Assembly: GCA_035691485.1 (NCBI GenBank) | Contig: DASSIZ010000091.1 | Coordinates: 1-48,198, forward strand | Reading direction: 5' to 3' | DNA: 48,198 nt | From: Terriglobales bacterium | Lineage (GTDB): Bacteria > Acidobacteriota > Terriglobia > Terriglobales > Acidobacteriaceae | Shown here: positions 1-48,198 of the stretch, piece by piece | Numbering within the stretch: position 1 is the stretch's first letter | Layout: every line of letters begins with the position of its first letter | Position numbers and translations under genes: made by a program | Notes under the pieces: model-generated | What the model saw: the letters and a program-made list of their open reading frames with translations, nothing else | Databases searched by the model: none | What the model was told of the DNA's origin: nothing

Positions 1-1461
1 ATGCTCCGCGTTCGCTTCGCGCCGTCGCCCACCGGCTTTCTGCACGTCGGCAGCGCGCGCACTTTCATCTTCAACTGGCTTTATGCCCGCCATAACCAGG
101 GCACCATGATCCTCCGCGTGGACGACACCGACGTGGAGCGCAACACGGAAGCGTCGCTCACCTCGATCTTCGAAGGCCTGACCTGGCTTGGCCTTGGCTG
201 GGACGAGCAATATCGCCAGTCCGAACGACTCGCGCTGCATAAGCAGGTGGCGGAAGCCATTTTTCAGAAGGGCCTCGCCTACCGCGATTTTACCCCGGCG
301 CACGCCGGCGACAGCCCCAAGCCGAGCGAGCAGGGGGCGTGGCTCTTCAACCCCGGCGCGCGCGAACTCTCACGCCAAGAAAGCGACGGCCGCGCCGCCG
401 CCGGCGAGCCCTTCGCGCTGCGTTTCCGCGTGCCGCGCGACTCCGAGCGCATCGTTCGCTTCGACGACGCGGTTTACGGCGAGCAGGCAAAGTCCACCGC
501 CGACATCGAGGATTTTGCCCTCCTGCGTTCCGACGGCATGCCGACCTATCACATGGCGTCGTGCGCCGATGATGCCGACCTGCGCATCAGCCACATCATC
601 CGCGGCCAGGACCACCTCACCAATACCTTCAAACACGTGCTGATCTTTGAAGCCGCCGGCGCCGCGCCGCCGCAGTTCGCGCACCTGCCGCTGCTGGTCG
701 CGCCCGACGGCACCAAGCTCTCCAAGCGCAAACACGGGCCCGTGGTGAGCGTCACTACCTATCGTGACGCCGGATTTCTGCCCGAGGCGTTCGTCAACTT
801 CCTGTGCCTGCTCGGCTGGTCGCCCAAGAATGACCGCGAGTTCCTGACACGCCAGGAACTGGTTGGCCTGTTCTCATTGGAGGGCATCAACCGCGCCAAC
901 GCGGTGGTGAATTTTAAAGAGCCCGCCGCGACGCCGGAGGAGACCTTCGATCCCAAGGCGCTCTGGCTCAACGCCGAGCACATCCGTGCCCTACCCATCG
1001 AAGACCTATGCACGCGCTTGCTGACGGTTGTGCGCGAAGCCGGCTTCAGCGTCTCCCTTGAAGAGATGGCCAAGATTACGCCCCTGGTACGCGAGCGCAT
1101 CAAGCTGCTGAAAGACGCGCTCGGGGTCGCCGATTTCTTCTTCGTGGAGCAGCTTCCGCCCTACGACCCCAATGAACTTGTCCCGCAGAAGGGCGACAAG
1201 GAGATGGCGCTCAGGGCGCTGCAGAAGGCGCGAGAGGTGCTGGGCAATATTCCAGCCGGCGAGTTCCGGCACGACCCGCTCGACGCTGCCCTCCGCGCCG
1301 CCGCCCAGGAGCTGAAGCTGAAAGCCGGGCAGATGTTCCAGCCTATCCGGGTTGCCGTCTGCGGCCGCAAGAATGCCCCGCCGCTGTTTGAAACCCTGGA
1401 AGTGCTGGGGAAAGAGAAAACACTGGCGCGAATCGAGCAGGCGATCGAGAAACTCAAGTAG
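1..1461 (+). CDS. gltX: Glutamyl-tRNA synthetase
   Basis: Class I aminoacyl-tRNA synthetase that attaches glutamate to tRNA in the cytoplasm. The 486-residue protein opens with the family signature [13 protein letters not shown], in which HVGS is the HIGH motif, and has the KMSKS equivalent KLSKRKHG near residue 240. The C-terminal half is the helical anticodon-binding region, and total length is normal for the family. The ATG is the first base of the window; it fits the family's usual N-terminus (a few residues before RFAPSPTG), so the gene is probably complete, but its ribosome binding site and promoter lie outside. A glnS gene follows on the same strand after 177 nt, suggesting that this enzyme need not misacylate tRNA-Gln; that is inference. 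Confidence 0.96.
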
Positions 1462-1542
1462 GGGCAGCCGTCCGCGGCGTAACTTTCAGTTGGACGAGGT
1501 ACCTCAGCGGCTAAAACCGGCTCATCTTGCTGCTGTTAATTC

Positions 1543-1560
1543 GCAGGCCTGAAGGCCTGC
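1543..1560. repeat. Perfect 8-bp inverted repeat in the gltX-glnS spacer
   Basis: GCAGGCCT, a 2-nt loop, then AGGCCTGC. It lies in a spacer (1462-1638) that also holds a weaker CGG-CTAAAA-CCG dyad at about 1507-1519. There is no T-run, so it is not a classic terminator. It resembles the dispersed intergenic palindromes I associate with acidobacterial genomes, but one copy in this window cannot prove a repeat family. Confidence 0.6.
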
Positions 1561-1638
1561 GCCACCCCAGCCCCGGATCGCGCACCGATTCGCGAAATCC
1601 ACTAAAATGATGGATTCGGCATAGATTCTTAGTCAATC

Positions 1639-3357
1639 ATGGCAACTCACCCTAAGCCTGGTGTCAACGCGCCCGATCCCGCGCCCGCCGCGTCGAATTT
1701 TCTGCGCGAGCGGATTGTCGAAGACCTGCGCACCAAGAAATTCGGCGACGCGGTCGTGCAGACGCGCTTTCCTCCCGAACCCAATGGCTACCTGCATATC
1801 GGGCACGCCAAGGCCATCTGCATCGACTTCGGTCTGGCTGACGAGTTCGGCGGGCGCACCAACCTGCGCTTCGACGACACCAATCCCGAAAAGGAAGAGC
1901 AGGAGTATGTGGATTCCATTCAAGAGGACGTGCGCTGGCTCGGCTTTGAGTGGGACGGCCTCTACTATGCCTCCGACTACTTTGACCAGCTCTACGAATG
2001 GGCCGTCAAGCTGATCCAAGACGGCAAGGCCTACGTTGAGGATCTCTCCGCCGACGAGATCCGCGAATACCGCGGCACCCTGACTGAGCCCGGCCGCGAA
2101 AGCCCTTATCGCAATCGAAGCGTTGACGAGAATCTCGACCTCTTCACGCGCATGAAGAATGGCGAGTTCCCCAATGGCGCGAAATGCCTGCGCGCCAAAA
2201 TTGACATGGCGTCACCGAACATGAACCTGCGCGACCCGGTGATGTACCGCATCCTGCACTCATCGCATCACCGCACCGGCGACAAGTGGTGCATCTACCC
2301 GATGTACGACTACGCCCATGGGCAGTCCGACTCCATCGAAAAAGTCACGCACTCCATGTGCACACTGGAGTTTGCCGACCATCAGCCACTCTACCGCTGG
2401 TACATCGAGAACCTCGGCATCTTCCCGTCGCAGCAGATCGAGTTCGACCGCCTGAACCTGACTTACACGCTCCTCAGCAAGCGCAGGCTGCTGCAGTTGG
2501 TCAATGAAGGGTACGTAAGCGGCTGGAACGATCCCCGCATGCCCACCATCTCCGGCATCCGGCGCCGCGGCTATACGCCTGAGGCGATCCGCAACTTTGT
2601 GTGGTCGGTCGGCGTGTCGCGCACCAACGGCATCGTCGATCTGGCCATGTTGGAGCACTTCGTCCGCGAAGACCTGAATAAACGCGCCCCGCGCGCCATG
2701 GCCGTGCTGCGCCCGCTCAAGGTCGTGATTGATAACTACCCCGAAGGGCAGAGCGAAGAGCTCGACGCGGTCAACAACCCCGAGGACCCCGGCGCGGGCA
2801 CGCGCAAGGTGCCCTTTTCGCGCGAGATCTACATTGAGCAGGACGACTTCCGCGAGGTGCCGCCGCCCAAGTACTTTCGCCTCTCTCCCGGACGCGAGGT
2901 CCGGCTGCGCTACGCATATCTGATCACCTGCACCGGGGTGGTGAAAAATGCGCAGGGTGAGGCGGTTGAAGTCCACTGCACTTACGATCCGGCCACGCGC
3001 GGCGGCAACACGCCTGACGGCCGCAAAGTGAAGTCCACCATTCACTGGGTGTCCGCTTCGCACGCTGTCGAGAGCGAAGTTCGTCTCTACGAGACGCTCT
3101 TCAACAAGGAAGATCCCAGCCAGGTCGAACCGGGCAAAGATTTCACTTCCAACATCAACCCCAACTCGCTGGAGGTCGTCAGCAGCGCCAAGCTGGAGCC
3201 GTCTCTGTCGGGCAGCGCTCCCGGCAGCCGCTACCAGTTCGAGCGGCTCGGCTACTTTTGCGTCGATCCGGACTCTACGCCGGGCAAGCCGGTCTTCAAC
3301 CGCACCGTCGCCCTGAAGGACACTTGGGCCAAGATCGAGAAGCGCTCTTCGGGCTAG
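1639..3357 (+). CDS. glnS: Glutaminyl-tRNA synthetase
   Basis: Charges tRNA-Gln directly with glutamine. The 572-residue product has the GlnRS signature [16 protein letters not shown] (HIGH motif at about residue 54), the KMSKS-type loop LLSKRRL near residue 278, and the C-terminal two-barrel anticodon-binding domain, so it is full length. GlnRS is patchily distributed in bacteria, most of which use GatCAB transamidation; its place beside gltX suggests the two are kept together. The ATG at 1639 is the first in-frame start and leaves about 24 residues before the conserved core. No strong Shine-Dalgarno sequence precedes it. Confidence 0.96.
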
Positions 3358-3412
3358 CCCATTTGCGCTTTTGCAAGTGACCTAAGTTACCTGTGCTTAT
3401 GCATTTACCTCA

Positions 3413-3441
3413 TTGACCGGCCCGGTCAAACCTCATATATT
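3413..3441 (+). promoter_or_regulatory. Sigma-70-type promoter with a palindromic operator over the -35
   Basis: TTGACC (3413-3418) and TATATT (3436-3441) are separated by 17 nt. The -35 hexamer lies inside a perfect 17-bp palindrome, TTGACCGG-C-CCGGTCAA (3413-3429), which is a plausible repressor site. The predicted transcript starts near 3448 and would serve the cyclic-di-GMP gene downstream. The palindrome has no T-run after it, arguing against a glnS terminator. Confidence 0.6.
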
Positions 3442-3581
3442 TGCGCCACCTTTAGCCGGCAAGGCGATTGGACCAGGTCGGAGCCGAAGGTGCGCCCCGC
3501 CTGGTTCGATCCACAGGATTGAACCTTGCCTGCTGGGCGCGTGAAACCGCCCAGCGATTCGAACGAGCAGCAGAGCGCGCC

Positions 3582-6500
3582 ATGGACAACGTATTCATCG
3601 GGATTGTCATTGTCCCGGGCATCTTTGCCCTGCTGTTTTTCTTTGTCTTCAGCTATCTCTACGGGCAGGCCCGGGAACGTTATTTCCGCGCTTGGCAGTA
3701 TGCCTGGGGCGCCTATTGCCTGCAGTACGCGGTGCTGGCCTGGACTTTTTTCGGTCACGAGAGTGTGTACGCCTACCTGGCTTCGAAGCTGCTGTTCTGC
3801 GGCGTAGCTTTTGCCATCTACATTTCTACTCGCCTGGTGCAGGAGGACGACCGTCTCCACTGGTCCGACGCACTGTTTGCCGCCGGCGCCATCCTGCTCA
3901 TCGTTCACGACGTGCTCGCGCATTTCGACAACGGTCACTTTCAGGCCGCCGCGCGACCGCACCTGGAACTGGAAGCTGGCCTTGCCTTCGTGCTGGCGTT
4001 CAGCGCCGTCCGCTTTTACCGGCTGGGATCGCAGCGTGACGCGCTAGGGCTGCGACTGCTGGCGGCGTCGCTGTTGCTGTGGGTGCCGCTGCTGGTGGTG
4101 CGCCAGTTCCAGACTTTCTTCGAAGGCTACTTCGGCCGCGCCGGTCATTTCCTCGGCACCATGCCGCAGATGCTGGTCGGCGTCGCCATGATCATTGTGC
4201 TGTTCGAGCACGAACGCCGCCTGGTGCAGGAGAACGCGCTGGTCTTCTCGACACTCGACGTGGACAACACATCGTTGCTCAGTCCGGCGGAAGCTTCGCC
4301 GGCGATGCTAAAAGTGTTGGACCGCCTGATGCGGTTGTGCCACAGCGATCGCGCCGCGATGTATATCTCCGAGCGCTGGCGGACGGTGCTGCCGTCGGTC
4401 GCTCAAGGCTTCGATCCGCAATTCATGGCTGCCTTGGAGAACGACGGCACCGGCGAATATCTCAGCGACGTGGCCTTTCGGCGCGGCGGTCTTGCTACCT
4501 TTCGCGACATCGCAAAAATGAGTGAGCCGCTTCCGGCCGGCTCTCCCCGACGTTTCGAGCGCTGCCAGGAGTTGCTGCAAGGTTACGGAGTGCAGAGCGC
4601 CAGCGCCGTCAGCTTGCAGACCCGCAACCATAACTTCGGCGTCGTCGTGATTCCCCATCAATCGCGCAAGATGCTGGGCACCTCGCTGGTGCGGCTGTTG
4701 CTCGGCGTGACCATGCAGATCGGGCTGACCCTGGAAAATTACGTGGTCATGAACGACGCCAAGCGGCGTACCCGCGAGTACGAACTGCTCACCCAGATGG
4801 GCCAGGTCATCAGTTCACGTCTCGATCCCGACGAGGTTCTCCGCTCCATCCACAAGGAACTGGGTCTCCTTTTCGACACCGAGACCTTCTACGTCGCATT
4901 CCTCGACGGGGACGAAGTGCGTTTCGACTTCGAGTGTGTCAAGGGAGAGATTCGCCCCAAGCGCTCGCGCAAAGTCGGCAATGCCCTGCCCGACTCCGTA
5001 ATCCGCAGTGGCCAGCCTTTGTTGGTCCGCTCTGACATGGAAACGGTTCGCGCTCGCCTCGGGCTCACCTTTGTGCCCGACATCCCGGCAAAAAGTTGTT
5101 GCGCGGTCCCCATCTTCACCAACAACCGCTCGGTTGGGATGATGGCGGCAGTGAACTTTGAGCGCGAGTTCGTTTACGAGCAGCGCGACCTCGAACTGCT
5201 CCAGACCGCGGCCGGCCAGGTCGCCGTCGCCATGGAGAACGCGCGCTTGTTCAAGGAAGAGCAGCGCCGCTCACGGTATCTCGACTTTCTGAACACTGTC
5301 TCCAAAACTGCCATTTCCAGCGAGGACGCCGAACAGATGCTGGCCGAGATGGCAGGCGAGATCCATAAGAACTTCGATTTCGAGCATATCGGCATTGGCA
5401 TGCTCGATTATGTGACCAAGGAGATCGAGATTAAGGTGGAGGCGGGATCCACCGCGTCCTGCGCCGGCCGCCGCATCCCGCTGGGCGCCGGCATCATCGG
5501 CCGTTGCGCGCGCAGCAGCGAGATGATTCTCATCCAGGACGGAGACGCCAAGCACGCCGGCATCCTGCCCGACGCACGCTCTATTCTTTGTCTGCCGCTG
5601 ACCTACGGCGAGAGCCTGCTCGGCATTCTGAATATCGAGGCACACCGCCCGAAGGCCTTTGCTGACCAGGAAGTGCTGATCCTCCGAACCCTCGCCGACC
5701 TGCTGGCCACTGCGCTGCATAATGCGTTCGTGTTCCAGAAACTGCAGCAGCAATCGATCACCGACAGCCTCACGGGCATCAAGACGCGCCGCTTCTTCCT
5801 AGAGAACCTGCAGACGGAGTGGAAACGCGCCTCGCGTTCCGGACGCCCCTTCTCGGTGGTGCTGGTTGACCTCGATAAGTTCAAGGAGGTGAACGACACC
5901 AGCGGCCACCTGGAAGGCGACCTCGTGCTCGCGAGAGTGGGCCGCTTGCTGGAGCAGAAGTCGCGACAGTCCAACGTCGTCGCCCGCTACGGCGGCGATG
6001 AATTCGTTATCCTCATGCCGGAAACCGGCGTCGAGCAGGCCCAGATTCTTTCCGAGCGCCTGCGCCTGTGGCTTGCAACGGATCCCATGCTGATGGAGCG
6101 CAACATTACCGGCAGCTTCGGCGTTGCCAGCTTCCCGCTACACGGCGCCTCCGCCGAGGAAGTGCTGCGCGTGGCCGACGCCGGCATGTATGTCTCCAAG
6201 CGCGGAGGCGGAAACTGTGTTTCGATCGCCGAGGAATTTCTCGGCGCCGGCAGCGCCGTGGCGCAACGGCAACTGCTCACCGCTTACATCGAAGGCTTTT
6301 TACAACGCGAGCACAGCGGGCCGGAGTCGGTCCAGGAACTGACCGCCACGCTGAAAAAGATGTGCGCTGCGGCTGAAAGCCGCGAATCGCTGATGGACGC
6401 GCTGTTTGCCCTCAGCCGGGCTTCGGAAGGACGCGAAGTGCACGCCTCCGGTCTCGGCGAGGCCTGCGCGCGCGAGGTCGAAGCCTTGGGACGCGAACTC

Positions 6501-6965
6501 GGCATGAGAGAGGACGAACTGATGGACGTCGTCTATGCCGCCCGCGTCCACGATCTCGGCAAACTCATCTTGCCGGAAAAGATTCTCTGCAAGCCCGGCC
6601 CGCTCACCGAGGACGAGTTCTACCTGGTGAAGATGCACTCGCAGGTCGGCGCAGAAATCCTCTCCAGCATCCCAGACAGCGACCGCCTGCGGGAGATCGT
6701 CAAGCACCATCATGAGCGCTTCGACGGAACCGGTTATCCCGACGGATTGCGCGGGGAAGAAATTCCTCTCGGATCGCGCATGTTGTCGGTAGTCGATGGT
6801 TATCTGACCATGATGACCGATCGGCCTTTCGCGCCTCGCTTGTCGCATCCGGAAGCCATGGCGGAACTGGAACGCTGCAGCGGCACCCAGTTCGACGGCA
6901 TGCTGGTGCGGCTCTTCCTGTCACAGTTGCGGGGGAAGAGGAAATCGGTCGCCAGCAGCCAATAG
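3582..6965 (+). CDS. Membrane GAF-GGDEF-HD-GYP cyclic-di-GMP signalling protein
   Basis: A large bifunctional-type signalling protein of about 1127 residues. The N-terminal 220 or so residues contain several hydrophobic helices (a membrane sensor), followed by GAF-like domains around residues 250-390, 410-570 and 580-720. A diguanylate cyclase domain has an intact GGDEF at about 804-808, and a C-terminal phosphodiesterase domain has HD at 990-991, an HHHE motif and GYP at 1051-1053. The allosteric I-site normally reads RxxD; here it reads RQSN, so product inhibition may be lost. The chosen ATG begins MDNVFIG directly before the first membrane helix; a TTG at 3468 would add 38 residues with no obvious role. 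Which activity dominates cannot be read from sequence. It converges with ispF 29 nt downstream. Confidence 0.9.
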   Translation: MDNVFIGIVIVPGIFALLFFFVFSYLYGQARERYFRAWQYAWGAYCLQYAVLAWTFFGHESVYAYLASKLLFCGVAFAIYISTRLVQEDDRLHWSDALFAAGAILLIVHDVLAHFDNGHFQAAARPHLELEAGLAFVLAFSAVRFYRLGSQRDALGLRLLAASLLLWVPLLVVRQFQTFFEGYFGRAGHFLGTMPQMLVGVAMIIVLFEHERRLVQENALVFSTLDVDNTSLLSPAEASPAMLKVLDRLMRLCHSDRAAMYISERWRTVLPSVAQGFDPQFMAALENDGTGEYLSDVAFRRGGLATFRDIAKMSEPLPAGSPRRFERCQELLQGYGVQSASAVSLQTRNHNFGVVVIPHQSRKMLGTSLVRLLLGVTMQIGLTLENYVVMNDAKRRTREYELLTQMGQVISSRLDPDEVLRSIHKELGLLFDTETFYVAFLDGDEVRFDFECVKGEIRPKRSRKVGNALPDSVIRSGQPLLVRSDMETVRARLGLTFVPDIPAKSCCAVPIFTNNRSVGMMAAVNFEREFVYEQRDLELLQTAAGQVAVAMENARLFKEEQRRSRYLDFLNTVSKTAISSEDAEQMLAEMAGEIHKNFDFEHIGIGMLDYVTKEIEIKVEAGSTASCAGRRIPLGAGIIGRCARSSEMILIQDGDAKHAGILPDARSILCLPLTYGESLLGILNIEAHRPKAFADQEVLILRTLADLLATALHNAFVFQKLQQQSITDSLTGIKTRRFFLENLQTEWKRASRSGRPFSVVLVDLDKFKEVNDTSGHLEGDLVLARVGRLLEQKSRQSNVVARYGGDEFVILMPETGVEQAQILSERLRLWLATDPMLMERNITGSFGVASFPLHGASAEEVLRVADAGMYVSKRGGGNCVSIAEEFLGAGSAVAQRQLLTAYIEGFLQREHSGPESVQELTATLKKMCAAAESRESLMDALFALSRASEGREVHASGLGEACAREVEALGRELGMREDELMDVVYAARVHDLGKLILPEKILCKPGPLTEDEFYLVKMHSQVGAEILSSIPDSDRLREIVKHHHERFDGTGYPDGLRGEEIPLGSRMLSVVDGYLTMMTDRPFAPRLSHPEAMAELERCSGTQFDGMLVRLFLSQLRGKRKSVASSQ

Positions 6966-6994
6966 CTGCCTTGGCAGGGCGCAGTGCAGCAGAA

Positions 6995-7570
6995 TTATTT
7001 CTTCTTCCGCTGCGTGGACGCGCTTTCCACCAGCTCTTCCGCCACCGAATCCACTACCGGCTGCGGCACTGCCTCCATCGCTTCGGCGTGGCGGCGGCGT
7101 TTTCCAGGCTCCTTCGTAAGCAGCACGATGACGTGCGCGATGGCCGCGTTCTCCGTGCCCATGCCCTCCGGCGTCTTGGCTTTCACCCCGACCGAGTCGG
7201 AAGCAATGCCCAACAGTTCCGCAACCCGGCGTTGGATCAACGCCGCGTGCGGCCCAATCTTCGGCTCCTGCAGGATCAGCGTCGAATCCACGTTGGCGAT
7301 CGAGTAGCCCGCCCGCCGCACGTGTTCGAGCGCCGTCTGCAGGAACACGCTGGAGTCGGCGCCCTTCCATCGCGCATCGGAGGGCGGGAAGTAGGTGCCG
7401 ATGTCGCCGGCTGCGATCGCCCCCAGTAACGCGTCGGTGAGCGCGTGCAGCAACACATCACCGTCGGAGTGTCCCGCCAATCCCTTGGGGTGAGCGATGT
7501 TCACTCCGCCGATCCGCAGCGGGATGCCGTTCTTGAATTCGTGCGAATCCCAACCGTATCCAATACGCAT
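6995..7570 (-). CDS. ispF: 2-C-methyl-D-erythritol 2,4-cyclodiphosphate synthase
   Basis: Fifth step of the MEP isoprenoid pathway: converts CDP-ME 2-phosphate to the cyclic diphosphate with release of CMP. Visible signatures are the metal-binding GWDSHEF near the N-terminus, HSDGDV, and the IspF block ALTDALLGAIAAGDIG. At 191 residues it is about 30 longer than usual; the excess is a charged C-terminal tail ending QRKKK with no recognisable domain. ispD lies upstream on the same strand, 81 nt away, across a spacer filled by a 10-nt periodic inverted array. IspD and IspF act two steps apart in the same pathway, so co-expression makes sense. Confidence 0.95.
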   Translation of the reverse strand: MRIGYGWDSHEFKNGIPLRIGGVNIAHPKGLAGHSDGDVLLHALTDALLGAIAAGDIGTYFPPSDARWKGADSSVFLQTALEHVRRAGYSIANVDSTLILQEPKIGPHAALIQRRVAELLGIASDSVGVKAKTPEGMGTENAAIAHVIVLLTKEPGKRRRHAEAMEAVPQPVVDSVAEELVESASTQRKKK

Positions 7571-7586
7571 GGCTAAGAAGAAACAA

Positions 7587-7653
7587 CCGCGGATTTCCGC
7601 TGATTCGCGCGGATTTTTTTCTTTCGTTCTCTAATCCGCGAAGATCTGCGGTT
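7587..7653. repeat. 10-nt periodic array with inverted right arm (ispD-ispF spacer)
   Basis: The left arm has three 10-nt units: CCGCGGATTT, then CCGCTGATTC, then GCGCGGATTT (7587-7616). The right arm (about 7633-7653) carries the same wording inverted; its reverse complement contains CCGCAGATCT and TCGCGGATT. The array fills the spacer and reaches the ispD stop codon. It could fold into a long imperfect hairpin in the mRNA. Confidence 0.7.
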
Positions 7654-8380
7654 AAGCCTTTGTTTTTTCCTGTTCGATGAAGAACTCCGCCAGTTCCAGG
7701 TCCGCCGGCGTGGTGATCTTGATATTTCGCGGCGACCCCATCACCACCACCACGTCGTGCCCGGACCGCTCCACCAGCGACGCCTCATCCGTCCCGGTGA
7801 ATCCATCCGCGGCAGCTTCCTTGAAAGCTTGCTTGAGCACTTCGTAACGGAAGCCCTGCGGGGTCTGCGCCATCACGATCTGCGCCCGCGGAATGGTCGC
7901 CCGGACCACCGCACCTTCGGGCGTCCGTTCCACCTGCTTAATTGTGTCCACCGCGGGAACGCCGGCGATCGCTGCCCCGTGTCGCGCCGCCGCATCGATG
8001 ACGTTGAAAATGATTTCTTCATCCACGAATGGGCGCACCGCGTCGTGCACGAGGATGATGTCGTCGGCCTTGGCCTGCACGGCGGCCAGCGCGTTCGCTA
8101 CCGACTCCTGCCGATGCTCGCCGCCCTCGACCACGCGCACCGGTTTGCCCAGCCTCTCTTGTGCCAGCCGACCCTCGAAAACGGCGGCTTCCGGTTGTCG
8201 TAACGCCAGGTAGATTTCCCGCACCTGTGGTGCACCCGCGAACTTACGAAGGGTGTGGATCAGGATCGGTACACCGTCTAACTCCGTGAACTGCTTCGAC
8301 GCAGCCGGTATCACGCGCGCTCCGGCCGCGGCCATGCGCGTACCCAGCCCTGCTGCCGGAATGATGACAATCACGCTCAT
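7652..8380 (-). CDS. ispD: 2-C-methyl-D-erythritol 4-phosphate cytidylyltransferase
   Basis: Third step of the MEP pathway: CTP plus MEP gives CDP-ME. Recognisable family blocks are the N-terminal nucleotide-binding PAAGLGTRM, KQF, VHDAVRPF and TDEASLVE. Start: the frame extends to a TTG at 8446, but the ATG at 8380 begins MSVIVIIPAAG, which is exactly where this family begins, giving 242 residues. The minus-strand terminator at 8446-8473 sits between this gene and the PIN-TRAM gene, so ispD should have its own promoter in 8381-8445; I see no clear one. Confidence 0.95.
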   Translation of the reverse strand: MSVIVIIPAAGLGTRMAAAGARVIPAASKQFTELDGVPILIHTLRKFAGAPQVREIYLALRQPEAAVFEGRLAQERLGKPVRVVEGGEHRQESVANALAAVQAKADDIILVHDAVRPFVDEEIIFNVIDAAARHGAAIAGVPAVDTIKQVERTPEGAVVRATIPRAQIVMAQTPQGFRYEVLKQAFKEAAADGFTGTDEASLVERSGHDVVVVMGSPRNIKITTPADLELAEFFIEQEKTKA

Positions 8381-8445
8381 AGGGGCTTGCAGTATAAGCT
8401 CTTGGCTTTCGCCTGTCAGCCCGGAGACTTTTTCTTGCTCGCGCA

Positions 8446-8473
8446 AACAAAAAGCCCGGCCACGGAGGCCGGG
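8446..8473 (-). terminator. Rho-independent terminator after the PIN-TRAM gene
   Basis: Read on the minus strand: stem CCCGGCC, loop TCCGT, stem GGCCGGG, then CTTTTTGTTT. It is a strong GC hairpin with a U-tract, about 75 nt past the PIN-TRAM stop. Confidence 0.85.
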
Positions 8474-8548
8474 ACCGCACTACAAATACCTGTTTCTGAC
8501 CGCGAGAAGAAATGCTCTTGGTCCACACCCGCGGGAACAGGGAACTCT

Positions 8549-9667
8549 TTACCCTTCCAGCGGCCTCTCGGCTGCAACCGGCGCGGACTGGGTTCCGCTG
8601 GAAGGCTGCGGTGGGCCTGCGGGCTGAGGATGGCCCGGACGCGCGTTGACCGCTGCGCGCGGCGGCTCGGTTCTTGCTGCCGCCCGCTCGTCGAACTTGC
8701 CAAAGATCATCTTTCCCGCCGTGGTTTGCAGGACCGAGGTCACGGCGATGTCCACCGTCTTGCCGATCATCTTGCGCGCGTTGTCCACCACGACCATGGT
8801 CCCGTCGTCCAGGTACGCGACCCCCTGGTTGTATTCCTTGCCTTCCTTGAGGATGAAGACGCGCATGCCCTCGCCGGGCAGCACGATCGGCTTCAACGAA
8901 TTGGCCAGTTCGTTGATGTTCAGTACTTCCACGCCCTGCAACTGCGCCACCTTGTTCAGGTTGAAGTCGTTGGTCACGATCTTCCCTTCCATCAGCTTGG
9001 CCAGTTCGATCAGCTTCATGTCCACTTCTCGAACCGCGGGAAAATCGTCTTCCACGATCTGTACTTGCAGAGTGGCGATCTTCTGGATGCGCTGCAGGAT
9101 ATCCAGCCCGCGCCGCCCCCGGTTTCGCTTCAGGGAATCGGCGCTGTCGGCCACCAGTTGCAGCTCGCGCAGCACGAATTGGGGGATCACCAGCACACCG
9201 TCGAGAAACCCGGTTTCGGCGATGTCGGCGATCCGGCCATCGATGATGACGCTCGTATCCAAGATCTTGTAGCTTCTCTTGCCCTGCTTTTCGCCGCCGA
9301 AGATCCCTCCCAAGGCCGACAGGTTCAGCAGGTCGCCCTTGTTGGCGCCAACAATCAGCCCTACGTATGCCATCAACAGAATGACGATTAATTGCAGAAA
9401 GCTCTGCGTCGCCCCGGGATGAATGGAATTGCGGATGACCAGGCTGAACAGGTAGGCGCCAAAGATTCCGAGAACGCTCCCAATGGCTGCGCCGATCAAG
9501 CGTTTCAGGCTGATTTGCCGCAGCCGCATCTCGAACAGCACGATGGCGAGACCGATGGCGGCGCCCACTGCCGCATCCATCACCGGCGATAGATTGAAGG
9601 GCCGCAGGAAGTAACTGACGGCGGCCACAACGATCACAAAAATTATGCGTATGAAGGCAATATCCAA
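8549..9667 (-). CDS. Membrane-anchored PIN-TRAM domain protein (YacL-like)
   Basis: Predicted membrane-bound nuclease-type protein of 372 residues. Four hydrophobic helices occupy about residues 1-120; a PIN domain follows with acidic positions in [12 protein letters not shown] and VTNDFN; a C-terminal TRAM domain (about 280-345, [11 protein letters not shown] onwards) suggests RNA binding. A Pro/Ala-rich tail ends the protein. Start: the frame opens to 9898, but AGGGGAGG at 9680-9673 lies 5 nt before TTG 9667, directly ahead of the first membrane helix, and this decides the call. Genes of this family often sit near ispD, as here. The molecular substrate is unknown. Confidence 0.88.
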
Positions 9668-9919
9668 GGGAACCTCCCCTAGCCGAATTACTATCGGCGG
9701 ATATGCGGTCACGAATTCACCGGCTCGGGGCTTCCGGCAAACCCGGATAACACTATGAATGTCAGCATTTATATCACCAGAGTAGCTGCCTTGCACGTCA
9801 CAATTGGCGTACCGCGACGATTCAGGCCCCGCTCCGATGCCCATTTTGACGTCCCCGCCCGCCCACTTAGACCCCTTCCTTGCCACCAGCCAAACCACCT
9901 GCTAGGTTGAACGGAAGCC

Positions 9920-10603
9920 ATGGAACATCTTTGTCATCAGTGCGGGGCGGCGGTCGAAGATGGCACGGCCTTTTGCAAGCATTGCGGCGCTCCCCAGATT
10001 CGCATTGCCGGCGAAGAACCTTCCACCGAACCGCTGCCGCCCGGCACCCCGGATGACGTGCAACCGCCCGCGGAACCGGTACCCTTGGGCGCTGTGGCGC
10101 CGACTGGACCTCAAAGCCTGGATTGGTCACAAGCCGTGCCGTCGGCTGCCGCGGCTGGACTCTTTCTGGCTGTCTCGGCGGTCATCCCGACACTGGGGTT
10201 TCTTTTCTGGCTGGTTGCCGGCGGGACCCTCGGCGTCCTGATCTATCGCCGCCGGGCCAGTCACCCGGCGCTCACGGCCGGCCTCGGTGCCCGGATCGGC
10301 GCGGTCACCGGGCTCTTTGGCTTCGTTATCTTCGCCGTCATTGTTGGACTGGAGCTGCTGGCCACCCGGGGCAGTGGACATTTCCGCGAACTGCTCCAGC
10401 AGGTGGTCCAACAGGCCGCTGCCCGCAATGGCGACCCCCGGGCTCAGCAAGCCATTCAGACCTTGATGACCCCCGCCGGTCTTGCCCTTCTCTTCACCGT
10501 CGTTCTCGTGTTCCTCCTGGTTGCCTTCCTTGCCCTCTCCAGCATCGGCGGCGCACTCGGCGCCTGGCTGCTCGGCAAGGGTTCCGGCGATGCCGAGAGG
10601 TGA
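9920..10603 (+). CDS. Zinc-ribbon membrane protein of unknown function
   Basis: A 227-residue protein that starts with a small zinc ribbon (Cys5, Cys8, Cys19, Cys22, two CxxC knuckles), then a Pro-rich linker, then about four hydrophobic helices between residues 75 and 220. This architecture is common in uncharacterised proteins of Acidobacteriota and Firmicutes; no catalytic motif is visible. It is divergent from the PIN-TRAM gene across 252 nt, in which I see nothing firm, and is followed 79 nt later by the pyr genes. I do not assign a function. Confidence 0.8.
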   Translation: MEHLCHQCGAAVEDGTAFCKHCGAPQIRIAGEEPSTEPLPPGTPDDVQPPAEPVPLGAVAPTGPQSLDWSQAVPSAAAAGLFLAVSAVIPTLGFLFWLVAGGTLGVLIYRRRASHPALTAGLGARIGAVTGLFGFVIFAVIVGLELLATRGSGHFRELLQQVVQQAAARNGDPRAQQAIQTLMTPAGLALLFTVVLVFLLVAFLALSSIGGALGAWLLGKGSGDAER

Positions 10604-10653
10604 AGTTGAATGCACCCTTGCGGCGCTGCGCGAAGAGCTGGCCGCTAAGAACT

Positions 10654-10704
10654 AGAAGCCAATCATCCCAAGGAATTGCTAATTGCCAACTGCAATTGGC
10701 TTCT
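10654..10704. repeat. Inverted repeat upstream of pyrR
   Basis: AGAAGCCAAT (10654-10663) and ATTGGCTTCT (10695-10704) form perfect 10-bp arms. The loop contains AATTGC and GCAATT, a second nested dyad. It lies immediately before the candidate pyrR starts. It could be a leader hairpin of the pyr operon, or a member of the periodic spacer-array family described elsewhere in this annotation, with which it shares AATTGCC-type words. Confidence 0.65.
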
Positions 10705-10721
10705 TTATGATTCCCCGCGCC

Positions 10722-11294
10722 ATGAGTTCCACTCCCATGTCCACGCCAAAGCTGCGCCTGAAGGCCCAATTGATGTCCGCATCCGAGATCGAGCGCACCC
10801 TGGTGCGGCTGGCCCACGAAATCATCGAAAAAAATAACGGCATCAAGGACCTTGCACTGGTCGGGATCAAGCGTCGCGGCGTTCCCATCGCGCAACGGCT
10901 CGGCAGGATCATTCAGCGAATTGAAGGCACCACGGTCCCGGTGGGCATTTTGGACATCTCGCTCTACCGCGATGACCTGTCGACCGTTGGACCCAAGCCG
11001 GTGGTCCAGAAAGCGGATATCGGCTGTCCGGTCACCGATATGAACATCGTCCTCTGCGACGACGTCCTGTACACCGGGCGCACCACGCGCGCCGCGCTCG
11101 ATGCCCTGGTCGACCACGGCCGGCCCAGCCGCGTGCAGCTTCTGGTGCTCATCGACCGCGGCCATCGCGAGTTGCCGATTGAAGCCGGCTTTGTCGGACG
11201 CACCGTGCAGACCACGCGCAACGAGATTATCGAGGTCAAGCTCCAGGAAACCGACGGCATGGAGAAAGTTCTGCTGGTGGAGAAGGAAACCTGA
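10722..11294 (+). CDS. pyrR: Bifunctional pyr operon regulator / uracil phosphoribosyltransferase
   Basis: PyrR binds pyr mRNA in a UMP-dependent way to attenuate pyrimidine genes in Gram-positives and also has uracil phosphoribosyltransferase activity. The PRPP-binding loop VLCDDVLYTGRTTRAAL, the LVGIKRRG block and LIDRGHRELPI are all present. Start is uncertain: in-frame starts are TTG 10683, ATG 10707, 10722 and 10737; the conserved region begins about ten residues after the last one, and none has a good Shine-Dalgarno sequence. I chose 10722 (190 residues). The stop overlaps the proposed CTG start of pyrB, and AAGGA just before the stop may serve pyrB. I did not recognise a canonical PyrR anti-antiterminator loop in the leader. 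Confidence 0.92.
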   Translation: MSSTPMSTPKLRLKAQLMSASEIERTLVRLAHEIIEKNNGIKDLALVGIKRRGVPIAQRLGRIIQRIEGTTVPVGILDISLYRDDLSTVGPKPVVQKADIGCPVTDMNIVLCDDVLYTGRTTRAALDALVDHGRPSRVQLLVLIDRGHRELPIEAGFVGRTVQTTRNEIIEVKLQETDGMEKVLLVEKET

Positions 11295-12238
11295 CTGCCC
11301 ACGCCGAAGCGCCGGGGCAGCGTCGCAAGCTCGCGCACGCGTCGCTGCTCGGTATCGAACAGCTCGAGACCGACGACATCGTCGCCATCCTGCGGCTCGC
11401 CAAACGCTTTCAACGCGCCCGTCCGCGCCCCCTGTTCAAGGAAAAACGCGTAGCCCTGCTCTTCTACGAGTCTTCCACCCGCACCCGCATTTCCTTCGAA
11501 TTCGCCGCCAAGGTCCTGGGCGCCACCACCACCATCGTCCACGCCACTGCCTCCAGCGTCGAAAAAGGCGAATCGCTCATCGACACCGGGCTCACCATCC
11601 GCGCCCTCGGCGCGCAAGTCATCATCATCCGCCATCCCTCCTCGGGCGCGCCCCACGTCCTGGCGCGCCACGTGGACGTGCCGGTCATCAATGCCGGCGA
11701 TGGCATGCACGAACACCCTTCGCAGGCGCTGCTCGATGCTTACACCATTTTGCAGCATAAGAGAATGCTGCGCGGCTTGCGCGTGGCCATCATCGGCGAC
11801 ATCTATCACAGCCGCGTCGCGCGCTCCGAGGTCCACCTGCTCGGCCGTTTCGGAGCCCGGGTGATGCTATGCGGTCCGCCCGAACTCGCGCCCGATTCCG
11901 CCGCCAGCCTCGCTCCCGGGATTCAGGTGACGCGTAATATCGGCGAAGCCATGCGCGGCGCCGACGTGGTCATGGTCCTGCGCATCCAGAAGGAGCGCCT
12001 CGCGGGCAAGCAAATCAGCTTGGATCAATACATCTCGCAATTTCAGGTCACTCCGGAGCGGTTGGGCCTGGCCAAACGCGACGCCATCCTGATGCACCCG
12101 GGTCCCATCATTCGCGGCATGGAATTGTCCGGGGAACTGGCCGACACGCCGCAGTCGGTGGTGCTGGAACAGGTCGCGAACGGTGTCCCGGTACGCATGG
12201 CGATCCTGGCCCGCGCGCTGGAAATCAAGGTTCCTTAG
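11291..12238 (+). CDS. pyrB: Aspartate carbamoyltransferase catalytic subunit, probable CTG start
   Basis: Catalyses carbamoyl phosphate plus aspartate to carbamoyl aspartate. Reading the frame gives the carbamoyl-phosphate loop FYESSTRTRISFEF, SSVEKGESL, INAGDGMHEHPSQALLD, the phosphate-contact GDIYHSRVARS and the C-terminal HPGPIIRG, so the enzyme is complete. The frame has no ATG, GTG or TTG between its upstream stop and a GTG at 11672, which lies beyond the active-site loop and cannot be the true start. CTG 11291 overlaps the pyrR TGA (CTGA) and is preceded by GGAGAAGGAAAC, an excellent Shine-Dalgarno sequence; it yields 315 residues, normal for the family. I infer CTG initiation coupled to pyrR. 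The usual N in the PxNRG motif is I here. Confidence 0.9.
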   Translation: MTAHAEAPGQRRKLAHASLLGIEQLETDDIVAILRLAKRFQRARPRPLFKEKRVALLFYESSTRTRISFEFAAKVLGATTTIVHATASSVEKGESLIDTGLTIRALGAQVIIIRHPSSGAPHVLARHVDVPVINAGDGMHEHPSQALLDAYTILQHKRMLRGLRVAIIGDIYHSRVARSEVHLLGRFGARVMLCGPPELAPDSAASLAPGIQVTRNIGEAMRGADVVMVLRIQKERLAGKQISLDQYISQFQVTPERLGLAKRDAILMHPGPIIRGMELSGELADTPQSVVLEQVANGVPVRMAILARALEIKVP

Positions 12239-12243
12239 CTGGC

Positions 12244-12271
12244 GAAACTTGAAACGTGAAACCTGGTAGTT
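12244..12271. repeat. 7-nt periodic array before pyrC
   Basis: Four heptamers in register: GAAACTT, then GAAACGT, then GAAACCT, then GGTAGTT. The array fills the pyrB-pyrC spacer and ends one base before the pyrC ATG, where a ribosome binding site would be expected. Confidence 0.75.
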
Positions 12272-12272
12272 G

Positions 12273-13643
12273 ATGGCCAAGAAACATAAACCCGCGCGCC
12301 GCGCAGCGCCTCGCCGCGAGCCCAGCCGTCCAACCCGCCGTGACGAGAATCCTTCGCCCAACTCTCTGCTCATCCGCGGCGGGCACGTCATCGATCCGGC
12401 CGCCAACATCGATGCCGAAGTCGATCTCCTTCTTCGCGACGGTCGCATTGCCGAGGTCGCGCCTCGTTCCAAGCTGATCGGACGCGCTGCGGAAACCCTC
12501 GATGCGCGCGGACTCATCGTGGCGCCCGGCTTCATCGATCTCCACGTCCACCTGCGTGAACCCGGCCAATCGCACAAGGAAACCATAGCCACCGGCACCG
12601 CGGCCGCGGCGGCGGGCGGATTCACCTCCCTTTGCGCCATGCCCAACACCTCGCCGGTGAACGACTCGGTCGAAATCACCACGTGGATGCAGCAGGCCGC
12701 TCGCGGCGCCGTGGTGAACGTCTTTCCCATCGCCGCCGCCACCAGCGGCAGCAACGGCGAACAGCTCACGGACTTTTTCGCTCTGCAGCGCGCCGGCGCC
12801 GTCGCCTTCACCGACGACGGACGCCCCATCCTCGATGAGCGCCTCATGCGCGAAGCGCTCAACCTGGGCGCGCGTCTGAGAATACCTGTCATTCAGCACG
12901 CCGAGGACACGCGCCTGACCGCTGGTGCAACCATGAACGAGGGGCCCACCGCGTTCCGTCTCGGCCTGCGCGGCATGACAGCCGAGGCTGAATCCAAGAT
13001 CGTCGAGCGCGACATCGAACTGGCGCGCGCCACCCAGGGCCACCTGCACGTCGCGCATCTCTCGACCGCCGCCGCGCTCAAGGCGGTGCGGCGCGGAAAG
13101 CGCGACCGCATTCGGGTCACTTGCGAGGTAACGCCCCACCACTTCACACTGCTCGACGAAAACATCGGCGACTACGATGCCAACTTCAAGATGAACCCGC
13201 CGCTGCGCTCCACCGCCGATCGGGAAGCGCTTCTCGCCGCCCTGGTGGATGGCGCCATTGACGCCATTGCCACCGACCATGCGCCGCATGCCGCCCACGA
13301 AAAGCAGGTCGAGTTCGACCGTGCTCCCTTCGGCATTATCGGTTTGGAAACTGCGCTTGCCCTTGCGATCACCCGCCTGCAGCGCGAAAAAAATCTGCCG
13401 CTTCGCCGCATCGTCGAACTGCTTTCCACCAATCCGGCGCGCATCATGAACCTGCGCGGCCGCGGGTCACTCGCCCCCGGCTCCCACGCCGACGTCGTAA
13501 TCTTCGACGCCAAGAAACGCTGGACCTACAACGCCTCCAACTCGCGCTCCAAGTCCCGCAATACTCCCTTCGACGGCTGGACCTTCACCGGCAAGGTGAT
13601 GGCAACCATCGTGAGCGGGAATTTCGTGTACAGAAGTGAATAA
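12273..13643 (+). CDS. pyrC: Dihydroorotase
   Basis: Third step of UMP synthesis: cyclises carbamoyl aspartate to dihydroorotate. All metal ligands of an active enzyme are visible: HVHLREPG (HxH), QHAEDT, VAHLST and ATDHAPH with the catalytic Asp. Because many bacteria pair pyrB with a metal-less pseudo-dihydroorotase, this intact set is informative. The protein has a basic N-terminal extension of about 30 residues before the family core. ATG 12273 was chosen over the adjacent TTG 12270. Only a heptamer array separates it from pyrB, so pyrR-pyrB-pyrC read as one operon. Confidence 0.95.
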   Translation: MAKKHKPARRAAPRREPSRPTRRDENPSPNSLLIRGGHVIDPAANIDAEVDLLLRDGRIAEVAPRSKLIGRAAETLDARGLIVAPGFIDLHVHLREPGQSHKETIATGTAAAAAGGFTSLCAMPNTSPVNDSVEITTWMQQAARGAVVNVFPIAAATSGSNGEQLTDFFALQRAGAVAFTDDGRPILDERLMREALNLGARLRIPVIQHAEDTRLTAGATMNEGPTAFRLGLRGMTAEAESKIVERDIELARATQGHLHVAHLSTAAALKAVRRGKRDRIRVTCEVTPHHFTLLDENIGDYDANFKMNPPLRSTADREALLAALVDGAIDAIATDHAPHAAHEKQVEFDRAPFGIIGLETALALAITRLQREKNLPLRRIVELLSTNPARIMNLRGRGSLAPGSHADVVIFDAKKRWTYNASNSRSKSRNTPFDGWTFTGKVMATIVSGNFVYRSE

Positions 13644-13685
13644 CTCTTGGACTAGCCTCCAACCGTTTTGGCCCGGGTCTCAGAC

Positions 13686-14825
13686 TTATTCCACCAACAT
13701 ACAATCCCCGTACGAATAGAACCTGTACTTCCCCTCTACAGCGTGGCGGTATGCGTCCAGCACGACCTCCCTTCCCGCAAAGGCGCTCACCAGCATCAGC
13801 AGCGTCGATTTCGGCAGATGAAAGTTCGTCAGCATCGCCCCCACCACGAGAAACTTGAAACCCGGATAAATGAAAATATCGGCCTCACCGTTTCCCGGCT
13901 CGATCCGCTGAAGCCCGCGTCCTGACTCCTGGCTCCTGGCAGCCGCGTACTCCAGCGTCCTCACCGTGGTTGTTCCCACCGCCACCACTCTCCTGCCCTG
14001 CTTCAATGCCGCGTTGATCGCGCTCGCGGCCTTCTCCGAGATGCTGTACCACTCCCGGTGCAGCTGGTGCTGCTCCACCCTGTCCACGTGCACCGGCTGA
14101 AAGGTGCCTAACCCGACGTGGAGCGTGATCTCCGCCGTCTCAATTCCCCGCGCCTTCATCTGCTCCAGGATCTCCGGCGTGAAGTGCAGCCCCGCGGTCG
14201 GCGCCGCCACCGATCCGCGATTGCGCGCATAGATCGTCTGATATCGGTCCCGGTCCCCGCGCTCATCCGGCCGCGCAATGTAGGGTGGAAGCGGAACGTG
14301 CCCGATTTTCTCAATCACGCTGAAGAAATCCTCGATCGGCTCAAACCGCAATGTCCGCTCACCGAACTCCCCGCGCCCAACCACTTCCGCCCGGAGTTCG
14401 TCATGGTCGCCAAAGAAAAGCTTCTCCCCGACTCCGATTTTCCGGCCGGGCCTCACCAGCGCATTCCACACCAGAGGGCTGTCGGCCATCGACGGTTGAC
14501 CGTCGACCGTCGACCTGGCCGGCCCCGTCAGCAGCGCCTCCACCCTCCCGCGCAGGAATTCCTTCGCTGCCCGGTTGTGGCTGCCTACCGCATGCGCCCT
14601 CGACCCGCTCCTCCTGCCATATAACCTCGCCGGAAACACGCGCGTGTCGTTGAACACCACCAGGTCGTCCGCCCGCAGGAGGTTGGGAAATTCGCGGAAC
14701 TGCCGGTCCTCAACCATGCCGCACTCGCGTACCAGGTGCAGCATCCGCGAGGCCGCCCTGTCCGCCAGAGGCGCCTGCGCAATCAGCTCTTCCGGTAGGA
14801 GGTAATCGAACTCTGAGACCAGCAC
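13686..14825 (-). CDS. queA: S-adenosylmethionine:tRNA ribosyltransferase-isomerase (queuosine synthesis)
   Basis: Transfers and rearranges the ribosyl group of SAM onto preQ1 in tRNA to form epoxyqueuosine. Family blocks are clear: [42 protein letters not shown] and LVSAFAG near the C-terminus. It has 379 residues against 356 in E. coli; the excess lies in loops, and two of those loops are encoded by 7-nt periodic arrays (14488-14515 and 13920-13940). The start is a GTG, and TATAAT at 14837-14832 is only 6 nt upstream of it, so the mRNA may be leaderless. Both the leaderless reading and the origin of the insertions are inference. Confidence 0.94.
13920..13940. repeat. 7-nt periodic array inside queA
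   Basis: Three heptamers on the plus strand: TCCTGAC, then TCCTGGC twice. Read on the minus strand it encodes part of the short insertion ARSQESG, between the conserved TVRTLE and IFIYPGF blocks of QueA. Confidence 0.7.
14488..14515. repeat. 7-nt periodic array inside queA
   Basis: Four heptamers on the plus strand: ATCGACG, then GTTGACC, then GTCGACC twice. It encodes the middle of an insertion (RSTVDGQPS) absent from E. coli QueA. The reading frame stays open through it. Confidence 0.75.
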
Positions 14826-14952
14826 GTTCGCATTATAGAAAGCGCCTGGGCACTTCTGATCTCCCGATCAGATCGCCTGCTCTGCCGACGGTGTGTTTGC
14901 CGCCATCGCGTCCTTGGGTTACTATTCCCGGGCTTCGAAAAGCGGTTTATTT

Positions 14953-14966
14953 ACTACATTTGTAGT
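14953..14966. promoter_or_regulatory. BlaI/MecI-like operator upstream of the microcompartment locus
   Basis: ACTACA-TT-TGTAGT, a 14-bp dyad matching the core of BlaI/MecI operators (TACTACA..TGTAGTA). It lies 46 nt before the aldolase ATG in the queA-aldolase divergent spacer. BlaI-family repressors are known binders of such TACA/TGTA dyads. No regulator gene is in the window, so the assignment rests on the site alone. Confidence 0.55.
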
Positions 14967-15011
14967 GTTGCTGCACTCGAGCCTGCCTGTGGCTTGGGGT
15001 GGGAATTGGAA

Positions 15012-15848
15012 ATGAAGAGCGAACGCCAGCAGCGAGAAGACATCGTCCGCTTCGGACGCATGCTGCACCAGCGCGGCTACGTCGCCGCCACCGACGGCAA
15101 CCTCTCGGTCCGCCTCGATCACGAGACTGTCCTTTCCACACCTACTGGCATGAGCAAGGGCATGCTCGAGCCTGAGGACCTGGTGGTGGTGGACATGAAA
15201 GGCAAGCGGGTCACCGGCCGGCGCCAGGTCTCCAGCGAAATCGGCATGCACCTGCTCATCTATTCCGCGCGTCCTGACACACACGGCATCGTCCACGCGC
15301 ATCCGCCGACCGCGACCGGCTACGCTGCCGCCGGCCTGCCGCTCAACCAGGCGCTGGTTTCGGAAATCGTGCTTTCGCTCGGTTGCATTCCGCTGGCGCG
15401 GTACGCCACTCCCGGCACGCCCGAACTGGTTAACGAACTGGAGCCGCTGGTCCCGCAATATGACGCGATCCTGATGGCCAATCATGGTGTCGTCACTTAC
15501 GCTGACGACCTTGCGCGCGCCTACATGAAGATGGAAACGGTCGAGCACTTTGCGCAGATCGCGCTCGTCACCCACCTGCTCGGGCGCCAGCAACTGCTCA
15601 CCCAGGATGAAGTCAGCAAGCTCATCGATGCGCGCGAGCGCTATGGCATCACCGGTCCGTCAAAATCCGTGCCCGCCTGCCCGGTGACGGCAGGACCGGC
15701 GCCCGCGACGTCGCGGGAGTCTGCGCCCGTGGCTGCCGCGGCCAGAGCGGGCGAAGCAAGACCGGATGGCAGAATTACGGTGACGCGGGAAGAACTGGCC
15801 GCCATCGTCGAAGACGCGCTTCGCCAGACCGGCAAGCGCAGATGGTAA
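15012..15848 (+). CDS. Class II aldolase with C-terminal encapsulation-type helix
   Basis: A 278-residue zinc aldolase of the fuculose/rhamnulose-phosphate aldolase family, which cleaves sugar phosphates to DHAP and lactaldehyde. The catalytic Glu76 (SSEIG) and the zinc ligands His95 and His97 (HAHP) and His158 (NHG) are present, as is TDGNLSVR. After the catalytic core (about 1-215) comes a Pro/Ala-rich linker and a terminal amphipathic helix, ITVTREELAAIVEDALRQ (about 255-272). That layout is typical of peptides that target enzymes into bacterial microcompartments, and four shell genes follow. Substrate is not proven; a deoxyhexose-1-phosphate is the best guess. ATG 15012 was chosen over TTG 14994. 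No aldehyde dehydrogenase is in the window. Confidence 0.9.
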   Translation: MKSERQQREDIVRFGRMLHQRGYVAATDGNLSVRLDHETVLSTPTGMSKGMLEPEDLVVVDMKGKRVTGRRQVSSEIGMHLLIYSARPDTHGIVHAHPPTATGYAAAGLPLNQALVSEIVLSLGCIPLARYATPGTPELVNELEPLVPQYDAILMANHGVVTYADDLARAYMKMETVEHFAQIALVTHLLGRQQLLTQDEVSKLIDARERYGITGPSKSVPACPVTAGPAPATSRESAPVAAAARAGEARPDGRITVTREELAAIVEDALRQTGKRRW

Positions 15849-15855
15849 GAAACGC

Positions 15856-15965
15856 GCCATGGGCCATTGGCCCTTGGCTTTTCAGGTTGGAATCTGGCGC
15901 CCGGGCGCATAAGATTCCGTCTTCTTGAACGCGAAAGGCCAACGGCTAATCGCCAAGGGCAATTT
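15856..15965. repeat. Two 7-nt periodic arms in the aldolase/BMC-H spacer
   Basis: Left arm 15856-15883: CGCCATG, then GGCCATT, then GGCCCTT, then GGCTTTT. Right arm 15931-15965: GCGAAAG, then GCCAACG, then GCTAATC, then GCCAAGG, then GCAATTT. The arms are inverted relative to each other; GCCCTTGGC (15871-15879) pairs perfectly with GCCAAGGGC (15952-15960). The BMC-H ribosome binding site GGGAG lies downstream of the right arm. Confidence 0.72.
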
Positions 15966-15993
15966 AACGAGCAACTCATAACGGGAGATCACA

Positions 15994-16293
15994 ATGGGTG
16001 AAGCATTGGGAATGATTGAAACGCGCGGCCTGGTAGCCATGATCGAGGCATCCGACGCCATGGTGAAGGCCGCCAAGGTCACGCTGGTTGGTTGGGAAAA
16101 GATCGGCTCCGGTTACGTCACCGCTATCGTTCGCGGCGACGTCGCTGCGGTGAAGGCCGCTACCGACGCCGGCGCTGCCGCCGCGCGCCGCGTCGGCGAG
16201 CTGATCGCCGTGCACGTGATCCCGCGTCCGCATGCCAGCCTGGAAGACGTGCTGCCCATCGGACACGCCATCTCCAAGGCCGTCGGAGCCTAA
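15994..16293 (+). CDS. Microcompartment hexameric shell protein (BMC-H, PduA/CcmK type)
   Basis: A 99-residue single BMC-domain protein forming the flat hexameric tiles of a microcompartment shell. It matches the PduA/EutM type throughout: [24 protein letters not shown] at the N-terminus (long run shortened here to its known blocks), the pore loop KIGSG near residue 37, and HVIPRPH near residue 75. ATG 15994 has GGGAG 8 nt upstream. It is the only hexamer gene in the cluster and no tandem BMC-T gene is visible, so either it makes all facets or further shell genes lie elsewhere. Confidence 0.96.
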
Positions 16294-16297
16294 CTGC

Positions 16298-16369
16298 GAT
16301 TGCCGAATTTGAGAATTGCCGGATTGCGGCCTGCTTGAGCAATTCTGCAATTCCGCAGTTCCGCATTCG
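16298..16369. repeat. 8-nt periodic inverted array in the BMC-H/BMC-P1 spacer
   Basis: Nine octamers in register. Left arm: GATTGCCG, then AATTTGAG, then AATTGCCG, then GATTGCGG. Centre: CCTGCTTG. Right arm: AGCAATTC, then TGCAATTC, then CGCAGTTC, then CGCATTCG. The right arm is the inverted wording of the left. The BMC-P1 ribosome binding site AAAGG follows directly. Confidence 0.8.
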
Positions 16370-16386
16370 GCGATGAAAGGTTTTTC

Positions 16387-16716
16387 ATGCTTCTTGCTCG
16401 CGTAGTTGGCACGGTAGTTGCCACCCGCAAGGACGACCGCCTGCAGGGACGCAAGCTGCTCGTCTGCCGTCCCGTTTCGCCGGACGGCACGGTGGACGGC
16501 GGCTACGTTGTTGCCGTGGACACCGTCGGCGCCGGCGTCCAGGAGACGGTTCTGCTGGTGAGCGGTTCCTCGGCGCGGATGGCCGGCGGCAAGGACTCGC
16601 CGGTGGACAGCGCTGTCGTCGGCATCGTGGACGAGGTCCGGACGGAGAACGAATCCGAGTCGTCGTTCAACGGCAAGCGGGCCGCCACAGCCGCCACCGC
16701 GAAGTCGAAACACTAA
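16387..16716 (+). CDS. Microcompartment pentameric vertex protein 1 (BMC-P, EutN/CcmL family)
   Basis: A 109-residue EutN/CcmL-type protein that caps shell vertices as a pentamer. Family blocks: LLARVVGTVVATRKD at the start, GRKLLVCRP, VDTVGAGVQETVLLVSG and AVVGIVDEV. A Ser/Ala/Lys-rich tail of about 20 residues follows the domain. ATG 16387 has AAAGG about 6 nt upstream. It is the first of three consecutive and distinct BMC-P paralogues, a pattern that I recall from planctomycete/verrucomicrobial-type fucose and rhamnose compartments. Confidence 0.95.
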   Translation: MLLARVVGTVVATRKDDRLQGRKLLVCRPVSPDGTVDGGYVVAVDTVGAGVQETVLLVSGSSARMAGGKDSPVDSAVVGIVDEVRTENESESSFNGKRAATAATAKSKH

Positions 16717-16720
16717 ACCG

Positions 16721-16784
16721 AATTGCCGAACTGCGGAATCGGCAAATTGGATTTCAATTCGGCAGTTTGGGAATTCCGCAATCC
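16721..16784. repeat. 8-nt periodic inverted array in the BMC-P1/BMC-P2 spacer
   Basis: Eight octamers: AATTGCCG, then AACTGCGG, then AATCGGCA, then AATTGGAT, then TTCAATTC, then GGCAGTTT, then GGGAATTC, then CGCAATCC. The second half is the inverted wording of the first. The array ends 2 nt before the BMC-P2 ATG, so the start codon lacks a usual ribosome binding site. Confidence 0.8.
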
Positions 16785-16786
16785 TT

Positions 16787-17188
16787 ATGATGCTCGCCAA
16801 AGTCATCGGCACGGTCGTTTGCACGGTCAAGTTCCCGGCGCTGGAGGGAAGCAAGCTCCTGCTGTTGCAGCCGGTGAACAAGGACGGTGCGCCGCGTGGC
16901 AAGACCATGGTCGGCATTGACGCCGTCGGCGCCGGAGTTGGCGAGACCGTGTACTGGTGCCGCGGTCGCGAAGCCGCCCTCGCCTTCGATCCTGAGCGCG
17001 TCAGCGATTGCAGCATTGTCGGCATCGTGGACGAAATCAGTGTGGCGCGGGTCTCTGACCCAAGTGCCCGCGTCGAAGACCCAACCAGCAAGTCTTCCGG
17101 TCCAGCGTGCACTGCCGTCGGACCTGCCCCCGTAAACCCACGCAGTTCGAAGCCGCGAAATGGCCCCGAGAAGCGAGGCCGCCGATGA
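16787..17188 (+). CDS. Microcompartment pentameric vertex protein 2 (BMC-P)
   Basis: A 133-residue BMC-P protein. The domain (about residues 1-88) shows MLAKVIGTVVCTVK, GSKLLLLQPVN, GIDAVGAGVGETVYWCRG and SIVGIVDEI. It carries an unusual tail of about 45 residues, rich in Pro, Ser and Arg and ending KRGRR, which would point away from a pentamer and might contact cargo or another shell part; this is inference. Two ATGs are adjacent (16787, 16790). No Shine-Dalgarno sequence is visible because the periodic array abuts the start. The TGA overlaps the next gene's ATG by 4 nt, implying coupling. Confidence 0.94.
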   Translation: MMLAKVIGTVVCTVKFPALEGSKLLLLQPVNKDGAPRGKTMVGIDAVGAGVGETVYWCRGREAALAFDPERVSDCSIVGIVDEISVARVSDPSARVEDPTSKSSGPACTAVGPAPVNPRSSKPRNGPEKRGRR

Positions 17189-17481
17189 TCATCGGGCGCG
17201 TTCTCGGAGAAGTCGTCGCCACCCGCAAGCATCGTTCGCATGAAGGACGGAAGATCCTGCTGGTGCAGCCGCTCGCTTTGGACGACTCCGCCAAGGGCGA
17301 GCCCGTTCTCGCCCTCGATGCCGTGGATGCCGGTGTCGGCGATCGCGTTTTGGTGGTGCAGGAAGGTTACAGCGCCATGACCTCGGTAGGGCGACCCGGC
17401 TCTCCCATCGACATGAGCGTGATTGGCGTGGTGGACGAGGTGGAACTAGCGGCCGATGAACGCTCCTTCACCGTCGGCTGA
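17185..17481 (+). CDS. Microcompartment pentameric vertex protein 3 (BMC-P)
   Basis: A 98-residue BMC-P protein with no long tail: MIIGRVLGEVVATRKH, GRKILLVQPL, ALDAVDAGVGDRVLVVQEG and SVIGVVDEV. Its ATG overlaps the BMC-P2 stop in an ATGA. Its 3' end overlaps the convergent PP-loop ATPase gene by 36 nt (17446-17481), so no terminator separates the two transcripts. The BMC cluster seen here ends with this gene. Confidence 0.95.
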   Translation: MIIGRVLGEVVATRKHRSHEGRKILLVQPLALDDSAKGEPVLALDAVDAGVGDRVLVVQEGYSAMTSVGRPGSPIDMSVIGVVDEVELAADERSFTVG

Positions 17482-18189
17482 CAACACTGCCGGTGCGTTG
17501 AGCTTCATGTCCGCGAATACAAACCCGTCTCTCTCCGCCACCTCGCCGTTTTCAATGCGCAGCTCGCGCGCGAACATCGGCCCCGCATACACGCAGGTGT
17601 GAAATTCCCCTTTCTCTCCGCACGGATCACAGGTGGCGGGCAGATCGGAAAGCAGCTTCGCATCGAACTCCCGTCCGGCAAACGAACTCGCAATCTGCTT
17701 CGGATCCACGCACGTCAGCCGCGCCCGTAAACCCGCGCTGATCATCTCCCGCGCAAGGTCGGCCGTGGGCTGCAGCCACAACGGGAAAATGGGTTCCAGG
17801 CCCGTACCCGCAAGTTGCTTCTCGCGATACGCGCGGATGTCAGCTAAGAACAGATCTCCGAAAACGAACCCGCTAGCGCCTTCGCTCAACGAGCGCTTGC
17901 ACGCTTGCGACATCGCCGTCTCGTAATGCTGGTTGGAACAAGGCCATGGCAGCGGCACTGTCCACAGCGGCAATCCGGCGGCCCGCGCCTGCGCCTCCAC
18001 CACTTCGCGACGAATCGCGTGCATGGCAACGCGGTCGAACGCGGCATTCATGGTGGTCAGCAGGGCGACAACCTCGCAGTCACCACGCGTCCGCACCAGG
18101 TGCAGCGCCCACGCGCTGTCCTTCCCGCCGCTCCAGGACACAACGACTCGTTTCACATTCACCGCCACGTAACGGATCGCAGGCAGCAA
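17446..18189 (-). CDS. PP-loop ATPase, Dph6 (diphthine-ammonia ligase-like) family
   Basis: ATP-pyrophosphatase-fold protein of up to 247 residues. The PP-loop SGGKDSAW lies near residue 20, and DPCGEKGEFHT in the C-terminal half is the conserved Dph6-family motif. In eukaryotes Dph6 amidates diphthine on EF2; bacteria lack diphthamide, so the bacterial role is unknown. It begins 9 nt after the end of the cobalamin-riboswitch-controlled receptor gene, so it is probably co-transcribed with it and may relate to corrinoid handling. TTG 18189 is the outermost start; GTG codons at 18168, 18162 and 18156 are alternatives, and the GGAGGAG in the receptor's last codons is rather far from TTG. Confidence 0.85.
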   Translation of the reverse strand: MLPAIRYVAVNVKRVVVSWSGGKDSAWALHLVRTRGDCEVVALLTTMNAAFDRVAMHAIRREVVEAQARAAGLPLWTVPLPWPCSNQHYETAMSQACKRSLSEGASGFVFGDLFLADIRAYREKQLAGTGLEPIFPLWLQPTADLAREMISAGLRARLTCVDPKQIASSFAGREFDAKLLSDLPATCDPCGEKGEFHTCVYAGPMFARELRIENGEVAERDGFVFADMKLNAPAVLSADGEGAFIGR

Positions 18190-18198
18190 TCCTGTCTT

Positions 18199-20481
18199 TT
18201 ATTCTCCTCCGACTCGAAACCTCATTCCGGCCCGGAAGTTCGCTTTCAGCGCCGGAAAGCCCGCCGATTCTTCGTACTTCCGGTTGAGCGCATTCTCCAC
18301 TTTCACGTAGGCCGTCATGTGCGGGTTGATCTGTCGCCACAGTCCCAAATCCACGCGCGCGTATCCGGCGCTGTGTGTCACAGGTGGAAGCAGGCCGAGA
18401 AAGTCCGAGTCAGCGCGAGGGCCCAGCGCGGTCACGCCCACATTTCCTCCCCAGCGACGCGATGTGTACAACGCCAACAGAGATGCGGCATGCCTGGGCC
18501 GGCGCAGCAGCGGCGCGCCCGCAACCAGCAGCGGATCGAACGCCAGCGGCGCACTCAATATCTGGGTCGAGGTGTAAGTGTAAGAGGCGTCCACGCTGAT
18601 TCGCGCCCATGGCCACGCCCGGAACTCCACCTCCGATCCGTGTGCGATGGAGCGATTGATATTCTGGTACTGGCTGACGAACAGCACCGGGTCGAAGTTG
18701 AACTCGATCTGGTTGGTGAAACGGTTGTTGAAGTACATGGCGCCCAACCAGTACTTGCCCATGACGAAGCTCTGTTGCACGCCCGCCTCCAGCGACCGGT
18801 TCTCCTCCGCCTTCAAGTTCGGGTTGGGAATGATTCCGAAGCCTCCGATGCCGAACGATTCCTCCAGCCGCGGCTCCTTGATGCCGGTTCCGTAGGCAAA
18901 TCGCAGGCGCGTGCCGGAAAAAATCTCTCCGCCCTTCCAAGCCAGCACGCTGGCCGCGACCCGAGGCAGGCCGCGATTGCCGAAGCTTTCGTTATGCTCG
19001 AACCGGGCGCCCGCAATCACCGTCAGGCGGCGCCAGGTCAGCATCTCCTGCCCGAAAACTGCGTGATTGCGCCTCAGCCCGTGCCCCAGCGGCGGCGAAG
19101 TCAAATCGCCGGCCCAGCCGTTTTCGTCCTCGAAGTGATAACCGAGCGTCGTGCGCGCCCAACTTCGAGCTACGTAATCGCCCTGATAATCGAAGCCGGC
19201 GCGATTCAGATTGGCAAAATCAGAGAATGGAAAATCAAAGTTGCCGAATGCGGGCGACTCACGTCCGGGATCCATAAACGTGTCCAGGTTCAAGCGCCGG
19301 TGATGGTACTCGAAGCCGCTGAAACTATGCTGCCACCGCGAGGGTCCCACGATAGTGAATTCCGCGCTCGCCAGGAAATTGTTCTGCCGGGCGCGCTCGT
19401 CGGTGTCCGGAGGAACCAGCGGCTGGCCGTTGAAGTTCCAAAATGACTGGACCCCGCTGCGGTCGGTGTAATGGCGCGTCCGCAGCCGGAAGGCGGCGCG
19501 CGGCGTGATTTGCACGCCGAGGTTCGCGCCCTCGAGCGAACTCGAGTAGGCGTCGTTGATACCTTGGCCTTCGGTGTTGAACTGCTCGCCGAACAGGTTG
19601 TAATCGAAGCGCCCGCGCGCCCCCGCAACCGACGCGTAGCCGCGCGCCGTATGGAACGTTCCGCCCTCGGCGCCGAAGCGCAGCTCCGGCATGCGCGTCG
19701 TGCCCGTCGCGCTCCAGGTCTGGATCACGCTCGTCATGGCATCGGATCCGTACAGCGTGCTCTCCGCGCCGCGCACAAACTCCATCCGATCCACCTGGTA
19801 CATCGGTACCACGCCGAAGTCGAACGTTCCACCTGGATCGTTCACCGCAACGCCGTCGACGATGACCTTGTTGTAGCGCGAGTCTCCGCCGCGCACGAAC
19901 AGCGACGACAACCCTCCGCGACGACCACTGGCGCTGACGATCGCTCCCGGCAGGAAGCGCAACATGTCAATCGCCGCAACCGGCTGCATGGAGGTGAGCG
20001 CCTCCGGGCCCAGCGACGATGTATCCGATCCTGTCTCCTGGGTCGGCAGGGGCGTGCGCTCGGCGCTGATTACGACGGTTTCCGCCGCGGTCGGTAGCTT
20101 TAGCGTGACCTCCGCCTGCGGGGGCGAGGCGAGGGCCTTTGCCGGCGCGAACCCCGGCGCCAGGACTTCGGCGCGATAAACGCGTGCGCTCAATCCGCTG
20201 AATTCGCAAATGCCTTCCGCATTCGTGCTCCGCACCGCGACGGCAGTGGAACTGTTCTGGAGATAGAGCGTAACGCGCGCGCCCGGAATCACCGCAGACT
20301 GCGGATCGACAACCCTGACCTTAAGATCAGAGGCGGAGCTGGCGGCGGTCAGCAGCAAGCAGAGCGCGGCAAAAAATCCTGCGCGCGGCACGAACTCTAG
20401 CCTGGCAGTCGTGAAACGTGAAACTGGAAACGTAAAACGTGTTCCTGGAGATTGAACAATCGAGAGTGGAAATTCCGGCAC
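18199..20481 (-). CDS. TonB-dependent outer-membrane receptor, probable corrinoid (BtuB-like) transporter
   Basis: Outer-membrane beta-barrel importer energised by TonB. A signal sequence (AGFFAALCLLLTAASSA) precedes a carboxypeptidase-like regulatory domain (VRVVDPQSAVIPGARVTL), a TonB-box region (ETVVISAERTP), a plug domain (FLPGAIVSASGRRG, LFVRGGDS, RVEFVRG-type block) and a barrel to the C-terminus. A cobalamin riboswitch lies upstream, so vitamin B12 or another corrinoid is the likely substrate. Start: AAAGGAGG at 20495-20488 is 6 nt before GTG 20481, which I chose. That adds about 30 residues ahead of the signal sequence, partly encoded by a heptamer array; GTG 20391 would start at the signal peptide itself but lacks a good ribosome binding site. 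Confidence 0.9.
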   Translation of the reverse strand: MPEFPLSIVQSPGTRFTFPVSRFTTARLEFVPRAGFFAALCLLLTAASSASDLKVRVVDPQSAVIPGARVTLYLQNSSTAVAVRSTNAEGICEFSGLSARVYRAEVLAPGFAPAKALASPPQAEVTLKLPTAAETVVISAERTPLPTQETGSDTSSLGPEALTSMQPVAAIDMLRFLPGAIVSASGRRGGLSSLFVRGGDSRYNKVIVDGVAVNDPGGTFDFGVVPMYQVDRMEFVRGAESTLYGSDAMTSVIQTWSATGTTRMPELRFGAEGGTFHTARGYASVAGARGRFDYNLFGEQFNTEGQGINDAYSSSLEGANLGVQITPRAAFRLRTRHYTDRSGVQSFWNFNGQPLVPPDTDERARQNNFLASAEFTIVGPSRWQHSFSGFEYHHRRLNLDTFMDPGRESPAFGNFDFPFSDFANLNRAGFDYQGDYVARSWARTTLGYHFEDENGWAGDLTSPPLGHGLRRNHAVFGQEMLTWRRLTVIAGARFEHNESFGNRGLPRVAASVLAWKGGEIFSGTRLRFAYGTGIKEPRLEESFGIGGFGIIPNPNLKAEENRSLEAGVQQSFVMGKYWLGAMYFNNRFTNQIEFNFDPVLFVSQYQNINRSIAHGSEVEFRAWPWARISVDASYTYTSTQILSAPLAFDPLLVAGAPLLRRPRHAASLLALYTSRRWGGNVGVTALGPRADSDFLGLLPPVTHSAGYARVDLGLWRQINPHMTAYVKVENALNRKYEESAGFPALKANFRAGMRFRVGGE
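20411..20473. repeat. 7-nt periodic array at the start of the receptor gene
   Basis: Nine heptamers on the plus strand, beginning GTGAAAC twice, then TGGAAAC, then GTAAAAC, and drifting through GTGTTCC and TGGAGAT to TGGAAAT. It lies between the receptor's ribosome binding site and its signal peptide and is translated if GTG 20481 is used. The GAAAC word is shared with the array before pyrC. Confidence 0.75.
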
Positions 20482-20487
20482 GGCCAT

Positions 20488-20509
20488 CCTCCTTTGCACG
20501 CGAAAGAGG
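20488..20509 (-). promoter_or_regulatory. Ribosome-binding-site hairpin (riboswitch expression platform)
   Basis: Read on the minus strand: CCTCTTT, a 7-nt loop, then AAAGGAGG. The hairpin pairs the Shine-Dalgarno sequence of the receptor gene with one bulged G. It lies just after the cobalamin aptamer, implying translational control. Confidence 0.65.
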
Positions 20510-20521
20510 TTGTGGTTGGCA

Positions 20522-20661
20522 GTTCGCGCCGGTCTCCTGGCTTGCGACTCTTCCAGCAGGCCCGCCTTCCCATCTTTCGACAGTGGCAGCGCCGACGAAC
20601 AGCGTCGCTTACAGTTGCGCGGCAGCGCGGGTCTTTCACCCGCTTCCCGTTACACGCGAAC
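20522..20661 (-). promoter_or_regulatory. Cobalamin riboswitch
   Basis: On the minus strand the closing helix pairs GTTCGCG (20661-20655) with CGCGAAC (20528-20522). Between them are GGGAAGCGGGTGAAA, the conserved GCAACTGTA (20618-20610), and the B12 box AAGCCAGGAGACCGGC, in the order of the known aptamer. It should repress the downstream receptor when adenosylcobalamin or a related corrinoid is bound. Confidence 0.93.
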
Positions 20662-20762
20662 CAAGATTGTCAAAGAACGTCACGCGAAAGCGCGAGGACC
20701 AAGACTCTATGGCGCCATCAGCAGGTTGTCAACTTCAGCTCAGGAAAGACCTGCCTGGCGCG

Positions 20763-21512
20763 TCAGCCTTGCGCGGAATTCTGTCCGAATTCGGCTTCGG
20801 CCGACTCGCGGGCGCGATCGAGCGCGGCCTGCATTTCCTTATGACCGTCCTCCAGGGCCGCGCTGCCGGCATCGGGAGCAATGTTCACCGGGCGGCTGAC
20901 GCGGAGCACGACGCGGGAAAACGGCTTGGGGATGATCAACCGATCCCAGGAATTGAGCACCCAGGCACGCTCCACCGCGCAGTGGAAAGCGAGCACGGGC
21001 AGCTTGACGTTGCGGGCCAGCAGCACCGGGCCGGGCTTGGCGACGTAACGCGGGCCGCGGGGTCCGTCGATGGTGAAGGCGACGGCCCGCCCGGCTTCAA
21101 TTTCAGTGTGCATGCCGAGCAACGCTCGAACGCCGCCGCGCGTGGAGGATCCACGGATGGCATTGAACCCAAACTTTTCGATGATGCGCGCAATGTATTC
21201 GCCATCGAAGCTGTTGCTGGTCATGACCGAAATGTCTTTGCCGCGATACCAGTAGAGCGCCGGGATGACGCAGCGGTGCCAGAAGACGTAAACGGCGGGG
21301 CAGACCCATTCCGAGGGCGGCCCATCGGCTTCAATGGAAATGGTGTAACGGAGGGTGGGGCCGATGAGGCGAACCAGCACCGAGCCGGCGGCGGCGATGA
21401 GCGCCAGCGCAATCCGCTGGCGGAGGGTGAAGCGCTCGATAACATCGTCGGCTAAGGTGGGCGCGGGCAATTTAGTAATTTCGTAAATTGGTAATTTCGT
21501 AATCTTGCACAC
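20763..21512 (-). CDS. Lysophospholipid acyltransferase-like protein (DUF374)
   Basis: Probable membrane-associated acyltransferase of up to 249 residues. After one N-terminal hydrophobic stretch (about 30-50) it shows WHRCVIPALYWYRG, a variant HxxxxD-type region, SFDGEYIARIIEKFGFNAIRGSSTRGG and FTIDGPRGPRYVAKPG, which are the hallmark blocks of DUF374 proteins. These are presumed to acylate lipids or lipid A-like substrates; the substrate here is unknown. The GTG start at 21512 gives an N-terminus (KITKLPIYEITKLP) encoded entirely by an 8-nt periodic array, so true translation may begin later; TTG 21470 is an alternative. It follows the ABC permease on the same strand. Confidence 0.85.
   Translation of the reverse strand: MCKITKLPIYEITKLPAPTLADDVIERFTLRQRIALALIAAAGSVLVRLIGPTLRYTISIEADGPPSEWVCPAVYVFWHRCVIPALYWYRGKDISVMTSNSFDGEYIARIIEKFGFNAIRGSSTRGGVRALLGMHTEIEAGRAVAFTIDGPRGPRYVAKPGPVLLARNVKLPVLAFHCAVERAWVLNSWDRLIIPKPFSRVVLRVSRPVNIAPDAGSAALEDGHKEMQAALDRARESAEAEFGQNSAQG
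21469..21508. repeat. 8-nt periodic array, left arm
   Basis: Five octamers: AATTTAGT, then AATTTCGT, then AAATTGGT, then AATTTCGT, then AATCTTGC. It overlaps the 5' end of the acyltransferase frame. Its inverted partner is at 21543-21581. Confidence 0.8.
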
Positions 21513-21542
21513 GCGAGGACGCGTGCGCCACCGACGCGAGCC

Positions 21543-21581
21543 GATTACCGGATTACTAGATTACCAATTGCCAAGTTACGC
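21543..21581. repeat. 8-nt periodic array, right arm
   Basis: GATTACCG, then GATTACTA, then GATTACCA, then a 7-nt ATTGCCA, then AGTTACGC. Reverse-complemented it reads GGTAATCT and AGTAATCC, matching the left arm at 21469-21508, so the two could form a hairpin with a roughly 34-nt loop. It runs into the stop codon of the ABC permease gene. Confidence 0.75.
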
Positions 21582-22844
21582 GTACTTCACCCACTTCACA
21601 ATTTCCGGCAGGGTGGGCCGTTTGCCGTACATGAGGATGCCGACGCGGTAGATACGCGAGCAGAGCGCGACCACTGCCCACAAGGTCGCCAGCAGCAGCG
21701 CGATGCACAGGGCGATCTGCCAGAACGGCGGCGGCCCGACCACGACCCGGATGTACATGAGGATGGGAGCGAAGAAAGGCACCAGCGACATCCACATGGA
21801 AAGCGGCGCGTTCGGCTGGCGAATGACGTAGGTCATCATCATCACCGGAATCATTACCGGCAAGATCACGAAGAACTGCCACTGCTGCGCTTCCTGCTCG
21901 GAGTTGACCATGGCGCCGAGCGCGGCGTAGAGCGCGCTGTAGAGCAGGAACCCGAGGACGAAAAAGACGGCGAAGGCAGGGAGCGCGGCGGGCGACAGAT
22001 TGATCTGGGACAGGCGGCTACGGGCGGCGAGCATTCCGGGCGTAGTGCCGGCGAGGGCGATGGCGACCCAAATCGCAATCTGGGTCAGCCCGACGGCGCC
22101 CACGCCAAGAATTTTTCCCGCCATCAATTCCCTGGCGGTGGCGGACGACAAGACGACCTCCATGACGCGCGAGGTTTTTTCCTCGAGCACCGAGCGCATG
22201 ACGGAGACGCCGTAGAGGATCAGGGTTATGTAAAGCATCATGACCAGCACGATGGCGCTGATCAACTGCAGCGGCCCTCCGGCTTTTTTCTCCCGCCCGC
22301 CCTTGATGCTGATGGTCTCCAGTTCCACGCCCTTCATGAGTTTGTCGGCATCTGCGGCAGGGACACCGCGAGCGCGCAGTTCCTGGCCAAGCAAGGCCGT
22401 CCGAAGCGCGCTCTGCATGGTGGCAGCCTCGATGAAGTCGCTGGTCTCGCGCGCGGCGTACGAGATGTGGCGCGAAGCGACGGCCTCGTCGCTGAGCCAG
22501 ACATAACCGTCCAACGTTCCGGCCGCAACGCGGCCCTTGAGCGCCGCGCGCGTCGCGTCGTCAGGAGTGGAAACGATTTCAATTTCGTAGCGGGGAGAGG
22601 AGTCGAGCTTGTCGGATTCCGTCTTGCTGCGTTGAAATTGCGATTGCACGGCGCGGGCGAAATCAGCATTGGCGCAGACCAGCGCCACCCGCCGCGTGCC
22701 CGACGCCTTGAGCGTTGCCAGTTTGCCGGGCAGCACCATCAGGGCAATCATCAGCGACGGCAGCAACAGGGTGGAGACGATGAACGACCGAGTTCGCACG
22801 CGCTCCAGGTATTCCCGGCGAAGGATCAGCCAGGTGTTACGCAT
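21576..22844 (-). CDS. ABC-2 type transporter permease (NatB-like)
   Basis: Membrane subunit of an ABC exporter, 422 residues. One helix near residue 25 is followed by a soluble extracytoplasmic domain (about 50-190) and five or six C-terminal membrane helices; VLEEKTSRVMEVVLSSA is the conserved ABC-2 coupling segment. The frame opens to 23027, but ATG 22844 begins MRNTWLILRREYLERV, the usual start of this family, and overlaps the ATPase gene by 8 nt. The nearest described relatives are sodium exporters of the NatAB type; substrate here is unknown. Confidence 0.9.
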   Translation of the reverse strand: MRNTWLILRREYLERVRTRSFIVSTLLLPSLMIALMVLPGKLATLKASGTRRVALVCANADFARAVQSQFQRSKTESDKLDSSPRYEIEIVSTPDDATRAALKGRVAAGTLDGYVWLSDEAVASRHISYAARETSDFIEAATMQSALRTALLGQELRARGVPAADADKLMKGVELETISIKGGREKKAGGPLQLISAIVLVMMLYITLILYGVSVMRSVLEEKTSRVMEVVLSSATARELMAGKILGVGAVGLTQIAIWVAIALAGTTPGMLAARSRLSQINLSPAALPAFAVFFVLGFLLYSALYAALGAMVNSEQEAQQWQFFVILPVMIPVMMMTYVIRQPNAPLSMWMSLVPFFAPILMYIRVVVGPPPFWQIALCIALLLATLWAVVALCSRIYRVGILMYGKRPTLPEIVKWVKYA

Positions 22845-23742
22845 TCGGCCTCCCGACAACTTCGAGGAAAATTTCTTCCAGCGAGGGTTCCATGAGCTCG
22901 AACTTGTTGACCCGGGCGCGCGCCGCAGCCATGCGCAGCAGCTCTTGCGGATCGGCGCCAGGCTGGAGGCGCACCTCGACGTAATTGCCGTAGTTGTTGA
23001 ACGACTGCACCAGCGCGCCGTCGGCAAGGAAATTGTCCTCGCCTTCGTACTCCAGTTGCACGTCGTGCCGGCCGAACTTCGACTTGATCTGCTTCAGGTC
23101 GCCCTGGAGCACGGCTTTTCCGTGGTCGACCAGGCAAATGGAGTCGCACAGGCGCTCCACCTGGTCCATGCGGTGGGTGGAGAACAGGATGGTTTTGCCC
23201 GCCTGCTTCATTTCCAGGAGCACGTCCTTGAGGGCGACGGCATTGGCGGGATCCAGTCCGGCGAAGGGCTCGTCGAGGATGAGCAGTTCGGGATCGTGCA
23301 GCAGCGCGGCGATGAACTGCACCTTTTGCTGCATGCCCTTGGAGAGCTCTTCGACCTTCTTGCTCATCCACGCGCCCAGTTCGAGGCGCTCGCACCAGAA
23401 GGTGGCCTGGCGCACCGCGTCGGTGGCGGACACGCCCTTCAACTCAGCGAGGAAAACCAGCTGGTCGAGCAGCTTCATGCGCTTGTACAAGCCGCGCTCT
23501 TCCGGTAGATAGCCGACGCGGGACAGCTGTCCACGACGGAAGCTCTCGCCGAAGAGGCGGATGGCGCCCGAGTCGGGCACGGTGATGCCGATCATCATGC
23601 GCAGGGTGCTGGTCTTGCCGGCGCCGTTGGGACCAAGCAGTCCATAGACGCTGCCGGCCCGGACGTGGAGCGAGAGTTTGTCCACGGCGACGAAGTGGTC
23701 ATAGCTCTTGCAGACGTTTTCCAGTTCCACCGTGTTGGTCAT
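22837..23742 (-). CDS. ABC transporter ATP-binding protein (NatA-like)
   Basis: Cytoplasmic ATPase partner of the adjoining permease. Walker A is GPNGAGKT (about residues 38-45), the ABC signature region is LSKGMQQKVQ, Walker B is LLILDEPFAGLDP, and the H-loop is in STHRMDQ. At 301 residues it carries the C-terminal extension typical of the NatA/CcmA-like export class. The start of the permease gene overlaps its end, so the subunits are translationally coupled. The divergent spacer to the small secreted protein (23743-23977) holds a CCTTAG/CTAAGG dyad near 23810 but no promoter I can defend. Confidence 0.93.
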   Translation of the reverse strand: MTNTVELENVCKSYDHFVAVDKLSLHVRAGSVYGLLGPNGAGKTSTLRMMIGITVPDSGAIRLFGESFRRGQLSRVGYLPEERGLYKRMKLLDQLVFLAELKGVSATDAVRQATFWCERLELGAWMSKKVEELSKGMQQKVQFIAALLHDPELLILDEPFAGLDPANAVALKDVLLEMKQAGKTILFSTHRMDQVERLCDSICLVDHGKAVLQGDLKQIKSKFGRHDVQLEYEGEDNFLADGALVQSFNNYGNYVEVRLQPGADPQELLRMAAARARVNKFELMEPSLEEIFLEVVGRPNA

Positions 23743-23977
23743 GGGAAGGTTATTGCTCGCGCAAGGGAGTCGGGCTAGACGACGGACGTGCGCGGGCGAT
23801 CCCTTAGCCTGGGGGGACTAAGGCCGTGGCGTTGGTCCTTTGGCACTGCCATCGCGGGGCCGCATTCACTTCAGCGGTAGCTTAACCCGCGTTGCCGCAG
23901 CGCACAACCATCAAAAGTGGCGAGGCATCTACTCGCCCCAGATGGTCTTCCTGTTGAAGAAACACAAGGAGAGGAAT

Positions 23978-24430
23978 ATGAAGAAACTGATAGTGCTGCT
24001 GGCGATGGTCATGGCGTTCACGCTCACCAGCGTGGCCCAGACCAGCCCGTCGAGCAGCGGTCAAACGGACCAGACAACTTCCGGCAAGACGAAGTCGAAG
24101 TCGGACCAGGGCATGTCGGATATGAACATGGGCAAGTCCGGCAAAGCAAAGAAGGAAGCGACACTGACCGGATGCCTGAATTCGGATGCCAGCATGCTGA
24201 CCAACGGGAAATATAAGAACGGTGTCAAGGTGGGACCGGCCGACAAAGTCAAGGAACATGCCGGACACCAGGTTGCGTTGAAGGGCCAGTGGTCGGGCAC
24301 GGGAGCGGACAAGAATTTTGAGGTCGCAAGCGTCAAGCACCTCTCCGAAACCTGCTCTGCCGCGAAGGGCGGCGGCACTACCGGCACCACCAAAAAGGGC
24401 AAGGATACGGGCGCCACACCCAAATCCTAG
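23978..24430 (+). CDS. Small secreted protein of unknown function
   Basis: A 150-residue protein with a clear signal peptide (MKKLIVLLAMVMAFTLTSVAQ) and a Ser/Thr/Lys-rich mature N-terminus with a Met-rich patch (MSDMNMG). A short conserved-looking core follows (ATLTGCLNSDAS to VASVKHLSETC, with two Cys), then a Gly/Thr/Lys tail. The core resembles small acidobacterial secreted domains of unknown function; I do not name one with certainty. The start is decided by AAGGAGAGG 3-10 nt before the ATG. A strong terminator follows, so it is a single-gene transcript, possibly abundant. Confidence 0.82.
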   Translation: MKKLIVLLAMVMAFTLTSVAQTSPSSSGQTDQTTSGKTKSKSDQGMSDMNMGKSGKAKKEATLTGCLNSDASMLTNGKYKNGVKVGPADKVKEHAGHQVALKGQWSGTGADKNFEVASVKHLSETCSAAKGGGTTGTTKKGKDTGATPKS

Positions 24431-24449
24431 TTTCTGTCCTGTGGCGTCG

Positions 24450-24480
24450 CGCGCAGCTCAAACCGGGCTGCGCGTTTTTT
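24450..24480 (+). terminator. Rho-independent terminator
   Basis: Stem CGCGCAGC (24450-24457) and GCTGCGCG (24467-24474), 9-nt loop, then six T. It ends the transcript of the small secreted protein. Confidence 0.9.
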
Positions 24481-24591
24481 GTGGGGGAAGGCAAGCGCGT
24501 CCTCAAGCCTATTGCCGTCCGAGGGGCTTCAATCCCGAGGAACCTCGGGTTTTGTTGGGATAGAAGCGTGGCGCCCGGGATTGCAAAAAAC

Positions 24592-25833
24592 TCAGTCCTC
24601 CCAGCGGCGGAAGATGAGGCAGCCGTTGGTGCCGCCAAAGCCGAAGGAATTGGAAACCGCGAACTCGATCTCGGCTTGACGGGAGTGCAGCGGAACGTAG
24701 TCGAGATCGCAACCTTCGTCGGGATCTTCCAGGTTGAGCGTTGGAGGAAGTACCTGGTCACGCAGGGCGAGCACGGTAACACCGGCTTCCAGGCCGCCGG
24801 CGCCTCCTAGCAGGTGACCGGTACTCGACTTGGTGGAACTGACGGCCAGCTTGTAAGCGTGGTCGCCGAAGGCGCGCTTGATGGCCTGCGTTTCCAGCTT
24901 GTCCCCGAGATCGGTGGAGGTTCCGTGGGCGTTGATGTAGCCAATCTGATCGGGGCGCAGCTTGGCGTCGTTGAGGGCGTTCACCATGACGCGGTATCCG
25001 CCTTCCCCTTCGGGCGCCGGCTGAGTAATGTGATTGGCGTCGGCGCTCATGCCGTAGCCGACAACCTCGGCCAGGATTTTCGCGCCGCGATTGCGGGCGT
25101 GCTCCAGGTCTTCCAGGACCAGGATGCCGGCGCCTTCGCCGATGACGAAACCGTCGCGTCCCTTGTCCCATGGGCGGCTGGCTTTCCCAGGATCATGGTT
25201 GCGGGTGGAAAGGGCGCGCATGGCGGAAAAACCGCCAACCCCCATGGGAGTAATGGCGGCTTCGGTGCCGCCGGCGATCATGACATCAGCGTCGCAGCGG
25301 GCAATGATTCTGAAGGCGTCCCCGATGGAGTGGGCGCTCGAGGTGCACGCTGTCGAGGTGCACTCATTGGGTCCCTTGGCGTTGTAGCGGATGCTGACGT
25401 GACCGGCGGCAAGGTTGGCGATGGCGGCGGGAATAAAAAAAGGCGAAATCTTGCGCGGGCCGCCGTTCAGCAGGTTGGAGTGCTCACGCTCGATGACGTC
25501 GAACCCGCCGATGCCGCTGCCGATGTGCACGCCGACGCGGCCGGCATTCTCATGCGATATCTGCAGGCCGGAGGACTTGATCGCTTCATCCGAGGCGGCG
25601 AGGGCAAAGTGGATGAAGCGCCCCATTTTCTTGATTTCTTTTTTCTCGATGAATTGAAGCGGGTCGAAGTTGCGGACTTCCCCGGCAATCTGCGAGGCGA
25701 ATTGCGAGGCGTCGAACTGCTGGATTTTTTCGATGCCGCTCTTGCCGGCCAGCAGGTTACGCCAGACTTCCTCGGTGGTGTTGCCGGTCCCGCAGATAAG
25801 ACCGATGCCGGTAACTACGACCCGCCTTCCCAA
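24592..25833 (-). CDS. fabF: Beta-ketoacyl-ACP synthase II
   Basis: Condensing enzyme of type II fatty-acid elongation: adds malonyl-ACP units to acyl-ACP. The catalytic triad is intact: Cys163 (TACTSSAHS), His303 (NAHGTST) and His340 (STGHLLGGAGG). Its 413 residues match the family. It lies downstream of acpP on the same strand, the classic acpP-fabF order. The 91-nt spacer between them is largely a heptamer array. Confidence 0.97.
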   Translation of the reverse strand: MGRRVVVTGIGLICGTGNTTEEVWRNLLAGKSGIEKIQQFDASQFASQIAGEVRNFDPLQFIEKKEIKKMGRFIHFALAASDEAIKSSGLQISHENAGRVGVHIGSGIGGFDVIEREHSNLLNGGPRKISPFFIPAAIANLAAGHVSIRYNAKGPNECTSTACTSSAHSIGDAFRIIARCDADVMIAGGTEAAITPMGVGGFSAMRALSTRNHDPGKASRPWDKGRDGFVIGEGAGILVLEDLEHARNRGAKILAEVVGYGMSADANHITQPAPEGEGGYRVMVNALNDAKLRPDQIGYINAHGTSTDLGDKLETQAIKRAFGDHAYKLAVSSTKSSTGHLLGGAGGLEAGVTVLALRDQVLPPTLNLEDPDEGCDLDYVPLHSRQAEIEFAVSNSFGFGGTNGCLIFRRWED

Positions 25834-25860
25834 ATTGCATGCTCCCTGAAGCTATCAAGT

Positions 25861-25916
25861 AGCTCCCGGCGATCGGCGATCGGAGCAAGCCGAGCCGACA
25901 GCCGAGAACCGACGCC
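25861..25916. repeat. 7-nt periodic array in the acpP-fabF spacer
   Basis: Eight heptamers: AGCTCCC, then GGCGATC twice, then GGAGCAA, then GCCGAGC, then CGACAGC, then CGAGAAC, then CGACGCC. The later units reverse-complement to GGC-led words similar to the first ones, giving weak inverted arms. Confidence 0.78.
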
Positions 25917-25924
25917 CAATCGCA

Positions 25925-26173
25925 CTACTGCTTGCTGACCTTGGCGTTCTTGCTGATGTAGTCCACGGCGTCCTGGACGGTGCGAATTTTCTCGGCGTCC
26001 TCGTCGGGAATCTCTATGTCAAAAGCTTCCTCGAAAGCCATGACCAGTTCGACGGTGTCGAGCGAATCGGCGCCGAGGTCGTCCACGAAGGAAGCGTTGG
26101 CGGTGACTTCGGCCTCATCGACCCCGAGCTGCTCCACGATGATCTGCTTCACTTTTTCTTCTACCTGCGCCAT
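25925..26173 (-). CDS. acpP: Acyl carrier protein
   Basis: Carries growing acyl chains on a phosphopantetheine arm. The 82-residue acidic protein has the attachment motif [10 protein letters not shown] with Ser37, and the usual helix-rich layout. It is transcribed towards fabF, its metabolic partner. ATG 26173 is preceded by AGGGAGGG on the minus strand, a good ribosome binding site. The upstream region (26174-26317) has one short 7-nt array and no other gene. Confidence 0.97.
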
Positions 26174-26263
26174 CTGGCGGCCCTCCCTGCACTCAATAAA
26201 CTTCTAAGTCTATCTGGCGATGATTCCGCCTGTAAAGCGAATGGGGATGGTACATGGGAAAGC

Positions 26264-26284
26264 GACTAGTGGCTAGTGGGTTGA
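26264..26284. repeat. 7-nt periodic array between acpP and the secreted protein
   Basis: GACTAGT, then GGCTAGT, then GGGTTGA. Three units only. Confidence 0.5.
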
Positions 26285-26317
26285 TGCCGGACGCACTTCC
26301 TGGCCACCAGGTAAGAC

Positions 26318-27184
26318 TCAGTTGCTGGCGCCTGAGCTGCCGGAGGCGGAACTGGCGGAGTTCAGCTCGGTCAAGGTGATTGCCCGGTAGTCGCTATGGG
26401 AAACTTCGACGACGGCTCGGCCGACCAGGCGGGTCCTGGCCTCGGAATGGATGTGCACCGGCAGGCTGAATTCCCCGCATTCGCCGTATTCCTGGACGAA
26501 TTCGATTTTCTTGATGAAGAAGGACGGAGACTTCACCATCTGGCCCTCGGCACGGTGCAGGCGCCCGGTGGCGGAGTCCACGAAGATGCGGCCCTTGAAC
26601 AAACCCGGCTCTTTGTGGCGTGGTTTTACCTGGTAAATGTATTCGACGTGGCCGTCACTGGTTTCCGTTCCCTTATAGCTGAACTTGTAGTTTTCCCCGG
26701 TGATCGCGGTACGCGCACCTTCACCTTTTTGGACGTGATCGACCTCGGACTGCAGAATCCGGGAAATGACATTGGTCTTCACGAAGCCGTCGCCGGCGAA
26801 GTGGAGAGCGGCGAATGCCATCGAGCGCGGCGCTTGGAAGTAACGCCGCAATTCGAACTTGCCGTGCTGCTTGGTGTCGGGGAGATCGGCTTCGACGATG
26901 GTGACGTCACTGTACGCGCCGAGTTCCGCAAGCTGCCGTTTCGCCAAGCCGAGATAAGAAGTCAAAGCCAGCTCGGGCGACATGCGGACCGTAGGCACGG
27001 GGGGAGTCAAGACATCTGGGCTCGCCGCGGAGCGGGCGCCTTCGGCGGCAGCGTCGGCAGTGATGGCATGAGCACGCATCATGCCGCTGGCACGGGGATC
27101 GGAGAAATCGGAGTCCTGGGCGAGCGCGGCGGAGGTCGCCAGCAGAAACAGAAAGGCCCCTACGATGGTTATGACACGTCGCAT
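26318..27184 (-). CDS. Secreted protein, possible outer-membrane lipoprotein-sorting-like fold
   Basis: A 288-residue protein with a signal peptide (MRRVITIVGAFLFLLATSAALAQ). The mature part has a pattern of beta-strands such as YIYQVKPRHKEPGLFKGRIFVDSATGRL and IEFVQEYGECG, reminiscent of LolA-like or DUF4292-type barrels that bind lipid. It lacks a lipobox and any catalytic motif. The C-terminus is Ser/Ala/Gly-rich. Role unknown; the fold suggestion is weak and comes from strand patterning alone. It is divergent from the ThyX-like gene over 253 nt, where I see no firm promoter. Confidence 0.78.
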   Translation of the reverse strand: MRRVITIVGAFLFLLATSAALAQDSDFSDPRASGMMRAHAITADAAAEGARSAASPDVLTPPVPTVRMSPELALTSYLGLAKRQLAELGAYSDVTIVEADLPDTKQHGKFELRRYFQAPRSMAFAALHFAGDGFVKTNVISRILQSEVDHVQKGEGARTAITGENYKFSYKGTETSDGHVEYIYQVKPRHKEPGLFKGRIFVDSATGRLHRAEGQMVKSPSFFIKKIEFVQEYGECGEFSLPVHIHSEARTRLVGRAVVEVSHSDYRAITLTELNSASSASGSSGASN

Positions 27185-27393
27185 GAAAAAGGCCCCACCC
27201 CGTCAATATAACCGCATTAGGGTACCGCAAAATCGGCAGGCAGTGAAGTCTCGAAGGTAACTAGAAGTAGTCCGAAATTCGCGCCTGCGTTCTTTACATT
27301 TCATTAGAGTCGGCACACGAAGATTTGATTCATGCAGGCTGACGCGCCAGGATGCGACAGGGCGATTTTGCGAGTCGCTGCCCGGCGTGCGTT

Positions 27394-27421
27394 GTGTGCT
27401 TGCGCCTTGCGCCCGAGCCTG
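27394..27421. repeat. 7-nt periodic array before the ThyX-like gene
   Basis: GTGTGCT, then TGCGCCT, then TGCGCCC, then GAGCCTG. The TGCGCCT unit recurs before folP (43035-43062), one of the few cases where two arrays share wording. Confidence 0.6.
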
Positions 27422-27437
27422 CGATGATGCCGCCGCC

Positions 27438-29018
27438 ATGTCCGATGCGAACAACCTCCCTTCCCACCAGAAAAATACCGCTCCGGCGATCGAGGTTTAC
27501 GCGGTGTATGGCGCGGATCCGGAGATCCAGGCCTATGCCATGGCGAAGTACTCGCGCTCGGCATTGTCGATGAAGGAGTCGCTGCGAGAGATCAATGAAC
27601 AGCGCGCGGAAAAATTTCTGAACACCTTTTACTTTCAGTATGGACACCGTTCCATCGCGGACCTGGCGCACCTGGCGATTGCAGTGGAAAAGCTTTCCAT
27701 CCTGGCGGCGATCGCCCTGGTGGACGAGCAGCGCTGGGATGGACAGGAGCGCTCGACGAGGTACCAGGATTTCAAGCGCGGCGGCTACTTCACTCCCGAT
27801 TTCAGCCGCCTCGAAATGTGCGAGCTGCGATACCGCGACACCGTTGCAATGCTGATGGCCGAGTACGAGGCGCTGTCGGAGACCACCTGGCGCTACCTTG
27901 CGGACAAAACTCCGAAGCCGCCGGAGATGAAGCCGGAGGCGTACGAACGAACGCTGCGGGCGCGGGCATTTGACATCTCGCGCTATCTGCTGCCGCTGGC
28001 GACCAACACGTCGCTGGGGCAGATCGTGAACGCGCGCACGTTGGAGACGCAGATCTCGCGCCTGTTGTCGCATACGCATCCGGAAGTTCGGCACCTCGGG
28101 GAGCTGCTGAAACAGGCAGCGAAGGAGCCGGCATACAACGTGAACGAGGTGCGTTACCGCCAGCTGATCGAAGACGCCAAGGGATACGACGAGGCCTGGG
28201 GCAAGCAATTGCGGGACGACATTCTGAAACCGGTGCGGGTAGCGCCCACACTTGTGAAGTACGCGGAAGCGAACCCCTACGAGATGGAAACGCGGCGTGA
28301 GCTGAAGCAGGCGGCGGCGGAGATCATGGCCGAAGCGCCAATTGCCCCCGCGCCGCTGGTGGATTTGCTGGAAGACGAGCCCCTGGAAATTGAACTGGCG
28401 ACGACGTTGCTGTACGAGCACTGCCACCATTCCTACCGGCAGGTGCGCGAGCGCGTCGAGGGAATGGGAGCGAAGCGGCGCGACGAGATCATCCACCTGG
28501 GCCTGAAACATCGCGGCCGGCACGATGAGCTGCTGCGGCCGTTCCACGCCGGACAAAGCTTCCGCTTCGATATCCTGATGGACATCGGCGGCTTCCGTGA
28601 CATGCACCGGCACCGTCGCTGTACGCAGATCGGACAAGCCTTTACCACGGTCCACGGCTTTGACATGCCGGAGGAGGTGCGCGCGGCGGGCGTGGAAAAG
28701 CGTTACGCCGAGACCATGAAGCGCGCAGCCGAAGCGGCGCAGCATGTGGAAGCAGAGTTGCGGCGCGCGGGGTGCGATCATGCCGAGGCCAGCGCGCTAT
28801 ACCTCATCCCGCTGGGGTACCGCAAGCGAACCCTGTTCAAAATGGATTTCGCCGAGGCGGTGTACGTTGCGGAACTTCGCACCGGGCCGGGCGGGCACAT
28901 CTCTTACCGCCGGGTGGCGTATCAAATGTACGAGGCCGTGGCAAGCCGGCACCCGGCGCTGGCGCACTATTTCCGCGTCACCGACATCAAGCAGGAAGTG
29001 GACCTGCTGCAGCGATAA
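27438..29018 (+). CDS. Tandem ThyX-like protein (two flavin-dependent thymidylate synthase domains)
   Basis: A 526-residue protein made of two domains with the ThyX pattern; ThyX makes dTMP from dUMP using FADH2. Domain 1 has GHRS (His70) and the serine block ERSTRY (Ser106), but the positions of the RHR signature read DEQ. Domain 2 has an RHR at 391-393, but the serine 10 positions after the first Arg is Ala401. Each half therefore keeps a different part of the canonical RHR-x7-S motif. ThyX active sites form between subunits, so the halves might complement each other, or the protein may have another function. ATG 27438 begins MSDANN; an upstream TTG at 27387 would add 17 unlikely residues. 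Confidence 0.85.
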   Translation: MSDANNLPSHQKNTAPAIEVYAVYGADPEIQAYAMAKYSRSALSMKESLREINEQRAEKFLNTFYFQYGHRSIADLAHLAIAVEKLSILAAIALVDEQRWDGQERSTRYQDFKRGGYFTPDFSRLEMCELRYRDTVAMLMAEYEALSETTWRYLADKTPKPPEMKPEAYERTLRARAFDISRYLLPLATNTSLGQIVNARTLETQISRLLSHTHPEVRHLGELLKQAAKEPAYNVNEVRYRQLIEDAKGYDEAWGKQLRDDILKPVRVAPTLVKYAEANPYEMETRRELKQAAAEIMAEAPIAPAPLVDLLEDEPLEIELATTLLYEHCHHSYRQVRERVEGMGAKRRDEIIHLGLKHRGRHDELLRPFHAGQSFRFDILMDIGGFRDMHRHRRCTQIGQAFTTVHGFDMPEEVRAAGVEKRYAETMKRAAEAAQHVEAELRRAGCDHAEASALYLIPLGYRKRTLFKMDFAEAVYVAELRTGPGGHISYRRVAYQMYEAVASRHPALAHYFRVTDIKQEVDLLQR

Positions 29019-29024
29019 CGGGGC

Positions 29025-29609
29025 TCATTTGTGACTCTCCACCAGACGCCACCACAAGAACTTCTGCCATTCGAGGAACACTTCCTTGACGACGGCGCGA
29101 TTGCTCCACCAACGAGGCGTTGAAAGCAGCCCATTGTCGGCAGCGGCGGCGCTCCAGGTGTAGGCTGGCAATCTTGCCTGCGCTATGGAAAGGGCGCGGC
29201 GGGTGTGGTAGTCGGAGGTGACGATCAGCACGCTGCGGGCGCCTGCGGGCGCGAAACACTGCTGCGCAGACTGCAACTCCAGCAGCGTGGAATCCCCCAC
29301 CGTGGGGCAAACGTGAACAGCGAGATCCGGCGCGGAGCGCTGGATAAATTCCGTTTCCAACTGCGCGGGCGAGCGGCCGAAGGCGATGGTGTCGGCACGG
29401 GCGTTCACCAGAACCTGGCGAGCGTATCCGGCGCGCAGCAATTCGATACCTTTCCAGTAGCGGACATCATTGCCGTCCCCCGCCAGCACCATGATGACGT
29501 CCGACCGCTGTGGCTGGTTCACCACCAGCGCGGGTCCGGCCCGGCGCAGCCCGAAGACGACCAGCGCGATGAAGGCGAGCACAAGCCCGGCTTTACGGAG
29601 GAAACGCAC
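29025..29609 (-). CDS. YdcF/SanA-like membrane protein (DUF218)
   Basis: A 194-residue protein with one N-terminal membrane helix (AGLVLAFIALVVFG) and a DUF218 domain: DVIMVLAGDGNDVRYWKGIELLRAGYA, then VTSDYHTRRAL, the block that most clearly marks the family. Members are linked to cell-envelope processes and vancomycin sensitivity in E. coli (SanA), but the reaction is unknown. It converges on the ThyX-like gene with a 6-nt gap. Confidence 0.88.
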   Translation of the reverse strand: MRFLRKAGLVLAFIALVVFGLRRAGPALVVNQPQRSDVIMVLAGDGNDVRYWKGIELLRAGYARQVLVNARADTIAFGRSPAQLETEFIQRSAPDLAVHVCPTVGDSTLLELQSAQQCFAPAGARSVLIVTSDYHTRRALSIAQARLPAYTWSAAAADNGLLSTPRWWSNRAVVKEVFLEWQKFLWWRLVESHK

Positions 29610-29630
29610 GGGGACGAAACGAAGAATAAC

Positions 29631-29672
29631 AGTGGCTGACGGTCTCAGGTCAGGTGGCTAGCGGCGGTCAGC
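29631..29672. repeat. 7-nt periodic array upstream of recA
   Basis: Six loose heptamers: AGTGGCT, then GACGGTC, then TCAGGTC, then AGGTGGC, then TAGCGGC, then GGTCAGC. GCTGAC and GTCAGC at the ends are inverted. Weaker than the other arrays. Confidence 0.45.
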
Positions 29673-29712
29673 ACGCGCGCGAACTCAGAATGACAACAGC
29701 ACCGGGTCAGAT

Positions 29713-29727
29713 ATTCGCTTTTTGTTC
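29713..29727 (+). promoter_or_regulatory. Possible LexA box of recA (direct repeat)
   Basis: ATTC-N7-GTTC, one mismatch from the GTTC-N7-GTTC direct repeat known for alphaproteobacterial LexA. A -10-like TATACT lies at 29750-29755. I see no good -35. recA starts 130 nt further on. Whether Acidobacteriota LexA binds this motif I cannot say from the sequence. Confidence 0.4.
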
Positions 29728-29881
29728 GCTCTACGAGGTGCCGTGCGCGTATACTCGCCGAAGTTTAGAATGGGAATTTGCAAGCCAGCCAAGCCAAGAT
29801 TTTGCGAATGACGTTTGCGGTTCTGCGTTACCCTGCAAGGTCTTCTGAATTACAAAGTTTCAGCGGTAGGAGAGCGTACTC

Positions 29882-30973
<1,092 letters not shown>

Positions 30974-31007
30974 GCCGGTCCGGAGTCCGAAGTTATCGAG
31001 AAAAGCA

Positions 31008-31064
31008 GGCCCGTTTTAGTCGGATACGTTTTCAGGCATCCGGCCACACGGGCCGCTTTTGTTT
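31008..31064 (+). terminator. Terminator hairpin after recA
   Basis: GGCCCGT (31008-31014) pairs with ACGGGCC (31048-31054), with CGGAT and ATCCG nested inside, followed by CTTTTGTTT. It is a two-stage stem with a U-rich tail. Confidence 0.7.
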
Positions 31065-31142
31065 GCTCCCGGCGTAGGGGCGGGCTTAGAATTTGCCTTC
31101 CATGCAAGCCCACCGGAATTACAAGACGCACCCCGAGGCCAA

Positions 31143-31718
31143 TTGAAGCCAGTCATTGCCATCTATCCCGGCACTTTTGATCCGCCGACCAACGGTCACC
31201 TCGACCTGATTCAACGGGGTGCCAACATTTTTGATGAGTTGGTGGTTGCCATCCTTCGCAACCCGGAAAAGGAGCCGGCCTTGTTTTCGCTGGCCGAGCG
31301 AAGGGCGATGCTGGAGTCGCTAACCAAGCGGTTCGACAACGTGCGCGTGGATACCTTCGACGGCCTCCTGGTGGACTACGCGGCGCGCATGGGCGCGGGA
31401 GCGCTGCTGCGCGGTATCCGGGCGATCAGCGATTACGAATACGAGCTGCAGATGGCGCTCATGAACCGCAAGCTCGATCCGCAAATGGAAACCGTGTTCA
31501 TGATGCCGGCCGAGGCGTATTCCTACGTCAGCTCGCGGTTGGTAAAAGAGATCGTGCAACTGGGCGGCTCGGTGCACGGGCTGATTCCGGAGCTGGTCGA
31601 GAAGAAACTGTACGAAAAAGTGAACGGCCGGAAACAGAGCCTGGAGCCGGCGGCCGCTGGACATCACGGAAATGCCGCTCACAACCACAAACGCCAGCGG
31701 CGAGGAAGAAGGAAGTAA
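31143..31718 (+). CDS. coaD: Phosphopantetheine adenylyltransferase
   Basis: Fourth step of coenzyme A synthesis: ATP plus 4'-phosphopantetheine gives dephospho-CoA. Nucleotidyltransferase motif YPGTFDPPTNGH with the T/HxGH motif at 16-19, and YSYVSSRLVKEI in place of the usual ISST block. At 191 residues it is about 30 longer than E. coli CoaD, the excess being a basic, His-rich tail. Start: TTG 31143 gives LKPVIAIYPG, matching the family, with GAGG 4 nt upstream; the only farther in-frame start (31059) lies inside the recA terminator. TAATG links its stop to the aminotransferase gene. Confidence 0.94.
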   Translation: MKPVIAIYPGTFDPPTNGHLDLIQRGANIFDELVVAILRNPEKEPALFSLAERRAMLESLTKRFDNVRVDTFDGLLVDYAARMGAGALLRGIRAISDYEYELQMALMNRKLDPQMETVFMMPAEAYSYVSSRLVKEIVQLGGSVHGLIPELVEKKLYEKVNGRKQSLEPAAAGHHGNAAHNHKRQRRGRRK

Positions 31719-32923
31719 TGTCAGTGGGAACGCAGGTGAAAACGTCTTTGACCGAGCGCATCAACCGAATTGAGATTTCCGCCACGCTGGCGGTGGTGAA
31801 TGAGGCTGACCGCATGCGACTGGCGGGGGCCGACCTGGTGGACTTCGGCGCCGGAGAACCGCATTTCAATACGCCGCAGCACATCAAGGACGCGGCGATT
31901 GCGGCCATCCAGGCCAACTTCACCAAGTACACGCCAGTGGGCGGCACCGCCGAATTGCGCGATGCGCTCGTCAAACGGCACGCCCAGGATTTCGGGTCGG
32001 ACTACAAGCGCGAAGAGTGCATCGCCTCGACCGGAGGCAAGCACGCCCTGTTCAACGCCATCCAGGTACTGGTCGAGCACCACGACGAAGTCATCGTGCC
32101 GGTGCCGGGGTGGGTGTCGTTCAAGGACATCATCCGCTACGCGGGCGGAAATCCGGTGTTCGTAGAGACCGACGAGAGCAAAGGATTCAGCCTCTCGCCG
32201 GCGATGATCGAAAGCGCCATCACGCCCAGGACAAAAGCAATCATCATCAATTCGCCGTCGAATCCGACCGGCGCGGTGCTGCCGCAGGAGGACTTCAAGG
32301 CCATCGTGCGCATGGCCGCCGAACGCGGCATCTGGGTCATCTGCGACGAGTGCTACGTCTATCTCGACTACAGCGGGAGGCGCTTTTCCGGCGGCGCGGT
32401 GACCGGAGCGAAAGAACGGATCGTAGTTATCGGCTCGCTCTCGAAGACGTACGCGATGACCGGCTGGCGCCTGGGTTACGCGCTGGCGCCCAAGGAAGTC
32501 GTCAGCGCCATGCAAAAATTGCAGAGCCAATCTACTTCGAACCCGACATCGATCGTGCAGAAGGCGGCGGTGGGGGCGGTCACCGGGCCGCAGGATTGCA
32601 TCCAGGAGATGGTCGAGGAGTACATTCGCCTGCGCGACCGCATGGTGGGTGGACTCACCGCGATTCCCGGCGTCAAGTGCAATGTTCCGCAGGGAGCATT
32701 TTACGCGTATCCGAACGTGTCCGCATTTTTTGGCCGCAAGGGAATCAATTCCGCCAGCGATGTTGCCGGACGATTGTTGCGCGAGGCGGAGGTGGTCACC
32801 GTGCCCGGCGAGGCCTTTGGCACGACGCAGCATATCCGGATCTCCTACCCCACTTCGCCGCGCGAGATCGATCGCGGGCTGGAGAGGCTAAGGAAATTCT
32901 TTGGAACAGTAGCTGGTAGCTAA
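31718..32923 (+). CDS. Class I/II aminotransferase (aspartate aminotransferase-like)
   Basis: PLP-dependent cytosolic aminotransferase of 401 residues. The Schiff-base lysine is Lys243 in SLSKTYAMTGWRLGY; INSPSNPTGAVL and the C-terminal IRISYPTS (substrate Arg) are also present. This is the AspB-like subgroup, which commonly interconverts aspartate and oxaloacetate but can accept other substrates; specificity is not proven. Its ATG overlaps the coaD stop by 1 nt. The last codons (VAGS and stop) are encoded by the heptamer array at 32908-32942. Confidence 0.92.
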   Translation: MSVGTQVKTSLTERINRIEISATLAVVNEADRMRLAGADLVDFGAGEPHFNTPQHIKDAAIAAIQANFTKYTPVGGTAELRDALVKRHAQDFGSDYKREECIASTGGKHALFNAIQVLVEHHDEVIVPVPGWVSFKDIIRYAGGNPVFVETDESKGFSLSPAMIESAITPRTKAIIINSPSNPTGAVLPQEDFKAIVRMAAERGIWVICDECYVYLDYSGRRFSGGAVTGAKERIVVIGSLSKTYAMTGWRLGYALAPKEVVSAMQKLQSQSTSNPTSIVQKAAVGAVTGPQDCIQEMVEEYIRLRDRMVGGLTAIPGVKCNVPQGAFYAYPNVSAFFGRKGINSASDVAGRLLREAEVVTVPGEAFGTTQHIRISYPTSPREIDRGLERLRKFFGTVAGS

Positions 32924-32942
32924 GAGCGGGAGTTAGGAGTTA
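32908..32942. repeat. 7-nt periodic array over the end of the aminotransferase gene
   Basis: AGTAGCT, then GGTAGCT, then AAGAGCG, then GGAGTTA twice. The first two units are coding and supply the stop codon of the aminotransferase. Confidence 0.72.
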
Positions 32943-33090
32943 GCCTGCTCTGCCAACCGTGAGAGCTCGGCAACTGGGCCATGGTCATACGCCTCTAACC
33001 AGAGTAGCCGGCCGGATTGTCTTTCCGGCTCGAGTCGCGCCACCGATTCGTTATAGTACTGCGTGCCTGTAGCTGCGGTGCCATTCACGC

Positions 33091-34131
33091 ATGTCCGAAC
33101 TCTATCCGCTGCTGTTGAAGCCGCAATTTGTCGAGCGCATTTGGGGCTCGCGCGATCTGTCGCCACTGTTCGGACCGCCGCCCGGTGAAGCGCCCATCGG
33201 AGAAGTATGGCTCACCGGCGATGACTGCCAGGTGGCCAGCGGCCCGCTGGCGGGCGCGTCGCTGGGCGAGCTGTGCCGCCGGTTTGGGCGCGACCTGGTG
33301 GGCGAGACGGCGAGCGAGACCGACCGCTTCCCGCTCCTCGTCAAATTTCTTTTTCCGCACGGCAAGCTGTCGGTGCAGGTCCATCCTGACGACGAGACTG
33401 CCCTCCGCGCCGGCTTACCCTGCGGAAAAACCGAGTGCTGGTACGTGCTGAAGGCCGAGCCGGGGGCGAAGGTCGGGTTGGGTCTGAAGCTGGGGACCAC
33501 TCGCGAGCAGTTTGCTCGCGCCATCGAGGAAGTCCGCGCCGAGCAATTGCTGAACTGGATCGAGGTTCGCGAAGGAGAAATGATTTACGTGGACGCGGGC
33601 ACGGTGCACGCGATCGGGCCGGGCGTGATGTTGTTGGAGACACAGCAGAACTCCGACACCACCTACCGGCTGTATGATTACGGGCGTCCGCGCGATTTGC
33701 ACGTCGAGCAAGGGATGCAGGCATTGAAGGAAAGGACGAAGGCGGGCAAGGTCGAGCCTTGGGTAAGAGACGAAAATCTTGTCGTGCTGATTTGGTCACC
33801 CAGTTTCCTTGTTGCGAAACACAGGCTCGGCAAGGACGCGGGTTCTAGCATGGAGGAGTACAACGCAGGAGAGTTCAAACCGGGGCATAAGACTTACCGC
33901 AAGACCGTCGTTTGCGTTGCCCTGAAGGGGTGCGGGATTATAGAGACGCGTAACTCCGAACCAGTGACATTTGCTTCCGGCGAGGCTGTTGTAGTTCCCG
34001 CCGGTCTCGATTGGTTCCGAGTGGTACCGCAGTGGGAAGTTGAGTTTCTTACAATGAAGTTACCTTCGAAAGAACATAAGGAAGAATTGGTGCGAACGGA
34101 GATCCCTCTCATCGATTCTCTCGGCACCTAA
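33091..34131 (+). CDS. manA: Mannose-6-phosphate isomerase, class I
   Basis: Zinc enzyme interconverting fructose-6-P and mannose-6-P, feeding GDP-mannose synthesis. Zinc-site blocks QVHPDDE, KTECWY and DAGTVHAIGPG are present, as is the C-terminal cupin half; 346 residues is in the short class I range. The next two genes complete the path to GDP-mannose with an intervening phosphomutase, so they form one functional unit. ATG 33091 begins MSELYPLLLKP, a typical start. TATAGT at 33052 is -10-like but has no partner -35. Confidence 0.94.
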   Translation: MSELYPLLLKPQFVERIWGSRDLSPLFGPPPGEAPIGEVWLTGDDCQVASGPLAGASLGELCRRFGRDLVGETASETDRFPLLVKFLFPHGKLSVQVHPDDETALRAGLPCGKTECWYVLKAEPGAKVGLGLKLGTTREQFARAIEEVRAEQLLNWIEVREGEMIYVDAGTVHAIGPGVMLLETQQNSDTTYRLYDYGRPRDLHVEQGMQALKERTKAGKVEPWVRDENLVVLIWSPSFLVAKHRLGKDAGSSMEEYNAGEFKPGHKTYRKTVVCVALKGCGIIETRNSEPVTFASGEAVVVPAGLDWFRVVPQWEVEFLTMKLPSKEHKEELVRTEIPLIDSLGT

Positions 34132-34135
34132 TTAC

Positions 34136-35242
34136 GTGGCTACGAAACCCCATTTCTATCCCGTCATTCTCGCCGGCGGACGTGGCACGCGCTTCTGGCC
34201 GCTAAGCCGCAAGCGCCGCGCCAAGCAGATGCTCGCCCTCGACGGCGACCGGACCATGATCCAGCAAACCGTCGAGCGTTTGCGGCGGCTCGCTCCGGTG
34301 TCCTGCTTCTGGATCGTCACCAACAATGACCTGCGCGGGGGGATCGCCAAGCAGATTGCGGAGGTCGCAAGCAGACAAATCATCGCGGAGCCGATAGGTC
34401 GCAACACCGCTCCCGCGATCGGGCTGGCGGCGTTCATCTTGCAACGCCAGGACCCGCAGGCGGTGATCGGGATGTTCCCCTCCGATCACGTCATCACCAA
34501 TGAAGCCGGATTCCAGAAGAACCTCAAGGCGGCGATCCGGCTGGCGGTCGAAGACGGATACATCGTGGTGATAGGCATCGGGCCGACGCGGCCGGAGACC
34601 GGATACGGTTACATCGAGGTGGGCGAGAAATTGCCGGGCGACATTCGCCGCGTGCGCCGCTTCACCGAGAAGCCCAACGCCGAGCGCGCCGAGGAATTCG
34701 TTAGCGCTGGAAATTATTTCTGGAACAGCGGCATGTTCGTGTGGAGCGCCGCCACGCTGGTCAACGCCTTGCGCGAGCACCTGTCGGAAACCGCTCCGTA
34801 CCTGGAAAAAATCGCGGCCGCCTATGGGACCAGGAAGTTCGAACGCACCTTCCGCGCGCTGTACCCGAAGTGCGAAAACATCAGCGTCGATTACGCGGTG
34901 CTGGAGCCGCGCTCGGCCAAAGGCGAGCACGCTTCCAACCTGTACTGCATTCCGGCGGAATTCGGATGGAATGACCTGGGGTCATGGGCGGCGCTGTACG
35001 AACATCAATCGCGGGACGGCCGCGACGGCGGCAATGTCATCCAGGCAGAGAAGAATTTCACGTTGAACGCGAACGGCAACTACATTCATGCGCCGAGCAA
35101 GTTCGTCGCCGCGGTCGGGGTAAGGAACCTGGTCATCGTCGAGACCGAAGACGCGCTGCTGGTGACCACGCGCGAGCACGCGCAGGACGTCGGCAAAGTG
35201 GTGCAGTACCTGGACACGAAAAAGCTGTCAAAGCTGGTTTGA
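34136..35242 (+). CDS. manC: Mannose-1-phosphate guanylyltransferase
   Basis: Makes GDP-mannose from GTP and mannose-1-P. The pyrophosphorylase signature LAGGRGTRFWPLSRKRRAKQ lies at residues 12-31 in part, with FPSDHVI, TRPETGYGYIE and FTEKPN further on. At 368 residues it is the single-function form without the C-terminal isomerase domain, which fits the separate manA next door. The start is GTG 34136, 4 nt after manA's stop. GDP-mannose would supply glycans or lipopolysaccharide. Confidence 0.94.
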   Translation: MATKPHFYPVILAGGRGTRFWPLSRKRRAKQMLALDGDRTMIQQTVERLRRLAPVSCFWIVTNNDLRGGIAKQIAEVASRQIIAEPIGRNTAPAIGLAAFILQRQDPQAVIGMFPSDHVITNEAGFQKNLKAAIRLAVEDGYIVVIGIGPTRPETGYGYIEVGEKLPGDIRRVRRFTEKPNAERAEEFVSAGNYFWNSGMFVWSAATLVNALREHLSETAPYLEKIAAAYGTRKFERTFRALYPKCENISVDYAVLEPRSAKGEHASNLYCIPAEFGWNDLGSWAALYEHQSRDGRDGGNVIQAEKNFTLNANGNYIHAPSKFVAAVGVRNLVIVETEDALLVTTREHAQDVGKVVQYLDTKKLSKLV

Positions 35243-35245
35243 TAA

Positions 35246-35280
35246 AGTGATCGGTTCCCGGTGATCGGCCGTCGGTAAAG
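35246..35280. repeat. 7-nt periodic array between manC and the phosphomutase gene
   Basis: AGTGATC, then GGTTCCC, then GGTGATC, then GGCCGTC, then GGTAAAG. It starts 3 nt after the manC stop. Confidence 0.72.
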
Positions 35281-35382
35281 GCGGTTTGTGGGATCGCTTC
35301 CGCCACCCGATCTTCTCGTTGCGTCAACTGGCAGGGGTGCTCGTTCCGCAACCGAGGACTGATAATTAAATACCGACAACCT

Positions 35383-36819
35383 ATGCCAGATATCAAGTTC
35401 GGCACCGACGGCTGGCGCGGCGTAATCGCCGACGACTATACCTTCGAAAACGTGCGCCGCGCTGCCGGCGCCACCGCCTCATACATTCTCAAGAATGAAG
35501 ATGCGCGCAAGGGCGTGGTGGTGGGTTACGACACCCGCTTCGGCTCCCGCAGCTTCGCCCGCGCGGCGGCCGAGGTGCTGGCCGACGCCGGCATTGCGGT
35601 GCGATTCTCCAACGACTACATTCCCACGCCGGCGATTTCCTACATGGCAAAAGCGCTGGATACCGCCGGCGGGGTGATGATTACTTCCAGCCACAATCCG
35701 TGGAGCTGGAATGGGTTCAAGTTCAAAGAGAAGTTCGGCGGATCGGCGCGGCCTGCGATCATCCAGCAGATCGAGGCGGAGCTGGCCGCCGGCGCCATGC
35801 CGAAAGGCACGCGCGCGAAGATCGAAGAGATGGACTTCAAGCCGCCCTACGTTGCGGCGATCACCAAGTTTGCCGACCTGGAATTGATCGGCCGCGCCGG
35901 CTTCAAGGTGGCAATCGACTACATGTATGGGGCGGGGCGGCATGTGCTGGGCAATATCCTGCGCCAACGTGGCGTCAACGTGGTGGAGATCCGCAGCGAG
36001 GTCAACCCGCTGTTTCCCGGCATCAATCCGGAGCCGATCGAGCCGCACGTGCGCATGCTGCAGGACACGGTGTTGCAAGAGCGTTGCCATGCCGGGTTCG
36101 CCAACGACGGCGACGCCGACCGCATCGGCGCGGTGGCGGAAGACGGCAGTTTCGTGGACGCCCACAAGTGTTACGCGATCCTGTTATGGTGGCTGCTCGA
36201 ATACAAGAAGTGGCCGGGGGCGGTCACGCGCGCGTTCAACACCACGCGCATGCTGGACCGCATCGCAAAGAAACATGGGCGCGAACTGATCGAGCACGGC
36301 ATCGGCTTCAAGTACGTCTGCGACGTGGTGCTGAGCGGAAAAGAAGTATTGATCGGCGGGGAAGAATCGGGCGGCATCGGCATTCCGCGCCATCTGCCGG
36401 AGCGCGACGGCGTGCTCAATGCCTTGCTGCTCGCCAATGCCATGGCCGAGTCGCGCATGACGCTGGGCGAGATTGTCGCGCACCTGCAAAAGGAATTCGG
36501 CGCCCACTATTACGGCCGCCGCGATCTGCACATCGCCGAGGACATCAAGCAAGCCGCCATCCGCCGGGCCGATTCCGGCGACGTGCGCCAACTCGGCAGC
36601 TACCGAGTGCTGCGGAAAGAGAACCTGGACGGCGTGAAGTTCTTTCTCGACGCGCCGGCCAACGGCAATGGCGCCGAAGCATGGGTGCTGATGCGCGCCT
36701 CGGGCACCGAGCCGCTGATGCGCATCTATTGTGAAGCGGCGTCGCCGGAGCTGGTCACAGAAATTCTGGACGCCGCGGTGGGGTTCGTGGAAGAGAAGGC
36801 GGCTGCGTCCAAACTCTAG
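35383..36819 (+). CDS. Phosphomannomutase/phosphoglucomutase
   Basis: Alpha-D-phosphohexomutase of 478 residues that moves phosphate between C6 and C1 of mannose or glucose. All four family motifs are present: the phosphoserine loop TSSHNP with Ser103, the metal loop NDGDADR (Asp242, 244, 246), the sugar loop GEESGG (326-331) and the phosphate site RASGTEPLMRIY near the C-terminus. Position after manA and manC suggests that mannose-6-P to mannose-1-P is the main role, but dual-specificity enzymes are common, so no symbol is given. Confidence 0.94.
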   Translation: MPDIKFGTDGWRGVIADDYTFENVRRAAGATASYILKNEDARKGVVVGYDTRFGSRSFARAAAEVLADAGIAVRFSNDYIPTPAISYMAKALDTAGGVMITSSHNPWSWNGFKFKEKFGGSARPAIIQQIEAELAAGAMPKGTRAKIEEMDFKPPYVAAITKFADLELIGRAGFKVAIDYMYGAGRHVLGNILRQRGVNVVEIRSEVNPLFPGINPEPIEPHVRMLQDTVLQERCHAGFANDGDADRIGAVAEDGSFVDAHKCYAILLWWLLEYKKWPGAVTRAFNTTRMLDRIAKKHGRELIEHGIGFKYVCDVVLSGKEVLIGGEESGGIGIPRHLPERDGVLNALLLANAMAESRMTLGEIVAHLQKEFGAHYYGRRDLHIAEDIKQAAIRRADSGDVRQLGSYRVLRKENLDGVKFFLDAPANGNGAEAWVLMRASGTEPLMRIYCEAASPELVTEILDAAVGFVEEKAAASKL

Positions 36820-36875
36820 TCGGCCGGCTTCGGGGGCCAGCAAATCGACCTCATCAAGAAAAGCGAATTGCGCTC

Positions 36876-38054
36876 ATGACCTTTGCCGCCACCAGTTCTG
36901 ACCAGCGTCCCGACACGCCGGAAGCGCGTGCTTACAACCGTATCCGGCGGCGTCTTAGCGTGTTCGACTTTCTCCTCGGACTGGGTTTCCTGCTGGTGCT
37001 GCTGTTCGCGGTCACTCCGCGCGGGGCGCGATGGAGCGAGGTGCTGCGCGATTGGGCCTGGCAAGGCGCGCGCCAGCATTACGTCCAGGCCGTCTTTCTC
37101 TATCTCGCCATGCTGCTGCTGATTGGGAAACTGCTTGGATTCCCGCTCGATTTTTATGGCTTCCGCCTCGAGCATCGCTACAACCTGTCGAACCAGAAGC
37201 TGCGATCCTGGCTATGGGACGAGGTGAAGGGCTGGCTTGTGGGACTGGTGCTGGGCGGGATCGTCGCCGAACTGGTGTACTGGACCATCCGCGCTGCGCC
37301 TCAACGATGGTGGCTGATTGCGTGGGCGGTATTCATCGGGTTGACGGTTTTCTTCGCGCAGATCGCTCCCGTCGTGTTGTTTCCGCTCTTCTATAAATTT
37401 CAGCCGCTGGAGAACGAGGAGCTTTGCGAGCGCCTGGTGCAATTGAGCCGGCGCGCCGGAACGCGGGTCCGCGGCGTGTACGAGTGGAAGCTCTCCGAGA
37501 AGAGCAAGAAGGCGAACGCGGCGCTCACCGGCCTGGGGCGCACGCGCCGCATCATCCTGGCCGACACGCTGCTGGAAAACTATTCGCCGGACGAGATTGA
37601 ATCGATTCTCGCGCACGAGCTCGGACACCACGTCCACCGCCACATCGTGAAAGGGATTCTTATCCAGGTGGTAATCACGTTTTTTGGTTTTTGGGCGAGC
37701 GCCGCGATTCTGCGTTATGCCGTCGAGCAGCGGCAGATGTTCGACACGCTTTCCGATTTTGCCAACCTTCCGCTGCTGGCGCTGGTGTCCACGCTCATGT
37801 CGCTGCTGCTCATGCCCGCCCTGAACGCGTATTCGCGTTACAACGAGCGCCAGGCGGACCGTTACGCATTCCAGTCCATACCCGACGTCGCGCCGTTCAT
37901 CTCGTCAATGGAAAAACTGGCGCAGCAGAACCTGGCGGAGCGGCGTCCTTCCCGGCTGGTGGAGTGGCTGTTCCATTCGCATCCCGCAATTTGGCGGCGA
38001 ATCCGGGCGGCGGAAGCATTCCGCCGGAAAAGAACACTGGCAGCGGAAAGGTAA
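36876..38054 (+). CDS. M48 family (Ste24-like) membrane metalloprotease
   Basis: Integral-membrane zinc endopeptidase of 392 residues. Several hydrophobic helices flank the zinc site HELGHH (His247, Glu248, His251) and the third ligand Glu324 in NERQADRYAF. The long N-terminal membrane region makes it Ste24/CAAX-protease-like rather than HtpX-like. In bacteria such proteins are presumed to act in membrane-protein quality control; bacteria lack CAAX prenylation substrates in general. It follows the phosphomutase gene after 56 nt. Confidence 0.92.
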   Translation: MTFAATSSDQRPDTPEARAYNRIRRRLSVFDFLLGLGFLLVLLFAVTPRGARWSEVLRDWAWQGARQHYVQAVFLYLAMLLLIGKLLGFPLDFYGFRLEHRYNLSNQKLRSWLWDEVKGWLVGLVLGGIVAELVYWTIRAAPQRWWLIAWAVFIGLTVFFAQIAPVVLFPLFYKFQPLENEELCERLVQLSRRAGTRVRGVYEWKLSEKSKKANAALTGLGRTRRIILADTLLENYSPDEIESILAHELGHHVHRHIVKGILIQVVITFFGFWASAAILRYAVEQRQMFDTLSDFANLPLLALVSTLMSLLLMPALNAYSRYNERQADRYAFQSIPDVAPFISSMEKLAQQNLAERRPSRLVEWLFHSHPAIWRRIRAAEAFRRKRTLAAER

Positions 38055-38114
38055 GACGGACCTCCGCAAGGCGCGCAGGAGCCAGCGGGCAGCCGGTCAC
38101 GCGGACTGGCGCGG

Positions 38115-38333
38115 CTAAAAATCCCTATTCGCCGAGACCATTGGTGGAGCCGTTTCTTGCGGCCAGTAGAGCGCGCGATGGCAAACCGGAATGTAGCACC
38201 GCCGATAACAAGCGCGGCATCGCACCGGCCGGAAGAAAGACAAGGGCAGAATGAGTTCGGAGACGCGAAAGCGCGACTTCATCACCTGGTCGGAATAGCA
38301 CCACGGACAATCGTGCTTGAAGCCAAGATGCAT
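38115..38333 (-). CDS. Small zinc-ribbon-like protein of unknown function
   Basis: A 72-residue frame with CPWC near residue 9 and CRAC about 30 residues later, separated by basic and hydrophobic residues and an FRPVRC block. This resembles short two-CxxC proteins of the type C-P-x-C ... R-P-x-R-C-x-x-C that I associate with Acidobacteriota. It is on the same strand as kdsB, beyond the kdsB terminator, and TATAAT at 38359-38354 lies 21 nt before the ATG. The remainder of the 38055-38412 gap shows nothing else. A chance frame is possible. Confidence 0.5.
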   Translation of the reverse strand: MHLGFKHDCPWCYSDQVMKSRFRVSELILPLSFFRPVRCRACYRRCYIPVCHRALYWPQETAPPMVSANRDF

Positions 38334-38360
38334 TGCGGCCTACGGCAACCCTAATTATAG

Positions 38361-38412
38361 GAAAAACCCAGGCCGGGCTGCCGTTTATTTTCTTGCCGCC
38401 GGCACTTGGGTT
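38361..38412 (-). terminator. Terminator after kdsB
   Basis: On the minus strand AACCCA pairs with TGGGTT, with GCCGG and CCGGC nested inside, followed by a T-run. It begins directly after the kdsB stop codon. Confidence 0.65.
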
Positions 38413-39141
38413 TTAGCGCTGCAAAAGGAATTGTTCGACGCGACGCAAGTCTTCTTCGGTATCCACTCCAACCGTATCAAAGGGCGTCTCCGCGACATGG
38501 ATGGGAATTCCATTGGCCAGGAACCTGAGTTGTTCCAGGCGCTCGCTCCGCTCCAGCGGCGACTCCGGCAGGCTGCAGAAACGAGCCAGCGCCTCCGGGC
38601 GGTAGGCGTAGAAGCCGAGGTGTTTGAAGTAGCGGATTTCGCCGGCGCCATCGCGATCGAAAGGAATCGTCGCGCGCGAAAAGTACAGAGCGCGCCCGGC
38701 CGCGTCGGTGACGACCTTTACGGCATTGGGATTGTGCACGTCGGCGGCAGCGGCGGCAGTCTTAAGGGTGCCGACCTGCACCGCGGGGTCGCCCATCAGG
38801 GATATTAATCCCGCGATGTGCTCCGGGCGAGTCATGGGTTCGTCGCCCTGCACGTTGAGGTACACGTCGGCGGCGATCCGGCCGGCGACCTCGTGGACCC
38901 GCTCGGTGCCGCTGCGATGCTCCGCTGAAGTCAGCAGGAATTTCCAATGGCGCGCGCGGCAGAGAGCGGCGATTTCCTCCGCATCGGTGGCCACAAGCAC
39001 GTCCTCAGCATGCAGCAGCGGCGACGACCGCACCGCTTCGTAGACGCGAGCGAGCATGGGCTGGCCGGCGATTTCGCGCAGGGGCTTGCGCGGCAGCCGC
39101 ATGGACGCCAGTCGCGCCGGAATCACGGCGAGGACACGCAT
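38413..39141 (-). CDS. kdsB: 3-deoxy-manno-octulosonate cytidylyltransferase
   Basis: Activates KDO as CMP-KDO for lipopolysaccharide inner core, marking a Gram-negative envelope. Family blocks: VIPARLASMRLPRKPL, ATDAEEIA, RSGTERVHEVA, NVQGDEP, KHLGFYAYR and PFDTVGVDTEEDL. At 242 residues it is a normal length. The 5' flank carries a heptamer array (39149-39176) and no clear ribosome binding site. Confidence 0.96.
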   Translation of the reverse strand: MRVLAVIPARLASMRLPRKPLREIAGQPMLARVYEAVRSSPLLHAEDVLVATDAEEIAALCRARHWKFLLTSAEHRSGTERVHEVAGRIAADVYLNVQGDEPMTRPEHIAGLISLMGDPAVQVGTLKTAAAAADVHNPNAVKVVTDAAGRALYFSRATIPFDRDGAGEIRYFKHLGFYAYRPEALARFCSLPESPLERSERLEQLRFLANGIPIHVAETPFDTVGVDTEEDLRRVEQFLLQR

Positions 39142-39148
39142 CGCACTA

Positions 39149-39176
39149 CAGTTTCAAGTCTGCAGTTTCAACTTGC
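39149..39176. repeat. 7-nt periodic array upstream of kdsB
   Basis: CAGTTTC, then AAGTCTG, then CAGTTTC, then AACTTGC. It lies between the cytochrome gene end and the kdsB start. Confidence 0.68.
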
Positions 39177-39188
39177 AAGGTGAATCGC

Positions 39189-39545
39189 TTACAGGGTGTG
39201 CAGGTAGGAGAGCAAGTCGGCGGTCTGCTGTTCATTGAAAACCTGGCCGAAGGCGGGCATCTTGCTGCGGCCGAGTCTGATGACTTCGCGCACGCGTTCG
39301 TCATTCGCGGGCGCGCCGCTGGGCATGAATTGTTTCTTGAATATGCCCTCCAGGCTGGGGCCGCGCAGCGAGCGCGAACTGTAAGCCTCGTGACACGTCG
39401 CACAATAGCGGTCGTAAACATGGCGTCCGCTTGCCTGCTGCGGATTGAGCCCAAGTTCCGCATCGCTTTTGCGGAGCTGTGCGGTGCAGGCAAGCTGCAA
39501 ACCGGCGCCAATAGCCAAGACAATGCTGAAAAAACGAGTGCGCAA
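39189..39545 (-). CDS. Exported c-type cytochrome, single heme
   Basis: A 118-residue protein with a signal sequence, heme-binding CATCH (Cys48, Cys51, His52) and axial Met96 in SKMPAFG, which is a class I cytochrome c layout. The signal ends in LQLAC; Cys20 could be a lipid anchor, although Gln at -3 is unusual for a lipobox. It probably shuttles electrons in the periplasm. It lies upstream of kdsB on the same strand, with no functional link visible. Confidence 0.9.
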   Translation of the reverse strand: MRTRFFSIVLAIGAGLQLACTAQLRKSDAELGLNPQQASGRHVYDRYCATCHEAYSSRSLRGPSLEGIFKKQFMPSGAPANDERVREVIRLGRSKMPAFGQVFNEQQTADLLSYLHTL

Positions 39546-39606
39546 ATTCCTACTTCCTCAAGCTGAACTCTGACAGGAGGCGTCCGAGAGCTACAATATC
39601 AGAGCC

Positions 39607-40035
39607 ATGCCCATCGGCCTCAAGCGCGCCTACGACAAGCCCTCGTCCTCCGACGGCGCGCGGATTCTGGTGGACAGGTTGTGGCCGCGCGGGGTGAGCA
39701 AGCAGGCGGCGCGCTTCGATGCATGGCTGCGCGACTTGGCGCCCTCCGACCAACTGCGCCGCTGGTTTCATGCGCGTCCGGCAATGTGGCAGCTCTTCCG
39801 CAAAAAATACCTGGAGGAATTGGCTGAACCGGCGGCCGCAAAGGCGCTAGGTGATCTGTATGACTTGGCTCGTAAGCGAAAGAAGCTGACCTTGGTGTTT
39901 GCCTCGAAAAACCAGGAATACAACAACGCGGTCGTGCTGAAAGAACTGCTGGACGGCATGCGCAAGCCTCCGCATAGTTCAGGACCGGAGAAAGCGGCAG
40001 CCCGTCCGATGCGCGCCCGCCGAAGCGTGAGATAA
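39607..40035 (+). CDS. DUF488 (YeaO-like) family protein
   Basis: A 142-residue cytosolic protein of unknown function. It contains the family marks RAYDKPSSSDGARILVDRLWPRG near the start (given here in part: GARILVDRLWPRG), WFHARPAMWQLFRKKY, and LTLVFASKNQEYNNAVVLKELL. The basic C-terminal 20 residues lie beyond the usual domain. The DUF3891 gene begins 1 nt after its stop, so the two are probably co-translated. Confidence 0.88.
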   Translation: MPIGLKRAYDKPSSSDGARILVDRLWPRGVSKQAARFDAWLRDLAPSDQLRRWFHARPAMWQLFRKKYLEELAEPAAAKALGDLYDLARKRKKLTLVFASKNQEYNNAVVLKELLDGMRKPPHSSGPEKAAARPMRARRSVR

Positions 40036-40036
40036 A

Positions 40037-40840
40037 GTGGTCCTCCACCCGGTGCTCGACGAAGCTCCAAACTCTGCCGGCGGATGTGTACCCGCATGGC
40101 AGGTCATCGAACGCACCCAGAAGCAACTTGCAAACGAATACTGGCTGGTGACGCAGCCCGACCATGCCGCCCTGGCAGGAGCGCTGGCGTCACGCATGAC
40201 GGCACCCGGATTTCCGACCGTGGATCCGCTCGTGGCACGTGCCATCGAGGTCCACGATTCCGGCTGGGCGATCTTCGATTCCGAGGACAGGAGCGGCCCC
40301 GCCCCGATCGTCAACCGGCGCGGGAAGCCGGTGTCTTTCTTGGAAATCGAGCCGGCGGACTTCCTGCACGCCTGGACGGCTTCGATTGACCGCGCCGAAA
40401 GCGTGTGCCCGGCCGGAGGCTACACGGTTTCGCGACACTTTTGCGCGCTCGGAGAAGGGCGGCTTGGCGCGAGAATCGATACCCCGGAAGATTCCGCCCT
40501 CATCCAGGCGTTCCTGCACTATGAAGGCAAGCGCCGCTGCCATCTCCAGCCGTTGACCGGACGTTCCACCGGCGAACTGGAGAATATTCTGCTCGTGTTG
40601 CAATTCTGCGATCTTTTGTCGCTCTACCTGTGTTGCGGCGCATCCGACGCGGTGGAATTTCCGCAACCGTTTGCGCCCGGCAGAATCCGGGCGCGCCGCG
40701 AGAAACAGGTGTTCATCCTGGAGCCGTCGCCTTTTCGCAAAACCAAGGACGATGCGGAACTCAGCCTGGCAGTGGAAGCGCGGCGGTGCCCTTCCCGCGT
40801 CGCACCCAATACCACCACGCTCGCATTCCTGTTGTGCTGA
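40037..40840 (+). CDS. DUF3891 family protein
   Basis: A 267-residue protein matching the pattern of DUF3891: QPDHAALAG near the start, EVHDSGWAIFD, FLHAWTASI, then LQFCDLLSLYLCCG. The paired His/Asp positions (DH, HDxGW) recall HD-domain metal sites, but no function is established. The start is GTG 40037 immediately after the DUF488 stop. The C-terminal 30 residues are less conserved-looking. Confidence 0.85.
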   Translation: MVLHPVLDEAPNSAGGCVPAWQVIERTQKQLANEYWLVTQPDHAALAGALASRMTAPGFPTVDPLVARAIEVHDSGWAIFDSEDRSGPAPIVNRRGKPVSFLEIEPADFLHAWTASIDRAESVCPAGGYTVSRHFCALGEGRLGARIDTPEDSALIQAFLHYEGKRRCHLQPLTGRSTGELENILLVLQFCDLLSLYLCCGASDAVEFPQPFAPGRIRARREKQVFILEPSPFRKTKDDAELSLAVEARRCPSRVAPNTTTLAFLLC

Positions 40841-40904
40841 CCCGGACGGCCGCTGGCCAAAGGGGAATTGTCAAAGCGCCCAACATCGTGCAATATGCGC
40901 GGGA

Positions 40905-41276
40905 ATGGCAACGTCGCACAAAAGACAGATGCCGCACAACGTCCTGCAGGAATACCTGCAAGCGCTGGCCGACACTTCGGATGAGGACCTCACCCAGCGC
41001 CAGCACCGGCTTCTGCTTTCCTATGCGGAATTGCAGTACCAGTTGCACGGAGGCGGGCGCTGCGCGGTCTGCCAAACCTCGGTGCGACACGTGCTTCCGG
41101 TCCGGGCCGAGCACCGGGACGGAACCATCGCGGAGTTCCAATGCCTCTGCACGCGATGCCTGGAGGGCGAGCGGATGATCTCAACTCGGGTGACCCTCAC
41201 GGTCGGTCAAGCGCACCTGGAATACACCGCTGGCACCGGCGTTCCACGCAACAAGACTTTCCGCGCCTACACCTGA
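40905..41276 (+). CDS. Hypothetical protein with two Cys pairs
   Basis: A 123-residue protein that I do not recognise. An N-terminal helical region (VLQEYLQALADTS to LLLSYAELQYQ) is followed by CAVC near residue 52 and CLCTRC near residue 80, a possible zinc ribbon, and a C-terminal strand region. ATG 40905 gives MATSHKRQ; ATG 40929 is an alternative. It follows DUF3891 after 64 nt and converges with the carboxypeptidase gene 3 nt later. Confidence 0.7.
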   Translation: MATSHKRQMPHNVLQEYLQALADTSDEDLTQRQHRLLLSYAELQYQLHGGGRCAVCQTSVRHVLPVRAEHRDGTIAEFQCLCTRCLEGERMISTRVTLTVGQAHLEYTAGTGVPRNKTFRAYT

Positions 41277-41279
41277 CTT

Positions 41280-42875
41280 TTATTTTTTCTTGATTTCCGA
41301 GACGAGCTCATTGGCGATCTGGTCGATCGTCTGCAGCGCCGCGCGGCTGCTGATGTTGTGATTGTTCACCATAATCGAGAACGCAATCAGCTGTCCTCCC
41401 AATGTGGTCGCGTAACCGGAGAGGGCATTCACGTTCTTCAGCGACCCCGTCTTGCCGTGAATTCTTCCCTGCGCCGGCGTGCCGCGGAAGCGCTCGGTCA
41501 GAGAGCCATCCACGCCCGCTACCGGGAGCGTATCGGCAAACTGCGGTCCCCAACTCTGCTTGCCGTCATAAACCAGCAGCTTGACGATCGCGTGCGGCGT
41601 GACCAGGTTCTGCCGCGACAGCCCCGAACCATCGTAGAAGGCATACTCGTCAGAGCGGATGTCGGCCTGCGACAGGAAGCCGCGCACGACTTCCGAACCC
41701 GCTTCGATGGTGCCGGCGGTGCCTTTCTCCCGCCCCAACAGCCGCAGCATGAGTTCGGCGTGCAGGTTTTGGCTGATTTTGTTGATCAACCTCAGGTCCG
41801 AGAGTAGGGGCTGGGATTGGTACTCACCCAGAACCAGTCCCGGAATCATCGGCCGCATGGTGCGCGGAATGTCGCCGCCGCCCGCCGACGCGGTCGCGGT
41901 CACACTGAACGTCGAAAGGCTTGCCAGTTCCAGGTGTTTGGCGCGAGTGCGGCCATACACCACAATGCCGCGCTGTTCCAGCATGGTGCGAAAGAGTTGC
42001 GCCGTAAACTCGGCTGGGTCCTCAATGGCGAGCGACTCGCGGAACCCGGGGTCGTCCAGCGGCATGTTGCCCCAGAGGGTGAGCGTATTGGAGCCCGGCT
42101 CGCGGCCGATGTTAATGCTGCGCGGCCCGGTCCCCACCGGAGTCGTCATGATCCGGTTTTCCAAGCGGTAATAATCGGGGAAGGGCGTGATGTTGATGAA
42201 CGCCTTGTCGCCAGAGTGATCGGCCGGCATCACGGTGACCATGATCAGATTGTCGTTGATGGTGAGCGCTGAAACCGGCGCCCCCCACTCATATCGCATG
42301 TCTTCCTGCGACCAACCGTCTCCGTAGCGCTCAAAGGCAAAGTAAGAATCATCTCCGACCACGTCCCCGTCAACAAACTTCACGCCTCGCTGCACCAGTT
42401 GATCGGCCAACTGCTCGAGCGCGCGTGCCCGGGGCGCGGTCCGCTCCGACCGCGGGTTGTACGCCAGCGCACCTCCGGTCAGGTTCGGGTCGCCACGGCC
42501 GACCAGCACGACGTCGCCGCTCAGCCGACCGTACTTGTCCAGCGTGCCCGTGGTCTCGACGGTGGTGCGGTACTTGTAATCCGGACCGATCAGCGCCAGC
42601 ACCGTTGAGGTGGTGAACAGCTTCGTGTTCGAGGCCGGCGTGAAAAGCTTGTCGGCGTTCAGCGTGTACAAGGTCTCACCGCTGGCGACGTCCACGGCCT
42701 CAATGCCCCAAAAAGCGCGAGCCACATCCGGCTGCGAAAGGATCTTATCGATGCGGCTGGCAAGCGTCTTGGATTCGTGGGGAGGCTTCTTCTCTTTCTT
42801 GGGAGCGGCAAATGCGGCTTGCACCAGCAGAAACAGAATGCAAAAGCGGGCAACGATGTTGCGGGTACGCACCAT
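41280..42875 (-). CDS. dacB: D-alanyl-D-alanine carboxypeptidase/endopeptidase (PBP4 type)
   Basis: Periplasmic penicillin-binding protein that trims or cleaves peptidoglycan peptides. All three active-site motifs are in place: SxxK at Ser82-Lys85 (ASNTK), SxN at 368-370 (SQN) and KTG at 475-477. The 531 residues, the signal peptide (FCILFLLVQAAFA) and the large insertion between SxxK and SxN identify the PBP4/DacB class. It is convergent with the preceding hypothetical gene. The 200-nt upstream spacer holds a TGCGCCT heptamer array near folP. Confidence 0.95.
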   Translation of the reverse strand: MVRTRNIVARFCILFLLVQAAFAAPKKEKKPPHESKTLASRIDKILSQPDVARAFWGIEAVDVASGETLYTLNADKLFTPASNTKLFTTSTVLALIGPDYKYRTTVETTGTLDKYGRLSGDVVLVGRGDPNLTGGALAYNPRSERTAPRARALEQLADQLVQRGVKFVDGDVVGDDSYFAFERYGDGWSQEDMRYEWGAPVSALTINDNLIMVTVMPADHSGDKAFINITPFPDYYRLENRIMTTPVGTGPRSINIGREPGSNTLTLWGNMPLDDPGFRESLAIEDPAEFTAQLFRTMLEQRGIVVYGRTRAKHLELASLSTFSVTATASAGGGDIPRTMRPMIPGLVLGEYQSQPLLSDLRLINKISQNLHAELMLRLLGREKGTAGTIEAGSEVVRGFLSQADIRSDEYAFYDGSGLSRQNLVTPHAIVKLLVYDGKQSWGPQFADTLPVAGVDGSLTERFRGTPAQGRIHGKTGSLKNVNALSGYATTLGGQLIAFSIMVNNHNISSRAALQTIDQIANELVSEIKKK

Positions 42876-43034
42876 GGAAGTAGCAAGTCGAGTGTAGCAC
42901 TTTTGCGGACCAGCTCAAGATGGAAGAATTTCCGTCTCAGACTTGCGGCGCAAAACCAAAAAACTTGGGAGGTGCGGCAGATCAAGAAAGCAAACCAGTC
43001 TTCCCGCAGTGCCGAAAAAGCAATGCCTTGCTGC

Positions 43035-43062
43035 TGCGCCTTGCGCCTTGCGCCTCAAGCCT
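43035..43062. repeat. 7-nt periodic array upstream of folP
   Basis: TGCGCCT three times, then CAAGCCT. It ends 15 nt before the folP ATG. Confidence 0.75.
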
Positions 43063-43077
43063 GTTTAATCAGCGCGC

Positions 43078-43974
43078 ATGAACCGACCACGCTTTACCTG
43101 GGACCTGGGCTCGCGGCAGCTGGCGCTGGGCGGGCGTACGCTGGTCATGGGCGTACTGAATGTCACCCCCGATTCGTTTTCCGACGGCGGGCGTTACTTC
43201 GACACATTCGCCGCGGTGGAGCACTCTCTTCGCCTGCTGGAGGAGGGCGCTGACATCCTGGACGTTGGCGGAGAATCGACGCGCCCGAACGCAGCCACGG
43301 CGGGCTCCAAGGCCGAGTTTGTTTCCGAAGAGGAAGAGCTGCGCCGGGTGCTGCCGGTGATACGCGAAATAAAGAGACGCAGGGCCGACGCCATCATTTC
43401 CATCGATACCTACAAGTCCGGTGTCGCGCGCGCGGCGGTGCAGGCTGGAGCAGAAATCGTCAACGACGTAAGCGGCTTCCATTGGGACGCGGCCATGCCC
43501 GCCGCCATCGCCGAACTGCGCTGTGGTGCTGTGCTCATGCACACCCGCGGGCGCCCGGACGAATGGAAGACACTCCCGCCCGTCGAGGACATGGTCGCGA
43601 TGGTATCCCGCGAACTGGGCGGCAGGGCCAATGCCGCGCTGCGCTCCGGCATCGAGCGTGCCCGGCTCGTGCTCGATCCCGGTTTCGGCTTCGGCAAGCG
43701 CTTGGACGAGAACTATCCGCTGCTCGCCCGCTTTGAGGAATTCCACGCGCTCGGGTTCCCGCTGCTGGCCGGACCCTCGCGCAAGTCCTTCGTCGGCCGG
43801 GCAACCTCGCGCGGCGGAGGCGCTGCACCCGCTCACGAGCGCATGGCAGGAAGCCTGGCCGCGGCCGTGCTCTGCATTATGAAAGGCGCGCACGTCGTGC
43901 GGGTGCACGATGTCAAGGAAACGGTGGATGCGGCGGCAATGGCAGACGCGGTCTTGAATAACGCGACGAAATGA
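43078..43974 (+). CDS. folP: Dihydropteroate synthase
   Basis: Condenses p-aminobenzoate with hydroxymethyl-dihydropterin diphosphate in folate synthesis; the sulfonamide target. Signature blocks: GVLNVTPDSFSDGG, DVGGESTRPN, IVNDVSGF, LDPGFGFGK and GPSRKSF. The 298 residues match the family. ATG 43078 has no evident Shine-Dalgarno sequence. It converges with dtd 24 nt downstream. Confidence 0.96.
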   Translation: MNRPRFTWDLGSRQLALGGRTLVMGVLNVTPDSFSDGGRYFDTFAAVEHSLRLLEEGADILDVGGESTRPNAATAGSKAEFVSEEEELRRVLPVIREIKRRRADAIISIDTYKSGVARAAVQAGAEIVNDVSGFHWDAAMPAAIAELRCGAVLMHTRGRPDEWKTLPPVEDMVAMVSRELGGRANAALRSGIERARLVLDPGFGFGKRLDENYPLLARFEEFHALGFPLLAGPSRKSFVGRATSRGGGAAPAHERMAGSLAAAVLCIMKGAHVVRVHDVKETVDAAAMADAVLNNATK

Positions 43975-43998
43975 AGTTGGCAGTCCGCCGCCTTGGTC

Positions 43999-44448
43999 TC
44001 AGAAGTTCTTTTTCGAATCCAGCAGAATCGTTACCGGGCCGTCGTTGACCAGTTCGACCTCCATCATCTCCTGGAATTTTCCGGTCTCCACGCGCAGGCC
44101 GGCGGCGCGAATGGCGCCCACCAGGTATTCGTAGAGGCGCACCGCCTGCTCCGGGCGCGCGGCAGCATCGAATGACGGGCGTTTCCCGCGGCGCACGTCG
44201 CCCAACAAGGTGAACTGCGAAACGGTGAGCACCGCGCCCCCAGCTTCCTCAACTGCGCGGTTCATCTTGCCATCCGCATCCTCAAAAATTCGCAACCCGA
44301 CGATCTTGTCGGCAAGGTAGTCGGCATCGGTTTCCGTGTCGTCTCGCGCGACGCCCAGCAGCACCAACAAGCCAAGTCCGATCTCGCCGACCGTTTCGCC
44401 GGAGACTTTCACGCGCGCGCGCGTCACGCGCTGCACAACCGCTCGCAT
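43999..44448 (-). CDS. dtd: D-aminoacyl-tRNA deacylase
   Basis: Removes D-amino acids (and glycine from mischarged tRNA-Ala) from tRNA. The two family motifs are present: SQFTL and NDGPVTI. ATG 44448 begins [11 protein letters not shown], the standard DTD N-terminus, giving 149 residues; the frame extends to 44511 but the extra 21 residues are not family-like. It is divergent from the amidohydrolase operon. Confidence 0.95.
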
Positions 44449-44512
44449 GCCATCAAGGTACCAAATTGCAGCGCCTCGGCGAGATTCGTCCCTGCGATGT
44501 CTTATCGGCAAA

Positions 44513-44541
44513 TTGACGCTGTTCTCGCGCCAGCCTAGAAT
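44513..44541 (+). promoter_or_regulatory. Sigma-70-type promoter of the amidohydrolase pair
   Basis: TTGACG (44513-44518), 17-nt spacer, TAGAAT (44536-44541). The start codon at 44575 follows a GGAG. It is the best unobstructed promoter in the window. Confidence 0.7.
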
Positions 44542-44574
44542 CGGCGGCTGCTCACATCACACCGGAGTGTGACC

Positions 44575-45918
44575 ATGTCCGACGGCGCGCCGAAAACCTG
44601 GATCGTAATCCTGCTCTTCGTTTCCGCAGCGATGGCGCAAGCACCGCCGCCATCCCGCGACCTGGTGATCAGGAATGCCGTGCTGCTGACTGCGACCCAC
44701 GGCCGCATTCCTAACGGCAGTGTTGTCATCCACGAAGGCAAAATCGCGGCCTTCGGGGCGAGCGTCGCCGTTCCCGCCGGCGCGACCGTGGTCGATGCCG
44801 GGGGTAAATACGTGACCCCCGGACTGATCGATGCCCACTCTCACATCGCGCTTGATGACGACATCAACGAGGCTACCAGCCCCATCGTTCCGCAGATGAT
44901 GATGGTGGACGCATTCGAGTACACCAGCAAGCAGATCTATCGCGCGCTGGCCGGCGGCGTCACCTCCGCCATGCTGCTGCATGGCTCGGCCGACATGATC
45001 GGCGGCCAGGCCGTCATCATGAAGACCAAGTACGGCCTCGGCCGCGACCAACTGCTCTTTCCCAATGCGCCGCGTTCCATTAAGTTCGCCAGCGGTGAAA
45101 ATCCCAAGCGCGTATTCGGCGCGCGCCAGCAGACCCCCTCCACGCGCATGGGCAACTTCGCGGTGCAACGGCAGGCGCTGATCGACGCGCAGGACTACAT
45201 GAGGCAATGGGACGATTACAATGCCAAGCTCCAAAAAGGCGAAAAGGACGCCAAGCAGCCCAAGCGGGACCTCAAGCTGGAAGCCCTCGCCGACGTGCTG
45301 CGCGGCAAGCTCTACGTCCAGATCCACTGTTATCGCGCCGATGAGTTCCTGACCGAGATGGCAATGGCGAAGGAATTCGGCTACAAGCTGCGCGCGTTTC
45401 ATCACGCGTTGGAGGCTTACAAAGTCGCCGACAAGATCGCGGCTAACAATGTCGGCGTCGCGACCTGGGCCGATTGGTGGGGTTTCAAAGAGGAAGCCTG
45501 GGACGCCACCCCGTGGAATGCCGTGCTGCTGATGCGTCACGGCGTGCGGGTTGCCATCAAGAGCGACTCCGACGATCAGATCCGCCGCTTGAATGTGGAA
45601 GCCGCCAAGACCATGCGCTACGGCGGCGCGACTGAAGATGAAGCGATCAAGATGGTGACCCTGAATGCGGCATGGATTATTGGCGTAGACGACCGCGTCG
45701 GTTCCATTGATATCGGCAAGGATGCCGATCTCGTGATCTGGAACGGCTACCCGCTCTCCAGCTACGGTGTGCCGGAAAAAGTCTTCATCGATGGCGAACT
45801 ATTCTTCGACCGCATGCTTCCCGGCTATGGCTTGACGCAATTTGCCGGGGCGCCGGAAAGCCTGCCCGCGCCACCCCGGTCCGGTGACGCGCCCGAAGCG
45901 TCGGAGGTGCGCCAGTGA
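44575..45918 (+). CDS. Secreted amidohydrolase with intact HxH metal motif
   Basis: Periplasmic metal-dependent hydrolase of the imidazolonepropionase-like amidohydrolase group, 447 residues. It has a signal peptide (WIVILLFVSAAMAQ), the first metal motif DAHSH (His88, His90), later histidines in RAFHHALEAY, an acidic KSDSDD block and the C-terminal DADLVIWNG. Start: GGAG lies 8 nt before ATG 44575, preferred over GTG 44569. Its stop overlaps the GTG of the second amidohydrolase gene in a GTGA, so the pair is translationally coupled. Substrate unknown; cyclic amides or dipeptides are plausible for the group. Confidence 0.9.
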   Translation: MSDGAPKTWIVILLFVSAAMAQAPPPSRDLVIRNAVLLTATHGRIPNGSVVIHEGKIAAFGASVAVPAGATVVDAGGKYVTPGLIDAHSHIALDDDINEATSPIVPQMMMVDAFEYTSKQIYRALAGGVTSAMLLHGSADMIGGQAVIMKTKYGLGRDQLLFPNAPRSIKFASGENPKRVFGARQQTPSTRMGNFAVQRQALIDAQDYMRQWDDYNAKLQKGEKDAKQPKRDLKLEALADVLRGKLYVQIHCYRADEFLTEMAMAKEFGYKLRAFHHALEAYKVADKIAANNVGVATWADWWGFKEEAWDATPWNAVLLMRHGVRVAIKSDSDDQIRRLNVEAAKTMRYGGATEDEAIKMVTLNAAWIIGVDDRVGSIDIGKDADLVIWNGYPLSSYGVPEKVFIDGELFFDRMLPGYGLTQFAGAPESLPAPPRSGDAPEASEVRQ

Positions 45919-47243
45919 ACAATTCCCCGCGCTGCGTCGCGCCTCTGGTGGTGGGGCTGCTCTGTGTTTCGGCGGCGTTCGCGCAGCAGCCCTCGCGCGC
46001 CAAAGAAACCCGCACCGAAGCCGCTGTGGTAGCGATCAAGGGCGGCAAGCTGCTGACCATCACCCATGGCGTCATCGAAAACGGGGTCGTGGTCATCGAG
46101 AACGGCAAGATCGTGGCCGTCGGGCCCGCGGCATCCACCCGCATTCCCGCGAACGCGCGCCTGATCGACGCCGCCGGCATGACCGTCTATCCCGGTCTGA
46201 TCGATTCAGAAACCCGCCTCGGGCTCACCGAGATCTCCGCCGTTCAATCGACCAACGACCTGGTCGAAACCAGCGACGAGATCATGCCCCACATGCACGT
46301 CGCCGACGCGTTCCACGCCGAGTCGGAATTGATTCCTGTCAGCCGCGTCAACGGCATCACCAACGCGATCGTCGCGCCGGCGTCGCAGGACACCCTCCCC
46401 GGCCAGGACTCGTTCATCCAGTTAGCCGGGCCGTCGGCTGAAGAAATGCTGATGGTCCGCGACATCGCTATGCCGTTGAATTTCAGCGGCGGCCAACGCC
46501 GCAAGATGGATTGGCAGACCGGCCGCGGCACCTATCCGACGACGCGCATGGGCATGGCCGCACAACTGCGCCAATCCTTCGCCGACGCACTGGATTATCA
46601 GCAGAAGCTTGCCGACTACGAAAAGCGCAAGGGCGAAAAGGGGGTGCAGCCGGTCAAGCGCGACCTGAAACTGGAAGCGCTGATTCCGTACCTGGAAGGC
46701 AAGAAGCCGATCGTGCTTGCCGCCAGCGAGCCCAGCGATCTGCAGACTGCGGTCGCGCTCGCCAACGAGTTCCACCTGAAGTTCGTGCTGAACCACGTCA
46801 CCCATTCGCGGTCGGTGCTCGACTACATTGCGCGCCTGAAGGTACCGGTGATCGTTGGCCCCATCTACGATTTCCCGAAGGACAACGAGCGCTATGACGC
46901 GGTGTACGCTCTGCCCGCCGAACTGGTGAAACGCGGCATCAAGATCGCCTTCGCCTCCTACGACTCGCACCAGGTACGCAATCTGCCGTATGCCGCTGGA
47001 TATGCCGTGGCGTACGGCCTGCCTTACGACGAAGCTCTGAAAGCGCTCACCATCAATGCCGCCGAAATCTGGGGCATGGCCGACAAGCTGGGTTCGCTCG
47101 ACGCCGGCAAGATTGCGAACGTGGTGGTTGCCAATGGCGACCCACTGGATGTGAAAACCGACGTAAAGCATGTTTTTATCAACGGCCGGGAAGTGCCGAT
47201 TTGGGACCGGCAAATCGAATTGCGCGATCAATACTCGAAATAG
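45915..47243 (+). CDS. Secreted amidohydrolase-like protein lacking the HxH metal motif
   Basis: Paralogue of the preceding gene, 442 residues, with its own signal peptide (LVVGLLCVSAAFAQ). Shared landmarks include VYPGLID, RDLKLEALIPYL and the C-terminal GKIANVVVANGDPL. The position of the HxH motif reads SET (98-100), so both first-shell histidines are gone, while NHVTHS and ASYDSHQ remain near the other sites. It may be a non-catalytic partner of the intact paralogue, or use an altered metal site. It starts at GTG 45915, overlapping the upstream stop by 4 nt. Confidence 0.88.
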   Translation: MNNSPRCVAPLVVGLLCVSAAFAQQPSRAKETRTEAAVVAIKGGKLLTITHGVIENGVVVIENGKIVAVGPAASTRIPANARLIDAAGMTVYPGLIDSETRLGLTEISAVQSTNDLVETSDEIMPHMHVADAFHAESELIPVSRVNGITNAIVAPASQDTLPGQDSFIQLAGPSAEEMLMVRDIAMPLNFSGGQRRKMDWQTGRGTYPTTRMGMAAQLRQSFADALDYQQKLADYEKRKGEKGVQPVKRDLKLEALIPYLEGKKPIVLAASEPSDLQTAVALANEFHLKFVLNHVTHSRSVLDYIARLKVPVIVGPIYDFPKDNERYDAVYALPAELVKRGIKIAFASYDSHQVRNLPYAAGYAVAYGLPYDEALKALTINAAEIWGMADKLGSLDAGKIANVVVANGDPLDVKTDVKHVFINGREVPIWDRQIELRDQYSK

Positions 47244-47392
47244 CGCCGGTTTGCAGTTCAGCCGAAGATGGCAGGCTTGCTGCACATCGATCGGAGTACA
47301 ACCTAGGTAACGGGCGTCAGCCGCAAAACATCACGACGTAAACGCCATCCGCAGTAACATCGGATCCAGAGTTCCTGAAAAAAGAGGGTCCG

Positions 47393-48198
47393 ATGAAGCG
47401 GTGCTTTGCCGCAGTCCTGTTGGTTTCTTTCGCGACCGCCGCCTTGGCAGCCGACCAGAAATTGATCGCGCTCACCTTCGACGATGGCCCCCGTCCTTAC
47501 ATACTGTACGGCTATACCCAGCCCGGGCACGCACCCACGCCGGGGCTGCTCGCCCTGCTCGATCACGAAAAGGTAAAGGCCACGTTCTTCGTCATGGGCT
47601 GGCGACTGTTGCCCAACACCTACGGCAACCCGCACGAATTCAGGACGGACAAAACCTGCCTCGATGCCGCGAAAGACTTATTCAGTCGCGGCCACGAGAT
47701 CGAGGACCACACCTTTAGCCACGTTCAATTCAAGCTGTTCGCCAAGCAGCACGGCCCGGATGGCATCGTGGGTGACGTGGACCGCGCCTCGGACCTGATC
47801 AAGGGAGTCACCGGACACCGCGCGGAATTCGTGCGTCCCCCCGACTGGATCACCTGGGACGCTCTCAACCGCCAACTGGAAGGTCGCGGATATCGCGTGC
47901 TCAGCATCTCCTCCGAGAACCCGCTTCCCATGCGCGACGTAAACAGCGCCGACTATCTCTGCGCCGGCATGCACCCGGTGAACTGTCCCAGGCCGTCGCT
48001 GAACGCATTCGTGCTGCAGCAAATCGAACAGCGCGAGAAGAAGGGCGTCTCCACGCACATTCTCGCTTTTCACGAGTTATCCACCACGGTGATCGCGCTC
48101 GAGACGCTGATCCCGGAACTGAAATCGCGCGGTTACCGCTTCGTGACCATGCAGGAGTACGTACGATTGGTGGGACCGCTGGCGCCGGTGAAGCGCGC
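47393..48198 (+). CDS. Polysaccharide deacetylase (NodB-like), cut by the window end
   Basis: Exported carbohydrate deacetylase, open through the last base (at least 268 residues). A signal peptide (CFAAVLLVSFATAALAA) precedes the NodB motif 1 TFDDGP, motif 2 HTFSH (His-x3-His metal pair) and motif 3 RPPDW; LAFHELSTT near the end corresponds to the catalytic-base region. Members remove N- or O-acetyl groups from peptidoglycan, chitin-like or other glycans. ATG 47393 has AGAGGG 5 nt upstream. The spacer from 47244 shows no terminator that I can support. Confidence 0.9.
   Translation, partial: MKRCFAAVLLVSFATAALAADQKLIALTFDDGPRPYILYGYTQPGHAPTPGLLALLDHEKVKATFFVMGWRLLPNTYGNPHEFRTDKTCLDAAKDLFSRGHEIEDHTFSHVQFKLFAKQHGPDGIVGDVDRASDLIKGVTGHRAEFVRPPDWITWDALNRQLEGRGYRVLSISSENPLPMRDVNSADYLCAGMHPVNCPRPSLNAFVLQQIEQREKKGVSTHILAFHELSTTVIALETLIPELKSRGYRFVTMQEYVRLVGPLAPVKR

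Follow-up and report, generated by a model that had tools for sequence, protein, structure and literature searches.

Does a protein that carries the two parts of the ThyX signature in separate halves still make thymidylate, and if so, how is its active site put together? The question arises at positions 27438–29018 of the window, that is, the whole stretch of 48,198 nucleotides from a Terriglobales bacterium (GenBank assembly GCA_035691485.1, contig DASSIZ010000091.1) that was analysed. A first-pass annotation, made from the letters of the DNA, had described a tandem ThyX-like protein there, and had proposed either one composite site per protein or a neofunctionalised flavoprotein. We consider the protein to be the cell's flavin-dependent thymidylate synthase, domain-duplicated and with its active site divided between the halves, at a probability of roughly 0.8.

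Two ThyX-fold halves in one reading frame

An open frame on the forward strand runs from a GTG at 27387 to the stop at 29018, with an in-frame ATG at 27438 that was taken as the start because it fits the homologues. Numbered from this ATG, ERSTRY occupies residues 104–109, and RHR (391–393) lies within HRHRR (390–394). Pfam Thy1 (PF02511) matches the whole protein in two stretches (E 1.7e-29; 103.4 bits versus a gathering score of 24.8), each half passes the cut-off separately, and the Pfam search gave no match to PF00303 (Thymidylat_synt, ThyA) in the 526 residues. The NCBIfam ThyX equivalog TIGR02170 scores 38.2 bits, below its cut-off of 87.9; it matches at E 0.01 or better in 58/58 members of alignment A1, which consists of the window protein and 57 of 80 homologous loci. 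The features discussed below are as follows.

27438–29018, + strand: tandem Thy1 (ThyX-like) gene, 526 aa, from frame, Pfam and homologues; the upstream in-frame GTG at 27387 is a possible start
27516–28124, + strand: domain 1 Thy1 match (PF02511, 60.6 bits), keeping dUMP-side residues (subunit B/C role)
27651–27653, + strand: Ser72 of domain 1, equivalent of the FAD-phosphate Ser71 (subunit B role) of M. tuberculosis ThyX; 58/58 in the family
27723–27731, + strand: DEQ 96–98 of domain 1, at the site of RHR in canonical ThyX; subunit A role lost
27747–27764, + strand: ERSTRY 104–109 of domain 1, the canonical S.RY block (subunit C role)
28143–28346, + strand: helical linker between the Thy1 domains, residues about 236–303, from model secondary structure, with approximate borders
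28389–28955, + strand: domain 2 Thy1 match (PF02511, 46 bits), keeping FAD-side residues (subunit A role)
28608–28616, + strand: RHR 391–393 of domain 2; 58/58 in the family, 40/43 diverse tandem proteins
28638–28640, + strand: Ala401 of domain 2, at the canonical signature Ser position counted gap-free from RHR; variable in the family
28878–28880, + strand: Arg481 of domain 2, equivalent of the dUMP-binding Arg199 (subunit A role); 58/58 in the family, 43/43 second halves

A tandem frame of this kind could arise artefactually, through a sequencing error fusing neighbouring thyX genes or as a chance frame, and the long antisense ORF over the gene, as high GC predicts, would fit such an origin. 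However, the same architecture occurs in a single frame at each of the 80 homologous loci, two or more Thy1 matches are found in 52/61 genomes (the window's own and its relatives), and tandem genes are present in complete phage and plasmid records. Comparison of the window gene with three near relatives gave dN of 0.06–0.14 and dS of 0.8–1.2 in both halves (a fourth comparison, with L030, returned numbers identical to those for L062), and dN/dS is thus far below 1. Together, the single-frame homologues, the complete mobile-element records and the dN/dS ratio rule out a fusion or frameshift artefact for all practical purposes. The low dN and high dS in both halves also indicate that neither half is decaying: purifying selection acts on both.

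The antisense ORF itself (483 aa, window 27330–28781, − strand) was considered as a gene in its own right and rejected. The whole-gene antisense frame is stop-free in 2/81 sequences, and the window's own antisense frame, taken over the whole gene, contains one stop, outside the ORF. It looks like a shadow of the high GC3 (0.79).

The first-pass annotation had put forward structure prediction as a check, and a single-chain AlphaFold2 model was accordingly built from 58 sequences (mean pLDDT 81.4, pTM 0.83). Residues 14–286 of the model match M. tuberculosis ThyX 3gwc (Z 11.6, rmsd 3.8, 175 aligned residues), and residues 304–522 match ThyX 3fnn (Z 10.1, rmsd 11.1, 172 aligned) and 2gq2 (Z 9.5, rmsd 3.7, 160 aligned); the top structural match outside ThyX homologues reached Z 5.4. 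Both halves thus model as ThyX folds. Confidence falls below a pLDDT of 50 at residues 61–77, 97–104 and 106–109, stretches that cover Ser72 and the greater part of S.RY; such values are unsurprising in a lone chain because in canonical ThyX these parts contribute to the sites of adjacent subunits.

A complementary residue split between the halves

The M. tuberculosis enzyme provides a yardstick for the roles of individual residues. Section 9 of PMC6514825 distributes the site over three subunits: (i) RHR 95–97 and Arg199 from subunit A, (ii) Ser71 and Arg190 from subunit B, and (iii) Arg87 (found in some ThyX), the Gln103 backbone, Ser105, Arg107 and Tyr108 from subunit C. Under this residue-by-subunit map, the canonical homotetramer, to which a passage of PMC3498832 assigns 222 symmetry, already joins both parts of the signature from different subunits in one site, as the first-pass annotation had held in stating that canonical sites form between subunits. 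Each canonical chain nevertheless carries the complete signature: RHR-like and S.RY motifs occur in the same chain, as a contiguous RHR...S.RY signature, in 30/30 single-domain sequences, and this contiguous signature is absent from each half of the window protein. The canonical set comprises 29 of 32 single-domain phylum loci and one M. tuberculosis fragment (L158, L162 and L167 were missed by the search with this fragment and left out). Arg87 and Arg190 vary among canonical ThyX too, and carry little weight as witnesses of a split.

Domain 1 of the window protein has the S.RY block at 104–109 and DEQ where RHR would be expected, and domain 2 has RHR at 391–393 with the signature serine gone, both as originally described and, for RHR, at exactly the positions given. 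The further claim that Ala401 replaces the signature serine is accurate for the window, but residue 401 varies across the 58 sequences of alignment A1 (G 21, E 15, D 10, A 4 and Q 3); it is the absence of the S.RY block that is fixed. Pooled over both halves, the contact residues R391-H392-R393, R481, S72, R200, S106, R108 and Y109 are present, and the Arg87 equivalent is Ile, likewise in 17/30 canonical rows. Within alignment A1, D96, E97, E104, S106, R108, Y109, R391, H392, R393 and R481 are each found in 58/58 sequences, which indicates that the split is fixed and is no chance state of a single gene.

The same residues were then counted over a wider range of lineages, for which the first and second halves of 43 tandem proteins were aligned to the canonical sequences. 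These are the window protein and 42 loci picked for spread from 166 tandem-length frames (148 distinct) that match the canonical profile: 33 are phylum or named Acidobacteria loci, five are plasmids (Actinomycetota, Bacillota, Bacteroidota) and four are phages or viral contigs. Among the first halves, an RHR-like motif occurs in 0/43 and S.RY in 41/43 (the exceptions being one S.RF and one S.RA), with the Ser105 and Arg107 equivalents each retained in 43/43. Among the second halves, S.RY occurs in 0/43 and an RHR-like motif in 40/43, the exceptions being RHN in two Bacillota plasmids and RQR in one viral contig. The Ser71 equivalent is S/T in 43/43 first halves and in 2/43 second halves; it is Arg in 37/43 second halves, although this region is gapped and the count hinges on the alignment. 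The Arg199 equivalent is Arg in all 43 second halves and still Arg in 29/43 first halves, so that this part of the A role has not been cleanly lost. A check by motif only found first-half S.RY together with second-half RHR in 144/148 distinct tandem frames, and the four exceptions (L008, L176, L183 and L185) all lie within the 43; one further frame, L012, has an extra second-half S.RY 105 residues from its end, off the signature spacing from RHR. The A role thus falls largely to the second half, and the B and C roles largely to the first. In the open-licence PMC literature, we found no account of such a complementary active-site split.

The two RHN second halves belong to L183 and L185, on Paenibacillus and Bacillus plasmids respectively, and are the sole third-arginine change among the 43.

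The residue counts also bear on whether one half might be a structural or regulatory remnant, a scaffold, with the other half making complete sites with itself by means of replacement residues. Retention of the Arg199 equivalent in 29/43 first halves is compatible with this. However, domain 1 lacks an RHR-like motif and domain 2 lacks S.RY in 43/43 cases each, the retained motifs are nearly fixed across divergent lineages, and a scaffold would not be expected to retain just those catalytic residues that its partner is missing. We therefore regard a scaffold half as very improbable, and prefer a site to which both halves contribute.

Distribution of the tandem form among genomes, phages and plasmids

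The first-pass annotation had also proposed a search of the genome for thyA or a normal thyX. The window's genome (98.54% complete, 145 contigs) yielded no Thy1 match outside the 27438–29018 ORF and no PF00303 match, in line with the tandem protein being the only synthase. It likewise gave no match to DHFR_1, which a passage of PMC1971073 describes as absent from many ThyX-dependent bacteria. The genome does encode a thymidine kinase (PF00265, E 5.9e-50), and thymidine salvage could therefore make up for an absent synthase.

Among the window's genome and its relatives (61 in total), Thy1 was found in 55 genomes, 52 of which have two or more matches. The sole full-length ThyA (418 bits) belongs to G059, a genome without Thy1, and the other five Thy1-less genomes have either a weak PF00303 match (G054) or neither domain (G004, G019, G023 and G048, 73–90% complete). 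Partial or weak PF00303 matches (57–100 bits) occur in 3/52 relatives (G001, G032 and G058). Leaving aside the four of these 52 multi-Thy1 genomes in which another Thy1 ORF or a weak match to ThyA was seen, the tandem form is apparently the only synthase in 48/61 sampled genomes of the window's class.

The pattern extends to a draw of 297 genomes from the phylum, in which 150 have at least two Thy1 matches and 59 a single one, PF00303 exceeds 300 bits in 70 and gives a weak partial match in 23, and 19 have neither Thy1 nor full-length ThyA. Multiple matches serve as our proxy for the tandem form; among the matches listed, most Thy1 pairs share one open frame and a few are split between contigs (e.g. 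G325). Full-length ThyA (>300 bits) occurs in 0/150 multi-Thy1 genomes versus 35.4 expected (Fisher p 7e-27, a value that ignores kinship), and 8/150 have a weak, partial ThyA-like match. A table in PMC5954106 agrees with this draw, giving ThyX for 6/6 Acidobacteria and ThyA for none.

Three minor observations concern the additional frames. G006 has, beside its tandem gene, an extra single-domain Thy1 ORF (G006:C52:8461-9078; locus L009 1468–2214, − strand) of 249 aa that scores 79 bits, and 54.7 bits with TIGR02170, below the cut-off. Weak ThyA-like frames of about 280–430 aa are found in G095, G141, G169, G177, G234, G302, G310 and G326, which form one genus, and in G263 and G334; these ten genomes have neither Thy1 nor full-length ThyA, and the frames are possibly their thymidylate synthase. 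Two such frames, L210 558–1433 (−) and L212 517–1398 (−), are nearest to TIGR03283, the methanogen-type synthase, at 104–106 bits (cut-off 174.55). Finally, a ThyA-like ORF accompanies two Thy1 matches at L214 205–1209 (−) of G168, and also in G185, G032 and G001, within the window's family; these ORFs have frames of 220–346 aa and PF00303 scores of 66–100 bits.

Tandem genes are also carried by mobile elements. In phage Tunturi_5, which infects the acidobacterium Tunturiibacter, a tandem gene (48% identity) comes immediately after the gene for a dCMP deaminase, and a dUTPase is encoded about 2 kb away on the opposite strand. On a Euzebya plasmid, dcd lies close to the tandem copy. Further carriers are Microcystis and Vibrio phages and plasmids of Miltoncostaea, Paenibacillus, Bacillus and Parabacteroides, and scanning viral sequences with the family profile yielded 2 loci out of 28 stretches, at 28% identity. 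Phages carry synthase genes for dTMP supply, and the mobile copies hence favour a synthase role.

These distributions can be set against the alternative raised at the outset, namely a neofunctionalised flavoprotein or nucleotide methylase with another substrate (e.g. a UMP/dUMP methylase like Streptomyces PolB, which acts in polyoxin synthesis), dTMP being obtained by thymidine salvage. The encoded thymidine kinase and the TIGR02170 score below cut-off are consistent with such a role. In addition, a PDB search with the single sequence gave no match, and with the family profile the sole match up to E 1 was PolB (4p5a), albeit a weak one (E 0.028). Nevertheless, the fold score of PolB against the model (Z 7.1) is lower than that of other ThyX, and a changed substrate is also disfavoured by a near-complete genome without another synthase match, by the lack of full-length ThyA in all 150 multi-Thy1 genomes and by the dCMP/dCTP deaminase genes beside phage and plasmid copies. 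Furthermore, the residues kept are the ThyX catalytic set; a passage of PMC8316439 reports that S88A, R90A and Y91A variants of T. maritima ThyX leave the flavin intermediate to be consumed by dUMP much more slowly. Neofunctionalisation is consequently unlikely. The composite-site synthase is supported instead by the residue map, the absence of another synthase match in the genome, the zero co-occurrence with ThyA and the deaminase-linked phage and plasmid copies.

The genes flanking the tandem gene in the window encode a DUF218 protein, RecA, a CTP_transf_like protein and an aminotransferase, and give no hint of function. Across loci, recA is close to the tandem gene in 27/80, many of which are short-flanked, and in 21/44 of the long-flanked ones.

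Predicted arrangement of the site, known relatives and history

Regarding oligomeric state, site geometry and enzyme activity, we infer the following from the residue map. Domain 2 has kept the A-role residues, and domain 1 those of the B and C roles. Under 222 symmetry, B and C occupy two different positions and are both domain-1-like, and given that a chain has one domain 1, a lone chain cannot complete a site. Two tandem chains would therefore assemble into a pseudo-tetramer in which each domain 2 would touch both copies of domain 1, resulting in exactly two complete and two dead sites. The domain-2-centred sites would be complete, with FAD on RHR and dUMP held by Ser106, Arg108 and Tyr109 of a domain 1 together with Arg481 of domain 2, and the domain-1-centred sites would be dead. 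The chemistry would be that of ThyX, i.e. transfer of the CH2H4folate methylene via FAD to dUMP to give dTMP, with no dihydrofolate formed. The composite site suggested by the first-pass annotation is hence retained, in a refined form, with two tandem chains predicted to pair and one site predicted for each, and with one FAD per chain as the expected stoichiometry, every second site being predicted dead. It is likely that this widespread branch of thymidylate synthase, apparently the sole synthase in those 48/61 genomes and present on jumbo phages, is now an obligate pseudo-heterotetramer with FAD and dUMP roles permanently divided and two live sites out of four.

Relative to canonical ThyX (PF02511, TIGR02170; PDB 3gwc, 1o26), the window protein shares the fold of each half, the Thy1 profile, the pooled active-site residue set and the genomic role of replacing ThyA. 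It differs in having two domains per chain, a divided signature, a score below the TIGR02170 cut-off and a predicted two live sites per pseudo-tetramer versus four. It presumably works like ThyX, and by equivalog score and contiguous signature it is no canonical member. Among viral models, the one that best matches the window model (E 3.7e-18) is the thymidylate synthase of Microcystis phage LMM01 (phrog_36506; BFVD A0A7D4), which likewise carries S.RY in its first half and RHR in its second, and differs in being viral, 491 aa long and 25% identical in the structural match. We take the ThyX of Chlamydia trachomatis to be about 529 aa, and hence possibly of the long form. A passage of PMC3498832 describes the Chlamydia enzyme as active in NADPH oxidation assays, and if it is of tandem form, tandem-type activity has in effect already been seen. 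Domain duplication as such is already in print: PMC3224940 (Valas and Bourne 2009) notes a domain-duplicated, uncharacterised ThyX for Chloroflexi, which resembles the window protein, by description, in having two ThyX domains per chain, and is presented there, in the passage concerned, without active-site analysis.

Several consequences follow. An enzyme essential for DNA precursors in a major soil phylum scores below the standard ThyX model TIGR02170, and none of the open-licence PMC papers that we found characterises it. Surveys that demand the ThyX signature in one contiguous piece, or a score above the TIGR02170 cut-off, would, we infer, miscall such organisms synthase-less. If the split is as proposed, the flavin-side functions of ThyX would be naturally separated from the nucleotide-side ones within a single polypeptide. 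Either role could then be altered by mutation on its own, whether in cis or in trans, with the other left intact, and the question of subunit roles in ThyX would become testable by cis and trans mutants. It would also provide a clear example from nature of how, once a gene has been duplicated and fused, the copies can degenerate in complementary fashion within a single essential active site.

With respect to the origin of the split, a crude single-event null (seven clearly assigned positions, each lost from one half at random) yields perfect role division in 2 of 128 outcomes, a figure to be read in light of the linkage between positions and the relatedness of lineages, and the case rests instead on the long-term fixation of both residue sets. 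Because the rows share ancestry, the 43 proteins represent a single splitting event, or a few at most. A tree of the halves was computed from 69 rows, drawn from 27 of the 43 tandem proteins and 15 of the 30 canonical rows. Second halves fall on one side of a branch with support of 94/88. First halves need two changes, form a single group in 50% of 200 bootstrap trees, and include four L005-type members that stand apart from the other 23. The tandem form may thus derive from one fusion event or two, a single event being possible. In the tree, the halves of any one protein do not group together, which indicates that the fusion is old.
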